Shown: piece after piece, positions 1-64,000 of the stretch
Position numbering within the stretch: the stretch's first letter is position 1
Layout: each line of letters begins with the position of its first letter
Assembly: GCF_006459125.1 (NCBI RefSeq)
Contig: NZ_CP041070.1
Span: forward strand, 434,001-498,000
Source of the DNA: Halarcobacter anaerophilus
GTDB lineage: Bacteria; Campylobacterota; Campylobacteria; Campylobacterales; Arcobacteraceae
Direction of reading: 5' to 3'
Length of the DNA stretch: 64,000 bases
Notes under the pieces: model-generated
What the model was told of the DNA's origin: nothing
Databases searched by the model: none
What the model saw: the letters and a program-made list of their open reading frames with translations, nothing else
Program-made: the position numbers and the translations under genes

Positions 1-233
1 AACATTACAGGAATTGTATCTCCTGCTTTGAATTGAACTTCACCACCGATTGTTATTTCAGAGATATTAAGTCTACCTTCTATTTTTTGACCAACATCAA
101 CAAGTACACTATCACCAGTAATTTCAACAATTACACCATCAACTACAGAGTTATTTTCAGCATTCTCAAAAGACTCTTCAAGCATTTGCGCAAAATCAAA
201 GTCTTCACCTAGTTCTATATCATCGATACCCAT
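1..233 (-). CDS. rpsA: 30S ribosomal protein S1, N-terminal part (cut by window edge)
   Basis: Reading the minus strand from the ATG at 233 gives an open frame to the window edge, beginning MGIDDIELGEDFDFAQMLEE and followed by the start of an S1 RNA-binding repeat (VVDGVIVEITGDSVLVDVG, then KIEGRLNISE). An acidic N-terminus followed by S1 repeats is typical of ribosomal protein S1, which binds mRNA on the 30S subunit. An AAGGA ribosome-binding site lies just upstream of the ATG. The gene follows ispH in the same direction after a 77-nt gap, an order I associate with Campylobacterota. Only about 77 codons are present, so repeat number and C-terminus cannot be judged. Confidence 0.85.
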   Translation of the reverse strand, partial: MGIDDIELGEDFDFAQMLEESFENAENNSVVDGVIVEITGDSVLVDVGQKIEGRLNISEITIGGEVQFKAGDTIPVM

Positions 234-310
234 TTTATTCCTTCGTATTAACCGTTTTTTTTTATTAAATGGTCATGATTATATCGAAAGTTTACTTAAA
301 AAAAATAAGT

Positions 311-1144
311 TTAATGCTTTTGTACTGAATCTACTACTTGTTGAATTATCCAATCGGGAGTTGATGCACCTGCGGTGATACCGCATAACTCTTTGTCTTT
401 GAACCAGTTTTTATCTATTTCTTGAGCATTTTCTATTAAATAAGAATCTTTGCAATTTTCTAGACAAATTGAGTGTAATTGTTTTGTGTTTGAAGAGTTT
501 TTTCCTCCAATTACAACCATTACGTCTACTTCTTTTGAGAGTTCTCTTGCCGCATCTTGATTTTCAAAGGTTGCATCACAAATAGTATTAAATACTCTAA
601 CCTCTTTATTTTTAAGAATAAGTGCATTTACAATTTCAAGATATATCTCTTTTTTTCTTGTAGTTTGCGCTACAGTAGCAATTTTGTCATATTTAAATTC
701 TATATTTTCTAAATCCTCTTTTGTCATTACTACATGTACGTCATCGGTATCTTTACCGTATGATTTTACACCTTTAACCTCGGGATGATGTTCGTCTCCG
801 AAAATTAGAATTGAGTAATTCTCTTCGGACATTTTTTTTACGATTTGTTGAGGAGTAGTAACAAAAGGGCAAGTGGCATTTATAACTTTTGCACTTTTTT
901 GTTTTAGTTCTTTTAAATCACGTTTTGGAATACCGTGGGTTCTAATAATAACCGTATCTTTTGGTTTTACTTCGGAAATATTTTCATAAAGACCTACGTT
1001 ATAATCGTTTTTTAGTCTGTCTATCTCATTTTGGTTATGAATAAGAGGACCCATAGTTGCAGCATTTTTATACCCTTCAGCTATTTTGATAGCTCTTTTT
1101 ACTCCAAAACAAAATCCGTAACTAGAAGCTAGTTTTACTTTCAT
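311..1144 (-). CDS. ispH: 4-hydroxy-3-methylbut-2-enyl diphosphate reductase
   Basis: IspH carries out the last step of the MEP isoprenoid pathway, reducing HMBPP to IPP and DMAPP with a [4Fe-4S] cluster in the cytoplasm. The 277-aa protein has the three cluster cysteines C12 (GFCFGVKRA), C92 (NATCPFV) and C189 (NTICDAT). It also has the substrate-binding histidines H36, H70 and H120, the catalytic glutamate E122 in HPEV, and the SSNT and GASTPDW motifs near residues 217 and 259. Its length is normal for the compact bacterial form. It starts 3 nt after the aroA stop, so the two are surely co-transcribed, with rpsA following. Confidence 0.96.
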   Translation of the reverse strand: MKVKLASSYGFCFGVKRAIKIAEGYKNAATMGPLIHNQNEIDRLKNDYNVGLYENISEVKPKDTVIIRTHGIPKRDLKELKQKSAKVINATCPFVTTPQQIVKKMSEENYSILIFGDEHHPEVKGVKSYGKDTDDVHVVMTKEDLENIEFKYDKIATVAQTTRKKEIYLEIVNALILKNKEVRVFNTICDATFENQDAARELSKEVDVMVVIGGKNSSNTKQLHSICLENCKDSYLIENAQEIDKNWFKDKELCGITAGASTPDWIIQQVVDSVQKH

Positions 1145-1147
1145 ATA

Positions 1148-2428
1148 TTATCCTCTTAAACTCTCTAAAATCTCTTTAAAATTCGGAAATGAAGTTAAAA
1201 TACAATCTACATCTTGAATATCCATACCGCAAATCAATCCTGCTATTGAGAAGCTCATAGCAATTCTATGATCTCCGTGCGAATCTATTGTTGCGTGTTT
1301 TAGACTTCCGCCCGTGATCTCATATCCGTCTTCAAACTCCGTAAAATTTACACCGCATTTTTCTAAGTTTGTAACAACAGATTTTATTCTGTCTGATTCT
1401 TTTACTCTTAACTCTTTTGCATTTTTTACTACAGAAGTGCCTTTTGCAAGACTCATAACAATAGCTAAAGCCGGAAGTTCGTCAATTAACCAAGAGATAT
1501 GCTTATCTACAACTACTGCATTAAGCTCTTTATATTTAACTTCAATATCGCCGATTGGTTCATAAATATTCTCTTTTTCTATAAAATTTACTTCAACTCC
1601 CATCTTCTTAAGAATCTCATACGCTCCGATTCTTGTAGGGTTCAAACTTACATTTTTTAGAACTACTCTGCTATTTGGTGTTATTGCTGCTGCAACGGCA
1701 AAAAAGAAAGCAGAACTAGGATCTGCGGGAACGGTTATATTAAGAGGTTTTAAAGCTCCTTTCAAAGGATGAATATTAATATATCCCTCTTTATCCGTTT
1801 CAATTTTAGCGCCCATACCTTTTAACATTCTTTCCGTATGGTCTCTTGTTAATTCATTCTCTTTGTATTTTGAAACACCTGTTGCTCTAAGTGCTGCTAA
1901 AATCATTGCTGATTTAACTTGTGCAGAATCTACGGGTGAATTGTAGATAAACGGTTTTAACTCTTTTACTCCTCTAATAAAAAGCGGAGCTTTATTCCCG
2001 TTGTCTCTGCCGTCAATCTTTGCTCCTATACTTCTTAAAGGCTGGGCAACTCTTTTCATAGGTCTGTTTCTTAAATATTTATCCCCTGTTAATACAAAAG
2101 CTCCGTCTATAGAAGCCAAAAGTCCGCAAAAAAGTCTCATTCCCGTTCCTGCATTACCACAGTCAAGTACATCCTCAGGCTCTTTTAATTCTTTTGCAGG
2201 GGTTATCTCTACTTGCTTTGCATCTCTTTTTACTTTTGCGCCTAATTGTTCTACAATACTTAATGAATTTAAAGTATCTTCAGCGGTTAAAAAGTTTTTT
2301 ATATATGAAGTTTCATTTGAAAAGAGGGAAAACATAGCACATCTGTGTGAAATTGATTTATCACTTGCTATTGAATCTATCTCAATATCAAAAGGTTTTT
2401 CTAGTTTTTCAATGCTAAAGTTTTCCAT
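1148..2428 (-). CDS. aroA: 3-phosphoshikimate 1-carboxyvinyltransferase (EPSP synthase)
   Basis: AroA joins shikimate-3-phosphate and PEP to form EPSP on the way to chorismate. The 426-aa protein carries the N-terminal phosphate-binding K24-S25 with R29 (DKSISHR), the loop NAGTGMR at 92-98, a C-terminal RVKESDR motif and a DHRIAMS motif. The loop resembles class II enzymes but has glycine where the glyphosate-tolerant CP4 enzyme has alanine; that comparison is from memory. It lies 13 nt downstream of pheT and 3 nt upstream of ispH. The grouping of isoprenoid, aromatic and Phe-tRNA genes therefore reflects a conserved operon order rather than one pathway. Confidence 0.96.
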
Positions 2429-2441
2429 TTTTTACCTTTAA

Positions 2442-4772
2442 TTAGTCTCTTAAAGAGATGCCCAATTTATTATTTAATGTATCCAAAATATTGTTCATTG
2501 TTGAAGTAATATCTTCTTCTTCCAAAGTTTTATCATCATTTTGCAGAACAAATCTGATTGTTAAACTTTCATTTTCACCTAATTTTTCATCGCTATAAAT
2601 ATCAATTAGATTATATTGTTTGATATTTTTATCTTTAATAGAGTCTATTACCTCTTTTATCTCTTTATATTCCATTGATTTTGGAGTTACAATGCTTAAA
2701 TCTTTTTTTGAAGATTGAAATTTAGAAAAAGCTTCAACTTTTGTTAAATCATTTTTGATTTTTTCAAAATCGATTTCGGCTATAAAAGTATTACTTAAAT
2801 CATAATCATCACAAACACGCGGATGAAGTTTTGATATAAAACCGACTTCTTCGTTATCAATGATTACCGAAGCATTTTGATATGGATGAATCAATTTATT
2901 AGGTATTTTTTTCATAGGAACTAAATCAAATTTACCGATAGTATTTAATACTTTTTTAGCAAATGCAAAAAATTCGATATCTTCGGGTTTCCCTGAGTTT
3001 GAAAAAGATTCAATCTCTTTTTGACCGCTGAAAATAAAAGAAATTACACTTTTTTCTTCTCTATTTGCATTAAAGATTTTTCCTATTTCAAAAAATGCTG
3101 CCGATTTAAAACCGAGTTTCATATTGTTTGAACATGCTTCAACAAGGTTTAGACTTACTGTTGTTCTAAATGTATCTAACTCTTTTACAATTGGATTTAA
3201 AAGATCCAAAGATTCTTTTACTGTAGGAAGAGAGTATCTTTCGAGTTTCTCTTTGTTTGCCAATACATAAGTAACGGTTTCATAAAATCCGTTTTCAATA
3301 GCTTTAAATCTTAGTTTGTTTCTTTTTCTTAAATTAACAGAAGTTTTATTAGCTCTGTTTGCTTCATCTATTACTTGAGGTTTAGCTTTTATATTATCAA
3401 TTCCGATGATTCTTACAATCTCTTCTGTTACATCGGCAATATTTTTAATATCATGTCTAAAAAGCGGAACTTTTAAAGATAATACATTATTTGCAACATC
3501 TTTTACTTCAAAGCCTAAAGAGCTTAAAATATTTTCAATTGTTGCTTTTTGAACTTCTTGTCCGATAATTGAATTTATTTTATCAATATTTACATCTAAA
3601 GTATGTTTTTCGTTATAGTCGTTATATGCTTCTGTACCGTTGTAAAGTTTACCGCCTGCTTTTGAAATCAAAGAACAGAAAGTGTCAATACCAAACTCCA
3701 AACAAGGTTCACTTCCCCTTGAAGTTCTATAATATATTTCACCTGTTTTTTTCTTTGTTTCAAAAACTTTTTTTGATAAAAGTTCAGGTTCCATATATGT
3801 TGCTTCAATTACATATTCACTTTTTTCATCTTCATTGATTTTTTCATGATTTATACATATTGTGCTTAATTGCTCTTTGCCTTCAACGCTATCAAAACCT
3901 TGAGCATCTTTTTTTATGCTTAAAACAGAGATCTCTTCTTTATCTTTAGATTTTAAATCTTTTCTTGCGTAAGCATTTAAAATAACACCTGTTGAATGAG
4001 TTACGTAAGTAATAGTATCTTTTAAATCCGATTCTTCGAATTTTTCCAAAATACCGACTCTTAATTTACAAAGTACAGGTAATCTAAAATCTTCTAATGC
4101 TGCAACTTTATAGATATATTTACTATCTATATCACCTGAACTTTCTACTTCTAAAACTTGTCCTATTCCTAAATCATTAACTTCAATTGAATTTTCTTGC
4201 TCTATAAAAGGGATATTATAGTATGCAGATAACTCTCTTGCAACACCGTTTATACTTAGGCAGTCTCCTCTGTTTGCAGTTAATTCAATCTCTATAACGT
4301 CATCATTCATTAAAGGGTAATTTTTTAACTCTTTTCCTATAACTAATTCCCCGATAGAAGAATCTAATTCTAAAATTCCGTCGTTAAGTTTAGGTAGACC
4401 AATCTCTGTTGAGGAACAAATCATTCCGTTTGATTCAACTCCTCTTAATTTTGCTTTTTTAATTTTAAAGTTATTTCCTAAGTCGCATCCTACAACGGCA
4501 ACAGGAACGAATTGTCCGGCATCTACATTTTTTGCACCGCAGACAATCTGAACTTTTTCTCCTCCGATATCGACTTGGCAAATATTCAATTTATCTGCAT
4601 CAGGATGCTTCTTCTTCTCTAAAACTTTTCCTACAACTACTTTTGAAGGTACTCTTTGAGTTTGTAAACTGTCAACTTCTAATCCAATAGAGTTAAGAGT
4701 TTTACAAATATCATCTGTAGTAATTTTTGAAATATCAATATATTCTTGTACCCAATTTCTTGTTATTATCAT
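2442..4772 (-). CDS. pheT: Phenylalanine--tRNA ligase beta subunit
   Basis: PheT is the large subunit of the heterotetrameric PheRS, contributing the editing site and tRNA recognition. The 776-aa protein has, in order, an OB-fold tRNA-binding domain at about 40-150 ([19 protein letters not shown]), the B3/B4 editing region around 210-380, a B5 domain around 400-475, a catalytic-like core, and a C-terminal ferredoxin-like anticodon-binding domain (about 685-776, beginning near [14 protein letters not shown]). Its ATG overlaps the pheS stop by 4 nt (ATGA), suggesting translational coupling. Length is normal for the family. Confidence 0.96.
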
Positions 4773-5761
4773 TTAAACTGTCCTAATAATCTTAAATCAC
4801 TTTCGAATAAAGATCTTAAGTCTCCAATATTATGAGTTAACATTGCAACTCTCTCTATTCCTAAACCAAAGGCATACCCTGATTTATTTTCATATCCTAC
4901 CGCATCAAATACATTTTGATCTACTACACCGCATCCAAGTATCTCTAACCATCCTGTGTGAGAGCATACTCTACAACCTTCTCCTTTACAAAATACGCAT
5001 GAAATATCAACTTCTGCAGAAGGTTCCGTAAACGGGAAAAATGAAGGTCTGAATCTTACATCGACTTGACCGAACATATGGTGTAAAAACTCAACTAAAA
5101 CATGTTTTAGATTTGCGAATGAAATTTTATCGGCATCATCTACTACCAAAGCTTCTATCTGGTGAAACATAGGAGTGTGCGTAATATCATAATCTCTTCT
5201 AAATACTGTTCCAGGAGCAATCATCCTAATAGGCGTTTTTTGCGAAAGCATTGTTCTTATTTGAACAGGTGAGGTATGCGTTCTTAAAAGTGTAAAATCT
5301 TTATTATAAAATGTATCTTGCATATCTCTTGCCGGGTGATATTTTGGAAGATTTAATGCTTCAAAATTATGAAAATCATCTTCAACTAAAGGTCCCTCTT
5401 CAACTGAGAAATTTAAGTTTTGAAAATATGTAACTATTCTATCCATGGTATCTATTACAGGATGTACCGCACCTGATGATAACTCATTATTAAATTTTGT
5501 TACATCTATTTTTTCTTCTTTTAATTTAGCCTCTAAAGCCTCTTTTTCCAAAACCTCTTTTTTCTCTTCCAAAGCTTGTGTTATTTCAGCTTTTTGTTCA
5601 TTAAGTTTTTGAGCAAATGCTTTTTTCTCAGCGCCGGGTATATCCTTCATTTTTGCAAATTGTGAAGTTATAACACCTTTTTTACCTAATGTTTCCACTC
5701 TTAAGCTTTCTAAAACTTCGAGTGAATCAGCATTGTTAATTTTTTCTAGCCATTCAGTCAC
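4769..5761 (-). CDS. pheS: Phenylalanine--tRNA ligase alpha subunit
   Basis: PheS is the catalytic subunit that activates phenylalanine. The 330-aa protein starts with a charged helical coiled coil (about 1-90) that contacts tRNA. The class II synthetase core follows, with motif 2 around [20 protein letters not shown] and motif 3 in [10 protein letters not shown] near the C-terminus. A Cys cluster ([12 protein letters not shown]) sits before motif 3. It is the first gene of the minus-strand run toward rpsA, and its promoter should lie in the 114-nt gap shared with the divergent HIT gene. Confidence 0.96.
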
Positions 5762-5841
5762 TACTAGTTTCTCCCCGATTATTTATCTAATCTTTTATCT
5801 TGGTTTTTGGGGATTATACTTAAAATTTTATTAGAGTTTGG

Positions 5842-5847
5842 TTATAA
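5842..5847 (+). promoter_or_regulatory. Probable -10 element of the HIT gene
   Basis: A perfect TATAAT preceded by TTTGGT lies 28 nt upstream of the HIT start codon in the gap divergent from pheS. An AAGGA ribosome-binding site follows at about 5866. No convincing -35 is seen, which is usual for Campylobacterota sigma-70 promoters. This is a pattern match only. Confidence 0.4.
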
Positions 5848-5875
5848 TTTTTTTTAAACTAGAGAAAGGAAAAGT

Positions 5876-6205
5876 ATGTGTATTTTTTGTAAAATTGTAA
5901 ATGGCGAGATTCCAAATCAAACTGTATTAGAAGATGAAAATTTTTTAGCATTTAATGATATTAACCCTGCAAGAAAAGTTCATGTATTGGTTATCCCAAA
6001 AGTACATTATGACTCTTTTGATGTAATACCTCCAAAAATTATGGCGGGAATGACTGAATTTATTCATAAAGTTGTGTCAAAAGTAGGAATAAAAGAGTCA
6101 GGATATAGATTGATTACAAATATAGGAAGTGACGGAGGACAAGAAGTTCCACATTTACATTTCCATATTTTAGGCGGAGAGCCTGTAGGAAAATTAGTTA
6201 GATAA
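5876..6205 (+). CDS. HIT family nucleotide hydrolase (HINT-like)
   Basis: This 109-aa protein is a single histidine-triad domain. The catalytic HxHxH motif is H93-L-H95-F-H97, followed by ILGG. The N-terminal C2-x-x-C5 pair together with H44 and H93 matches the zinc site seen in HINT-type members. Such proteins hydrolyse nucleoside phosphoramidates or aminoacyl-adenylates; the physiological substrate here is not deducible. It is transcribed alone, divergently from pheS and convergently with accA. Length is typical of bacterial HinT proteins. Confidence 0.88.
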   Translation: MCIFCKIVNGEIPNQTVLEDENFLAFNDINPARKVHVLVIPKVHYDSFDVIPPKIMAGMTEFIHKVVSKVGIKESGYRLITNIGSDGGQEVPHLHFHILGGEPVGKLVR

Positions 6206-6208
6206 GAG

Positions 6209-6229
6209 TTTTGTAGTTAAACTACAAAA
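6209..6229. terminator. Palindromic stem-loop between convergent HIT and accA genes
   Basis: TTTTGTAGT at 6209-6217 pairs perfectly with ACTACAAAA at 6221-6229 around a TAA loop. It starts 3 nt after the HIT stop and ends 3 nt before the accA stop, the position expected of a shared bidirectional terminator. The flanking T-runs are short, so efficiency is uncertain. The core TGTAGTTAAA recurs in the stem-loop at 41965-42021. Confidence 0.45.
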
Positions 6230-6232
6230 TTC

Positions 6233-7177
6233 CTATTTTGTTTCTTCTTGAAATTTCCCAAGATTCATTAATTTTTGATATTTTTGTTGAAGTCTATCTT
6301 CCGGACTTAACTCTTTTAATTTGGCAAGAGTAGTTAGAAAATAATCTCCCAAAGCTTTTATTGCTTCATCTTTTTTTCTATGAGCACCGATTAATGGTTC
6401 ATTTACAACATCATCTACAAGATTTAACTCTTTTAACGCATCTGAAGTTATTTTTAAAGCATTTGCAGCTGTTTCTACTTTTGCAGGATCATTCCATAAA
6501 ATTGCACTACAACCTTCAGGAGAAATTACTGCATAAACAGAATATCTCATCATTGCTAATTTATCAGCAACTGAAATAGCTAATGCTCCACCTGAACCAC
6601 CTTCGCCTATTACTACGGAAATAGTAGGAGTAGTAAGATTTGAAAACTCATAAAGGTTTCTTGCAATTGCTTCACTTTGGTTTCTCTCTTCTGCACCGAG
6701 ACCTGGATATGCACCCGGGGTGTCAACTAACATCAAAATCGGGATATTGAATTTTTCTGCCATTTGAGCCGCTCTTAAAGCTTTTCTATATCCTTCAGGA
6801 TTAGGCATACCGAAATTTCTTTTTAATTTATTTTTTGTTCCCCGACCTTTTTGTTCTCCTATAACCATAACTTTTTCTTTGCCTATATAACCTAAAAAGC
6901 ATACAATGGCATTGTCATCATTATAGTGTCTATCTCCGTGAATTTCGTAATAATCGGTCATAAGACCTCTTACATAATCCAAGGCATAAGGTCTGTCCGG
7001 ATGCCTTGCTAGTTGAAGTTTTTGATAGTCGTTTAAATTTTTAAAAGTTTTTTCAACTTCTTTTTCTAATTTTTTTTCCAATATTTCAACTGCATGTTCG
7101 TCAGATTTTGTTCTTGCAATTGTAATATCTTCTTCTAATTTTTTGATTTTATCTTCAAAGTCTAAATAAGTTGCCAA
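6233..7177 (-). CDS. accA: Acetyl-CoA carboxylase carboxyltransferase subunit alpha
   Basis: AccA is half of the carboxyltransferase that transfers CO2 from carboxybiotin to acetyl-CoA to make malonyl-CoA. The 314-aa protein has the usual N-terminal helical segment ([12 protein letters not shown]), then the crotonase-fold core with RGRGT-like [22 protein letters not shown], the VDTPGAYPG loop and the oxyanion glycines [11 protein letters not shown]. It is the last gene of the fatty-acid run fabG-acpP-fabF-accA, 26 nt after fabF. AccD is not in the window. Confidence 0.96.
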
Positions 7178-7203
7178 ATTTTTTTTCCTTTTGGGCTCTT
7201 ATA

Positions 7204-8463
7204 TTATTTTGTAAATTTTCTAAAAATTACAGAGCCGTTTGTTCCTCCAAAACCAAAATTATTACTCATTACAATATTAAGTTCAGCTTTTCTTGATTGA
7301 TTTGGTACAAAATCTAGTTTGCACTCTTCATCTTGGTTTTGAATATTTATTGTTGGGGGGATAATTCCCTCATTTAATGCTTTAATTGCAAATACTGCTT
7401 CAATTGCACCTGCTGCACCCAAACAGTGACCTATTTGTCCCTTTGTAGATGAAACTAACGGACAATTTTCTACACCGTTAAATAACTCTTCAATAGCTTT
7501 TGCTTCATTTGCATCACCTACGGGAGTTGAAGTTCCGTGAGTATTTATATAATCTATTTTGATATCTTCACCCGTAATATTTTTTGCCATTGCTATTGCA
7601 GCTTTCATTGCTCTTAAAGGTCCATCCATTACAGGTGCAGTAATATGGTTTGCATCGGCACTTTCTCCGAATCCTATTACTTCACAATAAATTTTTGCGC
7701 CTCTTTCAAGTGCAGAGTCTAAATCTTCAAGAACTAAAGCTCCAGAACCTTCTCCCATTACAAACCCGTCTCTATCTTTATCAAAGGGTCTTGATGCAGT
7801 TTTGGGATCATCATTTCTTGTTGAAAGTGCTTTCATTGCAGCAAATCCACCGACACCTGCCCCACAAATTGCACTCTCTGCTCCTACTACTAAAACTCTG
7901 TCCGCTCCGTTTAGCATAATAGTTTTAACAGCATCGTTTAATGCATGTGTTGAAGCTGCACAAGCTGTAACATGAGATAAAGAAGGACCTTTTAATCCGT
8001 GTTCAATAGAGATAAATCCACCCAACATATTTACAAGTGAAGAAGGTATAAAAAACGGTGAAATTCTTCTTGGTCCTCTGTTTTCACAAACAACAGAGTT
8101 CTTTTCAATTGTAGTTAATCCGCCAATTCCTGAAGCACAAACAATTCCAAATCTATCGGCAATTGATTCTTCAACTTTTTTACTTTCTGCTGTTACATAT
8201 CCTGAGTCAATCATTGCCTCAAGTGCTGCTTTAATCCCTAATTGAATAAATCTGTCCGCTTTTTTTACTTCTTTTTTATCCATTACAGTAGTTGGGTCAA
8301 AATCTTTCACTTCTCCGGCAATTTGAACAGGATAATTACTTGCATCAAAAAGTGATATTGTATCAATACCGCATTCACCTGCAACTACAGCTTTAAATGA
8401 ATCTTCAACACTGTGCCCTATAGAATTAATTGTACCTAAACCAGTTATAACAACTCTTCTCAT
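7204..8463 (-). CDS. fabF: 3-oxoacyl-[acyl-carrier-protein] synthase II
   Basis: FabF condenses malonyl-ACP with acyl-ACP during fatty-acid elongation. I chose the start giving MRRVVITGLG (ATG at 8463) because a GGAGC ribosome-binding site lies 8 nt upstream and this is the family's standard N-terminus; a longer frame to 8499 lacks support. The resulting 419-aa protein has catalytic Cys168 (TACAAST), His309 (NTHGTSTPVGD), His346 (GHCLGAAGA) and a C-terminal GFGGTN. A terminator separates it from acpP, so it probably also has a promoter of its own in the AT-rich stretch 8464-8541. Confidence 0.96.
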   Translation of the reverse strand: MRRVVITGLGTINSIGHSVEDSFKAVVAGECGIDTISLFDASNYPVQIAGEVKDFDPTTVMDKKEVKKADRFIQLGIKAALEAMIDSGYVTAESKKVEESIADRFGIVCASGIGGLTTIEKNSVVCENRGPRRISPFFIPSSLVNMLGGFISIEHGLKGPSLSHVTACAASTHALNDAVKTIMLNGADRVLVVGAESAICGAGVGGFAAMKALSTRNDDPKTASRPFDKDRDGFVMGEGSGALVLEDLDSALERGAKIYCEVIGFGESADANHITAPVMDGPLRAMKAAIAMAKNITGEDIKIDYINTHGTSTPVGDANEAKAIEELFNGVENCPLVSSTKGQIGHCLGAAGAIEAVFAIKALNEGIIPPTINIQNQDEECKLDFVPNQSRKAELNIVMSNNFGFGGTNGSVIFRKFTK

Positions 8464-8541
8464 CAAATATGCTCCAAAAAAAATATTTATATAATTCAAT
8501 TCTTAAGAAAAAACTCAATAATATAAATAAGATATAGGTAG

Positions 8542-8571
8542 AAAAAAAGCCAGTAAAAGAAATACTGGCTT
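8542..8571 (-). terminator. Rho-independent terminator after acpP
   Basis: AAGCCAGTA (8547-8555) and TACTGGCTT (8563-8571) form a 9-bp perfect stem with a 7-nt loop. On the minus strand the stem is followed by a run of seven T. It begins 23 nt beyond the acpP stop and stands between acpP and fabF. Confidence 0.85.
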
Positions 8572-8593
8572 ATACTTTTATAAAGCGTCTAAA

Positions 8594-8824
8594 TTACGCG
8601 TTATCTTCGATGTATTTAATAGCATCAGCTACAGTTAAAATTCCTTCTGCATCTTCATCAGGGATTTCGATATCGAATTTTTCTTCTAACGCCATAACTA
8701 ATTCAACAACGTCTAAAGAGTCAGCACCTAAGTCCTCGATGAATTTTGAATCCTCTTTTACTTCAGCTGGATCACAATCAAGTTGCTCAACTACTACTTC
8801 TTTTACATCATCTAATAATGCCAT
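8594..8824 (-). CDS. acpP: Acyl carrier protein
   Basis: The 76-aa acidic protein carries growing acyl chains on 4'-phosphopantetheine during fatty-acid synthesis. The attachment serine is S36 within GADSLD, and the four-helix sequence is fully canonical ([20 protein letters not shown]). Upstream lies an AAGGA-type ribosome-binding site. It sits between fabG and fabF as in most bacteria. A strong terminator immediately downstream would give an abundant short acpP transcript relative to fabF and accA. Confidence 0.97.
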
Positions 8825-8884
8825 ATTTTTTCCTTTGATAAAATTGTCGCCATATTATATCATAAAAAGATTTAATAAATCTTT

Positions 8885-9628
8885 TTATACATATAAACCG
8901 CCGTTTACTTTTAAAATTTCACCTGTGATATATGATGAATAGTCACTTAATAAAAATGCTACTGCATCAGCTATTTCACTTGGTTGACCAAATCTGCTTA
9001 GAGGAATATTTTTTTCATATTCTACTTTAATTTCATCTTTTAATTCATTTGTCATATCTGTTTGAATAAAACCTGGAGTTACTGCATTATATCTTATTCC
9101 TCTGGCAGCTGCTTCTTTTGCAAAAGATTTAGTCATTGCATTTAATCCGCCCTTTGAAGCACTATAATTTACTTGCCCGGGATTTCCCATCTCTCCCACA
9201 ATTGAAGAGATGTTTACAATTGAACCGAATCTTTTTTTACCCATTACTTTTAATGCTGTTTTACAGCCTATAAATGCAGATGTTAAATTTGCATTTATTA
9301 CATCAGTAAAATCTTCAACTGACATTCTAAGAGCTAGTTTATCTCTTGTAATACCCGCATTGTTAACTAAATAAGATAATTCACCGTCTGAATCAATTAT
9401 TGTTTTAATTGCTGCTGTAAATTCATCCTCATTTGTTACATCTGCTTTTATTATTGCAGCTTTGCCTCCGTTTGCTTCAATCTCATTTTTAATATTTTCA
9501 GCAGCATCGGCTTTGCTTCTATAATTAATCCAGACTTTTAGTCCAAATTGGGCAAGAGTTTTTGCAATCTCGGCTCCAATTCCTCTGCTGGCACCTGTTA
9601 CTAATACATTAGATCCACTAAATTTCAT
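8885..9628 (-). CDS. fabG: 3-oxoacyl-[acyl-carrier-protein] reductase
   Basis: FabG reduces beta-ketoacyl-ACP with NADPH. This 247-aa short-chain dehydrogenase has the cofactor motif TGASRGIG at 11-18, NNAG at 89-92, and the catalytic set S142, Y155 and K159 (YSASK). The C-terminal TGEILKVNGGLYV is typical. Its place directly before acpP and fabF, 60 nt from acpP, makes FabG the right call within the large SDR family. An AAAGGA ribosome-binding site precedes the ATG. Confidence 0.95.
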   Translation of the reverse strand: MKFSGSNVLVTGASRGIGAEIAKTLAQFGLKVWINYRSKADAAENIKNEIEANGGKAAIIKADVTNEDEFTAAIKTIIDSDGELSYLVNNAGITRDKLALRMSVEDFTDVINANLTSAFIGCKTALKVMGKKRFGSIVNISSIVGEMGNPGQVNYSASKGGLNAMTKSFAKEAAARGIRYNAVTPGFIQTDMTNELKDEIKVEYEKNIPLSRFGQPSEIADAVAFLLSDYSSYITGEILKVNGGLYV

Positions 9629-9683
9629 TTATGTCCTTTTGAAAATTATAATCTTTTGAAGAATATATTATAGCCAGAATTAG

Positions 9684-10433
9684 CTAAACACCTCTTTTAT
9701 TATCCCAGACTCGTATATGTAATCTGTCACAATATCTAAAGCCGTTTTTTATCGCCATGTTAATTACGGCTTCACTGTTTTTATTTATCTCATCTGCCGT
9801 ATCACCCATGGGCATTAGATATACGTCACATTTTGGTATTTGTTCTAAAATAGAATCAATCTCTTTGTTTGCAGTATCAATAAATTTTTTATCAATAACA
9901 AATTTTAAATATGACTCTTTTGTATTTGTCAAAATTTTTGTTAAGGTATCCGTGTTTACTCTTTTTTTAAGAGGTTCTAGTGAGTTTGATAGTTTTACGC
10001 TCATTGAAAAAAGAATATTTTTTTGGTACTGCTCTTTAAAATCAATATTTAAAGAGGCATTTGTTTCAATTGTAACTTTATAGCCATTTTCTATGTAATA
10101 TTTCAATAGTTTTTGAAATTCAACATTTGACCAATATAAAAGCGGTTCCCCGCCTGTAATTACGATATCTACTTTATAAGCAGGTTTTAATTCTTCTACT
10201 TTTTTTATTATATCTTCACAAAGCATTTTATGCCATTGTTCCTTAAATGCAGTATCAACTGCATAATAAGAGTCACATGAGCATTTTTTTATTCCGCTTG
10301 GAGTTTCATATTCAACATTAAATCCGACACATTTCATATTGCATTTTCCAACTCTTATGAAAATAGAAGGAGTTCCTATTAGTTTTCCTTCTCCTTGAAT
10401 TGTCGGACCGAATATTTCATTTATCTCAAGCAT
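9684..10433 (-). CDS. queE: 7-carboxy-7-deazaguanine synthase
   Basis: QueE is the radical SAM enzyme that contracts carboxy-tetrahydropterin to 7-carboxy-7-deazaguanine for preQ0/queuosine. I start it at the ATG at 10433 (MLEINEIFGPTIQGEG), which matches the family N-terminus and overlaps queD by 8 nt. The protein has 249 residues. Cluster cysteines C31 and C35 are spaced CX3C as usual, but the third is displaced by an insertion and is C51 or C53 (KKCSCDS). The TGGEPLL SAM-binding motif follows. Its pathway partners queD and queC are directly upstream. Confidence 0.9.
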   Translation of the reverse strand: MLEINEIFGPTIQGEGKLIGTPSIFIRVGKCNMKCVGFNVEYETPSGIKKCSCDSYYAVDTAFKEQWHKMLCEDIIKKVEELKPAYKVDIVITGGEPLLYWSNVEFQKLLKYYIENGYKVTIETNASLNIDFKEQYQKNILFSMSVKLSNSLEPLKKRVNTDTLTKILTNTKESYLKFVIDKKFIDTANKEIDSILEQIPKCDVYLMPMGDTADEINKNSEAVINMAIKNGFRYCDRLHIRVWDNKRGV

Positions 10434-10959
10434 ACACGTGGCTTTTGCTTTTAGGTGTTTCAGCAAACTCTACACTTGCTACTTTTATCCCTAAATCTTG
10501 CATTTTTTCAGAAGTTATTTTTAAAAACCAAGCTGATAAATTTTCACTTGTAGGAACAAAATCTACAAGAACATAGCCCTCATACATCTCTTTGATATGA
10601 AGAGGTTCATCTTTTATTTTTGTCAAGTCCACTAATTTGTAACCCTCTTCAAATTCCATAAGTTCTTCTTTTGAATAGTGAGGAAGAAGGGTTTCAAAAA
10701 GCGGATCATTTATATCAATAATAAATTTATGATCCAATACATCATCTAAAAACTGTTTAAACCAATTTAGATGTTTAAAATCCGTAACCATTCCGTTTTT
10801 TAATTTTGTTGCTTCTAAAAATACTACAACTTTACCTTGATGCCCGTGAAGATGTCTGCATTTTAAACACGGATCAAGTGAATAATCGGGATTTAGTTCT
10901 TGCGACCAAACTCTGTGTCCATAACAAAAATCAAAAGATTTAGATATTTTCCAAGTCAC
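10426..10959 (-). CDS. queD: 6-carboxy-5,6,7,8-tetrahydropterin synthase
   Basis: QueD converts dihydroneopterin triphosphate to carboxy-tetrahydropterin, the QueE substrate. The 177-aa protein is longer than the usual 120 aa because of an insertion around residues 75-125. Zinc ligands are H15, H38 and H40 (HLHGHQG). C34 occupies the catalytic cysteine position four residues before H38. The start codon overlaps the queC stop by 1 nt and the gene end overlaps queE, so queC-queD-queE form a coupled unit. Confidence 0.92.
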   Translation of the reverse strand: MTWKISKSFDFCYGHRVWSQELNPDYSLDPCLKCRHLHGHQGKVVVFLEATKLKNGMVTDFKHLNWFKQFLDDVLDHKFIIDINDPLFETLLPHYSKEELMEFEEGYKLVDLTKIKDEPLHIKEMYEGYVLVDFVPTSENLSAWFLKITSEKMQDLGIKVASVEFAETPKSKSHVYA

Positions 10960-11630
10960 TAATTTGCCTTATAAGGTATTGGGTCAACTGCGTTGGCTTC
11001 TTTAAAGCCGTTTAGTCTTAATCTACAAGAATCACAAACTCCGCAAGCTTCCTCTTCTTCTTTATAACAAGACCAAGTGTGTTCCAAAGGAACATTCAAT
11101 TCTAAAGCTTTTTTTACAATATCACTTTTCATTAATTTTACAAGGGGTGTTTTAATCTCAAGTTTTGTAGACTCTTTTGTTCCTTCGTTAATTGCACTTG
11201 TCATCTTTTTTATAAAAGAGTCTGTACAATCGGGATATCCCGAACTATCCTCTTCTACTACACCTATAAAAAGAGCCTGAGCTTCCTCTTTTTCCGCTAT
11301 TGCAGTTGCTATAGAGAGAAAAATCCCGTTTCTAAAAGGAACATAGGTAATAGGAACTCCGGGTTTTACACCTTGTGTTGGAACATCTATAGATTTATCG
11401 GTTAAAGCACTTGCTCCGATTTGTGTGAAAAACGGAATATCTATTTCATATTTTTGTTCTATTTCTAAATCTTTGCATATATTTCTAAAAGATTCAAGTT
11501 CTTTATTTTGTGTTCTTTGTCCATAATTAAAATGAACAGCAATAATATCATATCCTTCATCTTTTGCTATATATGCGGCTAATGTGGAGTCCATTCCTCC
11601 ACTTAATATACATACAGCTTTTTTACTCAT
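10959..11630 (-). CDS. queC: 7-cyano-7-deazaguanine synthase
   Basis: QueC uses ATP and ammonia to turn 7-carboxy-7-deazaguanine into preQ0. The 223-aa protein starts with the PP-loop SGGMDST at 10-16. It ends with a zinc site of four cysteines, C188, C196, C199 and C202 ([13 protein letters not shown]). Residues around 127-136 ([10 protein letters not shown]) are also family-typical. The start lies inside the 3' end of moeA (8-nt overlap), so the molybdenum gene moeA and the que genes share a transcript. Confidence 0.95.
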
Positions 11631-12846
11631 TTGTTAAAAAATCCTTATCATCTTTTCCGAAAAATTTCCAATTTATCGGAAGAACTTTTACTAATGCACC
11701 TTTTTTTAATAAAGAGACATCTTCATTTAATACTATCATTGAATTACATCTTGACAGAGTTGAAACCATTCCGGGACTTCTTTTTTGCTCAGCATTAAAA
11801 GATTCTCCGTCAAAAAATCCTGGAATTATAGTAATTCTTCCTTTTTTATTTCTTAACTCTTCTGCCATTTTTGAAATTATAAAGTTGTGGTGTATTTTAT
11901 TACAGCCAAGCAGTTTTTGAACAATTAATTTTCCGAAAAGTTCAAAAATGAGTGCGCCAGCAAGGGGATTTCCAGGAAGATTTAAAATATAGGTATCTTT
12001 TATTTTGCCTAAAACAGTAGGTTTCCCCGGTTTTATTTTTATGCCTTCAAAAATATTTTTGGATTCCAACTCATTAAAAGCAGCTTTTGTAAAATCAGCA
12101 TCTCCTACGGATACTCCGCCTGATGTTATTATCATATCGGCATCTAAAGAGTTTTGTATTAACTCTTTAATTGATTCAATAGAATCATGAGCTTGTCCTA
12201 TAAAATCGACTTCACAACCTAACTCTTTGCATCTGCTTATAAAAGTCGGCGTATTTGAGTTATAGATTTGATAATCTTCTGCTTTTTCATAATGAAGTTT
12301 TAACTCTTCACCGCTTGCAAACACTACGATTTTCGGTTTTTTATAAACTTTTATATGGGAAATTCCCTGGCTTGCCAAAAGAGTAATTTTTGAAAAATTT
12401 ATCTCTTCTTTCTCTTTTAATAAAATCTCTTCTTTTTTTATATCTTCACCTATAAATCGGATGTGTTGATTTAATTTTATATCTTTGGGTACGATAATCT
12501 GCTTTTGGGATATAATTTCACAATTCTCTTTTGGAACGATTGCAGTACAATTATCGGGAACTTTTGCACCTGTCATAATCTTTACACAGGTCTTGTTTTC
12601 TAGTAAAAGGTTATTATTGTCTCCTGCAAATATTGTATCTTTTACTTCAAGTTTTTCTCCGCAGTCTTCATGTAATATTGCGTATCCGTCCATTGCTGAA
12701 TTGTTAAATTTAGGCAGACTGCTTGTTGCTTTTATATTTTGTGCGCAAATTCTGTTTATGGAGTCTTCAATAGGAAGAATTTCAAATTTTGTTTTAAGCT
12801 CTAAATCGGAGATTATTTTTAGTGCTTCTTTTACATCTATAGCCAT
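11623..12846 (-). CDS. moeA: Molybdopterin molybdenumtransferase
   Basis: MoeA inserts molybdate into adenylylated molybdopterin. The 407-aa protein has the N-terminal MoeA domains (NSAMDGYAI near 47-55) and the central MoCF-binding domain with [11 protein letters not shown] and [12 protein letters not shown]-terminal beta-barrel contains NKKGRI and [17 protein letters not shown]. Length is standard. It is the first gene of the minus-strand unit moeA-queC-queD-queE. Divergent from it, with only 70 nt between, is the membrane-protein/rsmE pair. Confidence 0.94.
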
Positions 12847-12882
12847 ATTTATCCTTTTACTAACACCTTATGACAATTGAGG

Positions 12883-12888
12883 TATAAT
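12883..12888 (+). promoter_or_regulatory. Probable -10 element for the membrane-protein/rsmE pair
   Basis: TATAAT embedded in the palindrome GGTATAATACC lies 29 nt upstream of the 12917 start in the gap divergent from moeA. An AGAGAG-rich ribosome-binding region follows. Pattern match only. Confidence 0.4.
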
Positions 12889-12916
12889 ACCGAAATTTTT
12901 TAAAAGAGAGATTAAC

Positions 12917-13321
12917 ATGGAATTGATGAGTAGCGCAGTAGTTACACATGTGTATGCAATATATGTTTTTTTAGTGATTATGCTTTTTAATTTATATTCG
13001 GTATATTCTGTAGAAGCTTATATAAAATTGGCAAAAAGATTGAAATTTATGACACCTGTTTATCATCTGTCAAATGCGATTGTTATGTATACAGGAGCAA
13101 TTGTTGCGGCATATGCAAGCACTTTTTCTTTTACTATTGCTTTAATGATACCAACCTCTATTTTTTTAATGGTTATTGAAATAAAAAGATATAAAAAGAT
13201 GAGAGTTATAAAATCAACTGATATTGAACTTCAAAATGAATTTAAAATCTATGCAAAGAAAATTTATACAATAGAAGTTGCGGTTCTTATTGCAGTTTAT
13301 ATTATAAGTAAAGTATTCTAA
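12917..13321 (+). CDS. Small conserved integral membrane protein, function unknown
   Basis: This 134-aa protein is hydrophobic, with about four predicted membrane helices (roughly 10-32, 48-66, 69-87 and 114-132) and a basic loop between helices three and four (EIKRYKKMRVIKS). I do not recognise a characterised family; proteins of this size and place appear in related Campylobacterota by memory only. Its stop overlaps the rsmE start by 1 nt (TAATG), so the two are translationally coupled. Function cannot be assigned. Confidence 0.75.
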   Translation: MELMSSAVVTHVYAIYVFLVIMLFNLYSVYSVEAYIKLAKRLKFMTPVYHLSNAIVMYTGAIVAAYASTFSFTIALMIPTSIFLMVIEIKRYKKMRVIKSTDIELQNEFKIYAKKIYTIEVAVLIAVYIISKVF

Positions 13322-13992
13322 TGCAGTTTTCTTTTTCAAACATTGCAGGAACAAAAAGTATCGAAATCGATACGGATTTATATAAATATTTAATTAAAGC
13401 AAGAAGACATAAAGTAGGGGAGATTATCCCTTTTAGAAATTTAAAAGATAGTTTTATCTACTTCTATGAAATTATCTTTATTGATAGAAAAAAGGCTCTT
13501 TTAGAGCTTAAAAACTATGAAGAGAAGATTATTGAAAATCCCAAAAAACTTCATTTGGCTTGGTGTGTCGTAGATCCTAAAACAGTTGAAAAATCGATTG
13601 CTTCATTAAATGAAATCGGAGTAGATAAAATAAGTTTTATATATTGCGAGTATTCCCAAAAAAATTTTAAAATAAATTTTGAGAAACTGGAAAAGATTTT
13701 GATTAATTCCTCTTCCCAATGTGGACGAAGCTCTATTATAAAACTTGAAGAGTGTGAAAGTTTGGCTAAATTTTTAGAAAAAAATCCGGACTCATATATG
13801 TTGGATTTTTCAAATAAAAGTATTGATGTTGAGGTTGAATCTATAAATAGTTTAATCATCGGCTGTGAAGGCGGTTTTTCCAAAAAAGAGAGAGAATTAT
13901 TTAATCAAGAAAAAATTGTAGGATTTGAGTCAAATTTGATTTTGAGAAGTGAAACTGCAGTTATCTCTGCAGCTTCAAAAATTATAATTTAA
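13321..13992 (+). CDS. rsmE: 16S rRNA (uracil(1498)-N(3))-methyltransferase
   Basis: RsmE methylates U1498 in the decoding region of 16S rRNA. The 223-aa SPOUT-family protein has the N-terminal PUA-like part (ARRHKVGEIIPF), the middle KSIASLNEIGVDKI with YSQKN, and the C-terminal knot with IIGCEGGFSKKE followed by LGxRILR-like NLILRSETAVISA. The last two motifs bind S-adenosylmethionine in a trefoil knot. It is slightly shorter than the E. coli enzyme. It is coupled to the membrane protein upstream and convergent with a cytochrome gene. Confidence 0.92.
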   Translation: MQFSFSNIAGTKSIEIDTDLYKYLIKARRHKVGEIIPFRNLKDSFIYFYEIIFIDRKKALLELKNYEEKIIENPKKLHLAWCVVDPKTVEKSIASLNEIGVDKISFIYCEYSQKNFKINFEKLEKILINSSSQCGRSSIIKLEECESLAKFLEKNPDSYMLDFSNKSIDVEVESINSLIIGCEGGFSKKERELFNQEKIVGFESNLILRSETAVISAASKIII

Positions 13993-13996
13993 AAGT

Positions 13997-14013
13997 AAAG
14001 TTAAATTAACTTT
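13997..14013. terminator. Short palindrome between convergent rsmE and cytochrome gene
   Basis: AAAGTTAA and TTAACTTT flank a single A, starting a few bases after the rsmE stop and ending just before the cytochrome stop. It could act as a weak bidirectional terminator. The stem is AT-rich and the T-runs are short. Confidence 0.35.
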
Positions 14014-14015
14014 TC

Positions 14016-14411
14016 TTACCAGCTTCTAACTATAGAGTGGCATCTAGCACAGGCATTTAACACGTCAGAATATGCATTTGCCGCATTAATGTAAGCTTTT
14101 TCATCAATATTTAATTCCAAAACATTTACATCAAGTTCAATTCTTTTCGCTGCATTTTCTGCAACATTTACCATGTGTTTTTTGTTTTCAGGTAAATACT
14201 GTGCAATAATCTTTTTATCAGAGAATAGTTTATTCCCGTCTTTTACAAGTTTTGTACCACTTTTGATTAATTCAATATTGTTATTTAAAAAACCTTTTTG
14301 AATTTGAGTCATCCCTTCTTCCATAATTGACATAGATTTTTGCATAACATCTTGAGCTGATGCAACAGAAATTGTTAAAGCTGCAGCAGTTAAAATATTT
14401 ACTAATTTCAT
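14016..14411 (-). CDS. Periplasmic mono-haem c-type cytochrome, C-terminal haem
   Basis: The 131-aa protein has a signal peptide of about 19 residues (MKLVNILTAAALTISVASA). The mature part is mostly helical, and the single haem-binding motif C121-A-R-C124-H125 lies six residues from the C-terminus. A C-terminal CXXCH after a helical bundle is the layout of class II (cytochrome c'-like) proteins, so I suggest that class by architecture only. It lies 37 nt downstream of petC and is probably co-transcribed with the bc complex genes, as if it exchanges electrons with that complex. No conserved partner is proven. Confidence 0.82.
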   Translation of the reverse strand: MKLVNILTAAALTISVASAQDVMQKSMSIMEEGMTQIQKGFLNNNIELIKSGTKLVKDGNKLFSDKKIIAQYLPENKKHMVNVAENAAKRIELDVNVLELNIDEKAYINAANAYSDVLNACARCHSIVRSW

Positions 14412-14448
14412 TTTTTTCCCCTAGATAATTTATTAAGAGAAGAAGTTC

Positions 14449-15477
14449 TTAGTGAACTTCTCTCCATTTACTTGCTTTCCATAACCATGCAAAGATAGCG
14501 AAAATAACTAAATATATTAAGAATTTAGGTCCTAATTCTTCTCTTTGAGCTTTTTTAGAATCCCCAACTTCTTCCATATATGAAACTACTTGTTTTTCCG
14601 CTTCTTGAGTTAATCCAACTCTAGGCATAGCAGTTCCGGCTAAGTGTTTTTGAGGGTCATTAACAAATTCATGTAAATATTGGGCACCTCTACTTTTGAT
14701 ATACTGAGATAAATCAGGTGGAACTTTTCCCATATATGCTTTAATGTTTTCAACAGGTGTATGTGCTGTCATTGTACCTTTTTGCATATCACCGTATTTG
14801 ATTGAGTGACATCTTTGACAAGCATTTTGGAATACTTCTTTGTTTGTCATCTCTTTTGGAGCAATAGATTTTAAATATGCTACCATATCAGCAATTTCTT
14901 GAGGTTGCATCCAACCGTATCCAGGCATTGGATGAACTTTTCCGTCAACAAATTTGTGAGACACTTTTGAAGCTAATGTCGGTTCTTTTATAAAACCTAC
15001 TAAATACTCTTTGCTATATAATTTCCCTGCTGTGCTTAAATCAGGTGGAACTACACCGTATGCAGCAGCAGAACTAGCATCGTCCATAATTTGAGGAAAT
15101 CCTTGAGATTTAATTGAGTGGCACGCTGTACAATTTGATTGTACTAAAACAGCACCGTTTTCAGCATTTCCTGTAAGATTCATAGGCTCTTCGTTTGAAG
15201 CCCAGAAATCATTAATTGTTTTTTCAAAAGAGACAGCAGCTTCATACTCTGTTTTAGCAGGGTGAATTGCTTTTGCATCACCGCTTTTTTCAGCTTCTTC
15301 CAAAGCAGCTTTAGTCTCTTCAACAGTATCTTTTGAAGTTATTTTATCAGCTTCTGCAAAATTGTAATTCACAGGCTCAACATGCGGATGCATTTGAGTG
15401 TGAGCAAAAGGTTCTACACCCCAGTAAGTAATCAGTGTTAATGCTACTACAACAACTAATATTTTTAATTCTCTCAT
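14449..15477 (-). CDS. petC: Di-haem cytochrome c subunit of the quinol-cytochrome c reductase
   Basis: This 342-aa subunit replaces cytochrome c1 in Campylobacterota bc complexes. It has an N-terminal hydrophobic segment (about 5-20) and two class I cytochrome c domains with motifs C116-T-A-C119-H120 and C220-Q-R-C223-H224. Likely axial methionines are M184 (HPMPGYG) and M284 (TAMPRVG). A C-terminal membrane anchor spans about 319-333. Residues 40-90 form a charged helical insertion. Its start overlaps the petB stop by 1 nt. Two haems instead of one should extend the electron path toward periplasmic acceptors. Confidence 0.93.
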   Translation of the reverse strand: MRELKILVVVVALTLITYWGVEPFAHTQMHPHVEPVNYNFAEADKITSKDTVEETKAALEEAEKSGDAKAIHPAKTEYEAAVSFEKTINDFWASNEEPMNLTGNAENGAVLVQSNCTACHSIKSQGFPQIMDDASSAAAYGVVPPDLSTAGKLYSKEYLVGFIKEPTLASKVSHKFVDGKVHPMPGYGWMQPQEIADMVAYLKSIAPKEMTNKEVFQNACQRCHSIKYGDMQKGTMTAHTPVENIKAYMGKVPPDLSQYIKSRGAQYLHEFVNDPQKHLAGTAMPRVGLTQEAEKQVVSYMEEVGDSKKAQREELGPKFLIYLVIFAIFAWLWKASKWREVH

Positions 15478-16724
15478 TACTCACCTCTCTTTTTTGCATC
15501 AATTTTTGTAACAACAGGTAGGAAAATAAATAAAAGGATGAATAGCGTTGCCGCAAAGAATCCAACCCATGCATTTGCCCCTGTCGGAGGTAATTTACCC
15601 CAAATTGTTAATACAATTAAGTCTGCCATTAAAATCCAAAACCAAACAAAGAAAGCAGGTCTTTTATGAGCAGGTAAAATTTTTGTATCTCTGTCTAACC
15701 ATGGTAATAGTAAGAAGATAACATTTGCAAAACCGAATGCAGCAAGACCGATATCAAACGCTTTTAAAGGTCCTACATCAAAGAAGAAACCTCTTAATAC
15801 TTCATATGACCATAGGAAATACCACTCAGGATAAATATGAGCCGGTGTAGACATATTATTTGCAGGATCAAAGTTAACAGGATCCATAGCAAAGTTATAA
15901 TGGAAAAATACTAAATAGAAGTAGAAAATTAAGAAAATACCTAATACAGCTAAATCTTTTGAAATAAATATAGGCCAGAAAGGAATTACTTTTGACTCTT
16001 TTTTGTTTCCGCTTAAATATTTTTCAGCTTCAGCATCATAATCAATATCTTCAGAAGTTTGATTATTAACGTGAGGAATTCTCAATGTATAGAAGTGAAA
16101 TCCAATAAGTAGCATAATTACAATAGGTAATAAGAATACGTGTAACATAAAGAATCTTGTTAATGTAGCATCTGCAACATTAAAGTCTCCTCTAATCCAT
16201 ACTACTAAGGCATCACCTATAAAAGGAACACCACCGAAAAGATTTGTAATAACCATTGCAGCCCAGTAAGACATTTGTCCCCAAGGTAACATATATCCGG
16301 AAAAACCTTCAGCAGAGAATGTTACGAATAATAACATACCTGAAATCCAGATCATCTCTCTACCTTGTTTATAAGAACCGTAATAAATTCCCGTAAACAT
16401 ATGGATATATATAATTAAGAAAACAACTGATGCCGCAACACCGTGCATATGTCTAAACAACCAACCGTACGCAACTTCTTGCATGATTGTGTAGTTAACA
16501 GAATCAAATGCCAAGTTTACATCAGGTTTGTAGTACATTAGTAAGAAAATACCTGAGATTATAAGAATAGTAAAAGTTGTTGCTAAAAGAACACCCATAG
16601 CCCATAAGAAGTTAATATCTTTTGGAATCCAGTATTCTGTCATCATAACTTTATTAAATTTAGTAGTATTTAATCTTTGATCTAACCACTCTCCGACAGA
16701 GTTAGCTTTAGTAATTTTTGCCAT
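15477..16724 (-). CDS. petB: Cytochrome b subunit of the quinol-cytochrome c reductase
   Basis: The 415-aa membrane protein carries both b haems and the quinone sites. Four histidines fit haem ligation: H94 and H108 (RHMHG, YIHMF) paired with H195 and H210. The PEWY motif of the quinol-oxidation site is present (YPEWYFLW), and about eight or more transmembrane helices follow the usual order. The subunit is a full-length fusion rather than split b6 plus subunit IV. It lies 10 nt after petA and overlaps petC by 1 nt. Confidence 0.95.
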   Translation of the reverse strand: MAKITKANSVGEWLDQRLNTTKFNKVMMTEYWIPKDINFLWAMGVLLATTFTILIISGIFLLMYYKPDVNLAFDSVNYTIMQEVAYGWLFRHMHGVAASVVFLIIYIHMFTGIYYGSYKQGREMIWISGMLLFVTFSAEGFSGYMLPWGQMSYWAAMVITNLFGGVPFIGDALVVWIRGDFNVADATLTRFFMLHVFLLPIVIMLLIGFHFYTLRIPHVNNQTSEDIDYDAEAEKYLSGNKKESKVIPFWPIFISKDLAVLGIFLIFYFYLVFFHYNFAMDPVNFDPANNMSTPAHIYPEWYFLWSYEVLRGFFFDVGPLKAFDIGLAAFGFANVIFLLLPWLDRDTKILPAHKRPAFFVWFWILMADLIVLTIWGKLPPTGANAWVGFFAATLFILLFIFLPVVTKIDAKKRGE

Positions 16725-16734
16725 CTACTGCTCC

Positions 16735-17235
16735 TTATGCCATCATCGCAGTAGCGATTTTTTTATATTCAGGACCCTCTTCACCAAGTACAATTTGTGT
16801 CCCTTTTATACTAAAAGGCGGTAAATCAAGAGGTCTAGGAGGAGGTCCGAAAATATTTTCCGCACTTGGATTAAACTCCCCACCATGACATGCACATTTC
16901 CACTTTGTTTTTTTCCATGCAGGAATACAACCTAAGTGAGTACATAGTCCAATAGCAACAGTAAATCTATCGTTACCGACTACTAAGTCTCTTTTATTAT
17001 CTTCCATATCTTCTGTTTTTTTAAGAATAAATATTGGTTTACCTCTCCATGTTACAACAATAGGCTCACCGGCTTTTATTCCACTAAGTTCTACAGTAGT
17101 AAATCCTCCAGCTAATACACTTGGAAGTGGATCCCATGCTTGTTTCATACCAACAAGCGCAGAAGCACCACCGACAGCCGCAACAGCTGCAAATGTATAA
17201 CCTAGAAAATCACGTCTATTTGTTTCGTTAGACAT
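16735..17235 (-). CDS. petA: Rieske iron-sulfur subunit of the quinol-cytochrome c reductase
   Basis: The 166-aa Rieske protein accepts electrons from quinol in the bc complex. It has a Tat-type N-terminus (NRRDFLG, then a hydrophobic helix to about 30) that also serves as membrane anchor. The cluster ligands are C98 and H100 (CTHLGC) with C114 and H117 (CACHGG); C103 and C116 form the usual disulfide. It is the first gene of petA-petB-petC plus the small cytochrome. An AAGGAAG ribosome-binding site and a TATAAT at 17268-17273 precede it. Confidence 0.95.
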   Translation of the reverse strand: MSNETNRRDFLGYTFAAVAAVGGASALVGMKQAWDPLPSVLAGGFTTVELSGIKAGEPIVVTWRGKPIFILKKTEDMEDNKRDLVVGNDRFTVAIGLCTHLGCIPAWKKTKWKCACHGGEFNPSAENIFGPPPRPLDLPPFSIKGTQIVLGEEGPEYKKIATAMMA

Positions 17236-17267
17236 TTAGCTTCCTTATTTTTAATTTAAATCCATCA

Positions 17268-17273
17268 ATTATA
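17268..17273 (-). promoter_or_regulatory. Probable -10 element of the petABC operon
   Basis: On the minus strand TATAAT stands 33 nt upstream of the petA ATG, with an AAGGAAG ribosome-binding site in between. It directly abuts a plus-strand TTGATA (17274-17279), so the two divergent promoter-like signals would compete for polymerase. Confidence 0.45.
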
Positions 17274-17300
17274 TTGATAATTTTCTTAAACTATTATGAT
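17274..17300 (+). promoter_or_regulatory. Promoter-like TTGATA/TATGAT pair divergent from petA
   Basis: TTGATA (17274-17279) and TATGAT (17295-17300) are spaced 15 nt apart on the plus strand. A start near 17307 would place an AAAGGTG ribosome-binding site at the RNA 5' end, followed by a 13-codon frame and a stem-loop. Chance is quite possible in AT-rich DNA. Confidence 0.3.
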
Positions 17301-17322
17301 TTAACTTAAAAGGTGCGGTTTT

Positions 17323-17361
17323 ATGAGTAAGGATGTAGATTTGTTACACAAAGAATTATAA
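17323..17361 (+). CDS. Possible 12-aa leader or micropeptide frame
   Basis: ATG AGT AAG ... TAA encodes MSKDVDLLHKEL. An AAAAGGTG ribosome-binding site stands about 7 nt upstream, a promoter-like pair lies before that, and a 10-bp stem-loop (17371-17394) follows 9 nt after the stop. The set looks like a tiny transcription unit on the strand opposite petA and thrC. Nothing is known of it to me, and so short a frame can arise by chance. Confidence 0.25.
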   Translation: MSKDVDLLHKEL

Positions 17362-17370
17362 GTTTAGCTT

Positions 17371-17394
17371 ATTAGAGATTTATTAATCTCTAAT
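17371..17394. terminator. 10-bp inverted repeat overlapping the thrC stop codon
   Basis: ATTAGAGATT (17371-17380) and AATCTCTAAT (17385-17394) form a perfect stem with a TATT loop. It covers the last codons and stop of thrC on the minus strand, and follows the tiny plus-strand frame. No T-run follows on either strand, so it may slow or protect RNA ends rather than terminate strongly. Confidence 0.35.
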
Positions 17395-18861
17395 AAATTT
17401 GATGATTTCTTCCTCAATTTTCTCTTTTTGAATTACTGTTTTATGTATCTCTTTAGAAGTGAACAGTTTTTGTATAGAATCAGGTAATTTTGCATTATAC
17501 TCTTTTGATATAATTTCTAATGCTTCTTTATCAGAGTATTTTTTATTATCTTCTCTTAGTGCTTGAAGAACTGTCGGAGAAAATTTTGTCCATTCGGCTG
17601 TAGAGTACAGGACTACTTTTAAATCTTTCTCTTTTAGATTTTCATAAGCTTTTATACAAGTTGCGGTGTGAGGATCCATTAAATATCCTGCATCTAAAAA
17701 TCTTTTTATTGTTTTTGCGCCGTAACTATCATCTGAATTAATTGCAGAAAAATATTTTTGGAGTTTTTTTGTCTCTTCTTGAGTCATACTAAATACTCTT
17801 TTTGTATTTAGATCTTCCATCAACTCTTTTGTTCTAGAAGCTCCGTATAAAGAGTATATAACTCTTTCTATATTTGATGATTTTAAGATATCCATTGCAG
17901 GAGACTTTGTAAGTTTTAACTCTTTTTCTCTTATATCGTAAACTCCTGTGTTTATCCACTCTGTTAATATATTGTTTTCATTTGAAGCAACAAGAAGTTT
18001 TTCTACAGGTACTCCCATATTCATAGCATAAAATCCACCTAGCACATTTCCGAAGTTTCCGCTTGGGACAGTTAAATAGATTTTTTCACCATACTTTATC
18101 TCTTCTTGTTTAAGAAGTTGTATGTATGACCAGAAGTGGTAGATTATTTGAAAAATTATTCTACCGAAGTTTACGGAGTTTGCGGCACTTAATTTAATAT
18201 TGTCTTTTTCAAGCTCTTTTTTAAAGTTTTGTGAAGCTAGAAGTTTTTTAAGAGCTGTTTGGGCATCATCAAAATTTCCTTTAATTCCTATAACTTTAAG
18301 ATTTTTACCGTCTTCACATACCATTTGAAGTCTTTGAACGTCAGAAGTTCCTCCGTCAGGATATAAACAGACAACTTGTATATTCTCTTTGTTTTTAAAA
18401 GTATTAAGAGCAGCAGGTCCTGTATCTCCCGATGTTGCAGCAAGAATTAAATATTTTTCATCTCTTTTTTTTGCAATAGAACTTAGTATAGAACCGAAAG
18501 GTTGCAAAGCCATATCTTTGAAAGCTCTTGTAGGTCCGTGATACTGTTCATGTACAAACAGGTCATCTTTTACTTTTACCACAGGGCAAGGATTTGTCGG
18601 ATTATCAAAGTTATCATAAAGATTTAATGCTTTGTTTATCTCTTCGTCTTTAATATCTATTTCAAATGCTTTTAAAATATCGTAAGCCAATTGTTTATAT
18701 GTGGCATTTAGATGATCTAAAATAAAATTTTCTTCAAGTTTCGGCAGCTCTTTTGGTACGTAAAGACCTCCAAAAGAGGCACTTGGATTTAATATTGCTT
18801 CGCTGAATGTAACCTCTGCGGCTCTGTTTTCGTCATTTCCTCTTGTCTCTATAAAGTTCAT
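17383..18861 (-). CDS. thrC: Threonine synthase
   Basis: ThrC makes threonine from O-phosphohomoserine with PLP. The 492-aa protein is the long bacterial/fungal type, with an N-terminal domain (GGLYVPKELP), the PLP lysine K115 in TRAFKDMAL, and the phosphate/PLP-binding ATSGDTGPAAL and SGNFGNVLGG loops. A C-terminal DPHTATCIKA motif is also family-typical. It lies 8 nt downstream of argB on the same strand, a linkage without shared pathway beyond amino-acid synthesis. Confidence 0.95.
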   Translation of the reverse strand: MNFIETRGNDENRAAEVTFSEAILNPSASFGGLYVPKELPKLEENFILDHLNATYKQLAYDILKAFEIDIKDEEINKALNLYDNFDNPTNPCPVVKVKDDLFVHEQYHGPTRAFKDMALQPFGSILSSIAKKRDEKYLILAATSGDTGPAALNTFKNKENIQVVCLYPDGGTSDVQRLQMVCEDGKNLKVIGIKGNFDDAQTALKKLLASQNFKKELEKDNIKLSAANSVNFGRIIFQIIYHFWSYIQLLKQEEIKYGEKIYLTVPSGNFGNVLGGFYAMNMGVPVEKLLVASNENNILTEWINTGVYDIREKELKLTKSPAMDILKSSNIERVIYSLYGASRTKELMEDLNTKRVFSMTQEETKKLQKYFSAINSDDSYGAKTIKRFLDAGYLMDPHTATCIKAYENLKEKDLKVVLYSTAEWTKFSPTVLQALREDNKKYSDKEALEIISKEYNAKLPDSIQKLFTSKEIHKTVIQKEKIEEEIIKFIRD

Positions 18862-18869
18862 GCTTTTCC

Positions 18870-19769
18870 TTAGTCTTTTAAAAGTTTTTCCATATCAATC
18901 CCGTTATTTGGGTTATCTTTTCTTAAAAATTGAGTTCCTACTCCGTCACTTGTGAATAGTTCTAATAAAATTGAGTGTTCAACTCTTCCGTCTATTATAT
19001 GTGCTTTGTTTACACCGTTATAAATTGCATCAATACAAGAATCAACTTTAGGAATCATTCCACCTTCTATTGTTCCGTCTCTTTTATATCTTTGAATATC
19101 GTCTTTGTCAAGTGAATTGAGTAAATTCCCTTTTTTGTCTAATACTCCGATTGTATCCGTTAAAAACAGAACTTTTTGCGCTCCTACTGCTTGTGCTATT
19201 TTTGATGCTGCAACATCGGCATTTATATTATATCCTGGATGATTTGGTTTAGCACTATCAGCAATTGGGGCAATTACGGGAACAAAACCCTCTTTTATTA
19301 AATTATTAATTAAATCACCGTTTATTTCGGTAATTACTCCCGTATATCCGAATTTCCCGTCTTCTTTGGGTTTTGCTTTTATAATTGCCGAATCTTTCCC
19401 TGATATACCTATTGCTTTTGTTCCATGGTAATTTAAAAGTGAAGTTATATTTTTATTTATTTCTCCCGATAGAACCATTTCAACGACTCTCATTGTAGCT
19501 TCCGAGGTTACCCTGTGACCGTCGATAAATTCGGAATGTATCTCCAGTTTTTGTAAAACTTCCGAGATTCTAGCTCCTCCTCCATGAACAATTACAGGTT
19601 TAATACCTACAAGTGAGAGAAGAACTATATCTTCTGCAAATTTTTCTTTAAGTTCTGGACTCGTTTGTGCCGATCCTCCGTATTTTATAACAATAGTTTT
19701 TCCATAAAATTTTTTAATATGTGGTATTGCATCTAATAGTGTTTGTACTTTATGTTGCTTGTTTTGCAT
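18870..19769 (-). CDS. argB: Acetylglutamate kinase
   Basis: ArgB phosphorylates N-acetylglutamate in arginine synthesis. The 299-aa protein has the N-terminal KYGGSAQ ATP-binding lysine loop, VHGGGARISE, DGHRVTSEATM, NINADVAASKIA and the late EGGMIPK motif. An N-terminal helix (about 1-20, QTLLDAIPHIKKFYGK) is the extension usually found in arginine-sensitive hexameric forms, so feedback inhibition is plausible. It precedes thrC by 8 nt and follows the diguanylate cyclase gene by 45 nt. Confidence 0.95.
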   Translation of the reverse strand: MQNKQHKVQTLLDAIPHIKKFYGKTIVIKYGGSAQTSPELKEKFAEDIVLLSLVGIKPVIVHGGGARISEVLQKLEIHSEFIDGHRVTSEATMRVVEMVLSGEINKNITSLLNYHGTKAIGISGKDSAIIKAKPKEDGKFGYTGVITEINGDLINNLIKEGFVPVIAPIADSAKPNHPGYNINADVAASKIAQAVGAQKVLFLTDTIGVLDKKGNLLNSLDKDDIQRYKRDGTIEGGMIPKVDSCIDAIYNGVNKAHIIDGRVEHSILLELFTSDGVGTQFLRKDNPNNGIDMEKLLKD

Positions 19770-19814
19770 AGAGAAATCCTATTTCTATTTTAGAAGTGCG
19801 ATTATATCTAAACT

Positions 19815-21656
19815 TTACTTAGATTTATTTTGGATATTTAGTATAGATTTATTAAATCTAAAGACATTGTTCCTTCCGCTGTTTTTGGCTTTATAAAGGG
19901 CTAAGTCGGCAAATTTAATAGCCTCATTTATACTATGGGAATCTTTTGGATACATAGATATTCCAATGCTGAGTGTTTTTTTTATTGCTCTTATTTCTCC
20001 TGTTTGAATAGGAGTATTTGAAAAATTAATACGTATTTTCTCTGCAATATCTTTTATATAAGTTTCATCGCAATTATAAAGCAGAATCATAAACTCTTCT
20101 CCTCCGTATCTAATTGCAATATCCGATTCTCTTATATTCTCTTTTAAGGTTTGTGCAACAATTTTTAGGGCATTGTCTCCTACATCATGACCGTAAGTGT
20201 CATTTATAACCTTAAAAAAATCTATATCTAGCATTAGTATTCCGTATTGAACTTCCAATCTGCTTGTTTGTGCGGTTATTTTAGGAATTGTATCTTCCAA
20301 ATATTTTCTATTGAATAATCCTGTAAGTGCATCTGTTTGGGCGTTTTTCTCCAACATTAAAAGCAACTTTTTACTTACTATAACTGTTTTGGCAACATCA
20401 ATATAATCTTTTATATAAGCAATAAAGTTTTCTACACTTACTTCTTCATCTTTTGTATGTATTGAAACAATTAGATCAAGTTCATTTGATATAGAGTAGG
20501 GGATACAGTAGTAGTTGTGTTTTTTATTGCAAGAGTTATACGCAGGGCAGATATTTCTAAACTGCGTGGAGTCAATTATACTGTTTGTTCTATCTGCTCT
20601 ACATCCCTCTTTTAAAATATTACAAAAAATACTTTTTTCTTTGTGTACCAAAGTAATTTTCCCGTTTATGGTATTTGCTTCAAAAAGATTAAAATCTTCT
20701 ATGGGGGTTTTCTCTTTTATTATTTGAGCCAATCTACTATAAATCTGTCCTAGGGTTTTATCATACTCTATAGCTTTTCTAAAATTATAAACATCAATAA
20801 GTCTTTCTACGGTATTTTTTACATTTACTAAAGGATCCCTTTGTTTTTTAGTATAATTTTTTGATAAAAATGTAGAGATTTTATTGTCTATTGAAATAAG
20901 GGTTTTTTCTAATTTTTCTAAAAAATTGTTTATCCATACGGCTACATCTTCCGATTCTTTAGTTTTCATATCCGTAATACGATATGAATAATCTCCTTTT
21001 TGGGCTTTATTCATAACTTTTTTAATTGATTCAAAAAGAATTAGAAAGGGTGAAATAATAATATTCAAGATAAATATTATTAGAATCGTTAAAACAAGTG
21101 CAATGGCAATAGTGTTTGCTACTGTTTTTATTCCCGCTTGTTTGGAGTCGTCAACAGACATTTGTATAGTAATTGCACCTAAAGTATCTCCCTCTTTTGC
21201 ATTGCTATGACAAGAGATACAGTTGATTTTACCTCTGCTTGTTGCTTTGTAAGGGATAGTAATTCTAAAAGTGCTTTGGGAAAATATATTTTCATTAATT
21301 ACTCTTTTACTTTTCCCCGTTTTTAAAACTTCTTCGTCTATAGAGTCTTTTACATGTTCTGAAAGTAAACCCTCTCCGTATAACTCTATTACTTTTTGTC
21401 CTCGGCTCAGCCAGATATTATCAATATTGGGAATATTTTTCAGTTGGCTTAAAAAGAGTGCTCTGTCATCTATTACTCCTGATACCATTTGGGAAGTTAA
21501 AGAGTGTTCTACCGTTTTTGCTATTGCATGGGCTTTGTCGTCGATTGATTTTAAACCGTAATCTCTAAAGTTATAAATCATATCGGCAGTAATAAGAAGG
21601 AACATAAAACCTATAACAGTTATAACTAAAAAAAATATTTTATTTTTTGTTTTCAT
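19815..21656 (-). CDS. Membrane diguanylate cyclase with periplasmic c-haem sensor (DUF3365-like)
   Basis: The 613-aa protein (ATG at 21656; a GTG two codons earlier is possible) starts with a membrane helix at about 6-26. A periplasmic domain of about 150 residues follows, with the haem motif C146-I-S-C149-H150 in the setting of DUF3365/Tll0287-like sensors. A second helix (about 179-205) and a HAMP-like linker come next. The middle region has clustered cysteines near 350-390. The C-terminal GGDEF domain has GGEEF at 518-522 and an RESD inhibitory site five residues before it. It should make c-di-GMP in response to redox state or a gas ligand; the signal is inferred. Confidence 0.88.
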   Translation of the reverse strand: MKTKNKIFFLVITVIGFMFLLITADMIYNFRDYGLKSIDDKAHAIAKTVEHSLTSQMVSGVIDDRALFLSQLKNIPNIDNIWLSRGQKVIELYGEGLLSEHVKDSIDEEVLKTGKSKRVINENIFSQSTFRITIPYKATSRGKINCISCHSNAKEGDTLGAITIQMSVDDSKQAGIKTVANTIAIALVLTILIIFILNIIISPFLILFESIKKVMNKAQKGDYSYRITDMKTKESEDVAVWINNFLEKLEKTLISIDNKISTFLSKNYTKKQRDPLVNVKNTVERLIDVYNFRKAIEYDKTLGQIYSRLAQIIKEKTPIEDFNLFEANTINGKITLVHKEKSIFCNILKEGCRADRTNSIIDSTQFRNICPAYNSCNKKHNYYCIPYSISNELDLIVSIHTKDEEVSVENFIAYIKDYIDVAKTVIVSKKLLLMLEKNAQTDALTGLFNRKYLEDTIPKITAQTSRLEVQYGILMLDIDFFKVINDTYGHDVGDNALKIVAQTLKENIRESDIAIRYGGEEFMILLYNCDETYIKDIAEKIRINFSNTPIQTGEIRAIKKTLSIGISMYPKDSHSINEAIKFADLALYKAKNSGRNNVFRFNKSILNIQNKSK

Positions 21657-21770
21657 TAACACCGGCTTATAATTTAAAAATAGATTTATTATAACACTAA
21701 GTATTTAATTTAAAGTTAATTTTAAGTAAAAAAGTTGTGAAAATTAATTTTAATTATGTATTATTTCATT

Positions 21771-24509
21771 ATGAAACGATTTTTAGCATTAAAAGCAAGT
21801 GCAGGAAGCGGAAAAACTTTTGCACTGACTGTTCGATATATTACACTGTTATTACTTGGGGCTAGACCTAAAGAGATACTTACTCTTACTTTTACAAATA
21901 AAGCAGCAAATGAGATGAGTGAGAGAATCTATAATACGCTTTTAAATTTGGGAGAAGATGAGGCTTACTTAAATGAAATAGCAAAACAGTCGAATCTTAC
22001 AAAAGAGAAGATATTAGAAAAAAAAGAAATTCTTGTTGATATGTATACAAATGCAACTCTATCAATATTTACCATTGATAAATTTATAAATATGATATTA
22101 AGAGAGTTTTGCGGATATATAGGAATAAGCGATGATTTTGAAATAAAAGAGGATGATTCAGAGGCTTTAAGTATTAAATTTTTAGAATCGCTTAGTTTGG
22201 AAGCTTTTGATAAGTTAGTAGATTTTCAAATTTATGAAAAGAAAAAATACAGTTCTTTATTTGATATTTTTCAAAATTTGCTGGAAAAAAATGAAGATAT
22301 AGAGACTGTAAATATTGATGCTAGTTTAATAACGCTTCAAAAGCAGACTATATTAGATGAAGCTTATAAAATAAAAGAGTTTATTTTAAACTCTCCGCAA
22401 GCTTCGGACGCTGCTAAAAATGCAGTTGATTTTAACTCTTTTGAAGAACTATTAGCTAAAGGGAAAACTTGGCTTAGCAAAGATAGTGCAGCAGAGTTTA
22501 GAACTTTTAAAAAATGCTCGAATGAACTTTTAGAAAGCTTTTTTACAAAAGTAAAAAGTGAATTAAAAATTTATTATAAAATAAGAGCAGGATATAGTAT
22601 AAGCAGACTTTTTGAACTCTTTAAGCTTTTTAAAGAGTATAAATTGAAATATAATATTTCAAAAAACTATTTGCATTTTAGCGATATTTCAAATTTGACC
22701 TATGAACTTCTTTCAAAAAAAATAGACAAAGAGTTTTTATATTTTAGATTAGACTCAAAATTTTCTCATATTTTAATTGATGAGTTTCAAGATACCTCTT
22801 TGTTACAGTATAAAATTTTACAACCTTTAATTGAAGAGATTTTATCGGCAGGTGGGTTTAAAAGTTTCTTTTACGTAGGAGATACAAAACAGTCTATATA
22901 TAGATTTAGAGGCGGTAAAAGAGAACTTTTTGATTATGTACTAAAATCAAATCCGCAAGTTGAGGTTGAGATTTTAAATACAAATTACAGATCTTGCGAA
23001 AATATAGTGAATTTTGTAAATAACTCTTTTAATAAACTCTCTTCTTATGAATATTATGACCAAATGTCCGTACATAAAAGCGGGTTTATAGAAGTGTTGG
23101 AAGATAGCGCTTTATTAGAAGAAGAGAAGTACGTAAATATTGCAAAAAAAGTATCTTCTTTAATGCAAAAGGGTGTAAACAGCAATGATATAGCAATCTT
23201 AACATATACAAACGATGATGTTTTAAGTATCTATTCATATCTAAAAAAAATGTTTCCTTCCCTTAAAATATCTACGGAAATGACTTCAAAACTTATAAAT
23301 CAAGAGAATGTAAAAGCTTTAATAAATATGGTGAAATTTTTATATTTTAAAGAGGATTTATATAAAGAGAACGTAAATGCTATATTGGGAAAAGAGCCTT
23401 CTAGTTCTCTTGAAATTTTAATTGATATAAAAAGAGGAACGACCCAAGAACTTCTGTATAAAATAGCAAATGTACTTAATATAACAGATGAGAATGTAAT
23501 AAAATTAATAGAGCTTAGTAACAAATATAAAAATATAGTAGAGTTTGTTTATGAAATTGATAAATTAGAGGCTTCAATCGAAAACTCGGAGCAGAGAGGA
23601 CTTCAAATTTTGACAATTTTCAAATCAAAAGGTTTGGAGTTTCATACCGTACTTTTAATTGATAGGATAAAACAGAAAAATGCAGACAGAGGCTCTTTGC
23701 TTTTTGAGTATGATAATGTAGAACTAAAAAATATATATTATAAAATCTCGGGACTTGAAAACTATAATGAAGAGTATAAAAAAGCTTTAGAAAAAGAGAG
23801 AGCTCTGGCATATGAAGACGAGTTAAATATCTTATATGTTGCTTTAACCAGAGCCAAGAAAAATATGGTAGTTTTTAAAAAAGAGCATAAAAATTCTGTT
23901 TTTAATCTGCTTGATTTGAATGTCCAGCAAATAGGTGAAGTCGTAAAAAGCGAAAATAAAACCATAAATTATGAAAAGAGTGAAAAGGTTATTTATAAAC
24001 CTCTAAATTTGGGAGTTCAGGAAAAACCTGTATCAAAAGAGGATGATGATAAAGAGTACTCTTTATATTCAAGATATTTTGGAATAGCAACACACTACTG
24101 TTTGGAAATGATGAATGAATTTAATGAAAAATCACTAAATAATGCAATAAATCTTACAAAAAACAGATTTTCAAGTTTTCTTAAAAACAGTGATTTTGAA
24201 AGTATTAAAAAAAGAGTTACAAAACTTTTAGAAAACGGTAAGTTTCAAGATATAGTAAAAAATGCAACTTTTAATAAAGAGCAATCTTTATTGTATAACG
24301 GAGAATTAAAGATTATAGATTTATTGGCAATCAAAGAGAACAGCTACTATATTTTTGATTATAAAACCACAAAAGATGAATTAGATGAACATCAAATTCA
24401 AGTAAAACAGTATAAAAAGGCTATAGAAGAGATTGAAGAGTGTAAGAACGTATATACTTATATAATCTATTTAAAAGATGAAAAAGCTGTTTTAAAAGAG
24501 ATTATATAA
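21771..24509 (+). CDS. addA: AddA-type helicase-nuclease (RecB-like)
   Basis: The 912-aa protein starts at the ATG at 21771 (MKRFLALKASAGSGKT), the family-like N-terminus; an upstream ATG at 21756 is also in frame and neither has a clear ribosome-binding site. Walker A is at 9-16, with LTLTFTNKAANEM (motif Ia), ILIDEFQDTS (motif II), GDTKQSIYRFRGG (III) and NTNYRS (IV). Late motifs are LTIFKSKGLEF and LYVALTRAKK. The last 150 residues form a PD-(D/E)XK nuclease (IIDLL, then IFDYKTT and QIQVKQY). It processes double-strand breaks with AddB, which is not in this window. Its end overlaps thiE by 8 nt convergently. Confidence 0.9.
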   Translation: MKRFLALKASAGSGKTFALTVRYITLLLLGARPKEILTLTFTNKAANEMSERIYNTLLNLGEDEAYLNEIAKQSNLTKEKILEKKEILVDMYTNATLSIFTIDKFINMILREFCGYIGISDDFEIKEDDSEALSIKFLESLSLEAFDKLVDFQIYEKKKYSSLFDIFQNLLEKNEDIETVNIDASLITLQKQTILDEAYKIKEFILNSPQASDAAKNAVDFNSFEELLAKGKTWLSKDSAAEFRTFKKCSNELLESFFTKVKSELKIYYKIRAGYSISRLFELFKLFKEYKLKYNISKNYLHFSDISNLTYELLSKKIDKEFLYFRLDSKFSHILIDEFQDTSLLQYKILQPLIEEILSAGGFKSFFYVGDTKQSIYRFRGGKRELFDYVLKSNPQVEVEILNTNYRSCENIVNFVNNSFNKLSSYEYYDQMSVHKSGFIEVLEDSALLEEEKYVNIAKKVSSLMQKGVNSNDIAILTYTNDDVLSIYSYLKKMFPSLKISTEMTSKLINQENVKALINMVKFLYFKEDLYKENVNAILGKEPSSSLEILIDIKRGTTQELLYKIANVLNITDENVIKLIELSNKYKNIVEFVYEIDKLEASIENSEQRGLQILTIFKSKGLEFHTVLLIDRIKQKNADRGSLLFEYDNVELKNIYYKISGLENYNEEYKKALEKERALAYEDELNILYVALTRAKKNMVVFKKEHKNSVFNLLDLNVQQIGEVVKSENKTINYEKSEKVIYKPLNLGVQEKPVSKEDDDKEYSLYSRYFGIATHYCLEMMNEFNEKSLNNAINLTKNRFSSFLKNSDFESIKKRVTKLLENGKFQDIVKNATFNKEQSLLYNGELKIIDLLAIKENSYYIFDYKTTKDELDEHQIQVKQYKKAIEEIEECKNVYTYIIYLKDEKAVLKEII

Positions 24510-25068
24510 AATATCTAATAGAGGCAAAACCGTAAGCTTTGCTCTTTTTTATCTCTTCAATCTGCTCTTTTGATATTATCCCTCCCAAAGCAATAATATT
24601 AAGATCTTCATAGAGGTTTACAATCTCTTTTAGATTGCTTATTCCTTTTGGTTCTCCTTTATTAGGAGTTCTAAATATAGGTGAGTATGTAACTGCGTTT
24701 GCATGAAATTGCATAGCCATATCCAAGTCCTTAAAAGTGTGGCAGGATATAACTGTATAAAGGTCCAACTTTTTAGCCTCTTTTATTTTATCAAATTGTG
24801 ATGAGGTCAGATGTACACCGTGGGCTTTAAGTTTATAACTTAGATTATAGTTGCTGTTTAATAAAATTTTATTTATATTATTCTCTTTGCAAACATTAAC
24901 AAAAATCTTTGCCAACTCTTCATAATTGTTTGATTCTTTATCTCTAAAACACGCCATATTAACTTGTTTTTGTTTTAAGACTTTAGTTAAATTTTTTCTA
25001 AAAAGTTCGGGATTGTCAGAGTAGTATTTTGGATCGGTTATTAAATAATTAATAAAATCATGATTCAT
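24502..25068 (-). CDS. Thiamine-phosphate synthase-like protein (ThiE/TenI family)
   Basis: The 188-aa protein fits the ThiE/TenI TIM-barrel family. It has ITDPKYY at the start, AHGVHLTSSQ where ThiE has VHLGQ, ISCHTFKDLDMAMQFHANAVTYSPIF in place of the usual GADYIGxGPIF, and a C-terminal NIIALGGI. ThiE couples the pyrimidine and thiazole halves of thiamine. Several consensus glycines are altered (TYSPIF for GxGPIF) and it is shorter than most ThiE, so it could be a TenI-type aromatase or a divergent paralogue. No other thiamine genes are nearby. Confidence 0.75.
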   Translation of the reverse strand: MNHDFINYLITDPKYYSDNPELFRKNLTKVLKQKQVNMACFRDKESNNYEELAKIFVNVCKENNINKILLNSNYNLSYKLKAHGVHLTSSQFDKIKEAKKLDLYTVISCHTFKDLDMAMQFHANAVTYSPIFRTPNKGEPKGISNLKEIVNLYEDLNIIALGGIISKEQIEEIKKSKAYGFASIRYFI

Positions 25069-25161
25069 CGTTTCAAAAGACCTTTATTTCTAATGATTTT
25101 ATAATAGATTTAATTAAAACTATACTTAATTTCAAAATTAATTTAATATTGTTTTGACATA

Positions 25162-25199
25162 AAAAAAGGGAAAAAGATAGAACTCTTTTTCCCTTTTTT
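25162..25199 (-). terminator. Strong terminator after atpB
   Basis: AAAAAAGGGAAAAAG (25162-25176) and CTTTTTCCCTTTTTT (25185-25199) make a 15-bp perfect stem with an 8-nt loop 20 nt beyond the atpB stop. The A/T outer part supplies a T-run in both directions, so it may also end leftward and rightward transcripts. Confidence 0.85.
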
Positions 25200-25219
25200 A
25201 TTAGTAAGTAAGAAGTTTT

Positions 25220-25906
25220 CTAGTGATCTTCTTCTTCCATCATAATTGAACCGGCAATATAAACATATGTTAAAATACTGAAAATAAATGCTTGTAAGAA
25301 TCCAAATGCAGTAAGCATAAAGAAACCTGCCATAGGTAATAACCAAGGTACTAACATTAAAAGTACAAGTGTAAACATATCATCCCCTTTGATTGAACCA
25401 AAAAGTCTGAATGATAATGAAATTATTCTTGATAAGTGTGAAATAATTTCGATAGGGAACATTAAAGGTGCTAATACAGGCATTGGTCCCATAAAATGTT
25501 TAAAATAGTTGATAAAACCATTTTTTTTGATACCTAAGTAGTTATAATATACAAATACAATAAGAGCTAAACTTAACGTAAAGTTGATATTTGCAGTAGG
25601 TGATTCAAAACCAGGAATAATACCAATCATATTACTAAAGAAAATAACTAATGCTAATGAACCGATTAGAGGTAAATATCTTCTAGCATTCTCTTCTCCC
25701 ATTGTATCAGCTCCCATACTGATAACTCCACCGATAAATGTTTCTAATAGATTTTGTGAACCGGTTGGAACCAGTTGCATCTTTCTTGTTGCAGCTCTAG
25801 CTAATAGGAATATTATCCCGATAACTAAAACAAAGTGTGATAAGATAAGCCATTCTTGCCCGTGACCACCGATAGCACCTAAGAATGTAAATACTCTTTC
25901 TTCCAT
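25220..25906 (-). CDS. atpB: F0F1 ATP synthase subunit a
   Basis: Subunit a forms the proton half-channels beside the c-ring. The 228-aa protein has about five to six membrane helices and the essential arginine R167 in [15 protein letters not shown]. Further family motifs are GANxxN-like [14 protein letters not shown] and the C-terminal [17 protein letters not shown]. It is transcribed alone, with its own terminator. A detached atpB, away from the other F1F0 genes, is a known Campylobacterota trait (family knowledge). Confidence 0.95.
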
Positions 25907-25997
25907 TGTTTTCCTTTTGCGATTTCTTTCTTTGACTAAAATATCAGATATTATATATTTTATTTTCTAAATTTTTTCTAAATATGAAAAATAAAAT

Positions 25998-27203
25998 TTA
26001 GATTTGTTTATATCTGTAACCATTTTGTTTTAATTTTTCTTTAATCTCTCTTTGGTGATCTTCACCTTTTGTTTCAAGTGCGATTGTTATATGAGCTTCA
26101 CCGAATTCAAGTTTAATAGAGTCTCTGTCATAATCTATTTGAACAATATTTGCTCCGCAATCTCTGAAAATTTCCGATAATTCTGTTAAAGAACCCGGTT
26201 TGTCTCTAAGAGTTATAAGCAGATTCATTTTTCTGTATGATTTAACCAAACCTTTTTCAATAATTTGAGAAAGCATTGTTACGTCAATATTTCCGCCGCT
26301 GATTATTGAACATACTTTTGAATCTTCAACATCTACTTTTTCATGCATAATTGCAGCAGTTGCAGCAGCTCCTGCTCCTTCAACTACTAATTTATGTTTT
26401 TCTAGCAAAAATAAAACGGCATTTGCTATTTCATTATCGCTTACTTCTACGATATGGTCAACATATTCTAATATTATATTAAGCAGTTTTGGATTTACGT
26501 CACGTACTGCAATACCGTCTGCAATAGTTCTAACAGAGACTGAATCTATAGGCATTTGTGCCTTATATGATTCTTTCATTCCTCTTGCACCGCTTGCTAC
26601 TACTCCGATTATTTTAATATCGGGATTTATACTCTTTGCCGCGATTGCAATTCCTGCAATTAATCCGCCACCGCCTATTGGAACAATGATCTGTTTTAAA
26701 TCAGGAACTTCTTTTAAAATTTCTAAAGCAATAGTTCCTTGTCCAGCAATAACGTCATCATCGGCAAATGGATGAATAAACTCTTTGTTATGCTCTTTAC
26801 AAAATTTCATTGAAGCTTCATAGGCTTCATCAAAATTTTCTCCTGTTAAAACAACATTTGCACCATACGATTTTACACCGCTAACTTTTGTAAGAGGTGT
26901 TGCTTCAGGCATAAAAATTGTTGCTTCACAACCAAAATGTTGTGCTGAAAATGCAACACCTTGTGCATGATTTCCTGCACTTGCCGCAACTACTCCTCTA
27001 TCTCTTTTCTCTTTAGAAAGATTAGCGATTCTATTAAATGCACCTCTTAATTTAAAGCTTCCTGTTAATTGTAAATTTTCTTTTTTTAAGTATATTTCAC
27101 TATTAAAATTTTCACTTAAAATAGGGGCTTTTGTCATAGGTGTAGCTTCAACTACACTTTCAAGATTTTTTTGTGCTTCTTTTATATTATCTACTGTAAT
27201 CAT
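25998..27203 (-). CDS. ilvA: Threonine ammonia-lyase with C-terminal ACT domain
   Basis: The enzyme deaminates threonine to 2-oxobutyrate with PLP, the entry to isoleucine synthesis. The 401-aa protein has the PLP lysine K51 in TGSFKLRGA, the ASAGNHAQG loop and a glycine loop PIGGGGLIAG. An ACT domain follows from about residue 325 (LLITLRDKPGSLTEL). This is the single-ACT form, shorter than the two-ACT E. coli IlvA; enzymes of this form are annotated ilvA or tdcB. A 9-bp inverted repeat spans its stop codon (25967-26001) but lacks a T-run. Confidence 0.92.
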   Translation of the reverse strand: MITVDNIKEAQKNLESVVEATPMTKAPILSENFNSEIYLKKENLQLTGSFKLRGAFNRIANLSKEKRDRGVVAASAGNHAQGVAFSAQHFGCEATIFMPEATPLTKVSGVKSYGANVVLTGENFDEAYEASMKFCKEHNKEFIHPFADDDVIAGQGTIALEILKEVPDLKQIIVPIGGGGLIAGIAIAAKSINPDIKIIGVVASGARGMKESYKAQMPIDSVSVRTIADGIAVRDVNPKLLNIILEYVDHIVEVSDNEIANAVLFLLEKHKLVVEGAGAAATAAIMHEKVDVEDSKVCSIISGGNIDVTMLSQIIEKGLVKSYRKMNLLITLRDKPGSLTELSEIFRDCGANIVQIDYDRDSIKLEFGEAHITIALETKGEDHQREIKEKLKQNGYRYKQI

Positions 27204-27276
27204 TTTACGCTTCTTTAAAAATTTTATGGGATTTTATCAAAAAATTGATTAAAGGCTAGAAATTTAAGTTTATTAT

Positions 27277-28317
27277 TTAAACATAAATAAATTCATCTGC
27301 TTTAGAAGCTTTTAACTGTTCAATCCATTGAGTCTGTCCTGTTCCGAAGTTTTCACTTTGCCCTACATCATAAAAAGAGTTGTTTTCATAATCAATTGAT
27401 AAAATTAAATCAGGCACAGAATTGAAACCGTTTTGGGCTAACTCATATAAATCTTTTCCATATGAAGATATCATATACTTTTTTGAGAATTCAGGTATTG
27501 AGTCACTGTCTCTCACATTTTTTGAATATATTTCAAAAATATCAGTTCCATCATTTGTGACAAACTTTCCGTCAACAATATCTAAATCTCTAAGATTATA
27601 TCCTGTTATATCTTGCATCTCACGAATTAGATTAAATCTACTAAATTTTTCATGACTATATTGCATTGAATCATCTGAACGACTTGATATAATGTGATAA
27701 AATAATCCTTTTGCATTCTCTTTATCTAATAATTCTTCTAAAACTTTTTTCATCTCAAGATCTTCTGTTCCGCTTACACTTACCTTATAATCATTTGGAT
27801 CTATTGTGAATCTAAGTTTTGTATTTTGAGGTATTGTAATATTGTTGGAATCTAATAATTGTTGAAACTGTTCATTTACTGCTTGTCTATTATAGGCTTT
27901 TTCTTTTGCTACTTCTACATCACCGTAAAGAGGTCCCATGCCTCTAAAAATTGGATCGCCATAATTTATATTTGATGCACCTAGGTTTAAATATTGTATT
28001 TCCGTTCCGGAAGCAATTCTTCTTTCTTGTCTTGTTAATCCTTCTATATAATAAGGAGAAGAAGGTAGATAATATTTGTCAGAAATATGAGCATAAGGAT
28101 TTGCAAATTTTTTATTCTCTTCATTTACCTTTGAATAATAGGCTGTATGTAAAGCTCTTCTTTTATCTGATTCACTCTCATACTCATTTCTTGCTTGAAT
28201 AACCGGTTCTTCATCTGAAATTTTATTTTCCTCAGTTTTATTGGATTCTTTTGAAAGAGAATTTATTTTATTATTTGAGTTTTGTATAAATGTATGTGTA
28301 TTTGAATTTATAATCAT
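27277..28317 (-). CDS. Uncharacterised 346-aa soluble protein
   Basis: I do not firmly recognise this protein; its middle (RFTIDPNDYKVSVSG and the lines after it) vaguely recalls DUF4885-type proteins. It has no signal peptide or membrane helix. Residues 1-45 are Asn/Ser/Glu-rich and probably disordered. The folded part begins near residue 70 with YAHISDKYYLPSSPYY. Tyrosine and asparagine are frequent, and no catalytic motif stands out. A GGAG ribosome-binding site precedes the ATG. It is flanked by ilvA and metE on the same strand, with gaps of 73 and 170 nt, so it is probably its own unit. An N-terminus like that of flagellar-hook or secreted substrates is possible but unproven. Confidence 0.7.
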   Translation of the reverse strand: MIINSNTHTFIQNSNNKINSLSKESNKTEENKISDEEPVIQARNEYESESDKRRALHTAYYSKVNEENKKFANPYAHISDKYYLPSSPYYIEGLTRQERRIASGTEIQYLNLGASNINYGDPIFRGMGPLYGDVEVAKEKAYNRQAVNEQFQQLLDSNNITIPQNTKLRFTIDPNDYKVSVSGTEDLEMKKVLEELLDKENAKGLFYHIISSRSDDSMQYSHEKFSRFNLIREMQDITGYNLRDLDIVDGKFVTNDGTDIFEIYSKNVRDSDSIPEFSKKYMISSYGKDLYELAQNGFNSVPDLILSIDYENNSFYDVGQSENFGTGQTQWIEQLKASKADEFIYV

Positions 28318-28453
28318 GGAAACTCCTTATACTTAACAATTCTTAGATATAGTTTAATTATAATATTTTAAAACTTTATCTATATTAAATTTATTTAACT
28401 AAAGATTATAAAAAAATATTTGTAAGTATTATGTTAAAAGAAGTTTACTAAAA

Positions 28454-28483
28454 ATTAAAAAAGAGAGTTTAAAACTCTCTTTT
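28454..28483 (-). terminator. Rho-independent terminator after metE
   Basis: AAAAGAGAGT (28459-28468) and ACTCTCTTTT (28474-28483) form a 10-bp stem with a 5-nt loop. On the minus strand the stem runs into TTTTTTAATTTTT. It begins 5 nt past the metE stop. Confidence 0.85.
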
Positions 28484-28487
28484 ATAT

Positions 28488-30761
28488 TTAGCTGTTTCTT
28501 ATAATGTTTACAGCTTCTACCATATTTTTTAAACTTGGTTTTACCTCTTCCCATTTTCTTGTTTTTAGTCCGCAATCCGGATTTATCCATAATTGCTCTT
28601 TTGGTAGTACTTCAAGCAGAAGTTTTATCTGCTCTACCATCTCTTGCACACTTGGAACTCTTGGGCTGTGAATATCATAAACTCCGGGTCCTACTTCTTG
28701 TTTATATCCTACTTCTTTAAATATTTTAAGAAGTTCATTTCCGCTTCTGGCTGTCTCTATTGAGATAACATCTGCATCCATAGCTTCAATAGTTTTAATA
28801 ATATCGTTAAACTCGCTATAACACATATGTGTATGGATTTGAGTCTCTTTTTTTGCACTGCTAACACATATTTTGAAATCTCTTACAGCCCAATCCTCAT
28901 AGGTTTTTATCTTTTTTTCTCTTAGAGGATAACCTTCTTTAAATGCTGCTTCATCAACTTGAATAATTTTTATTCCGGCATTTTGTAAATCATTAATCTC
29001 ATCGCTTAGAGCAACTGCTATTTGTTTTGATACTTCGCTTCTTGGTTTATCATCTCTTACAAATGACCAGTTTAAGATTGTAACAGGACCTGTTAACATA
29101 CCTTTCATGATTTTTTTTGTTTTACTTTGAGCATAAGTAATCCAATCTACCGTCATAGGTTTTGGTCTGCTTATATCTCCAAAAATAAAAGGAGGTTTTA
29201 CGCATCTGCTTCCATATGATTGTACCCATCCGTTTTGAGAAAATCCGTAACCTTTTAGTTGTTCTCCAAAATATTCAACCATATCGTTTCTCTCAGGTTC
29301 TCCGTGAACTAAGACTTCAAGACCGCATTCTTCTTGAAAAGCAATACAATCATCAATATAGGTTTTCATATCTTTTTCATAAGTTTCATATGAAATCTCA
29401 CCTTTTTTGAAATCTCTTCTTGATTTTCTAATCTCAGGAGTTTGAGGAAAAGAACCGATAGTTGTTGTTGCTAAATCTTTATAACCTAAAAGCTCTCTTT
29501 GGATTTTTATTCTCTCTTCAAATTTTCCGTCTCTGTTTAGTTTGGTAAAGTTATCAACTCTTTCTTGAACCTCTTTGTCATGAATTAAATCTGAAGTTTT
29601 TCTATTTTTGTTGTTTTTTCTGTTTTCTTCAAGTGCTTTTGCCTCTTCATTGCTTAAGTTTTCAATTCCGTCAAAAAATACTTTTGCAAGTAGATTAATC
29701 TCATCAAGTTTTTCTACAGAGAAACTAAGCCAGCTTTTGATATTTTCATCCATTTTAACTTCATATTTAAGTGTAAAAGGTGTATGAAGCAGTGAGCAAG
29801 ATGATGAAATTAGAATATTCTCTTTTGAAACAACATTTGAAATCTCTTCTAAAAGTTTTAATGTTGTATCAATATCGTTTTTCCAAATATTTCTTCCGTC
29901 AACAACTCCCGCAACAAGTTTTTTACCGCTATTTTGAATCTCTTCTAAAACTTGAAGATTATCCTTTCCGTAAACAAAATCAAGTCCTAATCCCCAAACA
30001 GGAGTTTGTGTTAAGATTTTTGTTGCTTCATTTGAGTGTTCAAAATATGTTGTTACAATAAGTTTGATATTATTTGTAACCATTGAAAGTTCATCATACG
30101 TCGGTTTTATAAGACTTAATACTTTTGCTTCATTATCTTTTGCAAAAATCGGTTCATCGATTTGAACTGTTATTACTTCATCAAGTTTAGAAATCTCTTT
30201 AAAAAGTTCTTTATATACAGGAAGAATTTTACCTAAAAGTTCAAAAGTGTCACCTCTGTCAACTCTTTTTGAAAGAGCTAAAAATGTTATGGGACCTATT
30301 AGATTGATTTTAGTTTTTATTCCAAGATTTTTTGCTTCATTATATTCATTGATTATTTTTGAAGCGTTTAATTTATACTCATCTTCCAAACTTAATTCAG
30401 GAACTATATAGTGATAGTTTGTATTAAACCATTTTGTCATCTCCATAGCAACACTGTTTTTATTTCCTCTTGCCATTGAGAAATATAACTCTTCTGCTTT
30501 TAGATTTTGAAATCTTTTGGGAATGGCATTTAACATAATCGAAGTATCTAATACATTGTCATATAGTGAAAAATCATTTGAACTTATATATTCAATTCCT
30601 GCATCTTTTTGATATTCCCAATGTTTTTGTTTTAAGTTACTTGATACTTTTTCAACTTCATCAAATGAGCATTTTTTTGCCCAAAAACTCTCCAATACTT
30701 TTTTAAGTTCTCTTTTTTCTCCAATTCTTGGAAATCCAACAACATAACTTTTTGTTGACAT
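28488..30761 (-). CDS. metE: Cobalamin-independent methionine synthase
   Basis: MetE transfers a methyl group from methyltetrahydropteroyl-triglutamate to homocysteine. The 757-aa protein is the full two-barrel form. Zinc ligands in the C-terminal barrel are H645, C647 (HTHMCYS), E669 (SIETARS) and C730 (NPDCGLKTR). The N-terminal barrel begins GFPRIGEKRELKK. The interdomain segment contains TTTIGSFPQTPEIR. It has its own terminator and probably its own promoter in the gap at 30762-30811. I see no SAM or B12 riboswitch upstream. Confidence 0.96.
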   Translation of the reverse strand: MSTKSYVVGFPRIGEKRELKKVLESFWAKKCSFDEVEKVSSNLKQKHWEYQKDAGIEYISSNDFSLYDNVLDTSIMLNAIPKRFQNLKAEELYFSMARGNKNSVAMEMTKWFNTNYHYIVPELSLEDEYKLNASKIINEYNEAKNLGIKTKINLIGPITFLALSKRVDRGDTFELLGKILPVYKELFKEISKLDEVITVQIDEPIFAKDNEAKVLSLIKPTYDELSMVTNNIKLIVTTYFEHSNEATKILTQTPVWGLGLDFVYGKDNLQVLEEIQNSGKKLVAGVVDGRNIWKNDIDTTLKLLEEISNVVSKENILISSSCSLLHTPFTLKYEVKMDENIKSWLSFSVEKLDEINLLAKVFFDGIENLSNEEAKALEENRKNNKNRKTSDLIHDKEVQERVDNFTKLNRDGKFEERIKIQRELLGYKDLATTTIGSFPQTPEIRKSRRDFKKGEISYETYEKDMKTYIDDCIAFQEECGLEVLVHGEPERNDMVEYFGEQLKGYGFSQNGWVQSYGSRCVKPPFIFGDISRPKPMTVDWITYAQSKTKKIMKGMLTGPVTILNWSFVRDDKPRSEVSKQIAVALSDEINDLQNAGIKIIQVDEAAFKEGYPLREKKIKTYEDWAVRDFKICVSSAKKETQIHTHMCYSEFNDIIKTIEAMDADVISIETARSGNELLKIFKEVGYKQEVGPGVYDIHSPRVPSVQEMVEQIKLLLEVLPKEQLWINPDCGLKTRKWEEVKPSLKNMVEAVNIIRNS

Positions 30762-30811
30762 AGTTATTATCCTTTTATATTAATATAGTGTTTTGATTTA
30801 TTTTTATAAAT

Positions 30812-31162
30812 TTAAAAAAGGGTAATAAAAGGAGGGTGAACGCCTGTTCTTCTAAAAGCAAAATATGTCGTATAATAAGGACAACGAGGTATAAATTTGA
30901 AATTAGATATTGCTAGTTTTGTTTTTAATTTAAAAAAACAATCACAATGGCAAGGTTTAGAACACACCTCAAATGTACAACTACTTAGAAGAAACTCTTC
31001 TAACGGAGGTGCTTCATCATCTTCTTCATTTAGATAGTTTTGATTAAATTGTTTGATTTTTTTAGAGCGTGCTTCATTATCACATAATTTTTTTGCAGCA
31101 GAATATATAGTAATTGCTGCTAATGAAAAATAGTTTTTCTTAAAACCTTTTATATGTTTCAA
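30812..31162 (-). CDS. Small Cys-rich hypothetical protein with TTG start
   Basis: The frame gives 116 residues from a TTG preceded by AAAGGGC about 5 nt upstream; there is no internal ATG. Features are a basic N-terminus, an acidic patch (NEEDDEAPPLEEF), a cysteine cluster in SSCTFEVCSKPCHCDCFF, and an aromatic/basic C-terminus with RRTGVHPPF. The Cys/His cluster could bind a metal. It lies between metE and trmD, upstream of metE on the same strand. I do not recognise the family, and a spurious frame cannot be excluded. Confidence 0.5.
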   Translation of the reverse strand: MKHIKGFKKNYFSLAAITIYSAAKKLCDNEARSKKIKQFNQNYLNEEDDEAPPLEEFLLSSCTFEVCSKPCHCDCFFKLKTKLAISNFKFIPRCPYYTTYFAFRRTGVHPPFITLF

Positions 31163-31245
31163 CTTTGCCCTTTAAAAAAAGAAAATATAAGTTAATAAAG
31201 CTTAATTTTAGATAAAAACTATTATGGTAAACTTTCAAAAAAGAT

Positions 31246-31287
31246 AAAGGAGTAACACACTTAAACAAAAAGTGTGAAAAAAAGTTG
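31246..31287 (+). promoter_or_regulatory. trmD leader: ribosome-binding site, hairpin, TTG start
   Basis: AAAGGAG (31246-31252) is 32 nt from the TTG start of trmD (31285-31287), too far for direct use. Between them CACACTT (31256-31262) and AAGTGTG (31270-31276) form a perfect 7-bp hairpin with a 7-nt loop. Folding it would leave an effective spacing of about 11 nt, so the structure could set trmD-rplS translation. Confidence 0.5.
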
Positions 31288-31962
31288 AAATTTACATTTG
31301 TAACACTATTTCCTAAACTAATTGAACCCTATTTTTATGATTCAATTTTAAAAAGAGCCGTTGAAGCGGATTTTATAAGTTATGAGTTTTATAATCCGAG
31401 AGATTTTACTAAAAACAAACATCTTAAAGTAGATTCTCCTATGGTCGGAGGAGGAGCAGGTATGCTTATGAACTGCCAGCCTCTTTTTGATTGTTTGGAT
31501 AAAATAAAAGAAGAGAATCCGGAAGCATATATAATTTTTCCATTGGCTGCTGCTAAACCTTTTAAGCAAAATGATGCGAAAAGATTGGCAAAGAAAAAAA
31601 ATATTGTTTTTGTAAGCGGAAGATATGAAGGAATAGATGAAAGAGTGATAGAAAAATATGCAAATGAATTGTTTTCAATAGGAGAATTTATATTAACAGG
31701 CGGAGAATTACCCTCTTTGGTGATGGCAGATGCAATTTCAAGAAATATTAAAGGTGTGCTTGGAAATGCCGATTCTTTGGAGGTTGAGAGCTATGAAAAC
31801 AATCTTTTGGAAGCTCCTTCTTTTGCCAAACCTGAAATTTTCCAAAATTTAAGTGTCGTTAAAGAATTCTTAAAGGGAAATCATAGTAAAATTTCCGACT
31901 TAAAATTCCAGATGTCAATTTGTAAAACAAAATATTATAGACCTAATAAGGAAAAGAGATGA
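31285..31962 (+). CDS. trmD: tRNA (guanine(37)-N1)-methyltransferase
   Basis: TrmD methylates G37 next to the anticodon, preventing frameshifts. The 225-aa protein starts at a TTG; no in-frame ATG or GTG exists upstream, and [16 protein letters not shown] is the standard N-terminus. Motifs are [13 protein letters not shown], the SPOUT-knot segment [13 protein letters not shown] and the [15 protein letters not shown] loop. The C-terminal domain is slightly short. It overlaps rplS by 4 nt (ATGA). rimM and rpsP, which usually precede trmD, are absent here. Confidence 0.94.
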
Positions 31963-32315
31963 AAAATAGATATATTGCAAGTTTTGAAGCAGCACAAATG
32001 GAGTCTAAAGAGATCCCTCAATTTAGAGCAGGAGATACTGTAAGACTTGGTGTTGAAATTAAAGAAGGTGAGAAAAAAAGAGTTCAAGCTTACGAAGGTA
32101 TCGTAATTGCTAGAAGCGGAAACGGTGTAGATGCAACATTTACTGTAAGAAAAATCGGAGCTAACTCAATCGGTGTTGAGAGAATTTTCCCATTATATTC
32201 TGAATCAATCAAAACTTTTGAAGTTGTAAGAAGAGGTAAAGTAAGAAGAGCTAAATTACATTACCTAAGAGGTCTTACCGGAAAAGCTGCAAGAATTAAA
32301 GAACTTAAAAAGTAA
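31959..32315 (+). CDS. rplS: 50S ribosomal protein L19
   Basis: L19 sits at the 30S-50S interface. The 118-aa sequence is canonical: [26 protein letters not shown], then [10 protein letters not shown] and the basic tail [25 protein letters not shown]. It is coupled to trmD by a 4-nt overlap and followed by a terminator, so trmD-rplS is a two-gene unit. Confidence 0.97.
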
Positions 32316-32318
32316 TCT

Positions 32319-32342
32319 AACTAAGGCTTTGTCCTTAGTTTT
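32319..32342 (+). terminator. Terminator after rplS
   Basis: AACTAAGG (32319-32326) and CCTTAGTT (32333-32340) pair over a 6-nt loop, followed by TTACTTTC. It begins 4 nt after the rplS stop and ends 7 nt before the next gene's ATG at 32349. The T-run is short, so some read-through into the nucleosidase gene is likely. Confidence 0.65.
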
Positions 32343-32348
32343 ACTTTC

Positions 32349-32885
32349 ATGGCTAAAACTTTAATTTATACTGCATTACTTTCAGAAGCACAGCCTGTAA
32401 TTAATTTTTTAAAATTAAAACAGGATAACTCTACTCAAAATTTACCCCAATCAAACAAACTTTTTAAAGATGAAAACGATAAATATTTGCTAATAGTATC
32501 TGGTGTCGGCAAAGATAATTGTATAAAATCTTTAGAGTTTGTTTATAAAAATTATAAGATTTCTAAAGCTGTTAATATAGGGATTGCAGGGTGCAGTGAT
32601 TCTTCTATAAAAGTAGGTACTCTCTTTTGTACGAATAGATTACTTCCTAAAATTAATTTCGCTCCTGTTACAACTCTTGATAAACCTCTTGATAGTGATG
32701 AGAGTTTGGAAACTCTTTTAGTAGATATGGAAGCAAAATATTTTTGCGAATTTTCAAAAAAATATTGTAAAGATATCTATTGTTTTAAAGTAGTGTCCGA
32801 TTATTTAGATATAAAAATACCTAAAAAAGCTTTTGTTATAGAGATAATTGAAAAGTGCAAAGAGGAATGGAAAAAATATTTATGA
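32349..32885 (+). CDS. Short nucleoside phosphorylase/nucleosidase family protein
   Basis: The 178-aa protein belongs to the PNP/UDP fold (MTA/SAH nucleosidase, futalosine hydrolase). Visible motifs are LIVSGVGKDN, NIGIAGCSDSSIKVGT, the purine/ribose-binding VDMEAKYFCEF and KVVSDY with the catalytic-position aspartate. It is about 50 residues shorter than MTAN. The loss appears to lie in the middle, so activity is plausible but unproven. Its stop overlaps the radical SAM gene by 4 nt (ATGA), implying linked functions: radical SAM enzymes release 5'-deoxyadenosine, which nucleosidases of this fold can cleave. Confidence 0.8.
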   Translation: MAKTLIYTALLSEAQPVINFLKLKQDNSTQNLPQSNKLFKDENDKYLLIVSGVGKDNCIKSLEFVYKNYKISKAVNIGIAGCSDSSIKVGTLFCTNRLLPKINFAPVTTLDKPLDSDESLETLLVDMEAKYFCEFSKKYCKDIYCFKVVSDYLDIKIPKKAFVIEIIEKCKEEWKKYL

Positions 32886-34135
32886 GTTATAAAGAGAAAT
32901 TTGAACAATCTTTAACCAAAACAAATTTTAAAAATCTTTCAAAAGAGAATCAAGAGTTTATTACAAAAAAAGCTTTTCTTTATGAATTCTCTTTCCAAGA
33001 ATTAAAACAGCTTATAGATTTTGCAATAGATTTTAAAATGTGGCATGAAGAGGATATAAGTAAACACTTTAAAGAAGAGTATCCAAACAGGAAAAATGCT
33101 TTTAATGATATAAGAACAAAATGGAATGAACTGAAAAACAGACCAAACTCTTATACTAAATTTACAAAAGATTTATATAAAGATGATGTAAGAAAATTCT
33201 CTTTTACCAAATTTGAAGGAGAAAAAACAGCTCTTGGTTCTTGCCCTGTTGCAAGTCCTAATACGAGATGTTGTAATCTTTTAACACTGGATGCCGTTCA
33301 GTCTTGCGGTTTTGATTGTTCATACTGTTCTATTCAATCTTTTTATAATCAAGATAAAATAGGTTTTGATGCGAATTTTAAAAAAAATTTGGAAAACTTA
33401 AAATTAGACCCCAATGAGATTTATCATATAGGAACAGGTCAAAGTTCAGACTCTCTTATGTGGGGAAACAAAGAGGGAGTTTTGGATGCTCTTTTTGAAT
33501 TTGCAAGAAAAAATCCAAATGTGATACTTGAATTTAAAACAAAATCAAACAATATAAAATATATTTTGGAAAATGAAGTTCCTAAAAATATAATCTGCAC
33601 TTGGTCTTTAAATACTCAAACAATAATTGAAAATGAGGAGCATTTGGCTGCATCACTGAATCAAAGAATTGAAGCTGCAAAAAAAGTTAGCAACAAAGGT
33701 GTATTAGTAGGTTTTCATTTTCATCCAATAGTTCAATATGAAAATTATTTAAGCGAATATGAGGAAGTTTACAAAACTTTGATTAATAGTTTTGATCCTA
33801 AAAAAGTAGCTTTAGTCTCTTTTGGAACACTTACTTTTATAAAACCTGTTATAAATAAAATAAGAAGCAGAAACTTCAAATCAAAAATTTTGCAAATGCC
33901 TATGGTAGATGCAAACGGCAAACAATCATACCCTTTAGATATAAAAAGGGAGATGTTTAAATCAGCATATGATACTTTCAAACCTTGGCATAAAGATGTA
34001 TATTTTTATCTTTGTATGGAAGATCAATCTTTATGGAAAGATGTATTTGGTTATGAATACATAAGCAATAATCAAATGGAAGAGTTTATGAAAATGTCTT
34101 ATATGAATAAAATCAAGCTAAATTCAAGTATATAG
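32882..34135 (+). CDS. Radical SAM protein of the spore photoproduct lyase (SPL) family
   Basis: The 417-aa protein starts at the ATG at 32882 overlapping the upstream stop (MSYKEKFEQS). The cluster motif is C142-x3-C146-x2-C149 (CGFDCSYC), preceded by C121, C130 and C131 (SCPVASPNTRCC). Motifs GTGQSSDSL and LEFKTKSNNI are like those of SPL-type proteins. Residues 1-110 are a helical N-terminal domain with a DUF-like, not SPL, look. Real spore photoproduct lyase repairs thymine dimers in Bacillus spores. This organism does not sporulate, so the substrate is unknown. Confidence 0.82.
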   Translation: MSYKEKFEQSLTKTNFKNLSKENQEFITKKAFLYEFSFQELKQLIDFAIDFKMWHEEDISKHFKEEYPNRKNAFNDIRTKWNELKNRPNSYTKFTKDLYKDDVRKFSFTKFEGEKTALGSCPVASPNTRCCNLLTLDAVQSCGFDCSYCSIQSFYNQDKIGFDANFKKNLENLKLDPNEIYHIGTGQSSDSLMWGNKEGVLDALFEFARKNPNVILEFKTKSNNIKYILENEVPKNIICTWSLNTQTIIENEEHLAASLNQRIEAAKKVSNKGVLVGFHFHPIVQYENYLSEYEEVYKTLINSFDPKKVALVSFGTLTFIKPVINKIRSRNFKSKILQMPMVDANGKQSYPLDIKREMFKSAYDTFKPWHKDVYFYLCMEDQSLWKDVFGYEYISNNQMEEFMKMSYMNKIKLNSSI

Positions 34136-34215
34136 ACTTCATATTAAGAGATGTAAAAATCAATATTTTTTATTATTAAGTAATGTATAATATAATTAAT
34201 ATAGGAGAATATTAA

Positions 34216-34953
34216 ATGCCTCAAATAAGAAATACAAAAATACAAGATATAAAACATCAAATAAATCAATCACAATTATTTTCGATTAACGATTTTAAAT
34301 TTGATTTTCCAGATGAAGATGAAATTTTAGTAAAAATCATTTTTAGAGCTTCAAATAAATATTTGTTTTCTATTTTTGATGATTATACTATAAAAAAAGA
34401 ACCAACGCCATTGTTTGGACTATCCTTTACTCAACCAAGTTATAGTAAAGAGAAAGTGTTACAAGTTAAGATGAGTCCTGGTAATGATAAAAATATAGAG
34501 GTATTGAAAATTGATAATCTTGATGAAGGAATAGGGAAAATTAGTTCTTGGCTTTATAATTTAGATGAAGATTTAAAATGTGAAAATTTATTTGATGAAA
34601 TGGAAAATTCTTCAAATATTGATGACTTTGAAGAAGTTCTTAATAAAAAGTTTACAAATGAGAATGAAAAATTTACAAATGAAGAAAAAGAGAATTTAAT
34701 AAAAAAAATTAGTGAACTTCAAGAAAGAATTGAAAAACTTGAAGATGAAAATAAATCTATACCATCTTTTGATAAAAAGAAAGAAGAATCAATTAAATCA
34801 TTTGAAGAAAGTAAAAAAGAAATAAATTTATATCCAAAAAAAGCTTGGTGGTTAAAAACATACAATAGATTTCAAACTATGGATAAATGGTTTACTTTAG
34901 CAAATAAATTAACAAGTAATATAAAAGATTTGTTAGAAAATATACAAAACTAA
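34216..34953 (+). CDS. Orphan coiled-coil protein, function unknown
   Basis: The 245-aa protein has an AGGAG ribosome-binding site 8 nt before its ATG. Residues 1-120 look like a folded alpha/beta domain (DEILVKIIFRASNKYLFSIFDDY, then LFGLSFTQPSY). About 120-205 is acidic and strongly helical with a heptad pattern (ENLIKKISELQERIEKLEDEN). The C-terminus is basic/aromatic (YPKKAWWLKTYNRFQTMDKWF). No membrane helix or signal peptide is present. I do not recognise it. It is very AT-rich and lies next to a coding remnant, which fits accessory cargo. Confidence 0.72.
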   Translation: MPQIRNTKIQDIKHQINQSQLFSINDFKFDFPDEDEILVKIIFRASNKYLFSIFDDYTIKKEPTPLFGLSFTQPSYSKEKVLQVKMSPGNDKNIEVLKIDNLDEGIGKISSWLYNLDEDLKCENLFDEMENSSNIDDFEEVLNKKFTNENEKFTNEEKENLIKKISELQERIEKLEDENKSIPSFDKKKEESIKSFEESKKEINLYPKKAWWLKTYNRFQTMDKWFTLANKLTSNIKDLLENIQN

Positions 34954-35005
34954 TAGATTAAAATTAAATTTTATATCTTGGGTTTTTTAGTCCCCAAAAT
35001 CTTAA

Positions 35006-35098
35006 TTGTCTTATAAAAAAGTATCTAATAAATTTTCTAAAGAAGCTGAGATAAAAGTAAAAGATTATTATCTTTGGTTTTTAAATAATTACATGTAA
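35006..35098 (+). pseudogene. Possible coding remnant of 30 codons
   Basis: A frame from TTG 35006 to TAA 35096-35098 reads SYKKVSNKFSKEAEIKVKDY and then YLWFLNNYM. Its composition looks like the C-terminal end of a real protein rather than random AT-rich sequence. There is no convincing ribosome-binding site. It sits in the 165-nt gap between the coiled-coil gene and the convergent ehu genes, and may be debris of a lost accessory gene. Confidence 0.3.
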
Positions 35099-35118
35099 AT
35101 ACAAAAAATCTCGGATAA

Positions 35119-35898
35119 TTAATTATTATCCGAAAGATATCTATGTAAGAACTCTTTTGTTCTCTCTTCTTTGGGATTTTCAAAAATTTCTTCAGGAGTT
35201 CCTTCTTCTACGAATTTTCCTTTGTCAAAAAAACATATTCTATCACTTATTTCTCTTGCAAATGCCATTTCATGAGTTACTAAAAGCATTGTTTGTTTAT
35301 GTTTTTGTGCCAGATTTCTAATAATATCTAAAACTTCTCCTACAAGTTCAGGATCAAGTGCAGAGGTTATTTCATCTAATAAAAGAACTTTCGGTCTCAT
35401 TGCAAGAGCTCTTGCAATTGCAACTCTTTGTTTTTGTCCTCCGGATAAATTTGCAGGATATTCATCCATTTTATCTTCCAATCCTACTAAGCACAGCAGA
35501 TCTTTAGCTCTTTTTTTAGCCTCTTGTTTTGATAATCCTAATGAATAAACAGGAGCTTCCGTAACATTTCTAAGTACGCTCATATGGGGAAAAAGATTAA
35601 AGTGCTGAAAAACCATTCCAAAATTTTTTCTAACTTCTCTTAGATATTTAGGAGAGGCTTTTCTTTTTTTGCCATCTTTTTCTTCATGCCACATAGGTGT
35701 ATTGTTTATATAAACTTCTCCTTCATCTATAGTTTCCAAAGTCATTAATATTCTAAGAAGAGTACTTTTCCCGCTTCCGCTTGCGCCTATTATGGTAACT
35801 ATTTCATTCTCTTTTACGCTAAAGTTAAAATTTTCAAAAATAGTGACATCATTAAACTTTTTTGTTATATTTCTAAACTCTATTAAATTATTATCCAT
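35119..35898 (-). CDS. ehuA: Ectoine-type ABC transporter ATP-binding protein
   Basis: The 259-aa ATPase energises import by the two permeases upstream. It has Walker [10 protein letters not shown], a Q-loop at [11 protein letters not shown], the signature [15 protein letters not shown], Walker [12 protein letters not shown] and the switch histidine in LLVTHEM. It belongs to the polar amino-acid (PAAT) subfamily. The segment [21 protein letters not shown] matches the insertion typical of Ehu/HisP-like members. Assignment to ectoine rests mainly on the binding protein. It is the last gene of the unit. Confidence 0.85.
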
Positions 35899-35906
35899 CT
35901 TTTTCC

Positions 35907-36584
35907 CTATTTTAAAGCTATTCCGTTTTTAGGAAGAGCTTTTTCTACTTTTTTAATACAAAATGCGGCAACTAAACTAATAAGTAAAAACAGTAAACCT
36001 ACTATCGTAAAAGGTTCTAAATATCTAAAGTTTTCACTTCCTAAGATTTTTGCCATCTGCATCATTTCTAAAACCGTAATTGCCGATAACTGTGGTGTTT
36101 CTTTAAACATTGCAACAATATAGTTTCCCAACGCAGGAATTACGGGAGGAATAGCTTGGGGTATTATTACATCTTTATATGTTCTATAAGGGGATAAATT
36201 TAAAGCAATACTTGCTTCCCATTGTCCATTGTCTATACCTTCAATTCCCGTTCTGTAAACTTCAGACATATAAGCTGCATAGTGAAGTGCAATTGCAATA
36301 ACTCCTGTCATAAAAGGTGACATATCAACTCCGTAATCGGGAAAAACATAATATAAAAAATATATTTGTACCAATAAAGGAGTTGATCTTACAAACTCTA
36401 TAATAAAGCCTGTGGACTTTGATATAATCTTATATTTACTTCTTCTAAGCAAAGCAAAAACAAGACCTAAAATCAAAGCAATTAGTGAACCTATCAATGT
36501 TGCATTTATAGTAATATGTAAAGCATCGAGCAAATCAGGTAAAATCTCTTTTGTATAATCCCAGTCCCAATATAACTCATCCAT
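35907..36584 (-). CDS. ehuD: Ectoine-type ABC transporter permease
   Basis: The 225-aa inner-membrane protein has about five helices and the EAA loop near residues 140-160 ([25 protein letters not shown]), which docks to the ATPase. It is a His/Glu/Gln/Arg/opine-type permease by sequence style ([20 protein letters not shown]). It overlaps ehuC by 8 nt and lies 8 nt from ehuA. The two permeases presumably form a heterodimer. Confidence 0.83.
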
Positions 36585-37239
36585 TTGCGACCTTTCTATC
36601 CAATTTTGCTCTTAATTTTCTCTCAAAACTTTTTATACAGTAAGAGAAAAATTGTGCTATTAAAAAATAGATTATTAGTAAAAGAGTAAAGATTTCTGCC
36701 GTTTGCATTGTTTGATCGATTAAAAGTTTACCTTCGTAAGTCAATTCGGCAATAGTGATTAAAGAGACTAAAGAAGTCGCTTTTAAAAGTTCTATTAAAT
36801 AGTTTCCAAAAGGAGGCAGCATAGATACGAAAGCCTGAGGGATAATTACTCTTTTATACATATCAAATTTTGTAAAATTAAGAGCAAGGGCTGCTTCATA
36901 TTGTCCTTTATCAACGGAATTTATAGCTCCTCTTACAACTTCTGCACCGTAACTTCCCAAATTTAATCCAAGACCGATTACCGCTGCTGTGTAGGCATCT
37001 AGTGTAATACCGAAAAAAGGCATTACAAAATAGATCCAGTAAAGTTGTATAAGAATTGATGTCCCTCTAAAAAACTCTATATATGCTATTGCAATAGATC
37101 TTATTAAAAAAACATTTGAGATACGTCCTAAACCTGCAATAAATGAAAGTATTAAAGATAATATCGCAGATAAAACAGTTATTTGAAGTGTTACCCAAGC
37201 TCCGTTTAGGAGATTGGGAAGAAAGTCTAAAATAGTCAT
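36577..37239 (-). CDS. ehuC: Ectoine-type ABC transporter permease
   Basis: The 220-aa permease resembles ehuD in layout: about five helices, EFFRGTSILIQLYWIYFVMP, and an EAA loop at YEAALALNFTKFDMYKRVIIPQA. Its start overlaps the ehuB stop by 1 nt and its end overlaps ehuD by 8 nt, so translation is coupled across the operon. Gene order B-C-D-A equals that of the characterised ehuABCD-type loci of alphaproteobacteria (family knowledge). Confidence 0.83.
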   Translation of the reverse strand: MTILDFLPNLLNGAWVTLQITVLSAILSLILSFIAGLGRISNVFLIRSIAIAYIEFFRGTSILIQLYWIYFVMPFFGITLDAYTAAVIGLGLNLGSYGAEVVRGAINSVDKGQYEAALALNFTKFDMYKRVIIPQAFVSMLPPFGNYLIELLKATSLVSLITIAELTYEGKLLIDQTMQTAEIFTLLLIIYFLIAQFFSYCIKSFERKLRAKLDRKVANG

Positions 37240-38072
37240 TATTTACCGCAAAGCTCTTGAGAAGTTTTGCCGTTTGTTAAAGTAGCTTTTCCAAAACCGT
37301 AAACCGAAACAGCTTCTATATGCTCTTTAGTACCTAAATATTTTGCCAGCTCTTTATCAAAGGCTTTTTTCATAGAAGGTTCATTTCTTCTAAATCCAAA
37401 TGCTCCGTAACCTTTTACCTCTTTACCGTCAATTATCGGGTCTTTAAAAGGAAGTGCCTGCTGAACCGAAGCTTCTTTTTTTGCAAGCTCAAGCATTGTT
37501 AAGTGTGTCCCTGCTAAAGCGTCGATTCTTCCTGTTTTAAGTGCTGCCAAACCGCTTGGATAATCCGGAAAATTTATTGTTTGAGATCTTTTTATTCCCG
37601 TTTCTTTTGCATAAGTACTCTCTATTGCTCCTGCCATTACTCCAAGTTTGATTGAATCATTTTTTGCCACATCTTCAAAACTGTGAAGATTTTTTGGATT
37701 ACCTTTTTTTACTAAGAAGCTTTCTCCTATTGCATAAGTAGGATTTGAAAAAAGAACTTGTCTGCATCTTTTGGGTGTTATATACATTCCTGCTGAAATC
37801 ATATCAAATCTTCCTGCTTTAAGTCCCGGGATAAGTGAACCAAATTCGGTAACTACTGCTTTAACATTTGTAATTCCAAGTTTTTTTAAAATTGCTAAAG
37901 CAACAGTCGGAGCTTCTCCTTTTAACTCTCCATTTGCATCTTTATACCCGTAAGGTATCTCATTTGCAAAACCGATTGTAATAGTTTTACTCTTTTGATA
38001 TTTGCTTAAAGCATCTTCACCAAAAACATTTGTAATCAGTAAAAAGAACAAAAGTATTGATATCTTTTTCAT
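37239..38072 (-). CDS. ehuB: Ectoine/hydroxyectoine-type periplasmic binding protein
   Basis: The 277-aa protein has a signal peptide (about 1-18, cleaved before ED) and a family 3 solute-binding fold. Its sequence strongly recalls EhuB: IGFANEIPYGYKDANGELKGEAP, TEFGSLIPGLKAGRFDMISAGMYITPKRC and LGVMAGAIESTYAKETG. EhuB binds ectoine or hydroxyectoine, which serve as osmoprotectant or nutrient. No ectoine-catabolism genes lie near, so an osmotic role is the better guess. An operator-like repeat lies 48 nt upstream of its start. It is first in the operon. Confidence 0.85.
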   Translation of the reverse strand: MKKISILLFFLLITNVFGEDALSKYQKSKTITIGFANEIPYGYKDANGELKGEAPTVALAILKKLGITNVKAVVTEFGSLIPGLKAGRFDMISAGMYITPKRCRQVLFSNPTYAIGESFLVKKGNPKNLHSFEDVAKNDSIKLGVMAGAIESTYAKETGIKRSQTINFPDYPSGLAALKTGRIDALAGTHLTMLELAKKEASVQQALPFKDPIIDGKEVKGYGAFGFRRNEPSMKKAFDKELAKYLGTKEHIEAVSVYGFGKATLTNGKTSQELCGK

Positions 38073-38119
38073 ATTTACTCCTTTTAAATTTTGTTTTATA
38101 ATACAAAAATAGTCTTAAG

Positions 38120-38151
38120 TATGTAATAAAATTACATAAACTATGTAAAAT
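38120..38151. promoter_or_regulatory. Operator-like repeat upstream of ehuB
   Basis: TATGTAAT (38120-38127) and ATTACATA (38131-38138) form a perfect inverted repeat with a 3-nt spacer. A third half-site TATGTAAAAT lies at 38142-38151. On the minus strand the repeat covers the -35 zone of a TATTAT at 38097-38102, a fitting place for a regulator of ehuBCDA. Confidence 0.4.
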
Positions 38152-38288
38152 AATATCATATAAAGTGTATTCAATGGTTCTATTTGATGTATAAAATATA
38201 AAGTTTTTAAATTTTTAAAAGTTAGGGGAAAAGAAAAATAATAATTATTAAAGTCGGTAAAATAATTTTCAAATATTAAATTTTGTGA

Positions 38289-38294
38289 TATAAT
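38289..38294 (+). promoter_or_regulatory. Probable -10 element of the five-PAS kinase gene
   Basis: TATAAT with preceding TGTGA lies 35 nt upstream of the kinase ATG at 38330, in the 257-nt gap divergent from ehuB. The rest of that gap is AT-rich and holds no recognisable gene. Confidence 0.4.
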
Positions 38295-38329
38295 GGAAAC
38301 TTTTATAATAAAATAATTTGGACTTAACT

Positions 38330-41077
38330 ATGCCGGAAGAACACTATTTAAAAAAAGAGTTAGACGAGAACTTAAAAGACAATTTATCTATTTTTGAATT
38401 TATACAATCAGGTTCTCTTGACGGAATTTGGTATTGGGATTTAGAAAAACCTGAAAACCAATGGATGAGTGAAAAATTTTGGAGAGTACTTGGGTACGAT
38501 CCTAAAACAAAAAAACATCTCTCTTCTGAATGGCAAAAATTAGTGAGAAAAGAAGATTTAGACTTAGCACTTGAAAATTTCCATAAACATATTGAAGATG
38601 AAACTCACCCTTATGATCAAATAATGAGATACAGACATGCTGACGGTTCTACAGCTTGGATTAGATGTAGAGGAATGGCAATTCGAGATAAAAACGGCAA
38701 AGCAATAAGAATGATAGGTGCTCATAATGATATGACGGTATTTATGGATACTCTTAAAAAATTAGGAGAATATGACGGGCTTGAACGTTTAAATAAAAAT
38801 CTGACAAAAAAATATAATAAAGAGCATAAACAAAGACTTGAAGTTCAAAAAGAGAATAAAGATAGTGAAAGGTATATAAAACTAATAGATAAGTTTATAA
38901 TCACTTCAACAGTTGATACTAAAGGAAATATAGTAAACGTATCAAGTGCTTTTTGTAAAATCTCGGGATATTCAAAAAAGGAGCTGTTAGGCAATCCCCA
39001 TTGGAAAACATTATATCCCGATGAAAACATTAATAGCCTAAAAGATTTGGAAGAACTTACAAAAAACGGTAAAACGTGGGAAGGTGAAATAAAAAATCTT
39101 AAAAAAGACGGAACAACATACTGGGTAAAATCAACCATTGCTCCTATTCTTGACGATAATAAAAATCTTATAGGTTATTCAACTTTAAGCAGCGATATTA
39201 CCGATAAAAATATTATCAAACAAAATAATCTGGAATTAAAAACAATAAAAGAGACTCTTGATAATGCAGTGAAAATAGCCAAACTTGGTACATGGGAGTG
39301 GAATTTATCAAAAGATTTGTTAAAGTTTTCAAAAATAGCTTATGAAATTTTCGGTTTAGATCAAAGCAGTTCAATCGCTTTTGACACTCTTAGAAATTTT
39401 GTAGTAAAAGAGGATAGAAAAAGATATAAAAGAATAATAAATAGAGCATTAAAGAAAAAAATTCCTTTCTCTTTTGAATATAGAATCTACAGAGGTTTTG
39501 AAATAAGAAAACTCTGGGTAATAGGAAATCCTATTATTGAAAACAAAAAAGTGATAAGAGTATCGGGAGTTATTCAAGATATTACTGAATTAAAACAAGT
39601 AGAAGAGGAGTTAAAAGAGGCTCAAAAAATTGCCAGAATAGGGCATTATAACTACAATTTAAAAGAGAATATTTTTACAAACTCATACATTATAGATGAA
39701 ATTTTCGGTTTTGATGAAAAAAGAGAAAAGAACTTTAAATATTGGCTTTATTCAGTTTACGAAGGTGATAGAAAAAGAGTAAAAAAATATCTAAATAAAG
39801 TTTACAGGGCAAAAGAAAAATTTGATACGGAGTATAGAGTAGTAGATGAAAAAACAAAAGGCATAAAATGGGTTCATATGTTAGGCGAACTCTCTTTTGA
39901 CAGAGACGGAAATATTACGACTTTTTTTGGAACAATACAGGATATAACAAAAAGAAAAGAGCTAGAGAGTAATCTTCTACAAGCTCATAACGTATTTGAA
40001 AATACCCATGACGGTATTTTAGTAACGGATGAAAAAGGTAATATTTTAAATGTCAATAACTCTTTTGAGAAAATAACAGGATATAAACTTCAAGAGGTAA
40101 TCGGTTTAAATCCATCAATTTTAAAATCCGGAGTCCATGATGATAATTTTTACAAGGATTTATGGAGAGAGGTTAGAATAAACGGCTATTGGAGCGGTGA
40201 AATTCATAATAAGAAGAAAAACGGGAAAATCTATCAAGAGTTGTTAACGGTAAATGCAATTTATGACGAAAACGGCAATGTAGGAAATTATATAGGATTA
40301 TTTAGCGATATTACCAAACAAAAAAAACAGGATAAACTGATTCTTCAACAATCACGTACGGCAGCAATCGGTGAGATGTTGGAGAATATTGCCCATCAAT
40401 GGCGACAGCCTTTATCGATAATCTCTACTTCAGCGACCGGATTAAAATTTTTATTGGAAATGGATCCTGAAGAAAAAGTTCCTAAAAACAGAGTTTTAAA
40501 TGTATTGGAAGATATAAACAATTATACGCAATATCTTTCAAATACAATAGAAGATTTTAGAAGTTTCTTTAAAGGGGATATGACAAAGATTGAGAGATTT
40601 AATATAAAAAATACTCTTGAAAAAATTGCTAATTTGACAAAAGACTCTTTTATGCACAATTTTATTACATTGGTTGATGAAACTTCTGATGAAGATATTT
40701 TTATAGAGAATAATGAAAATATTTTAACTCAAGCATTGATTAATATCTATAACAATGCAAAAGATGCTTTGGTTGAGTATGTAAAAGAGAAAGATAAATA
40801 CTTTTTTATATCTGTAGAGATAAAAGAAGATACTCTTTATCTGCATTTTAAAGACAATGCGGGAGGAATAAGCAAAAATATAATGAATCAAATTTTTGAC
40901 CCGTATTTTACGACAAAACATGAATCTATAGGTACAGGGCTTGGTTTGTATATGACTTATCAAATTATTACAAAGCAGATAAAAGGAACAATAGAAGTAC
41001 ATAATGTGAATTTTGAATATAAAAATAAAACATATAAAGGAGCGGAATTTATAATAGGTCTTCCTTATGAAAGCTAG
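38330..41077 (+). CDS. Cytosolic sensor histidine kinase with five PAS domains
   Basis: I start at the ATG at 38330 (MPEEHYLKKE); a TTG four codons upstream is also in frame. The 915-aa protein lacks membrane helices. Five PAS domains follow one another at about 20-135, 185-300, 310-425, 430-545 and 550-670. The first, third and fourth look PAS_3-like (for example WYWDLEKPENQWMSEKF). The kinase core has the H-box IAHQWRQPLS, N-box NAKDAL, DNAGGI and GTGLGLYM. No receiver domain or adjacent response-regulator gene exists, so it is an orphan kinase sensing something inside the cell. Its core resembles that of the kinase at 51238-54012. Confidence 0.92.
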   Translation: MPEEHYLKKELDENLKDNLSIFEFIQSGSLDGIWYWDLEKPENQWMSEKFWRVLGYDPKTKKHLSSEWQKLVRKEDLDLALENFHKHIEDETHPYDQIMRYRHADGSTAWIRCRGMAIRDKNGKAIRMIGAHNDMTVFMDTLKKLGEYDGLERLNKNLTKKYNKEHKQRLEVQKENKDSERYIKLIDKFIITSTVDTKGNIVNVSSAFCKISGYSKKELLGNPHWKTLYPDENINSLKDLEELTKNGKTWEGEIKNLKKDGTTYWVKSTIAPILDDNKNLIGYSTLSSDITDKNIIKQNNLELKTIKETLDNAVKIAKLGTWEWNLSKDLLKFSKIAYEIFGLDQSSSIAFDTLRNFVVKEDRKRYKRIINRALKKKIPFSFEYRIYRGFEIRKLWVIGNPIIENKKVIRVSGVIQDITELKQVEEELKEAQKIARIGHYNYNLKENIFTNSYIIDEIFGFDEKREKNFKYWLYSVYEGDRKRVKKYLNKVYRAKEKFDTEYRVVDEKTKGIKWVHMLGELSFDRDGNITTFFGTIQDITKRKELESNLLQAHNVFENTHDGILVTDEKGNILNVNNSFEKITGYKLQEVIGLNPSILKSGVHDDNFYKDLWREVRINGYWSGEIHNKKKNGKIYQELLTVNAIYDENGNVGNYIGLFSDITKQKKQDKLILQQSRTAAIGEMLENIAHQWRQPLSIISTSATGLKFLLEMDPEEKVPKNRVLNVLEDINNYTQYLSNTIEDFRSFFKGDMTKIERFNIKNTLEKIANLTKDSFMHNFITLVDETSDEDIFIENNENILTQALINIYNNAKDALVEYVKEKDKYFFISVEIKEDTLYLHFKDNAGGISKNIMNQIFDPYFTTKHESIGTGLGLYMTYQIITKQIKGTIEVHNVNFEYKNKTYKGAEFIIGLPYES

Positions 41078-41103
41078 TTCTTGCTTTATTATATAACTAT
41101 ATC

Positions 41104-41125
41104 TTATATTAAATTTATAATATAA
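41104..41125. repeat. Inverted repeat between the five-PAS kinase and peroxiredoxin genes
   Basis: TTATATT (41104-41110) and AATATAA (41119-41125) flank an 8-nt spacer in the 150-nt gap. It could be an operator for the peroxiredoxin gene, but repeats like this occur easily in AT-rich DNA. Confidence 0.25.
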
Positions 41126-41190
41126 ACTTATTAAAAACTTACAATTTAATTATAATAACTTTTATTAAACGATAATTATTTTCCTTTAGC

Positions 41191-41196
41191 TATACT
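41191..41196 (+). promoter_or_regulatory. Probable -10 element of the peroxiredoxin gene
   Basis: TATACT lies 31 nt upstream of the first peroxiredoxin ATG, with GATAATTATTTTC just before it (41171-41183), a sequence that could be a Fur- or PerR-like half-site. An AAGGAG ribosome-binding site follows at 41214-41219. Confidence 0.4.
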
Positions 41197-41227
41197 TTCA
41201 TTAACTTTTAAACAAGGAGTTAAAAAG

Positions 41228-41932
41228 ATGGCATGCGACACAGGAGCAAAAGCAATAGAAGAGACAAAAGTTTCAAATGAAGAGAATAAAAAAAATATAG
41301 AAAAAAAGGAAGAAAAAATGAGTTCAAGTTTAGTATTAAGAAAAGTACCTGAGTTTAAAATGGATGCGTATGATGCAAAAACAGGTCATTATACAGAAGT
41401 TAGCAGTGAAGATTATAAAGGTAAATGGCATGTAGTTTGTTTTTATCCGGCAGATTTTACCTTTGTTTGTCCAACAGAGATTGCGGCAATGAATGCAAAA
41501 TATGATGAGTTTCAAGAGTTAGGAGTAGAGATTTTAGCAGTATCAACAGATACAAAATTTTCTCACAAAAGATTTGTAGAGACTGAGCCATTATTAAAAG
41601 ATTTAAAACTAACAATAGGTGCAGACGGTACAGGAGAAGTAAGTAGAGCATTTGGAGTAATGATAGAAGAAGAAGGGCAAGCACTAAGAGGAAGATTTTT
41701 AATAAATCCAGACGGTGTAGTTGTAGCACAAGAGGTACAAGCTCCAATGGTAGGAAGAAACGTAAAAGAGTTTTTAAGACAAGTAAAAGCTTGGCAGCAT
41801 GCAAGTAAAACAGGAGAGGTTTGTCCTGCTGGATGGACTCCTGGTAAAAAAACACTTCCAGTTAATACTGACGTTGAGCAAATGACGGGTAGAGTCGGTG
41901 ACTACATTACTATTGATGAAATTATGGCTTAA
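41228..41932 (+). CDS. Typical 2-Cys peroxiredoxin, two possible starts
   Basis: The enzyme reduces hydrogen peroxide and organic peroxides. The peroxidatic cysteine lies in FTFVCPTEI and the resolving cysteine in GEVCPAGWTPG, as in AhpC/Prx1-type proteins. From the first ATG (41228, AAGGAG 8 nt before) the protein has 234 residues, with a charged 30-residue N-terminal tail starting MACDTG and rich in Lys/Glu. An internal ATG at 41318 (MSSSLVLRKV) has its own AAGGA 7 nt upstream and gives the normal 204-residue length. Both products may be made. It stands alone, with stem-loops downstream. Confidence 0.92.
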   Translation: MACDTGAKAIEETKVSNEENKKNIEKKEEKMSSSLVLRKVPEFKMDAYDAKTGHYTEVSSEDYKGKWHVVCFYPADFTFVCPTEIAAMNAKYDEFQELGVEILAVSTDTKFSHKRFVETEPLLKDLKLTIGADGTGEVSRAFGVMIEEEGQALRGRFLINPDGVVVAQEVQAPMVGRNVKEFLRQVKAWQHASKTGEVCPAGWTPGKKTLPVNTDVEQMTGRVGDYITIDEIMA

Positions 41933-41936
41933 TAAA

Positions 41937-41960
41937 AGTTTAGGGTAATATCCCTAAACT
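41937..41960 (+). terminator. Stem-loop directly after the peroxiredoxin gene
   Basis: AGTTTAGGG (41937-41945) and CCCTAAACT (41952-41960) form a 9-bp stem with a 6-nt loop, 5 nt after the stop. No T-run follows, so it may protect the mRNA 3' end or act with the next structure. Confidence 0.5.
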
Positions 41961-41964
41961 TCAC

Positions 41965-42021
41965 AGCTGTAGTTAAATTGATATTTTTTATCTTGGTTAC
42001 TAACATTATTTAACTACAGCT
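41965..42021. repeat. 14-bp inverted repeat with 29-nt loop
   Basis: AGCTGTAGTTAAAT (41965-41978) is matched exactly by ATTTAACTACAGCT (42008-42021). A small GAGG/CCTC hairpin follows at 42024-42036. Together with the preceding stem-loop, about 100 nt of the 166-nt gap is structured. It could be a terminator, a small RNA, or a remnant repeat element. The core TGTAGTTAAA also occurs at 6212-6221. Confidence 0.55.
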
Positions 42022-42098
42022 CTGAGGTTTAGCCTCTATCGAAAATTAACAATTCTTTTGATAAACTCACAATTATTTTACATATCAAGGGAAATTTA

Positions 42099-42722
42099 AT
42101 GCTACATGAAATTGTTGATTTTATAGTAAATACCGTAAGCTCTTTAGGTTATACGGGAATATTTATAATGATGTTTTTAGAGAGTTCTTTTTTCCCTTTC
42201 CCATCAGAAGTTGTAATGGTTCCTGCGGGATATTTGGCATTTAAAGGTGAAATGAATATTTTTCTTGCAATCTTTTCAGGAATCGCCGGAAGTTTGTCCG
42301 GAGCTATTTTTAACTATCTTCTAGCCTTAAAATTCGGAAGAGCTTTTCTAAGTAGATACGGTAAATATGTTTTAGTAAAAGAAGAGACTCTAAACAAAAT
42401 GGAAGATTTTTTTGCAAAACACGGACATATTTCTACTTTTAGCGGAAGATTGATCCCTGCTGTTAGACAATATATCTCTTTGCCTGCGGGACTGGCTAAA
42501 ATGAATTTATGGAAATTCTCTTTATATACAAGTTTAGGTGCCGGAATTTGGGTTTTAATACTTACTTTATTAGGATATTTTATCGGTTCAAATCAGACGC
42601 TTATTGATGAATATTTAAGAGTTATAATAATTACGATTTTAGTTTTACTTGCAATTCTTATACTTTTTTACATTAGAATTAAAATGAAAAAAGGGATTAT
42701 CAAAAAAGGAAAACAGAAGTGA
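42099..42722 (+). CDS. DedA family membrane protein
   Basis: The 207-aa protein has about four to five membrane segments and the DedA (SNARE-associated) hallmarks: [21 protein letters not shown] near the start, and a later [21 protein letters not shown] with its conserved arginines and glycine. DedA proteins are membrane transporters or lipid flippases linked to undecaprenyl phosphate, membrane potential and envelope integrity. An AAGGGA ribosome-binding site precedes the ATG. Its stop overlaps the GTG start of the SDR gene by 3 nt. Confidence 0.9.
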
Positions 42723-43360
42723 AAAATGCAATAGTTACGGGATATTCCTCAGGAATAGGGGAAGCTATTTGTAAAATTTTGGAAGAGAATGATTTTACTG
42801 TTCTAAAACTAAAAACAAGACTTGAAGATAGTTTGAATTTAGAAAAAGAGGTAAAGCAGTTATTAAAAAACCATGATTTGGAACTTTTGGTAAATTGTGC
42901 AGGGTTAGGCGTTTTTAAACCCCATGAAGAGATTAGCGTAGAAAAGATAAAAGAGTTAATAGACGTAAATCTAACGGCTCCTATTCTTTTATGTAATCTT
43001 TGTTTAAGAGCTTTAAAAAAAACAAAAGGACATATAATAAATATCTCTTCTATTGAGGCAACTAGACACTCAAAATTTTCTGCTCTTTATACGGCAACAA
43101 AAGCGGGACTGCGAAATTTCTCTTTATCTTTATTTGAAGAGCTTAGACGTTCAGACGTAAAAGTTACGAATATAAATCCTGATCTAACTAAAACGAATTT
43201 TTTTGATGAACTTAATTTTGAACCTTCAAGTGCAAAAAATGCTCATTTATTACCTGAGGAGATTGCAAAAGCAGTGATAAATATAATAAAATTTGACGGT
43301 GTGATAACAGATATTACTCTTCGTCCACAACGATTAGAGATAAAAAAAGTAAAAAAATAG
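42719..43360 (+). CDS. Short-chain dehydrogenase/reductase
   Basis: The 213-aa protein starts at a GTG inside the dedA end, with AAAAGGA about 9 nt upstream. It has the cofactor motif [10 protein letters not shown] (8-17), NCAG, catalytic serine in NISSIEA and the Y-x3-K pair in LYTATKAG. The C-terminus is short. The substrate cannot be predicted. Translational coupling with DedA suggests joint expression rather than a proven joint function. Confidence 0.88.
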
Positions 43361-43461
43361 TCAAAAAAAAGATTCTCTGTATATATTTTAATGCTTTTTG
43401 TAACCAGAAAGTAAGCTTTTTTCTGTAAAATATGTATATTTGATTAAAAAAGAGAATTCTA

Positions 43462-44202
43462 ATGAAAAAGATTATTTTTTTACTTTCTATTTTTATATAT
43501 TTTCAAGCAGCACCTCTTCCTAACTTTAAAATTATGACTGAAAATTATCCTCCTTTAAATATGGAGAATAAAAAAGGAGAATTAACGGGTATAGGAGTTG
43601 AAGTCTTTGATGAAATGCTTAAACGCGTAGGCTCAAAACAATCAAAGAAGGATTTTGAACTAATGCCTTGGTCAAGAGCTTATAATATAGTAAAACAGAA
43701 AAAGAATACCGTTCTTTTTACAACTTCAAGAACAAAACAAAGAGAAAACCTTTTTAAATGGGTGGGACCTTTCGGATACAGTATTAACGGACTTATTGCA
43801 AGAAAAGATTCTCATATAAAAATCAACTCCTTAAAAGATTTAAACAAGTATCAAGTAGGTACGGTTTTAAACGATGTAGGTGAACTTATACTTCTTGATA
43901 ACGGTATTTCCAAAAACAATATTCAATCAGTATCGGGTAAAAATGCGATTTTAAAATCTATTAGAAAACTTGATGCCAAAAGAATTGATCTGTTTTCTTA
44001 CGGAATCGATATGGCAAAATGGGATATGAAAGCAAACGGCATATCTTTTGATGATTATGAAGTGGTTTATGAATTAAAAAGGTTCAGTCAATACTTTACT
44101 TTTAATAAACAAACGCCTGATTACATTATAAAAATGTTCCAAGAAGCTTTAGAAAGCATGAAAAAAGACGGAACATTAGAAAAAATTGTTTCAAAATATT
44201 AA
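43462..44202 (+). CDS. Family 3 periplasmic solute-binding protein, putative signal receptor
   Basis: The 246-aa protein has a signal peptide (about 1-17) and an SBP_bac_3 fold: FKIMTENYPPLNMENKKGELTGIGVEV, PWSRAYNIVKQKKNTVLFTTSRTKQREN and a C-terminal helix with KKDGTLEKIVSKY. No ABC permease or ATPase is adjacent. Instead the next four genes are a membrane kinase, CheX, a CheY-like protein and a diguanylate cyclase, so it probably reports an extracellular amino acid or similar ligand. Its stop lies 1 nt before the kinase ATG. Confidence 0.85.
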   Translation: MKKIIFLLSIFIYFQAAPLPNFKIMTENYPPLNMENKKGELTGIGVEVFDEMLKRVGSKQSKKDFELMPWSRAYNIVKQKKNTVLFTTSRTKQRENLFKWVGPFGYSINGLIARKDSHIKINSLKDLNKYQVGTVLNDVGELILLDNGISKNNIQSVSGKNAILKSIRKLDAKRIDLFSYGIDMAKWDMKANGISFDDYEVVYELKRFSQYFTFNKQTPDYIIKMFQEALESMKKDGTLEKIVSKY

Positions 44203-44203
44203 A

Positions 44204-46504
44204 ATGAAATTAACATATAGAATAATAATTCCTCTTGTTCTGATTGTAACAATTCTTTTTACTATTCTTTTACTCTTTTTTATAAACAGTGAAAAGAAAA
44301 TTATGAAAGAGGCGCAAGAGCGTAATTTTACGAAAATAATAGAACAGTTTGAAAAAGATAAACAAATTAGACTTCAAGAAGAGAAAAAAAGTTTGGAGTT
44401 TATTACTAAAACCATATCAAGAGTAAGCTCAAAATATCTTTATGATTTTGATATAGAGTCTATTGGACGGACGTTAAAAAACTTTTTGGAAGTAGCAAAT
44501 ATAAAAGCAATAGAAGTTTATGAAAAAGGTTCCAGTGATATTTTTTATGCTCTTTATAAAGAGGGAAAGAGTATTAAAAGAGACTTTAAAAATGCAAATA
44601 CTTTGAAAAAAAGTCTAAAAAGTATTATGCAGGATATATATTGGGAAGAGAATAATCTTAATTTAGGTTTTGTTGTTGTTTATTATGATGATAAAGAGAT
44701 TATATCTCAGTTTAAAAAATCAGAAGATACTCTTTTTAAAAAATTAGAACAGAGTAATAAAAAACAAGAAGAGGATACGAACTCGGCAATTTTAAACCAA
44801 ATTTTTATTTTGGTACTTATTGCATTGATTTTGTTTGTAATGGTTTTTTATCTTACTTACAAAAGAGTTTTAAATCCTCTTAAGATTTTGAACAACGGTT
44901 TAAACGACTTTTTTCTTTTTTTACAAAATAAAAAAGATTATGCAAATGCAATAGAAATTGATACGGATGACGAATTCGGGAAAATGGCAAAAAGTTTAAA
45001 TGAAAACATAAGTGTAAGTGCCAAACTTCATGAAGAGATTTTTCAGTTAAATACAAATCTTGAAGAGAGAATTTTAGAAAGAACTAAAAAAATTTCAACT
45101 TTATTGGATAATGCAGACCAAGGCTTTTTATCTTTTTCTAAAAATTTAGTTATAGATCAAGAGTATTCACAAGAGTGCGAAAAAATATTTAAGAAAAATA
45201 TTGCAGGATTAAAAATCGGGAAGTTGTTATATTCTGAAAATGAAGAGAAAAGAGAGTTTTTTGAAGAGACTTTAAGCTCTCTATTCGGAGAATCAAATGA
45301 ACTAAAAATAAAAAATATATTATCTTTGCTTCAAAATGAGTTTAGAATAAACAGAAAAGCAATTCACGTAAAATACAAACTTGTTGAAGCCGATAGATTT
45401 ATGCTTATTTTTACGGATATAACTGCCCAAAAAATATTAGAAAAAAGAGTTTTAAAAGAGAGAGATACTCTTAAAATGATAGTTTCTGTTATAACAGACA
45501 GCGATGAGTTTTTTGAACTAATAGATGAGTTTGAAAATTTTTGTAAAAAAGGTGAAGCTATTATCGATAAGAGTAAAACTGCACTTAACAATACTACAAT
45601 TTTATATAGAACTATACATACTTTTAAAGGGCTCTTTTCTCAAAAAGAGATGAAATTTGTAGTTAAAAAACTGCATGAATTTGAATCTTTATTGTCAAAA
45701 CTTTTAAAATCTCAAGACAACAGCAATGCTTATTTAGTAGAACTTATTAAAAGTGCGGATTTTAAAACATATTTGGATGAAGAGCTCAATACCATAAAAT
45801 CAATTTTGGGAGACGAACTATTTAATAAAAGAGGTAAAATAGTCGTAGAAGAGGAGACTTTATCAAAAATTGAGGATGAAATCTATAAAATCTCACAAAA
45901 AAGCGGACTTTTTAAAGAGTATGAACATGTAATTGAAGATATTAAAAGTTTGAAAAACAGACCTATTTATCTTATGTTTAATTCATATGCAAAACTTGTA
46001 TCTCAATTAAGTGCCCAGTTAAATAAACATATTTATCCTTTGGATGTTATTGTTAGTAAAGATCTTTTGGTAAAAGAGGAGATAAAACCTTTTATAAAAT
46101 CCTTAGTACATGTTTTTAGAAATTGTGTAGATCACGGAATTGAGAGTATGGAAGAGAGATTTGAAAAAGATAAAGATGAAATAGGAACAATCAGCTGCTC
46201 GATTTTTGAAGAGAATGAAGAGTTGCATATACTTATAGCTGATGACGGGAAAGGTATAGATCTTGATAAATTGACTCTAAAAGCTAAATCTTTGGGAATA
46301 GATACCTCAAAGATGAAAAAAGAGGATATACTAGAGCTTATTTTTAAAGATAAAATATCAACAAGCGATGAGGTAAGCAGTATTTCAGGAAGAGGAATAG
46401 GTATGTCTGCGGTGAAAGACGAGTTAGAGAAATTAAACGGTAATGTAAATATTACTACACAAAAAGATATCGGTACGACTTTTGAATTTATAATCCCAAA
46501 ATAA
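44204..46504 (+). CDS. Membrane-bound Hpt/HATPase signalling kinase (CheA-like, no CheW domain)
   Basis: Starting at the ATG at 44204 (MKLTYRIIIPLVL), 1 nt after the upstream stop, the protein has 766 residues. Membrane helices at about 7-27 and 200-218 enclose a periplasmic domain. A HAMP-like segment and coiled coil follow, then a PAS-like region (about 300-410). An Hpt domain contains H472 in YRTIHTFKGLFS. The ATPase domain has FRNCVDHGIES, ADDGKGID and GRGIGMSAV and ends at GTTFEFIIPK. This is CheA chemistry (Hpt phosphorylated by a following ATPase domain) without the CheW-like tail. Its partners should be the next genes. Confidence 0.85.
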   Translation: MKLTYRIIIPLVLIVTILFTILLLFFINSEKKIMKEAQERNFTKIIEQFEKDKQIRLQEEKKSLEFITKTISRVSSKYLYDFDIESIGRTLKNFLEVANIKAIEVYEKGSSDIFYALYKEGKSIKRDFKNANTLKKSLKSIMQDIYWEENNLNLGFVVVYYDDKEIISQFKKSEDTLFKKLEQSNKKQEEDTNSAILNQIFILVLIALILFVMVFYLTYKRVLNPLKILNNGLNDFFLFLQNKKDYANAIEIDTDDEFGKMAKSLNENISVSAKLHEEIFQLNTNLEERILERTKKISTLLDNADQGFLSFSKNLVIDQEYSQECEKIFKKNIAGLKIGKLLYSENEEKREFFEETLSSLFGESNELKIKNILSLLQNEFRINRKAIHVKYKLVEADRFMLIFTDITAQKILEKRVLKERDTLKMIVSVITDSDEFFELIDEFENFCKKGEAIIDKSKTALNNTTILYRTIHTFKGLFSQKEMKFVVKKLHEFESLLSKLLKSQDNSNAYLVELIKSADFKTYLDEELNTIKSILGDELFNKRGKIVVEEETLSKIEDEIYKISQKSGLFKEYEHVIEDIKSLKNRPIYLMFNSYAKLVSQLSAQLNKHIYPLDVIVSKDLLVKEEIKPFIKSLVHVFRNCVDHGIESMEERFEKDKDEIGTISCSIFEENEELHILIADDGKGIDLDKLTLKAKSLGIDTSKMKKEDILELIFKDKISTSDEVSSISGRGIGMSAVKDELEKLNGNVNITTQKDIGTTFEFIIPK

Positions 46505-46513
46505 GGAGCATGT

Positions 46514-46990
46514 ATGATTTTGGATTCATTGCTTTTACAAGCAAGACTTTTTTTAGAAGAGGATATGGAAATATCTATATTAAACAGTAAACAAATTGAT
46601 ATTTCAAGCCCCCAAAAACTTGTTCTGAAAAACAGAACTTCAATGATAGGAACAGGTGGAACACTAAATATAATGCTGGTTATAAGCTTTGAAAAAAATA
46701 TTTTATCAAAACTTGTAGAAAATTTTATGGAGGGAGAAGAGATTGAAGATGAGGAGTTAGATGAGATTGAAGATAGTGTTTCAGGAGAAGTTTTAAACAC
46801 TATTGTAGGACTCTCTTTACCGACTTTTCCCAATAGAGGAAAGGGAATTACTATTACTCCTCCGATTTCGGTAAATGATGCAAGTAGTATTTACAAACAT
46901 AAAGATTCGAAAATTATATGTGCAACAGTTCAGACAGAATATGGAGATATTGTTATAAGTGCAGTCGGTTCGAAAGATCAGATAAAATAA
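46514..46990 (+). CDS. CheX-type phosphatase
   Basis: The 158-aa protein has the CheC/CheX fold. Its single active-site motif E92-V-L-N95 (SGEVLNTIVGL) matches the ExxN signature of CheX, which dephosphorylates CheY-like proteins. A short acidic stretch (EGEEIEDEELDEIED) precedes the motif. It lies 9 nt after the kinase and 9 nt before the CheY-like gene, so all three are clearly one unit. It would switch off the response regulator next door. Confidence 0.83.
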   Translation: MILDSLLLQARLFLEEDMEISILNSKQIDISSPQKLVLKNRTSMIGTGGTLNIMLVISFEKNILSKLVENFMEGEEIEDEELDEIEDSVSGEVLNTIVGLSLPTFPNRGKGITITPPISVNDASSIYKHKDSKIICATVQTEYGDIVISAVGSKDQIK

Positions 46991-46999
46991 GGAAAATAG

Positions 47000-47416
47000 A
47001 TGTTAAAAGTTTTAATTGTAGATGATTCACTAATTATTAGAAAAAAAATTACAAAAAATATTGAAAAATTAGGACATAAAGTTATATTTGCAGCACAAAA
47101 CGGGAAAGAGGCAATTGAAGCATATAATGCAAAAAAACCCGATTTGGTTACTATGGATATTACAATGCCCGATATGGATGGAATTACAGCTGTTAAAAGT
47201 ATAATTAAAGATGATCCAAAAGCAAAAATTATCATGGTTACTTCCCACGGTCAAGAAGAGATGGTTATAAAATCTATCCAAGCAGGTGCCGTAGGGTATA
47301 TGCTAAAACCAATTACCGAAGATAAACTTTTACAAAGTATTGCCGAGGTATTTCCTGAATATGCAAAAGATGAAGATTCTGAAGAACTTTATTTACTGGA
47401 CGATGATGATTTCTAG
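47000..47416 (+). CDS. Single-domain response regulator (CheY-like) with acidic tail
   Basis: The 138-aa receiver has acidic residues D8 and D9, phosphoacceptor D53 (TMDITMPDMDG), T81/S82 and K103 (MLKPI). It has no DNA-binding output domain. The last 20 residues are an acidic extension (DEDSEELYLLDDDDF) not found in ordinary CheY. Flanked by CheX and a diguanylate cyclase, it probably relays phosphate from the Hpt kinase and acts by protein contact, perhaps on the cyclase. The gene after it starts 8 nt downstream. Confidence 0.9.
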   Translation: MLKVLIVDDSLIIRKKITKNIEKLGHKVIFAAQNGKEAIEAYNAKKPDLVTMDITMPDMDGITAVKSIIKDDPKAKIIMVTSHGQEEMVIKSIQAGAVGYMLKPITEDKLLQSIAEVFPEYAKDEDSEELYLLDDDDF

Positions 47417-47424
47417 GAGCTATA

Positions 47425-48363
47425 ATGATGCAAGAGAATAGATTATTTGAAGCCTTACTTGATGTAATACCTTTTGCTGCATATGCAGTTGATGTAGAGA
47501 CCTATGAAGTAGTTTATGCAAATAAAATGATGAGTGAAAGTCTATTTGCTCCAAGAGAAGAGTTTTGTTGGAAGAAAGTTTTCGGACAAGAAGAGATTTG
47601 TGCGTGGTGTCAAGTTCCTTCTTTAAAGCAAAGAAGCAAGCAGTATAAAAACGATAAATTAATAAGCAGCTTTTTTGATGAGGCTACGGATAAATGGTTT
47701 CAAGCTTTTGATGAATTGATAAGCTGGCCCGATGGAAGAACGGTAAAATATACTATTCTTGTAGATATTTCGGAGCAAAAAGAGATTCAAGCATCAATGA
47801 TAAAAACCCATGCCAAACTTGCAATTCAATCAAAAAAACTGCAACAAGCAAATAAAAAATTAAAATATCTGTCTGAAAAAGATTATTTAACAGGTATAGA
47901 TAATAGACGAAGCTATTTTAAAAAAGGTATTGAACTTTTTGAAGCTCCTTTGGAAGAGCCTTATGAGTTATATGTATCAATGCTGGATTTAGATAAATTT
48001 AAAAATATAAACGACACATTCGGACATAACATAGGAGACGATGTTTTAAAAGAGTTTACTAAAATAATAGAAAATCAGCTTGATGAAAACGATATTTTTG
48101 CAAGATTAGGCGGGGAAGAGTTTAGTATAATTTTAGTAAGTGACAATAAAGACGATGTTATAACAAAATTTGAAACTATAAAAAACAGAGTCAAAAATAT
48201 AGATTTGAAAGTAGACGGTAAACCTTTAGAGATAAGCGTAAGTATAGGCTTTGATAGAAGAAATAAAGAGGATAAATCTTTAGATATGATTTTAGAAAGA
48301 GTAGATGGATACTTATATGATGCAAAAAATGAGGGTAGAGATAGATTAAAGTTTAGATTATAA
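47425..48363 (+). CDS. Soluble PAS-GGDEF diguanylate cyclase
   Basis: The 312-aa protein has an N-terminal PAS domain (about 5-125) with cysteines C48, C59 and C62 (FCWKKVFGQEEICAWC). A helical linker (about 125-150) leads to a GGDEF domain with GGEEF at 229-233. The RxxD inhibitory site is replaced by DEND, so feedback inhibition by c-di-GMP is probably weak. It has no membrane helix. An AGGAG ribosome-binding site lies 6 nt before tandem ATG codons. It is the apparent output of the cassette beginning at 43462. Confidence 0.9.
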   Translation: MMQENRLFEALLDVIPFAAYAVDVETYEVVYANKMMSESLFAPREEFCWKKVFGQEEICAWCQVPSLKQRSKQYKNDKLISSFFDEATDKWFQAFDELISWPDGRTVKYTILVDISEQKEIQASMIKTHAKLAIQSKKLQQANKKLKYLSEKDYLTGIDNRRSYFKKGIELFEAPLEEPYELYVSMLDLDKFKNINDTFGHNIGDDVLKEFTKIIENQLDENDIFARLGGEEFSIILVSDNKDDVITKFETIKNRVKNIDLKVDGKPLEISVSIGFDRRNKEDKSLDMILERVDGYLYDAKNEGRDRLKFRL

Positions 48364-48398
48364 ATGAGATTATAGATAAATAGTGATATTATCTTCTT

Positions 48399-49229
48399 AT
48401 GAAAAATTTTATATTAAAAAACTGGAATAGACTTTTTTTACTGTTTTTTACAATCTCTGCTTTGTTTTTAGCTCTTAGTTTTACAATAGATGAAGATGCA
48501 AAAAAATTAGTAGATGACTCTTTTAAACAAGCGGTAATTGTTTTTGGAAGTGCAAAAGCCTTAAATGCAGTTATCTCCCTAGCTCAAGGAACAGAATTAG
48601 ACTTGCCTTTTGTTATTGTGGCAATAGGACAGGTCTTAGATCCTATAAATGATTTAGTTGAACAGTTCTCTTTAGTGATGCTTGCTAGTATGACTTCTCT
48701 TGGTATCCAAAAAATTTTATTGGGTTTTGTAACAAATGATATTTACAACTATACTCTTTTGATTTTTGTATTGATTTTTAATATTTGGCTTTTTAAACGT
48801 TTTAACAAAGATGAAAAGTTAAGAGATATTTTTTTTAAGATCACTTTGGTTCTGCTTTTTTTAAGATTTGCAATTCCTATGATAAGTTATGTAAATGATA
48901 TATCTTATAACTATTTTGTCAAACCGGAATATAATATAGAAAAACTAAATGAAAATATTATCCAAGTAAAAGACAATGTTAGTGAAGTAACTCAAAACAC
49001 CATAAAACAAAAAGAAGACAACTCTTTTTTAGATAAAGTTATAGAAAAGTTCGACAGCAGTTATTATGAGAGAAAAATAGATGAATACAGCAGTGCTGTA
49101 GATAATTCAAGTGAATATATTATCGACTTGATTATCGTATTCGTATTTCAAACTATACTTCTTCCTGTTGTTTTTCTTTTTATTTTGTATTTTTTTATAA
49201 AATCTTTATTTTCTATAAGAAACTCCTAA
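48399..49229 (+). CDS. Membrane protein of unknown function
   Basis: The 276-aa protein has an N-terminal membrane helix (about 10-28), two to three helices between 70 and 165, and a last helix at about 243-268. A charged, probably extracytoplasmic or cytoplasmic helical segment (about 180-240) lies before the last helix. No motif is recognised; QGTELDLPFVIVAIGQVLDP is the most conserved-looking part. It follows the diguanylate cyclase by 35 nt and may be expressed with it. Its end overlaps the convergent ThrE-like gene by 4 nt. Confidence 0.68.
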   Translation: MKNFILKNWNRLFLLFFTISALFLALSFTIDEDAKKLVDDSFKQAVIVFGSAKALNAVISLAQGTELDLPFVIVAIGQVLDPINDLVEQFSLVMLASMTSLGIQKILLGFVTNDIYNYTLLIFVLIFNIWLFKRFNKDEKLRDIFFKITLVLLFLRFAIPMISYVNDISYNYFVKPEYNIEKLNENIIQVKDNVSEVTQNTIKQKEDNSFLDKVIEKFDSSYYERKIDEYSSAVDNSSEYIIDLIIVFVFQTILLPVVFLFILYFFIKSLFSIRNS

Positions 49230-49696
49230 ACGATAGGGCGATTGTATCTTATGTAGTATAAAGATGGAAGTGCCAATCCAAATCCGATTCCGCCTAAAAC
49301 GATAATTGTTCTTAAAGCATTATCTATAAACATAGAGATAAGTTCGGGAGATACTCCATGGGCATTCATATTTATTAGATTTATAATTGCGGAAAAGGCA
49401 GGATTCCCCGGAAGCAAAGGAATAATTGAAGCAATAGTATAAACAGGTCTTGGAACGATATATTTTCTAGACCAGTAAAGTGCTACCATTCCTACTATTG
49501 AAGAAGCAAAAAAAGTTGCTAACTCTATAGAAAATCCAAAATCCATAAACATTTGTCTTGAACAGTAACCAATAGCACCTCCGTAGGCACATTTTAGTAA
49601 ACTCTCTTTGGGAACATTAAAAACCATCGCAAAGCCGACTGCCGGAATAGCAGAAAATACGGCATTTAAGATATATTCAATTATTATGCTAAGCAC
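49226..49696 (-). CDS. ThrE/YjjB-type threonine/serine exporter subunit (DUF3815-like)
   Basis: The 156-aa protein has about four to five membrane helices with the family-like SAIPAVGFAMVFNVP and IASIIPLLPGNPAF segments. It corresponds to the C-terminal half of the ThrE exporter. In this split form it pairs with the larger partner encoded 1 nt upstream. Export of threonine, serine or, for YjjPB, succinate is known for the family; the substrate here is open. Confidence 0.82.
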   Translation of the reverse strand: MLSIIIEYILNAVFSAIPAVGFAMVFNVPKESLLKCAYGGAIGYCSRQMFMDFGFSIELATFFASSIVGMVALYWSRKYIVPRPVYTIASIIPLLPGNPAFSAIINLINMNAHGVSPELISMFIDNALRTIIVLGGIGFGLALPSLYYIRYNRPIV

Positions 49697-49697
49697 T

Positions 49698-50489
49698 TTA
49701 CCAACCTTGTATATTTAAAACTGTTAGAGCAAATACTATCCCTATGGAAGTAGCAGCAGTTAATAAAACTGCCTGCATCCAACGTCCCCAACCCATAGCA
49801 AGATAACCTTTTACAGCATCAAGTACGGAGTTTACAAAAGGAAATCCGGGAGCCAAAAGCAGTACGCTAGCGGATAAAGCCGTATTTGGAGTAGCAGTTA
49901 AATTATAAATTTGTGAAAGTGCTGCTATTATCGTAGCAACAAAAGCCGTCACTCCAAAGGTAATAATTTGCACAAATTTTTTTCTTGATAACTCTTGTCT
50001 TACAAACATAGCAATTCCAGAGGCTACGAAAGTTGTTGCAAAAGCTTGCCAATCTGCTTCATTTAAATAAGCAAAACAGGCGCATGAAAGAGCAACCATA
50101 AAGATTTTAAGCCAGTTGTTGTAGTAGTTCGGTTTTATCTCTTTCATTGCTTTTATAGCAAAATCTACGCTTAATTTCTCTTTTTCTACTTTATAACACA
50201 TCTTTAGAACATCACAAACAATAGACATATTTATAGGTTTGTGGTGGGCTCTTCTTGTAGTGGTAACCGATTGGGTCTGTTTATCGTTAAGGGTTGTTAA
50301 AACAATAGCAGAAGGGATTAACGAAACTTCAACCGAATCTACGTTTAAAGCCTTTCCCAATCTTTGGGCAACTGTTTCTATAAGTCTGCTTTCTGCTCCG
50401 TATTCAAGCATTAAAACGGCAGCTTTTATTATAGTTCTTGTGATTTTTGTTTGCTCTTCGTAAGTTAATTTCTCTTTTTTTTCATTCAT
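49698..50489 (-). CDS. ThrE/YjjP-type threonine/serine exporter subunit (DUF1212-like)
   Basis: The 263-aa protein carries the amphipathic N-terminal domain of ThrE (LMLEYGAESRLIETVAQRLGKAL, VEVSLIPSAIVLT). About five membrane helices follow, with LLAPGFPFVNSVLDAVKGYL. It is the larger half of a two-part ThrE exporter, with its partner 1 nt downstream. Its start overlaps the stop of the beta-propeller gene by 4 nt, so exporter, propeller and kinase genes form one transcript (kinase first). Confidence 0.85.
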   Translation of the reverse strand: MNEKKEKLTYEEQTKITRTIIKAAVLMLEYGAESRLIETVAQRLGKALNVDSVEVSLIPSAIVLTTLNDKQTQSVTTTRRAHHKPINMSIVCDVLKMCYKVEKEKLSVDFAIKAMKEIKPNYYNNWLKIFMVALSCACFAYLNEADWQAFATTFVASGIAMFVRQELSRKKFVQIITFGVTAFVATIIAALSQIYNLTATPNTALSASVLLLAPGFPFVNSVLDAVKGYLAMGWGRWMQAVLLTAATSIGIVFALTVLNIQGW

Positions 50490-51241
50490 CTATTAGGGGG
50501 ATTCTTTATTTTTAATATTTTCCCGTTATCATCTGCAATATAGAGGTTTCCTTTTTTATCAAAAGCAACTCCTTCTTGTGCAAATTTTTTAGGAAGTTTG
50601 TATTTTTTTATGACTCTTCTTTTTTTTATATTATAGCTAATTAATAAAGAGTTTTTGTCACTTATCATGTATAAAATATCTTCATAAAAAGTAAGTCCTG
50701 AAACATCGGTAAATCCGTGGTTTATTATATCTTCTATTTTTAAGCTTTTTTTATCAAGACTGTAGTTCAAAATTACAATTACGGAAGAGTCTTTTTTAGG
50801 ATATTTTTTTTTAGATTGATTAGAGGCGTAAATTTTGTTTTTATATAAAGCTAATCCTTCTATTCCGTTTGAGCCCTTTTTTAAAACTTTTATACCTTTG
50901 TATTCTTTATCGATTTTTATCTCTTTTATAATCTTAAAATTCTCTTTTTTTATGATTATTATAGAATCGTTTTTTTCATTTGCAAGAAGTAACAGACTAT
51001 TTTTTTCATCTATATCAATAGCTTCCAAATCATATTTGCCGATTCTTTTCTCTCTTAAGATTTTCCCTTTTGTAGTTATTTCATAAACTCTTCCTTCATC
51101 ATTTACGACAAAAAGAGTATCAGATGTTTTTGAATAACAGATTCCCGAAGCTTCAGGAATCTTGGCAATCTCTTTCTCTTTTGAAAAGAGATTTTGAAAA
51201 AGAAGAGAGGAAAGCATAAGAACTCCTAAGAATTTATTCAT
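50486..51241 (-). CDS. Secreted SdiA-regulated (YjiK-type) beta-propeller protein
   Basis: The 251-aa protein has a signal peptide (about 1-20) and repeated propeller strands: IPEASGICYSKTSDTLFVVNDEGRVYEI, a NGIEGLALYKNKIYASNQ segment and EGVAFDKKGNLYIADDNGKI. This matches the SdiA-regulated/YjiK family, whose biochemical role is unknown. It overlaps the kinase upstream and the exporter downstream by 4 nt each, hinting that it acts with the periplasmic sensor. A paralogue is encoded at 56372-57244. Confidence 0.82.
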   Translation of the reverse strand: MNKFLGVLMLSSLLFQNLFSKEKEIAKIPEASGICYSKTSDTLFVVNDEGRVYEITTKGKILREKRIGKYDLEAIDIDEKNSLLLLANEKNDSIIIIKKENFKIIKEIKIDKEYKGIKVLKKGSNGIEGLALYKNKIYASNQSKKKYPKKDSSVIVILNYSLDKKSLKIEDIINHGFTDVSGLTFYEDILYMISDKNSLLISYNIKKRRVIKKYKLPKKFAQEGVAFDKKGNLYIADDNGKILKIKNPPNR

Positions 51242-54012
51242 ACTTTTGCTTTTTGTGTAGGAATAGATATTGTAAAGAGTGCGCCTGCATATCTGTCGTT
51301 ATTATATGTAAAAGAGGAGTTTGAAACTTTTAAAACACCGTTTAGATGTTTCGTTACAATCTCATTTGACATATATAAACCGATTCCCGTTCCTTGGGAC
51401 TTATGTTTTGTCGTAAAATATGGTTCAAAAACTCTGTTTATAATTTTTGCAGGAATTCCTCCGGCATTATCTTTTATCTTTATATGTAAAAGATTGTTTT
51501 TGCTGATAGTTGATATAAAGATATATTTTTTTTCTTGATTTTTTGAATTTAAAGCATCTATTGCATTATTGAGAATATTTAGAAGAATTTGTATTAATTC
51601 GCTTTCTATAGTCTCTATTTTAATATCTTTAAGATCTTTTACTATTTCGATATTATATTTTTTTACTCTTGTGCTTACAAGTGAAAGGGCTTTTTCAATA
51701 GTTGAATCAATAGTGAAAAGAGCTTTCTCTTTTCTTGGATTAAAAAAGTTTCTAAAATCATCAATAGTTTTTGAAAGATATTGAGAGTGTTCATTTATTG
51801 ATTTAACGCTTTTATATAAAAACTCTTTTGAGATTTCATTGTTCATTTCAAGTTGTATTTGTAATCCTGTTGAAGCAGTTGAAATAACAGATAAAGGCTG
51901 TCTCCATTGGTGGGCAATATTCTCAAGCATCTCACCTAATGCCGCCATTTTTGACTGTTGTGCCAGCATAGAATCTTTTTCTCTTTTTTGTAGTTCAAGC
52001 TCTTTTATTTTTGTTAAATCAAAAACTGTTCCTATTACGACTATAGGTTTATTATTTGAATCAAATTTGGTTACTTTTGTCGTAAGTTGGATATATTTTA
52101 TTGAGTTATCTCTTAATTCTATTCTTAATTCAACAGCTTTTCTTTTATCACTTTTTGTTGCTTTATAAAGATGAATTTTAACTCTTTTTCTATCGTCTTC
52201 ATGAACAAAAGATAAAAATGCGGTCAAAGAAGGATTTATCTCATTTGGATATAGTCCGAAAATTTTAAAGTGTTCATCACTCCATTGTAAAGTTTTTGTT
52301 TTTGTATTGTAACTAAAGCTTCCAAGTCTCGCAATCTTTTGAGCTTCATCTAAAAGATAATTTGCTTTTATCAACTCTTTTGTTTTTCTATCGACTCTTT
52401 TTTCCAGCTCTTCATTTAACTCTCTTAACTCTTTTGTTCTTTCATTTACTAACTGTTTTAAACTTATGTTTCGTTTCACGTTTAGTTGATTTTTATATAT
52501 AAGAATCAGAAAAATAATAAAAATTATAGAGATAGCTATCCAAAAGTTTGTATAATCGAAATTCTCTTCAAACTGTACATTGTTCCATTTATTTAAAATC
52601 TGGGAAATCTCTTTTTCGTCTAAAGAGGAGATTACTTTATTAAAAATAGTTTGAAGTTGAGGATAATCATCTCTTATCATAATTTCAATTTTATAGTCAA
52701 GTCCCGTGTTACCGCTGATTTTTAGGTTATTAAATTTTAGTTTATTTATATAATAGATTAAATTAGGTTTGATATCGACATAAGCAAAAGCCTCTCCTCT
52801 TGAAACCTTTTTTAATCCCTCTTTGACATCTTTTACTATTATTAACTCTATTTGAGGAAAATTCTCTTTTAAAAGTTTTTGAGCGGTAAAGTTTCTTACT
52901 ACGGCTATTTTTTTGTTAAAAAGATAATCAATATTTTCAATAAAATTTTCATCTTTAAGAGTTACTATAGAGAAAGGAAATTCAATATATGGTTTAGAAA
53001 ACAAAGAGTATTTGATTCTATCTTTTGTCTCTCCCGAACTAAAAATTATATCATTTGATTTATCTTTTATTGAGTTTAACTGTTGGGTGAAACTATCGGA
53101 AAAATTGTATTCGCATTTTAGATTTAATTTACTTTTTATAACTTCCCAAATTTCGGAAGCCATACCGTCAGGTTCACCTTTTTCGTTTTTAAAAGTTACC
53201 GGTCTCCAATCATTTGAAACAGATACTTTGAAAACATTGTTTTGAATAAAGTCTTTCTCTTTTGGAGTCAGAGAAAAACTTTTTTTATAGATTTGTTGAT
53301 TTTTATCTAAAATCCAACTGTTTTCTATATCATAAAGTTCTTCACTGGTAAGTTTTTTAAAACCTTCATTGAAAATCTCGATTAAATCTTTGTTTTTTGA
53401 GATAACTTTGATTGAGGTGTAATCCTGCATAGGTTCCAAAGGGTTGATTTTATGAAAAAAGTTGTTTCTTAGGGCATAAAACTCTATTGCAACCTTGTCA
53501 TCAAAGATTAAATCCAGTTTTTTTGATAATAAATCTTTAAAAAGAAGTTTATAATCTTTATAAACCAAAATTTGTGAAAAAGGGAATTTTTCGCTTATAA
53601 GTTTTTTGTGATCGTTTCCTACAATTCCTATTAAATAAGGAGTTTTAAAATTGAAATCTCTATGTAAATCTTTATTTATAAAAAGCGAAGTTTTTGTTCT
53701 GTATACGGTAAAAGAGCTCTTCATCCATAGTTCGTAAGGTGCAGTTCCTAAAAAGAAATCAACTTCTCCTTTTTTTGCCAAATTTATTGCATTGTCCCAG
53801 AATTTTCCGTTTATAAATTTAATTTTATAATTGTTTTTTTTAGCCCATAATTTCCAATAATCAATAAGTAAACCTTCGGGTTCTTTTTTTTCAAGATAAG
53901 AAAAGGGCGCAAAATCAGGATCATAAGATACAGTAAAATATTTAGGTGTTGATGCCTTAATTGTGTTAATTAACAGAAATAGAAGAAGAAAAACTCTTAA
54001 AATTGTTGGCAT
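51238..54012 (-). CDS. Sensor histidine kinase with two periplasmic solute-binding domains
   Basis: The 924-aa protein has a signal peptide (about 1-20), then two tandem SBP_bac_3 domains (about 24-250 and 260-480; starts YFTVSYDPDFAPFSYLEKKE and FKVSVSNDWRPVTFKNEKGE). A membrane helix lies at about 494-512, followed by a coiled coil and a PAS domain (about 560-680). The kinase core has IAHQWRQPLS, NAIDAL, DNAGGI and GTGIGLYM. The layout is that of BvgS/EvgS-type venus-flytrap sensors without receiver or Hpt domains. No response-regulator gene is adjacent. The beta-propeller gene downstream overlaps it. Confidence 0.92.
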   Translation of the reverse strand: MPTILRVFLLLFLLINTIKASTPKYFTVSYDPDFAPFSYLEKKEPEGLLIDYWKLWAKKNNYKIKFINGKFWDNAINLAKKGEVDFFLGTAPYELWMKSSFTVYRTKTSLFINKDLHRDFNFKTPYLIGIVGNDHKKLISEKFPFSQILVYKDYKLLFKDLLSKKLDLIFDDKVAIEFYALRNNFFHKINPLEPMQDYTSIKVISKNKDLIEIFNEGFKKLTSEELYDIENSWILDKNQQIYKKSFSLTPKEKDFIQNNVFKVSVSNDWRPVTFKNEKGEPDGMASEIWEVIKSKLNLKCEYNFSDSFTQQLNSIKDKSNDIIFSSGETKDRIKYSLFSKPYIEFPFSIVTLKDENFIENIDYLFNKKIAVVRNFTAQKLLKENFPQIELIIVKDVKEGLKKVSRGEAFAYVDIKPNLIYYINKLKFNNLKISGNTGLDYKIEIMIRDDYPQLQTIFNKVISSLDEKEISQILNKWNNVQFEENFDYTNFWIAISIIFIIFLILIYKNQLNVKRNISLKQLVNERTKELRELNEELEKRVDRKTKELIKANYLLDEAQKIARLGSFSYNTKTKTLQWSDEHFKIFGLYPNEINPSLTAFLSFVHEDDRKRVKIHLYKATKSDKRKAVELRIELRDNSIKYIQLTTKVTKFDSNNKPIVVIGTVFDLTKIKELELQKREKDSMLAQQSKMAALGEMLENIAHQWRQPLSVISTASTGLQIQLEMNNEISKEFLYKSVKSINEHSQYLSKTIDDFRNFFNPRKEKALFTIDSTIEKALSLVSTRVKKYNIEIVKDLKDIKIETIESELIQILLNILNNAIDALNSKNQEKKYIFISTISKNNLLHIKIKDNAGGIPAKIINRVFEPYFTTKHKSQGTGIGLYMSNEIVTKHLNGVLKVSNSSFTYNNDRYAGALFTISIPTQKAKV

Positions 54013-54104
54013 TTAATACTCGTAAATTAAAAATGAGATATTATATCAAAAAAGTTTAAAAGTAATTATAAACAAAGCTTTAGTATTTTTATTAAACTTT
54101 TTAA

Positions 54105-54110
54105 TATAAT
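54105..54110 (+). promoter_or_regulatory. Probable -10 element for the coaX-hisG unit
   Basis: TATAAT preceded by TTAA stands 25 nt upstream of the TTG at 54135, in the 122-nt gap divergent from the sensor kinase. GGGAAGAG just before the TTG is the ribosome-binding site. Confidence 0.4.
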
Positions 54111-54134
54111 ACGTTAAATAATTGAAGGGAAGAG

Positions 54135-54467
54135 TTGAAGAATTTAACAAAATATTATTTAAACAAAGAGATACTTTTCAAGGATATTGAACAAATTTTA
54201 CCTAAAAGTCTAAAAAGCAGAAAAAAAATTTTGATTTATGTTGCAACAAGCGTATCAAAAGAGTATTATGCAATCTTTGTTATAAACAGCAAGAGCAGAT
54301 TTATCAGAAAAAATGTTGAAGAATTAGAACAGCTTTTAGATAGTTTAATCTCTTTTAAAGAGCATAACTTCAAAAGAAAAGAGTTACTTATATCAAGCCC
54401 TCTTTGCTCTAAAGCAAAAAAAGAGTTAGAAGATAATAAATGGAGAGTTAGAGTTGATTTTATGTGA
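54135..54467 (+). CDS. Hypothetical protein upstream of coaX
   Basis: The 110-aa protein starts at a TTG with GGGAAGAG directly before it. It is basic and helical-plus-strand by eye (KKILIYVATSVSKEYYAIFVINSKSRFI), with a C-terminal KAKKELEDNKWRV. No domain is recognised. It overlaps the coaX start by 14 nt and is the first gene of the run coaX-hisG-methyltransferase. A role linked to coenzyme A cannot be argued from sequence. Confidence 0.65.
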   Translation: MKNLTKYYLNKEILFKDIEQILPKSLKSRKKILIYVATSVSKEYYAIFVINSKSRFIRKNVEELEQLLDSLISFKEHNFKRKELLISSPLCSKAKKELEDNKWRVRVDFM

Positions 54468-55080
54468 TATCGGTAATACAACTTACCACTTTTTAATAGA
54501 TGGAATTCATAAAAAATATCTTCTGCAAGAGAGTCTGCCTAAATTTAAAGAGACAATCTTTTATATCTCTGTAAATGACAATGCAGCAAAAAAACTAGAA
54601 AAAAACCAAGAAAAGTGTGTTGATTTAGAAGAGTTTTTAGATTTTGAAACTAAATACAAAGGTATGGGAATAGATAGAAAAGTCGTATGTTTAGGTGTTG
54701 AAAATGCGATTATCGTTGATGCTGGAAGTGCAATTACCGTTGATATTATGGAAAACTTTAAACATAAAGGAGGATTTATTCTTCCTGGTATTTCAAGGTT
54801 TATAAATACATATAAGAAGATATCGGTAAAACTTGATTATGAAATTAATACAAAGGTAAACTTAGATACAATACCGCTTTGTACACAAGATGCAATTTCT
54901 TACTCCATATTAAAATCTATAATTCTACCGATAAAAGAGATATCTAAAGATAGAAAAATTATTTTTACAGGTGGAGACGGAGAGTTTTTAAGTAAATATT
55001 TTGATAATTGTATCTATAAAGATGATTTGATATTTAAAAATATGAAAGGGATAATAAATGCTAACAATCGCATTGCCTAA
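54454..55080 (+). CDS. coaX: Type III pantothenate kinase
   Basis: CoaX phosphorylates pantothenate, the first step to coenzyme A. The 208-aa protein has the ASKHA nucleotide-binding fold: LCDIGNTTYHFLIDG at the start, KGMGIDRKV, DAGSAITVDIM and a late IIFTGGDGEF. It is shorter than the usual 240-260 aa, as often in Campylobacterota. It overlaps the preceding hypothetical gene by 14 nt and hisG by 23 nt. Confidence 0.9.
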   Translation: MILCDIGNTTYHFLIDGIHKKYLLQESLPKFKETIFYISVNDNAAKKLEKNQEKCVDLEEFLDFETKYKGMGIDRKVVCLGVENAIIVDAGSAITVDIMENFKHKGGFILPGISRFINTYKKISVKLDYEINTKVNLDTIPLCTQDAISYSILKSIILPIKEISKDRKIIFTGGDGEFLSKYFDNCIYKDDLIFKNMKGIINANNRIA

Positions 55081-55666
55081 AGGAAGAATTGCAGAAGATA
55101 CTTTAGAAAAGTTTGAACATGCATTTAATGAAAAGTTTATTTTCGAAGATAGAAAACTGATATTAGAAAAGAGTGGATTTAGATTTTTAAATGTAAGAAA
55201 TCAAGATGTTCCGACATATGTAATGCACGGTGCGGCAGATTTAGGTGTAGTTGGACTTGATGTATTAGAAGAGAAAGAGTATGATTTAATAAAACTGTTA
55301 GATCTACAATTAGGAAAATGTAAAGTGGCTTTCGGACTTATAAAAGGACAGGAACTGGATTTTTCAAAGAGCCAAATTACTGTTGCTACAAAACATGAAA
55401 AAATTGCAAAAAAATATTTTGAAAAAAAAGCAATGGCAGTAAAAATTATCAAATTATACGGTTCAATTGAACTTGCCCCTTTAGTGAATCTAGCAGATTG
55501 TATTGTAGATATTGTCGAAACAGGAACTACGATGAAACAAAACGGCTTGGAAGTAGGTCCTACAATTATGGAGAGTTCTGCTCATTTGATAGTAAATAAA
55601 AATTCATATTATGCTAAAAAAGATTTAGTATTTAATTTAAAAGATAAATTAGAAGCAGTACTTTAA
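55058..55666 (+). CDS. hisG: ATP phosphoribosyltransferase, short form
   Basis: HisG starts histidine synthesis by joining ATP and PRPP. The 202-aa protein begins LTIALPKGRIAEDT and includes DLGVVGLDVL, ADCIVDIVETGTTM and a C-terminal helix. It ends where the catalytic part ends, without the regulatory ACT-like domain of about 80 residues. By family rule this short form works with HisZ, which is not in the window. It overlaps coaX by 23 nt and the methyltransferase by 1 nt. Confidence 0.93.
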   Translation: MLTIALPKGRIAEDTLEKFEHAFNEKFIFEDRKLILEKSGFRFLNVRNQDVPTYVMHGAADLGVVGLDVLEEKEYDLIKLLDLQLGKCKVAFGLIKGQELDFSKSQITVATKHEKIAKKYFEKKAMAVKIIKLYGSIELAPLVNLADCIVDIVETGTTMKQNGLEVGPTIMESSAHLIVNKNSYYAKKDLVFNLKDKLEAVL

Positions 55667-56364
55667 TGGGATTAGATTTATACTCTAAAATAGAACCCTC
55701 TTTAGAGTTTCATGATGAGGTTTATAAACTCCATAAAGAGTTTTTAACACTTATTATGGAAAAAAATCTTAATAATATTATTGATATAGGTTGCGGGCAG
55801 GGATATTTCTTAGAAAATCTTTTAGTGAATAAAAAAGAGTGTTTCGGAATAGATTTAAGTAAAAATCAAATAGAAGCTTGTAAAAAAAGAGGCTTAGAAA
55901 ATACCGCTTGTATTCATTTAAAAGATATAGAACAAAAATTTAGTTGTGCAACGGCAATTTTTGACGTGATTAACTATCTTCCTAAAAACGAACTTGAGAA
56001 CTTTTTTAATGATACATATAAAATTTTAGAAAAAGAAGGGTATTTTATTTTTGATGTAAATTCATATTTCGGTTTTGACGAAGTTGCCCAAGGTGCAATC
56101 ACAATAGACGAAGATGAAAGATTTATAGCCGTTGATGCAATTTTTGAAGATAATAAATTAATTACGAATTTAACTCTTTTTTCCAAAACAAAAGATGATT
56201 TATATGAAAAAGAATCAGATTCAATCACCCAATACTATTATGATACGAAGTATTTAAAAAAACTTTTGATAAAGTCCAATTTTTCTGTTGAAGAGATAAA
56301 AGGTTTTAATCTTCACGGATATGAATTAGATGATAAACTAATTTTTATTTGTAAAAAATTGTAG
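55666..56364 (+). CDS. Class I SAM-dependent methyltransferase
   Basis: The 232-aa protein has motif I IIDIGCGQGYFLENL, the acidic motif GIDLSKNQIEAC and a core beta-alpha fold (FDVINYLPKNELENFF, EKEGYFIFDVNSYFGF). The C-terminal half matches small-molecule or protein methyltransferases of unknown substrate. Its ATG overlaps the hisG stop by 1 nt (TAATG). It could modify a metabolite, but nothing in the neighbours settles which. Confidence 0.85.
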   Translation: MGLDLYSKIEPSLEFHDEVYKLHKEFLTLIMEKNLNNIIDIGCGQGYFLENLLVNKKECFGIDLSKNQIEACKKRGLENTACIHLKDIEQKFSCATAIFDVINYLPKNELENFFNDTYKILEKEGYFIFDVNSYFGFDEVAQGAITIDEDERFIAVDAIFEDNKLITNLTLFSKTKDDLYEKESDSITQYYYDTKYLKKLLIKSNFSVEEIKGFNLHGYELDDKLIFICKKL

Positions 56365-56371
56365 ATTTATT

Positions 56372-57244
56372 ATGAATTTAAAAAAGCTGCTTTTCTCGTC
56401 GATTTTCTTTTATTCCTTTCTAATATTAACAGATTTAAACGATATAATCTATGCAAATGTTAATGATATAAAAAATATAAGTTCTTCTTTAAAACTTCAA
56501 GATTATAAAGTTGATGTAGAAGCAAAAGAGTTAAAATTTATAGAAAATAATTTATCTGGAATAACATACAATAAAGATACAGATACTCTTTTTGCCATTA
56601 CTAATAAGCCAAGGGACATTTACGAAATAACTTTGAATGGAGATTTTATTAGAAAAATTGAATTAACAGGTTTTAAAGATACGGAAGATATTACATACTT
56701 ATATGATGGAATCTTTGCTGTTATAGATGAAAAAAAAGCTCAGTTTTTTGTTTTTTATTTAGATAAAAATACAGAGAAAATCGATATTTCTAATGTTAAA
56801 GATTCTTTTCGTCTAAAAATAAACAGCTACAAAAACTTTGGTTATGAAGGAATCTCTTATGATAAAAAAAATGATACAATTTTTATAGTGAATGAAAAAT
56901 TCCCTCTTGAGTTAATAAAAATTAAAAATTTTATTAGTAAAAAGAGTATGGATATAACATTTTCCAATAAATTAACTGCTTATAATAATTTTATGGGAGA
57001 TTTTTCTAGTCTCTTTTTTGAAAATAGAAGCGGTTCTCTTCTCTTTTTAAGTGATGAATCAAAGATGATAGCTGAAGTTGATTCTGAAAACGGAGCACAA
57101 ATCTCTTTTCTTCAACTTAAAGAGGGATTTCTAGGTTTAAAAAAAGATATTCCTCAAGCAGAAGGAATAAGTATGGATAATAAGGGGAATTTATATATAG
57201 TAAGTGAACCAAATCTTTTTTATATTTTTAAAAGAGATTTATAA
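56372..57244 (+). CDS. Secreted SdiA-regulated (YjiK-type) beta-propeller protein, second copy
   Basis: The 290-aa protein has an N-terminal hydrophobic segment (about 5-24). Propeller-like repeats follow: LSGITYNKDTDTLFAITNKPRDIYEITLNGD, GYEGISYDKKNDTIFIVNE and AEGISMDNKGNLYIVSE. It belongs to the same family as the protein at 50486-51241 but is clearly diverged. It lies 7 nt after the methyltransferase and overlaps the convergent CBS-GGDEF gene by 6 nt. Family function is unknown. Confidence 0.8.
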   Translation: MNLKKLLFSSIFFYSFLILTDLNDIIYANVNDIKNISSSLKLQDYKVDVEAKELKFIENNLSGITYNKDTDTLFAITNKPRDIYEITLNGDFIRKIELTGFKDTEDITYLYDGIFAVIDEKKAQFFVFYLDKNTEKIDISNVKDSFRLKINSYKNFGYEGISYDKKNDTIFIVNEKFPLELIKIKNFISKKSMDITFSNKLTAYNNFMGDFSSLFFENRSGSLLFLSDESKMIAEVDSENGAQISFLQLKEGFLGLKKDIPQAEGISMDNKGNLYIVSEPNLFYIFKRDL

Positions 57245-58573
57245 ATGTTCTATCTCAACTCTGTTTTTCCCCATTGCTTTTGCTCTATATAAGGCATCGT
57301 CCGCTCTTTTAAACAGTGCAATTTTATTATCTGAGTTATGAAACTGCGATACTCCTATGGAGCAGGTTATTTTATTGATATTTTCAAATTTATTAAGCTC
57401 TACGGCACTTCTTATTTTTTGGGCAAATTTCAAAGCTTGTTCCAGATTTGTTTTAGGCAATATTATAACAAACTCTTCCCCTCCCCATCGAGCGATAATA
57501 TCGCTTGTTCTTGAATTTGAAGTTAGTATTTGGGCAATATTTTGTAAAACCTTGTCTCCAAAAAGATGTCCGAAAGAGTCATTTAGCATTTTGAAATTAT
57601 CAATATCCAAAATCAACATACAAAAAGTCAGATTTTCCTCTTTTGAAAACTCTTCTATGTTTTCATCTAAAAGTTCATCAAATTTATTTCTATTGTAAAG
57701 TTTAGTTAAATGATCTAATGCAATCTTGTTTTTTAGTTCGCATGTTACTTGTACTAATTGTTCATTTGTTTTAGATATTCTATTGCCTTCTTCTTTTATA
57801 AGTTCTACCCATTTATTGTAAAAAGTTCTTAAAAGCTCTTTTTGGGTTATTACTCCTGATATTCTTCCTTTTTTGTTTACCACAACAATTCTTTTATATT
57901 TTTTTGCTTTTATATAGTTTATTGCTTCAGATATTGTTGTATCATCTTCAAGAGTTTCAACAGGAGAAGTCATATACTCTTTTATAGGTTTAGATAAATC
58001 ATAATCGTATCTGATAATATCTATAAAATCTTTTGTCGTAAAAATTCCTTTTGGTTTGTAGGCATCATCCAAAATCAAAATAGCATCTCTTGAATTGTCT
58101 TTTAAAAGAGTTATCGCTTCAAAAGTTGAAGTCTCTTCTTCTGTTGTTACGGCTTTATACTGATGAATAAGAGATGAAATAGTTTGTCTCTCCATTATAA
58201 GCTGAGGATCTATGTTATTTACTATATCTGTGTAAGATACTATTCCTACAAGTTTCTCTTTTTCGGTTATTACCATATATTCATCACTGAAATCTATATG
58301 GTTTAAAACCGTTAGAAGATTTAAGTTTTTATCTAAAACTTTTGCTTCAGGGATATTAAGTTTTGATAAACTGGTTGTTTTTTCGATATTATCCAATTTG
58401 AATTCCAACAGCTGCATTGTAGTTAAAATATGGTAACTGTTCTGTTTTTTGTTTTCTAAAACAATCGTTCTTAGATTTGCATTTGATAATTTTTTTATTG
58501 CATCATCTAAGGTTTTATTTATATCTATAGAAACTACATTGGTAACACATATATCATAAACTGTCGGAATCAT
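57239..58573 (-). CDS. CBS-domain diguanylate cyclase
   Basis: The 444-aa cytosolic protein has about four CBS repeats in two pairs (about 1-115 and 125-255; YDICVTNVVSIDINKTLDDA, EYMTSPVETLEDDTTISEAI). A helical linker leads to a C-terminal GGDEF domain (about 285-444) with GGEEF at 364-368 and an RTSD inhibitory site five residues before it. CBS pairs usually bind adenine nucleotides, so c-di-GMP synthesis may follow energy state; that is inference. It lies 10 nt downstream of trpS and may share its promoter. Confidence 0.9.
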   Translation of the reverse strand: MIPTVYDICVTNVVSIDINKTLDDAIKKLSNANLRTIVLENKKQNSYHILTTMQLLEFKLDNIEKTTSLSKLNIPEAKVLDKNLNLLTVLNHIDFSDEYMVITEKEKLVGIVSYTDIVNNIDPQLIMERQTISSLIHQYKAVTTEEETSTFEAITLLKDNSRDAILILDDAYKPKGIFTTKDFIDIIRYDYDLSKPIKEYMTSPVETLEDDTTISEAINYIKAKKYKRIVVVNKKGRISGVITQKELLRTFYNKWVELIKEEGNRISKTNEQLVQVTCELKNKIALDHLTKLYNRNKFDELLDENIEEFSKEENLTFCMLILDIDNFKMLNDSFGHLFGDKVLQNIAQILTSNSRTSDIIARWGGEEFVIILPKTNLEQALKFAQKIRSAVELNKFENINKITCSIGVSQFHNSDNKIALFKRADDALYRAKAMGKNRVEIEHL

Positions 58574-58583
58574 TTTAAAAGCT

Positions 58584-59546
58584 TTATAATCCTACTATTT
58601 CTCTAATTTTTTCCATTTTTGCAGCAGCTATTTTTCTAGCTTTTTTTGCACCGAAATCTAAAATCTCTTTTACCTCTTTAGGATTGTTTATTAACTCTTC
58701 TCTTTTTTGTATATAAGGAGCGAAATGCTCATTTATTTTATCAAGCAGAGTTAATTTGAAATGTCCATATCCCTCTCCCGGAGTTGCATATCTTTGTTGT
58801 AACTCTTTTAATTCATCTTCATTCATAAATAGTTCACAAAGTTTATAAATATTACAAGTTGTATAATCTTTTGCTTCATCTAAATCTTTTGAATCAGTTA
58901 CAATACTCATAACTTGTTTTTTAATTCCCTTTTTTGTTCCGAACATATCAATCGTATTTCCGTAAGATTTTGACATTTTTGCTCCGTCTGTTCCGGGAAC
59001 CGTTGCAACAACTTCATCTACTTTTGCTTCAGGTAAAACCAGAATATTCTCTTTATAGTGATTATTAAAGCTATTTGCAATATCTCTTGTCATCTCTACA
59101 TGCTGAATTTGATCTTTCCCTACAGGAACAAGATTTGAATCATAAAGTAAAATATCTGCCGCCATTAAAACAGGATAAGAGAAAAGTCCGTGATTAGGAA
59201 TTAAACCTTTTGCTACTTTATCTTTATATGAGTGGGCTCTTTCTAATAATCCCATAGAGGTATGATTTGATAAAATCCAATATAACTCTAAAACCTCTTT
59301 TACATCACTTTGCACCCAAAAAGTTGATTTTTCCGGATCCATACCAAGAGCTAAAAAGTTAACTGCTGCTTCAAAAATGTTTTTTTCTAAAACCTCTTTG
59401 TCTTTTACGGTTGTTAAAGCATGATATGAAGCAATAAAAGCAAAAAGCTCACCGTCATTTTGTGACTCAATCATTTTTTTTATCATTCCAAAGTAGTTAC
59501 CGATATGAAGCGTACCACTTGGTTGAATACCCGATAATATTCTCAA
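58584..59546 (-). CDS. trpS: Tryptophan--tRNA ligase
   Basis: The class I synthetase of 320 residues has the HIGH-equivalent HIGN at 14-17 (GTLHIGNYFGM), the tryptophan-pocket region VGKDQIQHVEMTRD, and KMSKS at 190-194. The C-terminal helices are typical (EVKEILDFGAKKARKIAAAKM). Length is normal. It sits between the TAXI gene, 60 nt upstream, and the CBS-GGDEF gene. I see no T-box or attenuator in the short leader. Confidence 0.96.
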   Translation of the reverse strand: MRILSGIQPSGTLHIGNYFGMIKKMIESQNDGELFAFIASYHALTTVKDKEVLEKNIFEAAVNFLALGMDPEKSTFWVQSDVKEVLELYWILSNHTSMGLLERAHSYKDKVAKGLIPNHGLFSYPVLMAADILLYDSNLVPVGKDQIQHVEMTRDIANSFNNHYKENILVLPEAKVDEVVATVPGTDGAKMSKSYGNTIDMFGTKKGIKKQVMSIVTDSKDLDEAKDYTTCNIYKLCELFMNEDELKELQQRYATPGEGYGHFKLTLLDKINEHFAPYIQKREELINNPKEVKEILDFGAKKARKIAAAKMEKIREIVGL

Positions 59547-59606
59547 AATATATTCCCTTATCTTTGTTTTTTCGAAGATTATATCTAAAATATAAATAAG
59601 AGCTTG

Positions 59607-60881
59607 TTAAGCAAGTTTATTCTCAACTTTATTTTTTATATGGTCTAAATGAAGTTGTAAATTATAGTATTCTCCCATAAACGAAAGAGGAACTTTTGTC
59701 TCTTTGCTTATCTCTTCTCTTAACTCTTCTATTCTAAGCAAATACTCTTTTAGCTCTTCACTTTTTGCTTTGTCTGTCTCTTTATCTATTTTTTCTATCT
59801 CATCATACCATTTGTATATTTTAGATCTCATAGACCAATTATAAAGAGGAAACAAGCCTTTAAAAAGAGGGAAAAGAAGTGTTAATAGAGGAATTAGAAG
59901 TATTTTTAATCTGTCAATATTTGAAGCAATCCAGTAAGGAAAGATTTTTTCTAAAAAAGTATCTCCGCTCTCAAAATATTTTTTTGCCTCTTCATCTAAA
60001 TCTATTTTCATATTATTAGTATTTGGAAATTGCCCAGCTTTTGCAAAAAGATCTTTTTTATTATGTACTTCAATAACTTTTTTCAAGAAGAGTCTTTTTA
60101 GTTCATTTGAAAAATCGTCTCTTGCTACGAGATTTGCTGTTGTTGAAAGCAAATTTATATTTTCATCGGGAAGATTTTTATATAAATCAATAGTTCCTTC
60201 ATATAAAGTCAAAGCTTCCAAAAATGTATATTTTCTACTGTAAGCTCTGGCTCTTTTAAAACTAAAGAGATTTATCTTTGGATCGGCTAAAAGCTCTTTT
60301 ACTACTTGCGAATCATGGGAACAGACAATAAACATAACATCAATATCTCCTTTTTCCAAAGCCTCTTTTGCCTCTTTTGTATTAAGGTTCAAAAAAGTAG
60401 AATTTTGTTTGTTTATTCCGTTGTCATTAAGTATTTTTTCTGCAAGATCTTTTGTGCCGCTGCCCTCTCTTCCTAGGGCAATTTTTTTTGAAATGAATTG
60501 GATAATATAGTCTACTGTATATCCTTCATTTTTATAAAAAACCCAAAGAGGTTCATAATATATTGAAGCAAGTGCTTTTATGTTTGATACGTTTTTATTG
60601 GTAATTGTACCGTTTTGTATAAAAGCTATATCGGCTTTTTTCTCTTTTAAAAGTTTTATATTATCTATTGAGCCTTCGCTTGTAAGAATATTTACTTTTA
60701 CTTTGTCTTCTTCAAGAAGCTTTTTATATTTTAGTGCAGTTTTATAATAGTTGCCGTCTTTTGAACCTGTAGCAATCGTAATCTCTTTTTTAGGACTTGG
60801 CTGGATAAATTGTGCGGTGAAATAAAAAGCACCGACTATTAGAAGTATTATCGGGAAGGTAACTGTAAAAAATCTTTTCAT
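59607..60881 (-). CDS. Membrane-anchored TAXI-family TRAP-type solute-binding protein
   Basis: I start at the ATG at 60881 (MKRFFTVTFPIILL), which has GGAAAAG upstream; an ATG at 60893 has none and lies in an inverted repeat. The 424-aa protein has a membrane anchor (about 5-24). A TAXI-type periplasmic binding domain follows (ITIATGSKDGNYYK, ADIAFIQNGTI, ALGREGSGTKDLAE). A second membrane segment (about 315-340) leads to a charged cytosolic coiled coil (EEIEKIDKETDKAKS). No TRAP permease genes are nearby. Two membrane segments with a cytosolic tail suggest a docked receptor or a scaffold rather than a free binding protein. Confidence 0.83.
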   Translation of the reverse strand: MKRFFTVTFPIILLIVGAFYFTAQFIQPSPKKEITIATGSKDGNYYKTALKYKKLLEEDKVKVNILTSEGSIDNIKLLKEKKADIAFIQNGTITNKNVSNIKALASIYYEPLWVFYKNEGYTVDYIIQFISKKIALGREGSGTKDLAEKILNDNGINKQNSTFLNLNTKEAKEALEKGDIDVMFIVCSHDSQVVKELLADPKINLFSFKRARAYSRKYTFLEALTLYEGTIDLYKNLPDENINLLSTTANLVARDDFSNELKRLFLKKVIEVHNKKDLFAKAGQFPNTNNMKIDLDEEAKKYFESGDTFLEKIFPYWIASNIDRLKILLIPLLTLLFPLFKGLFPLYNWSMRSKIYKWYDEIEKIDKETDKAKSEELKEYLLRIEELREEISKETKVPLSFMGEYYNLQLHLDHIKNKVENKLA

Positions 60882-60890
60882 AAGCTTTTC

Positions 60891-60926
60891 CATAACTATT
60901 TGAAAATATTATATCAAATAGTTATG
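60891..60926. repeat. 13-bp inverted repeat around a minus-strand TATAAT
   Basis: CATAACTATTTGA (60891-60903) pairs exactly with TCAAATAGTTATG (60914-60926). The 10-nt spacer contains ATTATA (60908-60913), that is TATAAT on the minus strand, in the right place for a promoter of the TAXI gene. The element also lies 17 nt after the TPR stop. It fits an operator over a promoter, or an RNA hairpin between the genes. Confidence 0.6.
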
Positions 60927-60942
60927 AAAATAGAAATAAAAA

Positions 60943-62115
60943 TTATATTTGCAGGCTTTTTTTGATACTTAAGGCTCTCTTTTTTTCATATGGATTGTTT
61001 ATCGCTTTTTTAAGATATTTTACCGTTGCTTTTTTATTATTTAGTTCATAATAACTTAAAGCCAAAAGAGTATTTCTTTGACCGTCTTTTTTAGAACCTT
61101 TTTTAATATTTATATTTTCCAAAACTTTAATACTTTTCCCAAATTTTTCTTGGTTATAGTAAATATTTCCTAATAATAATTGATATTTTACGGTTTTTGC
61201 AAATTTTGAACTTGCAAGAAGATTGATAACTTTATCTTTTTGTTTAGCATAATCATAACAAGAGACCAAAAGTTCAAAATTTCTTTTATTATCTTTCAAA
61301 TAAGCTTTTTGTAAACCTTGTTCTATTTGTTGGGCAGCTTTATAATATAAACCGTTTTCAACTAAAATATTTACAAAATACAGAGTGTTCTTTTTAGGGT
61401 CTACTCCATTTTTTTTGTATGCTAATTCAAAAGTAGAGAGAGCTTTTTTATAGTTTTTCGTTTCTTGATATAAAGCTATTAGTTGGAGCCAATAAGTTTC
61501 GTTGCCATGCCATTTTTTTACCATTATTTTTAATGTATTTATTGCATTTGGATATTGTTTTAATTCTACATACGAAGAGTATAAAATTTGATACCAAGAC
61601 TCTTTTTTCTTTTTGTTTAACTTAAATAACTCTTTTGAGTAAGCTATACTTTTTCTAAAATCTTTTTTATAATAGGTTGCATAAAGCAGATTTTCGTAAA
61701 TATCGCTTTTAGGAAGAGTTTTGCTGCTTAAAAGTGTTTCTAAAAGTTTTACTGATTTGTCGTATTTATTTATAGAAAGATATATTTTTGCCAAAGAGAG
61801 TTTTATTCTTTCTAAATTTTTTTCTTCAAAACCTTTTAGTTTTATAATCTCTTCATAGTATTTTGCGGTTTTTTTATAATCATCTTGATTTATAGCAATA
61901 TTTGCCAAAGTTTGAAGAACATAGGATTTTTCATAATTGTTCAACTCTTTTTTTAAAAGAGGCAGAAGAAGATTTTTTGCCTCTTTATATTTCTGCTTAT
62001 CTAAAAACTTTTGGGCTTTCATTAAAACTGAATAGCTTTGTTTAGACATTGTATCTGCATTTGCAAACACTACAAAAGTAAATGTAAAAAGTAAGATTAG
62101 TGCTATTTTTTTCAT
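60943..62115 (-). CDS. Secreted tetratricopeptide-repeat protein of the TonB2-type operon
   Basis: The 390-aa protein has a signal peptide (about 1-20) and about nine TPR-like helical pairs through to the end, including QKFLDKQKYKEAKNLLLPLL, AKYYEEIIKLKG and GNIYYNQEKFGKSIKVLENI. TPR proteins at the end of TonB2 systems are thought to assist the TonB complex in the periplasm. It overlaps the tonB stop by 4 nt and is the last gene of the unit. Confidence 0.85.
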   Translation of the reverse strand: MKKIALILLFTFTFVVFANADTMSKQSYSVLMKAQKFLDKQKYKEAKNLLLPLLKKELNNYEKSYVLQTLANIAINQDDYKKTAKYYEEIIKLKGFEEKNLERIKLSLAKIYLSINKYDKSVKLLETLLSSKTLPKSDIYENLLYATYYKKDFRKSIAYSKELFKLNKKKKESWYQILYSSYVELKQYPNAINTLKIMVKKWHGNETYWLQLIALYQETKNYKKALSTFELAYKKNGVDPKKNTLYFVNILVENGLYYKAAQQIEQGLQKAYLKDNKRNFELLVSCYDYAKQKDKVINLLASSKFAKTVKYQLLLGNIYYNQEKFGKSIKVLENINIKKGSKKDGQRNTLLALSYYELNNKKATVKYLKKAINNPYEKKRALSIKKSLQI

Positions 62116-62726
62116 CTTGCCAACCTAAAATTAAATGTTATTGTTGCATCTTTTGAAGAGCTTGAGGGTTTAAAACGCCATTTTTTTATAGCTTTTATTG
62201 CTTCCTCTTCAAAATAACCTTTGGGCTCCGCTTTTAATACCATGGGGTTTATAACTTGCCCCTCTTTTGTGATATGAAACTGTAATTGAACATATCCTTC
62301 TTTTCTTCTTATTTTTGCTTTTCTTGGATAGTGGGGATTGACTCTGCTTATTGTTTGTAAATTATTAGCATCAAATAATCCTTGATTTACTGCAATTTGA
62401 GCGCCGTTTAGTGATGAAATAGCAGAAATATCTATATTTTTGGTCATACTAAAAGGTTTTATCTTAACATTTTTTGTTATTTTCGTATCCATTTTAGTTT
62501 TTACCATTTTCAGTTTTTTAGGTTCTATTTTTTTTACAGGCTCTTTGGGTTTTATTCTTTTTTTCTTTTTAAGTTCGGTATCTTTTTTATCTCTTAAATA
62601 GTTTAATTGAATAGGCTCTTTATTATCGTTTTTTAACTCTTGATTTGAAGTTATCATTTGTTGCATGCCGAAAAATATACCTACTGAAATAACAATAGAA
62701 AAAAGAAAAGAGAGGAAAAGTCTCAT
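62112..62726 (-). CDS. tonB: TonB-family energy transducer
   Basis: The 204-aa protein has an N-terminal membrane anchor (about 3-22) and a Lys/Pro-rich periplasmic stretch (KKKRIKPKEPVKKIEPKKLK). The C-terminal TonB domain reads VNPHYPRKAKIRRKEGYVQL, then KAIKKWRFKPS. The protein links the proton-motive force from ExbBD to outer-membrane receptors. It is short, as TonB2-type proteins are. It lies 1 nt from exbD and overlaps the TPR gene by 4 nt. Confidence 0.92.
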   Translation of the reverse strand: MRLFLSFLFSIVISVGIFFGMQQMITSNQELKNDNKEPIQLNYLRDKKDTELKKKKRIKPKEPVKKIEPKKLKMVKTKMDTKITKNVKIKPFSMTKNIDISAISSLNGAQIAVNQGLFDANNLQTISRVNPHYPRKAKIRRKEGYVQLQFHITKEGQVINPMVLKAEPKGYFEEEAIKAIKKWRFKPSSSSKDATITFNFRLAR

Positions 62727-62727
62727 C

Positions 62728-63135
62728 TTAATTCTTTAATGTAGATAAAGAGATATTTGTTATACCTGCTAGTCTGATTTGATCCATAACTTTTACAAGC
62801 ACTCCTGTTTTTGCTTCTATATCCGATTGTACGACTACGCTGTTATGCGTACTGTCTGCTTTAAGTCTTTCTATATTTGCTCTTACGGCTCTTAAATCTA
62901 CCATTCTTTTATCAATCCAGATTTCACCGTTGCTTTTAATAGCTATTAAAATATTTGCTTTAGATTTTTGTTCACTTGTTGCTGCACTAGGTCTGTTTAT
63001 ATCTACTCCCGTCTCTTTTACGAAAGAGGTAGTTACAATAAAAAATATAAGCATAATAAAAACAACATCAAGCATTGGAGTTAAGTTTATTTCTGTCTCT
63101 TCTTTTACCGTGTTGTTGTGGGGAAATTTTCTCAT
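62728..63135 (-). CDS. exbD: ExbD-type biopolymer transport protein
   Basis: The 135-aa protein has the ExbD/TolR layout: a short cytosolic start, one membrane helix (about 17-38) with the conserved aspartate in LTPMLDVVFIMLIFF, then a periplasmic domain (EIWIDKRMVDLRAVRANI). The aspartate takes part in proton flow. Its ATG overlaps the exbB stop by 1 nt. Confidence 0.93.
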   Translation of the reverse strand: MRKFPHNNTVKEETEINLTPMLDVVFIMLIFFIVTTSFVKETGVDINRPSAATSEQKSKANILIAIKSNGEIWIDKRMVDLRAVRANIERLKADSTHNSVVVQSDIEAKTGVLVKVMDQIRLAGITNISLSTLKN

Positions 63136-63653
63136 TATAAAACCTTTGAAATATCTAAATATAATTTTTCTGTTTGGTATTTAATAGATACTTCCAATCT
63201 TTTTTCAAATAAAATACCGCTTAAAGCAATAACCATTCCAGCCATAGTCGGAATAGTTGCCATAGATACACCGTTTGCCATTGCTTTTACATTACTTGTA
63301 CCTTGAATTGCCATTACGTCAAAAACTTCTATCATTCCCGTAACAGTTCCTAAAAGACCCACTAAAGGACAAACGATAATAAGTGTTTTTATAAAACTAA
63401 GACCTGTTTTTAATCTTTGTTTTCCGTCTTCTACCAAATACTCTTTAATAGCTGTTTTAAACTTCTCTTCATATAAAGAGGGTTTAAGATTTTTTAAAAG
63501 CTCGTTTCTATATTTTTTATATCCAAAATATAGATATACATATCTGTCAAGAAGAAGTGTCCATAGAAAAATTGCTATGAAAAAGACTATGTATAATACA
63601 ACTCCGCCTTTATCGAAAAAAGAGGAAAGATTATCTAAATAAATATCAATCAT
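63135..63653 (-). CDS. exbB: ExbB-type proton-channel protein (ExbB2-like)
   Basis: The 172-aa protein has three membrane helices (about 16-35, 85-110 and 125-150) and the MotA/TolQ/ExbB core with VCPLVGLLGTVTGMIEVFDVM and GVSMATIPTMAGMVIALSG. It is a compact ExbB. Its neighbour upstream is a second, longer ExbB-like protein, a pairing found in TonB2 systems of Vibrio (family knowledge). Confidence 0.92.
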   Translation of the reverse strand: MIDIYLDNLSSFFDKGGVVLYIVFFIAIFLWTLLLDRYVYLYFGYKKYRNELLKNLKPSLYEEKFKTAIKEYLVEDGKQRLKTGLSFIKTLIIVCPLVGLLGTVTGMIEVFDVMAIQGTSNVKAMANGVSMATIPTMAGMVIALSGILFEKRLEVSIKYQTEKLYLDISKVL

Positions 63654-63656
63654 TTT

Positions 63657-64000
63657 TTATAAACTTTTTGCTAACATTCCCATACCTTGCTCTTCAAGAA
63701 TTGAGACGATTCTTCCCGATTTTGATGAGATATATGTATATGAAAATAGAAGAGGAATTGCCGCAACAAGACCCAATACTGTTGTAATAAGTGCTGTTGA
63801 AATTCCTCCTGCCATAAGTTTTGGATCACCTGTTCCAAACAGAGTAATAGCTTGGAAAGTTGCAATCATTCCCGTAACCGTTCCTAAAAGACCAAGTAAA
63901 GGAGTAACGGCAGATAAAAGTTTTACGAAACTTTGACCTTTTTTTACTCTGTTTGTCTCTTTTAAAATAGTCTCTGCCATTTTTACTTCTAAATCATTTA
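63657..64000 (-). CDS. Second MotA/TolQ/ExbB-type protein, C-terminal part (cut by window edge)
   Basis: An ATG at 63980 is not the true start, because the frame stays open to the window edge (NDLEVKMAETILKETN). The visible 114 residues hold the proton-channel core LSAVTPLLGLLGTVTGMIAT and GGISTALITTVLGLVAAIPLL. The proximity to exbB-exbD-tonB-TPR suggests the long TtpC-like protein with a large N-terminal coiled domain. That part lies outside the window. Confidence 0.85.
   Translation of the reverse strand, partial: NDLEVKMAETILKETNRVKKGQSFVKLLSAVTPLLGLLGTVTGMIATFQAITLFGTGDPKLMAGGISTALITTVLGLVAAIPLLFSYTYISSKSGRIVSILEEQGMGMLAKSL

Follow-up and report, generated by a model that had tools for sequence, protein, structure and literature searches.

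A recurring gene cluster that joins a CheA-like membrane kinase, CheX and a separate receiver to a PAS-GGDEF cyclase: a candidate signalling line to c-di-GMP

Within the 64,000-nucleotide stretch of the Halarcobacter anaerophilus genome analysed here (the window), five genes lie in order on one strand and encode a solute-binding protein (SBP_bac_3), a membrane kinase, CheX, a single receiver and a PAS-GGDEF protein (gene 47425-48363, + strand). The question raised by this locus is whether the five products act as one line and, if so, through which contact a separate receiver would control a cyclase lacking a receiver domain of its own. The features concerned are the following:

43462..44202, + strand: periplasmic solute-binding protein, family 3; 246 aa, signal-peptide-like start; Pfam SBP_bac_3, 64.2 bits
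44204-46504, + strand: membrane CheA-like kinase; 766 aa, ATG start; Pfam HATPase_c, 51.9 bits; AlphaFold model with mean pLDDT 77.8
45617..45619, + strand: predicted phosphodonor His472 in the Hpt region; His in 38/38 rows covering the column
46514..46990, + strand: CheX phosphatase; 158 aa; Pfam CheX, 49.2 bits (cut-off 27); E92-x2-N95
47000..47416, + strand: single-domain receiver with acidic tail; 138 aa; Pfam Response_reg, 109.2 bits; D53, T81, K103
47425..47769, + strand: PAS domain of the cyclase, proposed docking domain for the receiver; C48, C59, C62; PAS fold in the AlphaFold model
47770..47877, + strand: long helix joining PAS to output; residues 116-151 in the model; K119, Q122
47878..48363, + strand: GGDEF cyclase domain; Pfam GGDEF, 117.9 bits; GGEEF motif

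The open reading frame listing and the raw sequence bear out the five adjacent same-strand genes of the preliminary description and their gaps of 1, 9, 9 and 8 nt. All five Pfam matches given above exceed their family cut-offs. The TTG start given for the kinase by the ORF tool, at 44186, would overlap the solute-binding protein gene, and the ATG at 44204 leaves the gap of 1 nt. The absence of any transporter for the binding protein, also noted in that description, is true locally: no ABC permease or ATPase was detected among the nine flanking genes tested, which comprise a multi-PAS kinase, AhpC, a VTT-domain protein, a short-chain dehydrogenase, one gene without a match, two ThrE exporter parts, an SdiA-regulated protein and an SBP-kinase. 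Neither the five genes nor these nine neighbours matched a chemoreceptor or CheW, and the segment 48399-49229 gave no Pfam match whatever. Scans for promoter-like sites (30 against 26.2 expected) and terminator-like sites (two against 1.3, both on the - strand) were uninformative.

The kinase is a transmembrane CheA-like enzyme. By hydropathy, two hydrophobic stretches (about residues 7-25 and 196-218) enclose an extracytoplasmic domain, which is followed by a PAS-like region, an Hpt region with His472 and a P3-P4 ATPase. Its AlphaFold model has the P3-P4 catalytic fold, as judged by comparison with CheA P3P4 4xiv (Z 22.9, rmsd 4.2, 215 residues aligned) and with P4 8oz9 (Z 23.6, rmsd 1.5, 167 aligned); the NCBIfam CheA model matched residues 567-765 with E 1.6e-34, far under its cut-off. 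The chain ends at residue 766, with the HATPase_c match at 633-765, and has no CheW-like P5 domain. His472 lies in an HTFKG motif that is helical in the model. Since Pfam at E 0.1 returned neither Hpt nor PAS for the window proteins, the Hpt assignment is based on the conservation of this residue (38 rows including the window; the L097 protein is cut) and on sub-cut-off Pfam Hpt matches in some relatives. The VIA rows for the kinase cover mainly residues 579-766.

The catalytic residues of the other cytoplasmic proteins are also intact in the window. In the CheX set, N95 is present in 40/40 proteins and E92 in 28/40, and the receiver residues D53, T81 and K103 are each kept in 40/40 rows. The Asp that replaces the catalytic Glu in the other 12 of the 40 CheX proteins is an observation that we count against our best explanation. 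For the cyclase, the GGEEF site is accompanied by Foldseek matches to a PAS-GGDEF-EAL protein (5xgd, E 2.2e-18) and to a LOV-cyclase (8c05, E 8.0e-17); Pfam found GGDEF and no EAL. The RxxD inhibition site is absent from the GGDEF domain, where the preceding sequence reads DENDIFARL. Its PAS domain is assigned from the AlphaFold model (mean pLDDT 91.3) together with PAS_8 matches in some relatives. All three cysteines of this domain are kept in 64/64 PAS rows (the window plus 63 from 43 named loci), and the adjoining helix is similarly conserved (K119 in 64/64, Q122 in 62/64).

To what extent the arrangement exceeds chance was assessed with a profile of the cyclase PAS domain, which gave 72 distinct loci above a floor of 50 bits after removal of ten duplicates (L114, at 46 bits, fell under the floor). 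The scores separate 59 strong loci (at least 118.8 bits) from 13 weak ones (at most 97.3 bits). Near the strong loci we found a gene for the same receiver in 57/59, CheX in 56/59 and the kinase in 55/59, and the receiver lies directly upstream on the same strand in 55/59, whereas each of these four counts is 0/13 for the weak loci. Leaving out the 12 loci used to train the profile gave 46/47 for the receiver, 46/47 for CheX, 45/47 for the kinase and 45/47 for a directly upstream receiver; the Fisher p for the receiver is then 2.7e-12, with a strong/weak cut (115 bits) that was set after the scores had been seen. The arrangement therefore exceeds chance. Two exceptions, L112 and L065, have a strong PAS and a kinase with neither receiver nor CheX nearby, and in L065 an SBP gene lies between the kinase and PAS genes.

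PAS searches led to every strong locus except the window and L023. Two of the locus surveys used single-sequence BLAST, by which weak relatives may have been missed. A PAS search of 20 genomes, picked as holders of loci already found by the PAS profile, gave 33 strong matches, of which 32 are for that reason no new evidence; what it added was G334:C26, strong and with the full cluster, and two weak matches without a cluster. Its carriers are found among Campylobacterota, spirochaetes, Desulfovibrionales and the Alpha-, Beta- and Gammaproteobacteria, and include Sulfurospirillum arcachonense DSM 9755 (L078), Solidesulfovibrio alcoholivorans DSM 5433 (L093) and Pleionea sediminis S1-5-21 (L098). 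The gene order is thus kept in distant groups, contrary to the lack of conservation outside close relatives that the preliminary description had named as a refutation. The unit is rare, which we count against our best explanation: its CheX protein was matched in 16/80 relatives and its PAS in 10/298 genomes of the order, own genome included in both counts and some of the PAS matches being weak. In a Betaproteobacterial order, PAS was found in 2/250 genomes, one being the centre itself and the other a match of 92.7 bits without a receiver. Scanning of genome contigs with the single CheX protein returned 188 pattern matches, with no relative among them; the PAS profile did find loci. Across 51 loci, the distances of the kinase, CheX, receiver, PAS and GGDEF proteins correlate (Spearman 0.57-0.78; permutation maxima 0.10-0.29). 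Such correlations are also expected from common descent.

The composition seen in the window is one variant of the unit. The five-gene set of the preliminary description is present here; across the loci, only 7/59 strong ones and 1/13 weak ones have a separate SBP gene at a distance of up to 8 kb. Sensors vary between a free SBP, SBP or NMT1 domains fused to the kinase, Cache, Ser/Thr-kinase-GAF and receiver domains. Given this low frequency, and an extracytoplasmic region in the window kinase itself, the SBP could be a stray binding protein in the operon, with the kinase sensing by its own domain. We regard this as unlikely, as SBP and kinase genes adjoin each other repeatedly (window, L023, L024, L061, L083, L041) and the kinases of L094 and L098 carry SBP_bac_3 as a fused domain. 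An NMT1 binding domain is joined to the kinase in L024, L071 and L076. The SBP itself had no match at 1e-8 among PDB sequences; its best phmmer match, to amino-acid-binding proteins, has E 8.1e-7 and is insufficient for naming the ligand. Its own genome holds one further match, a weak one.

Further fusions join the kinase to CheX (L109) and CheX to the receiver (L039); none of the annotated loci has a receiver-PAS fusion of this type. The output changes as well. Behind the same PAS we found GGDEF, HisKA-HATPase (L080, L089), HATPase (L063), a hybrid kinase (L024, L084) and SpoIIE (L065, and also L062, where the gene runs off the contig and the match stays below cut-off). Of these two SpoIIE loci, L065 is full-length but has no receiver gene nearby, and L062, which does have one, is incomplete. 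In L025, L026, L061 and L074 the PAS stands alone with no output domain.

These exchanges bear on how the receiver reaches the cyclase. The preliminary description proposed direct contact and pointed to the acidic tail of the receiver. Contact remains plausible, because the PAS domain, which also occurs on kinases and SpoIIE phosphatases, stays with the receiver; the tail is no reason for it, since distant members lack one. Receivers with the same gene order from spirochaetes, Desulfovibrionales/Deltaproteobacteria and Alpha/Beta/Gammaproteobacteria, and likewise those at L103 and L107, both Campylobacterota, end in tails of 1-14 residues, of which 0-2 are acidic. Between 5 and 11 acidic tail residues were seen only in loci titled Campylobacterota (or one of its genera or families) and in three further loci whose proteins are similar (L076, L083, L085); receivers without an adjoining cyclase gene (L028, L033) also keep the tail. 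With this distribution, the tail was rejected as a cyclase contact. A comparison of 52 linked with 9 unlinked receivers gave five weak differences (K16, D58, M88, I93, A95), the unlinked rows being too few for reliance.

Alternatively, the cyclase could merely be co-transcribed and have its own input. The three invariant cysteines suggest that the PAS may bind a metal or cluster, or itself sense redox, and they are kept even in the hemerythrin-GAF-PAS-GGDEF-EAL proteins of L111 and L113, which lack a nearby receiver gene. The receiver would then have a different role, such as acting on the flagellar switch or serving as a sink for phosphate; some kinase-CheX-receiver cores do lack a PAS gene (L028-L033; the loci L028-L042 were found through CheX and have no PAS above the 50-bit floor), and a receiver of this type can therefore act on other targets. 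However, the contrast between strong and weak loci described above, and the fact that receiver and PAS stay together while output domains change, make an independent cyclase doubtful. The receiver could also bind to the GGDEF domain or the linking helix, in the manner of SiaC on the stalk of SiaD, a solved precedent (7e6g; PMC8457831, cited from the portion available), and the conserved helix residues would fit this. We consider it very improbable: PAS and helix remain while GGDEF is swapped, although exchange of this kind does not separate helix from PAS, and the PAS-alone ORFs beside a cyclase retain the PAS.

From the established gene order, its conservation, the intact catalytic residues and the predicted kinase and cyclase folds, we infer contacts, phosphotransfer and a sign of regulation as follows. 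The five genes probably form a single signalling line in which a membrane sensor directly bears a phosphorelay core of the chemotaxis type, with c-di-GMP as output. A periplasmic SBP of the amino-acid-binding type, loaded with a small ligand, would contact the extracytoplasmic domain of the kinase and alter the ATP-dependent phosphorylation of His472 by the CheA-like P4 domain. The phosphoryl group would pass to Asp53 of the receiver and be stripped by CheX, so that the signal would be short-lived. The phospho-receiver would dock on the cyclase PAS and, through the adjacent helix, favour a productive GGDEF dimer, raising c-di-GMP or, less likely, lowering it; in other lineages the same receiver-PAS pair would drive a histidine kinase or a SpoIIE phosphatase. 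We infer the receiver-PAS contact from gene neighbourhood only, and by analogy the phospho-receiver may act on PAS in the way proposed for RsbQ on RsbP-PAS. The chain from receptor through kinase, phosphatase and relay to output in the preliminary description is supported by the gene order in distant groups and by the natural fusions, and the interpretation given there is, as a whole, partly supported. More tentatively, the phospho-receiver and the three-cysteine PAS could be a general exchangeable coupling piece, with a membrane or soluble sensor of any kind attached to a CheA-like kinase upstream, a cyclase, kinase or SpoIIE phosphatase on the PAS downstream, and CheX resetting the line. The PAS would then also read redox or metal through its cysteines, and the output would therefore fire only when both inputs agree.

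In distant bacterial groups, the part of the cluster that runs from kinase through phosphatase and receiver to cyclase thus turns up again with sensor and output exchanged. The literature searched, which mostly excludes subscription papers, gave no description of this unit. It shares with the Thermotoga-type CheA-CheX-CheY chemotaxis core the CheA P3-P4 fold, a CheX with ExxN and a single receiver; unlike in that core, the kinase doubles as the membrane receptor and stops after P4, neither a CheW nor a chemoreceptor gene was found in the cluster, and the output is a cyclase. The Wsp/ACF chemosensory systems and PleD/WspR-type cyclases also run a phosphorelay to a cyclase, but there the receiver is fused to GGDEF, well-known two-component-controlled cyclases such as PleD and WspR having it in the same chain, whereas here it is a separate protein; the chemoreceptor and CheW genes of Wsp/ACF clusters were not found among the five genes and the nine neighbours tested. 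As gene order links the separate receiver, which has its own CheX, to a single PAS type across distant groups, the way in which stand-alone receivers find their targets becomes testable. MbaA is a membrane GGDEF-EAL protein and NspS-MbaA works in one step; here a phosphorelay would be interposed and the cyclase showed no EAL match.

The papers that follow are cited from the portions available. NspS-MbaA shows that a periplasmic binding protein can control c-di-GMP without transport (PMC9993111). AgtS and AruS are SBP-activated sensor kinases with the sbp gene near the kinase gene and, in the text available, without a receiver-PAS link to c-di-GMP (PMC11113362). A PAS-GGDEF enzyme binding aromatic hydrocarbons appears, in what is available, to be arranged differently (PMC8547461), and PMC9321776, which places CheX by fliNO or thiC, names CheX 16 times in its main text but never GGDEF or diguanylate. 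In SiaABCD of Pseudomonas aeruginosa, a separate phosphorylation-controlled small protein likewise switches a receiver-less GGDEF enzyme; unlike the receiver, SiaC belongs to the DUF1987 family, is phosphorylated on Thr and binds the SiaD stalk when unphosphorylated (PMC8457831), and among our five proteins the SiaD-type cyclase model NF038266 reached 143.9 bits against a cut-off of 290, with no DUF1987 match. Also close in design are the 45 neighbouring RsbQ/RsbP-PAS pairs, in which a small partner gene lies directly upstream of a PAS-coil protein with PPM phosphatase, histidine kinase or GGDEF output, direct contact being a model with genetic support (PMC3183031). Here, too, one kind of PAS-coil stands next to a single type of partner and bears phosphatase, kinase or cyclase outputs, but RsbQ is an alpha/beta hydrolase, the partner here is a receiver, and the RsbQ module as described in that text has no kinase, CheX or SBP (PMC3183031). 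To such arrangements the present unit adds a chemotaxis-type core with no adjoining chemoreceptor gene found, a collection of naturally swapped sensors and outputs around a single coupling, and a new, testable control point for the biofilm messenger c-di-GMP that would be fed by a small molecule outside the cell.

The preliminary description had placed five genes on one strand with intergenic gaps of 1, 9, 9 and 8 nt, and the ORF listing together with the raw sequence confirms this placement, on the forward strand:

43462-44202, forward strand, periplasmic solute-binding protein (SBP)
44204-46504, forward strand, membrane CheA-like kinase
46514-46990, forward strand, CheX
47000-47416, forward strand, receiver
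47425-48363, forward strand, PAS-GGDEF cyclase

The five proteins matched the Pfam families SBP_bac_3, HATPase_c, CheX, Response_reg and GGDEF, all over the cut-off. The host genome is a single contig of 3.02 Mb, in which the CheX of the cluster is the only Pfam CheX match at an E-value of 0.001. The 276-aa gene that follows the cyclase (48399-49229, forward strand) has no match in Pfam or NCBIfam. A counterpart with 82% identity neighbours the core in L023 (L-numbers designate annotated gene neighbourhoods from other genomes), and BLAST did not detect this gene next to the cores of L024-L042 and L060-L070. A second SBP-type sensor is encoded nearby on the reverse strand (51238-54012), where Pfam places two SBP_bac_3 stretches, PAS_3 and HisKA-HATPase in a single kinase chain.

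The architecture of the kinase of the cluster was deduced from hydropathy and from its AlphaFold model:

about residues 7-25 and 196-218, hydrophobic stretches (hydropathy)
between these two stretches, extracytoplasmic domain (AlphaFold model)
around residues 306-405, PAS-like order of strands and helices (AlphaFold model)
helical Hpt region, then a CheA-like P3-P4 end (AlphaFold model)

VIA-align superposed the kinase on Thermotoga CheA P3-P4 (Z 22.9, rmsd 4.2, 215 residues aligned) and on CheA P4 alone (Z 23.6, rmsd 1.5, 167 aligned). The chain stops after P4 and therefore lacks the CheW-docking part of CheA. A 300-residue Hpt-to-P4 query found one other match in its own genome, a 703-aa frame aligned over query residues 71-299, which is presumably the chemotaxis CheA. 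The cyclase model (mean pLDDT 91.3, pTM 0.62) consists of a PAS fold, a helix spanning residues 116-151 and GGDEF, and its top Foldseek matches were a PAS-GGDEF-EAL protein, a LOV cyclase and SiaD.

Sixteen of 80 genomes, the host's among them, matched the window CheX protein; of the 15 other genomes in the host's genus, four did so. Among the neighbourhoods of these matches, L023-L025 and L027-L033 have the order kinase-CheX-receiver. A PAS-GGDEF gene follows the receiver in L023-L027, L026 beginning at CheX, and neither a PAS nor a cyclase gene adjoins the cores of L028-L033; in L028, L029 and L032 the gene after the receiver is, by eye, what we take to be purL. A search of the host's order with cyclase residues 1-146 gave matches in 10 genomes out of 298, again counting its own. 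A PAS profile built from 17 rows (A3) retrieved 44 named loci from a collection of 84,980 species. Using profiles made in this analysis, we found the receiver directly upstream in 39, CheX in 39 and a kinase of this type, at any place in the locus, in 38 of these 44 loci. The record titles of the carriers name Campylobacterales, Arcobacteraceae, Sulfurimonas and relatives, Spirochaetes, Solidesulfovibrio, other Desulfovibrionales and Desulfobulbus, as well as Pleionea, Rugamonas, Burkholderiaceae, Rhodocyclales, Rhodospira and Roseospira; we take Pleionea to be Gamma, the next three Beta and the last two Alpha. Two titles, Helicobacter pylori PMSS1 (L076) and Gammaproteobacteria (L083), are at odds with the 72-75% identity that the proteins share with the window's PAS, and these records are probably mislabelled or mixed metagenome bins.

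In the class of Solidesulfovibrio, 22 of 247 genomes gave PAS matches; four of these genomes had been found before, and three reached only 92-102 bits. Annotation of 18 further genomes of this class showed a strong PAS gene in such clusters in 15 (two of which duplicate L097 and L099), and the PAS genes of the three at 92-102 bits lie outside such clusters. Twenty whole genomes, picked for holding A3 loci, were scanned with the PAS. Of 33 matches above 120 bits, 32 were the A3 loci already known, and the sole new one (L146, in genome contig G334:C26) stands behind a kinase, CheX and receiver; two new weak matches (77 and 64 bits) do not.

We then pooled all annotated loci with a PAS of at least 50 bits and removed ten duplicates, and the PAS scores of the resulting 72 formed two groups: 59 strong loci at 118.8 bits or more and 13 weak ones at 97.3 bits or less. 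All strong loci other than L023 and the window came from PAS searches and not via receiver or CheX. A receiver lies near the PAS gene in 57 of the 59, and in 55 it is the gene immediately upstream in the same orientation, with CheX in 56 and the kinase in 55, while all four counts are 0/13 among the weak loci. Without the 12 strong loci used for profile training, the figures are 46 (receiver), 46 (CheX), 45 (kinase) and 45 (receiver directly upstream) of 47. The exceptions among strong loci are L065 and L112, which lack receiver and CheX; L063, without CheX; L064, ordered cyclase-CheX-receiver with no kinase match; L158, L026 and L084, in which the kinase is unmatched, L026 and L084 lying at contig ends; and L164, whose receiver is on the opposite strand.

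Judged by comparison of these loci, the receiver and the PAS with its linking helix are the constant pair, around which sensor and output vary. The preliminary description had read the genes as one route from a periplasmic ligand to c-di-GMP. The gene order of the window, with a free SBP before kinase, CheX, receiver and PAS-GGDEF, was also recovered in L023, L024, L061 and L083; L024 adds a second kinase, L061 and L083 each have a lone PAS as well, and L061 has two SBPs. Elsewhere the sensor is fused to the kinase, as SBP_bac_3 (L094, L098), NMT1 (L024, L071, L076) or Cache (L085, L104; below cut-off in L088), or the front is Ser/Thr kinase-AAA-GAF (L102, L105) or a receiver (L092). In L041, an SBP-kinase pair is divergent from a CheX-receiver pair, without such a PAS. 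The same PAS carries GGDEF, HisKA-HATPase, a hybrid kinase, SpoIIE or no output; SpoIIE reached 71.8 bits in L065, where the receiver gene is not adjoining, and 19.7 against a cut-off of 25 in L062, where the gene is cut by the contig end. The cyclase PAS is tandemly duplicated in L024, L025, L026, L060, L061, L074, L077 and L085. The other copy stands alone, except in L060 (cut by the contig end) and L024 (on a hybrid kinase), and a lone PAS could act as a competitor for the receiver. Natural kinase-CheX (L109) and CheX-receiver (L039) fusions support the corresponding predicted links. The L109 CheX reached 114 bits with our own profile and 26.6 with that of Pfam, narrowly missing the cut-off of 27; between this fusion and the PAS-GGDEF gene lies a tandem pair of receivers of this type (7136-7954).

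The residues expected for phosphotransfer are conserved: the Hpt His in all 38 rows spanning its column, and receiver D53, T81 and K103 each in 40/40. CheX N95 is likewise invariant (40/40). At position 92, 28 of the 40 members have the catalytic Glu and the other 12 have Asp (L088-L096 and L098-L100, from spirochaetes, Desulfovibrionales, two Deltaproteobacteria bins and Pleionea). PAS cysteines 48, 59 and 62 occur in 64/64 PAS rows, and every PAS-GGDEF protein listed in the alignment has the GG(D/E)EF motif. The RxxD inhibition site is absent from the window cyclase (48082-48108, before GGEEF), from close Campylobacterota cyclases and from most Solidesulfovibrio ones, yet spirochaete, Alpha and Beta members have it, as do several others; product inhibition was therefore probably lost in the window's branch. 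Finally, across 51 loci the protein distances of the five domains are correlated (0.57-0.78), which shows that the unit travels together, not that its parts are in contact.

All the parts come from known families, and there are precedents for the logic of the system. No paper on the kinase-CheX-receiver-PAS unit turned up in our searches of open-access papers. H-NOX and PapB are among the partner proteins named by a review on c-di-GMP sensing (PMC8846402), and the terms CheX, single-domain and stand-alone are absent from its main text. From the constancy of the receiver/PAS-helix pair, and by analogy with RsbQ/RsbP-PAS and SiaC-SiaD, we think that the phospho-receiver would dock on the cyclase PAS and that the linking helix would relay the change onward to the output. 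RsbQ/RsbP-PAS is the nearest precedent for such a pair, with 45 neighbouring pairs that have phosphatase, kinase or GGDEF outputs, and with direct contact as a model backed by genetics (PMC3183031). SiaC-SiaD provides a case in which a GGDEF enzyme can be switched by a phosphorylated protein separate from it (PMC8457831).
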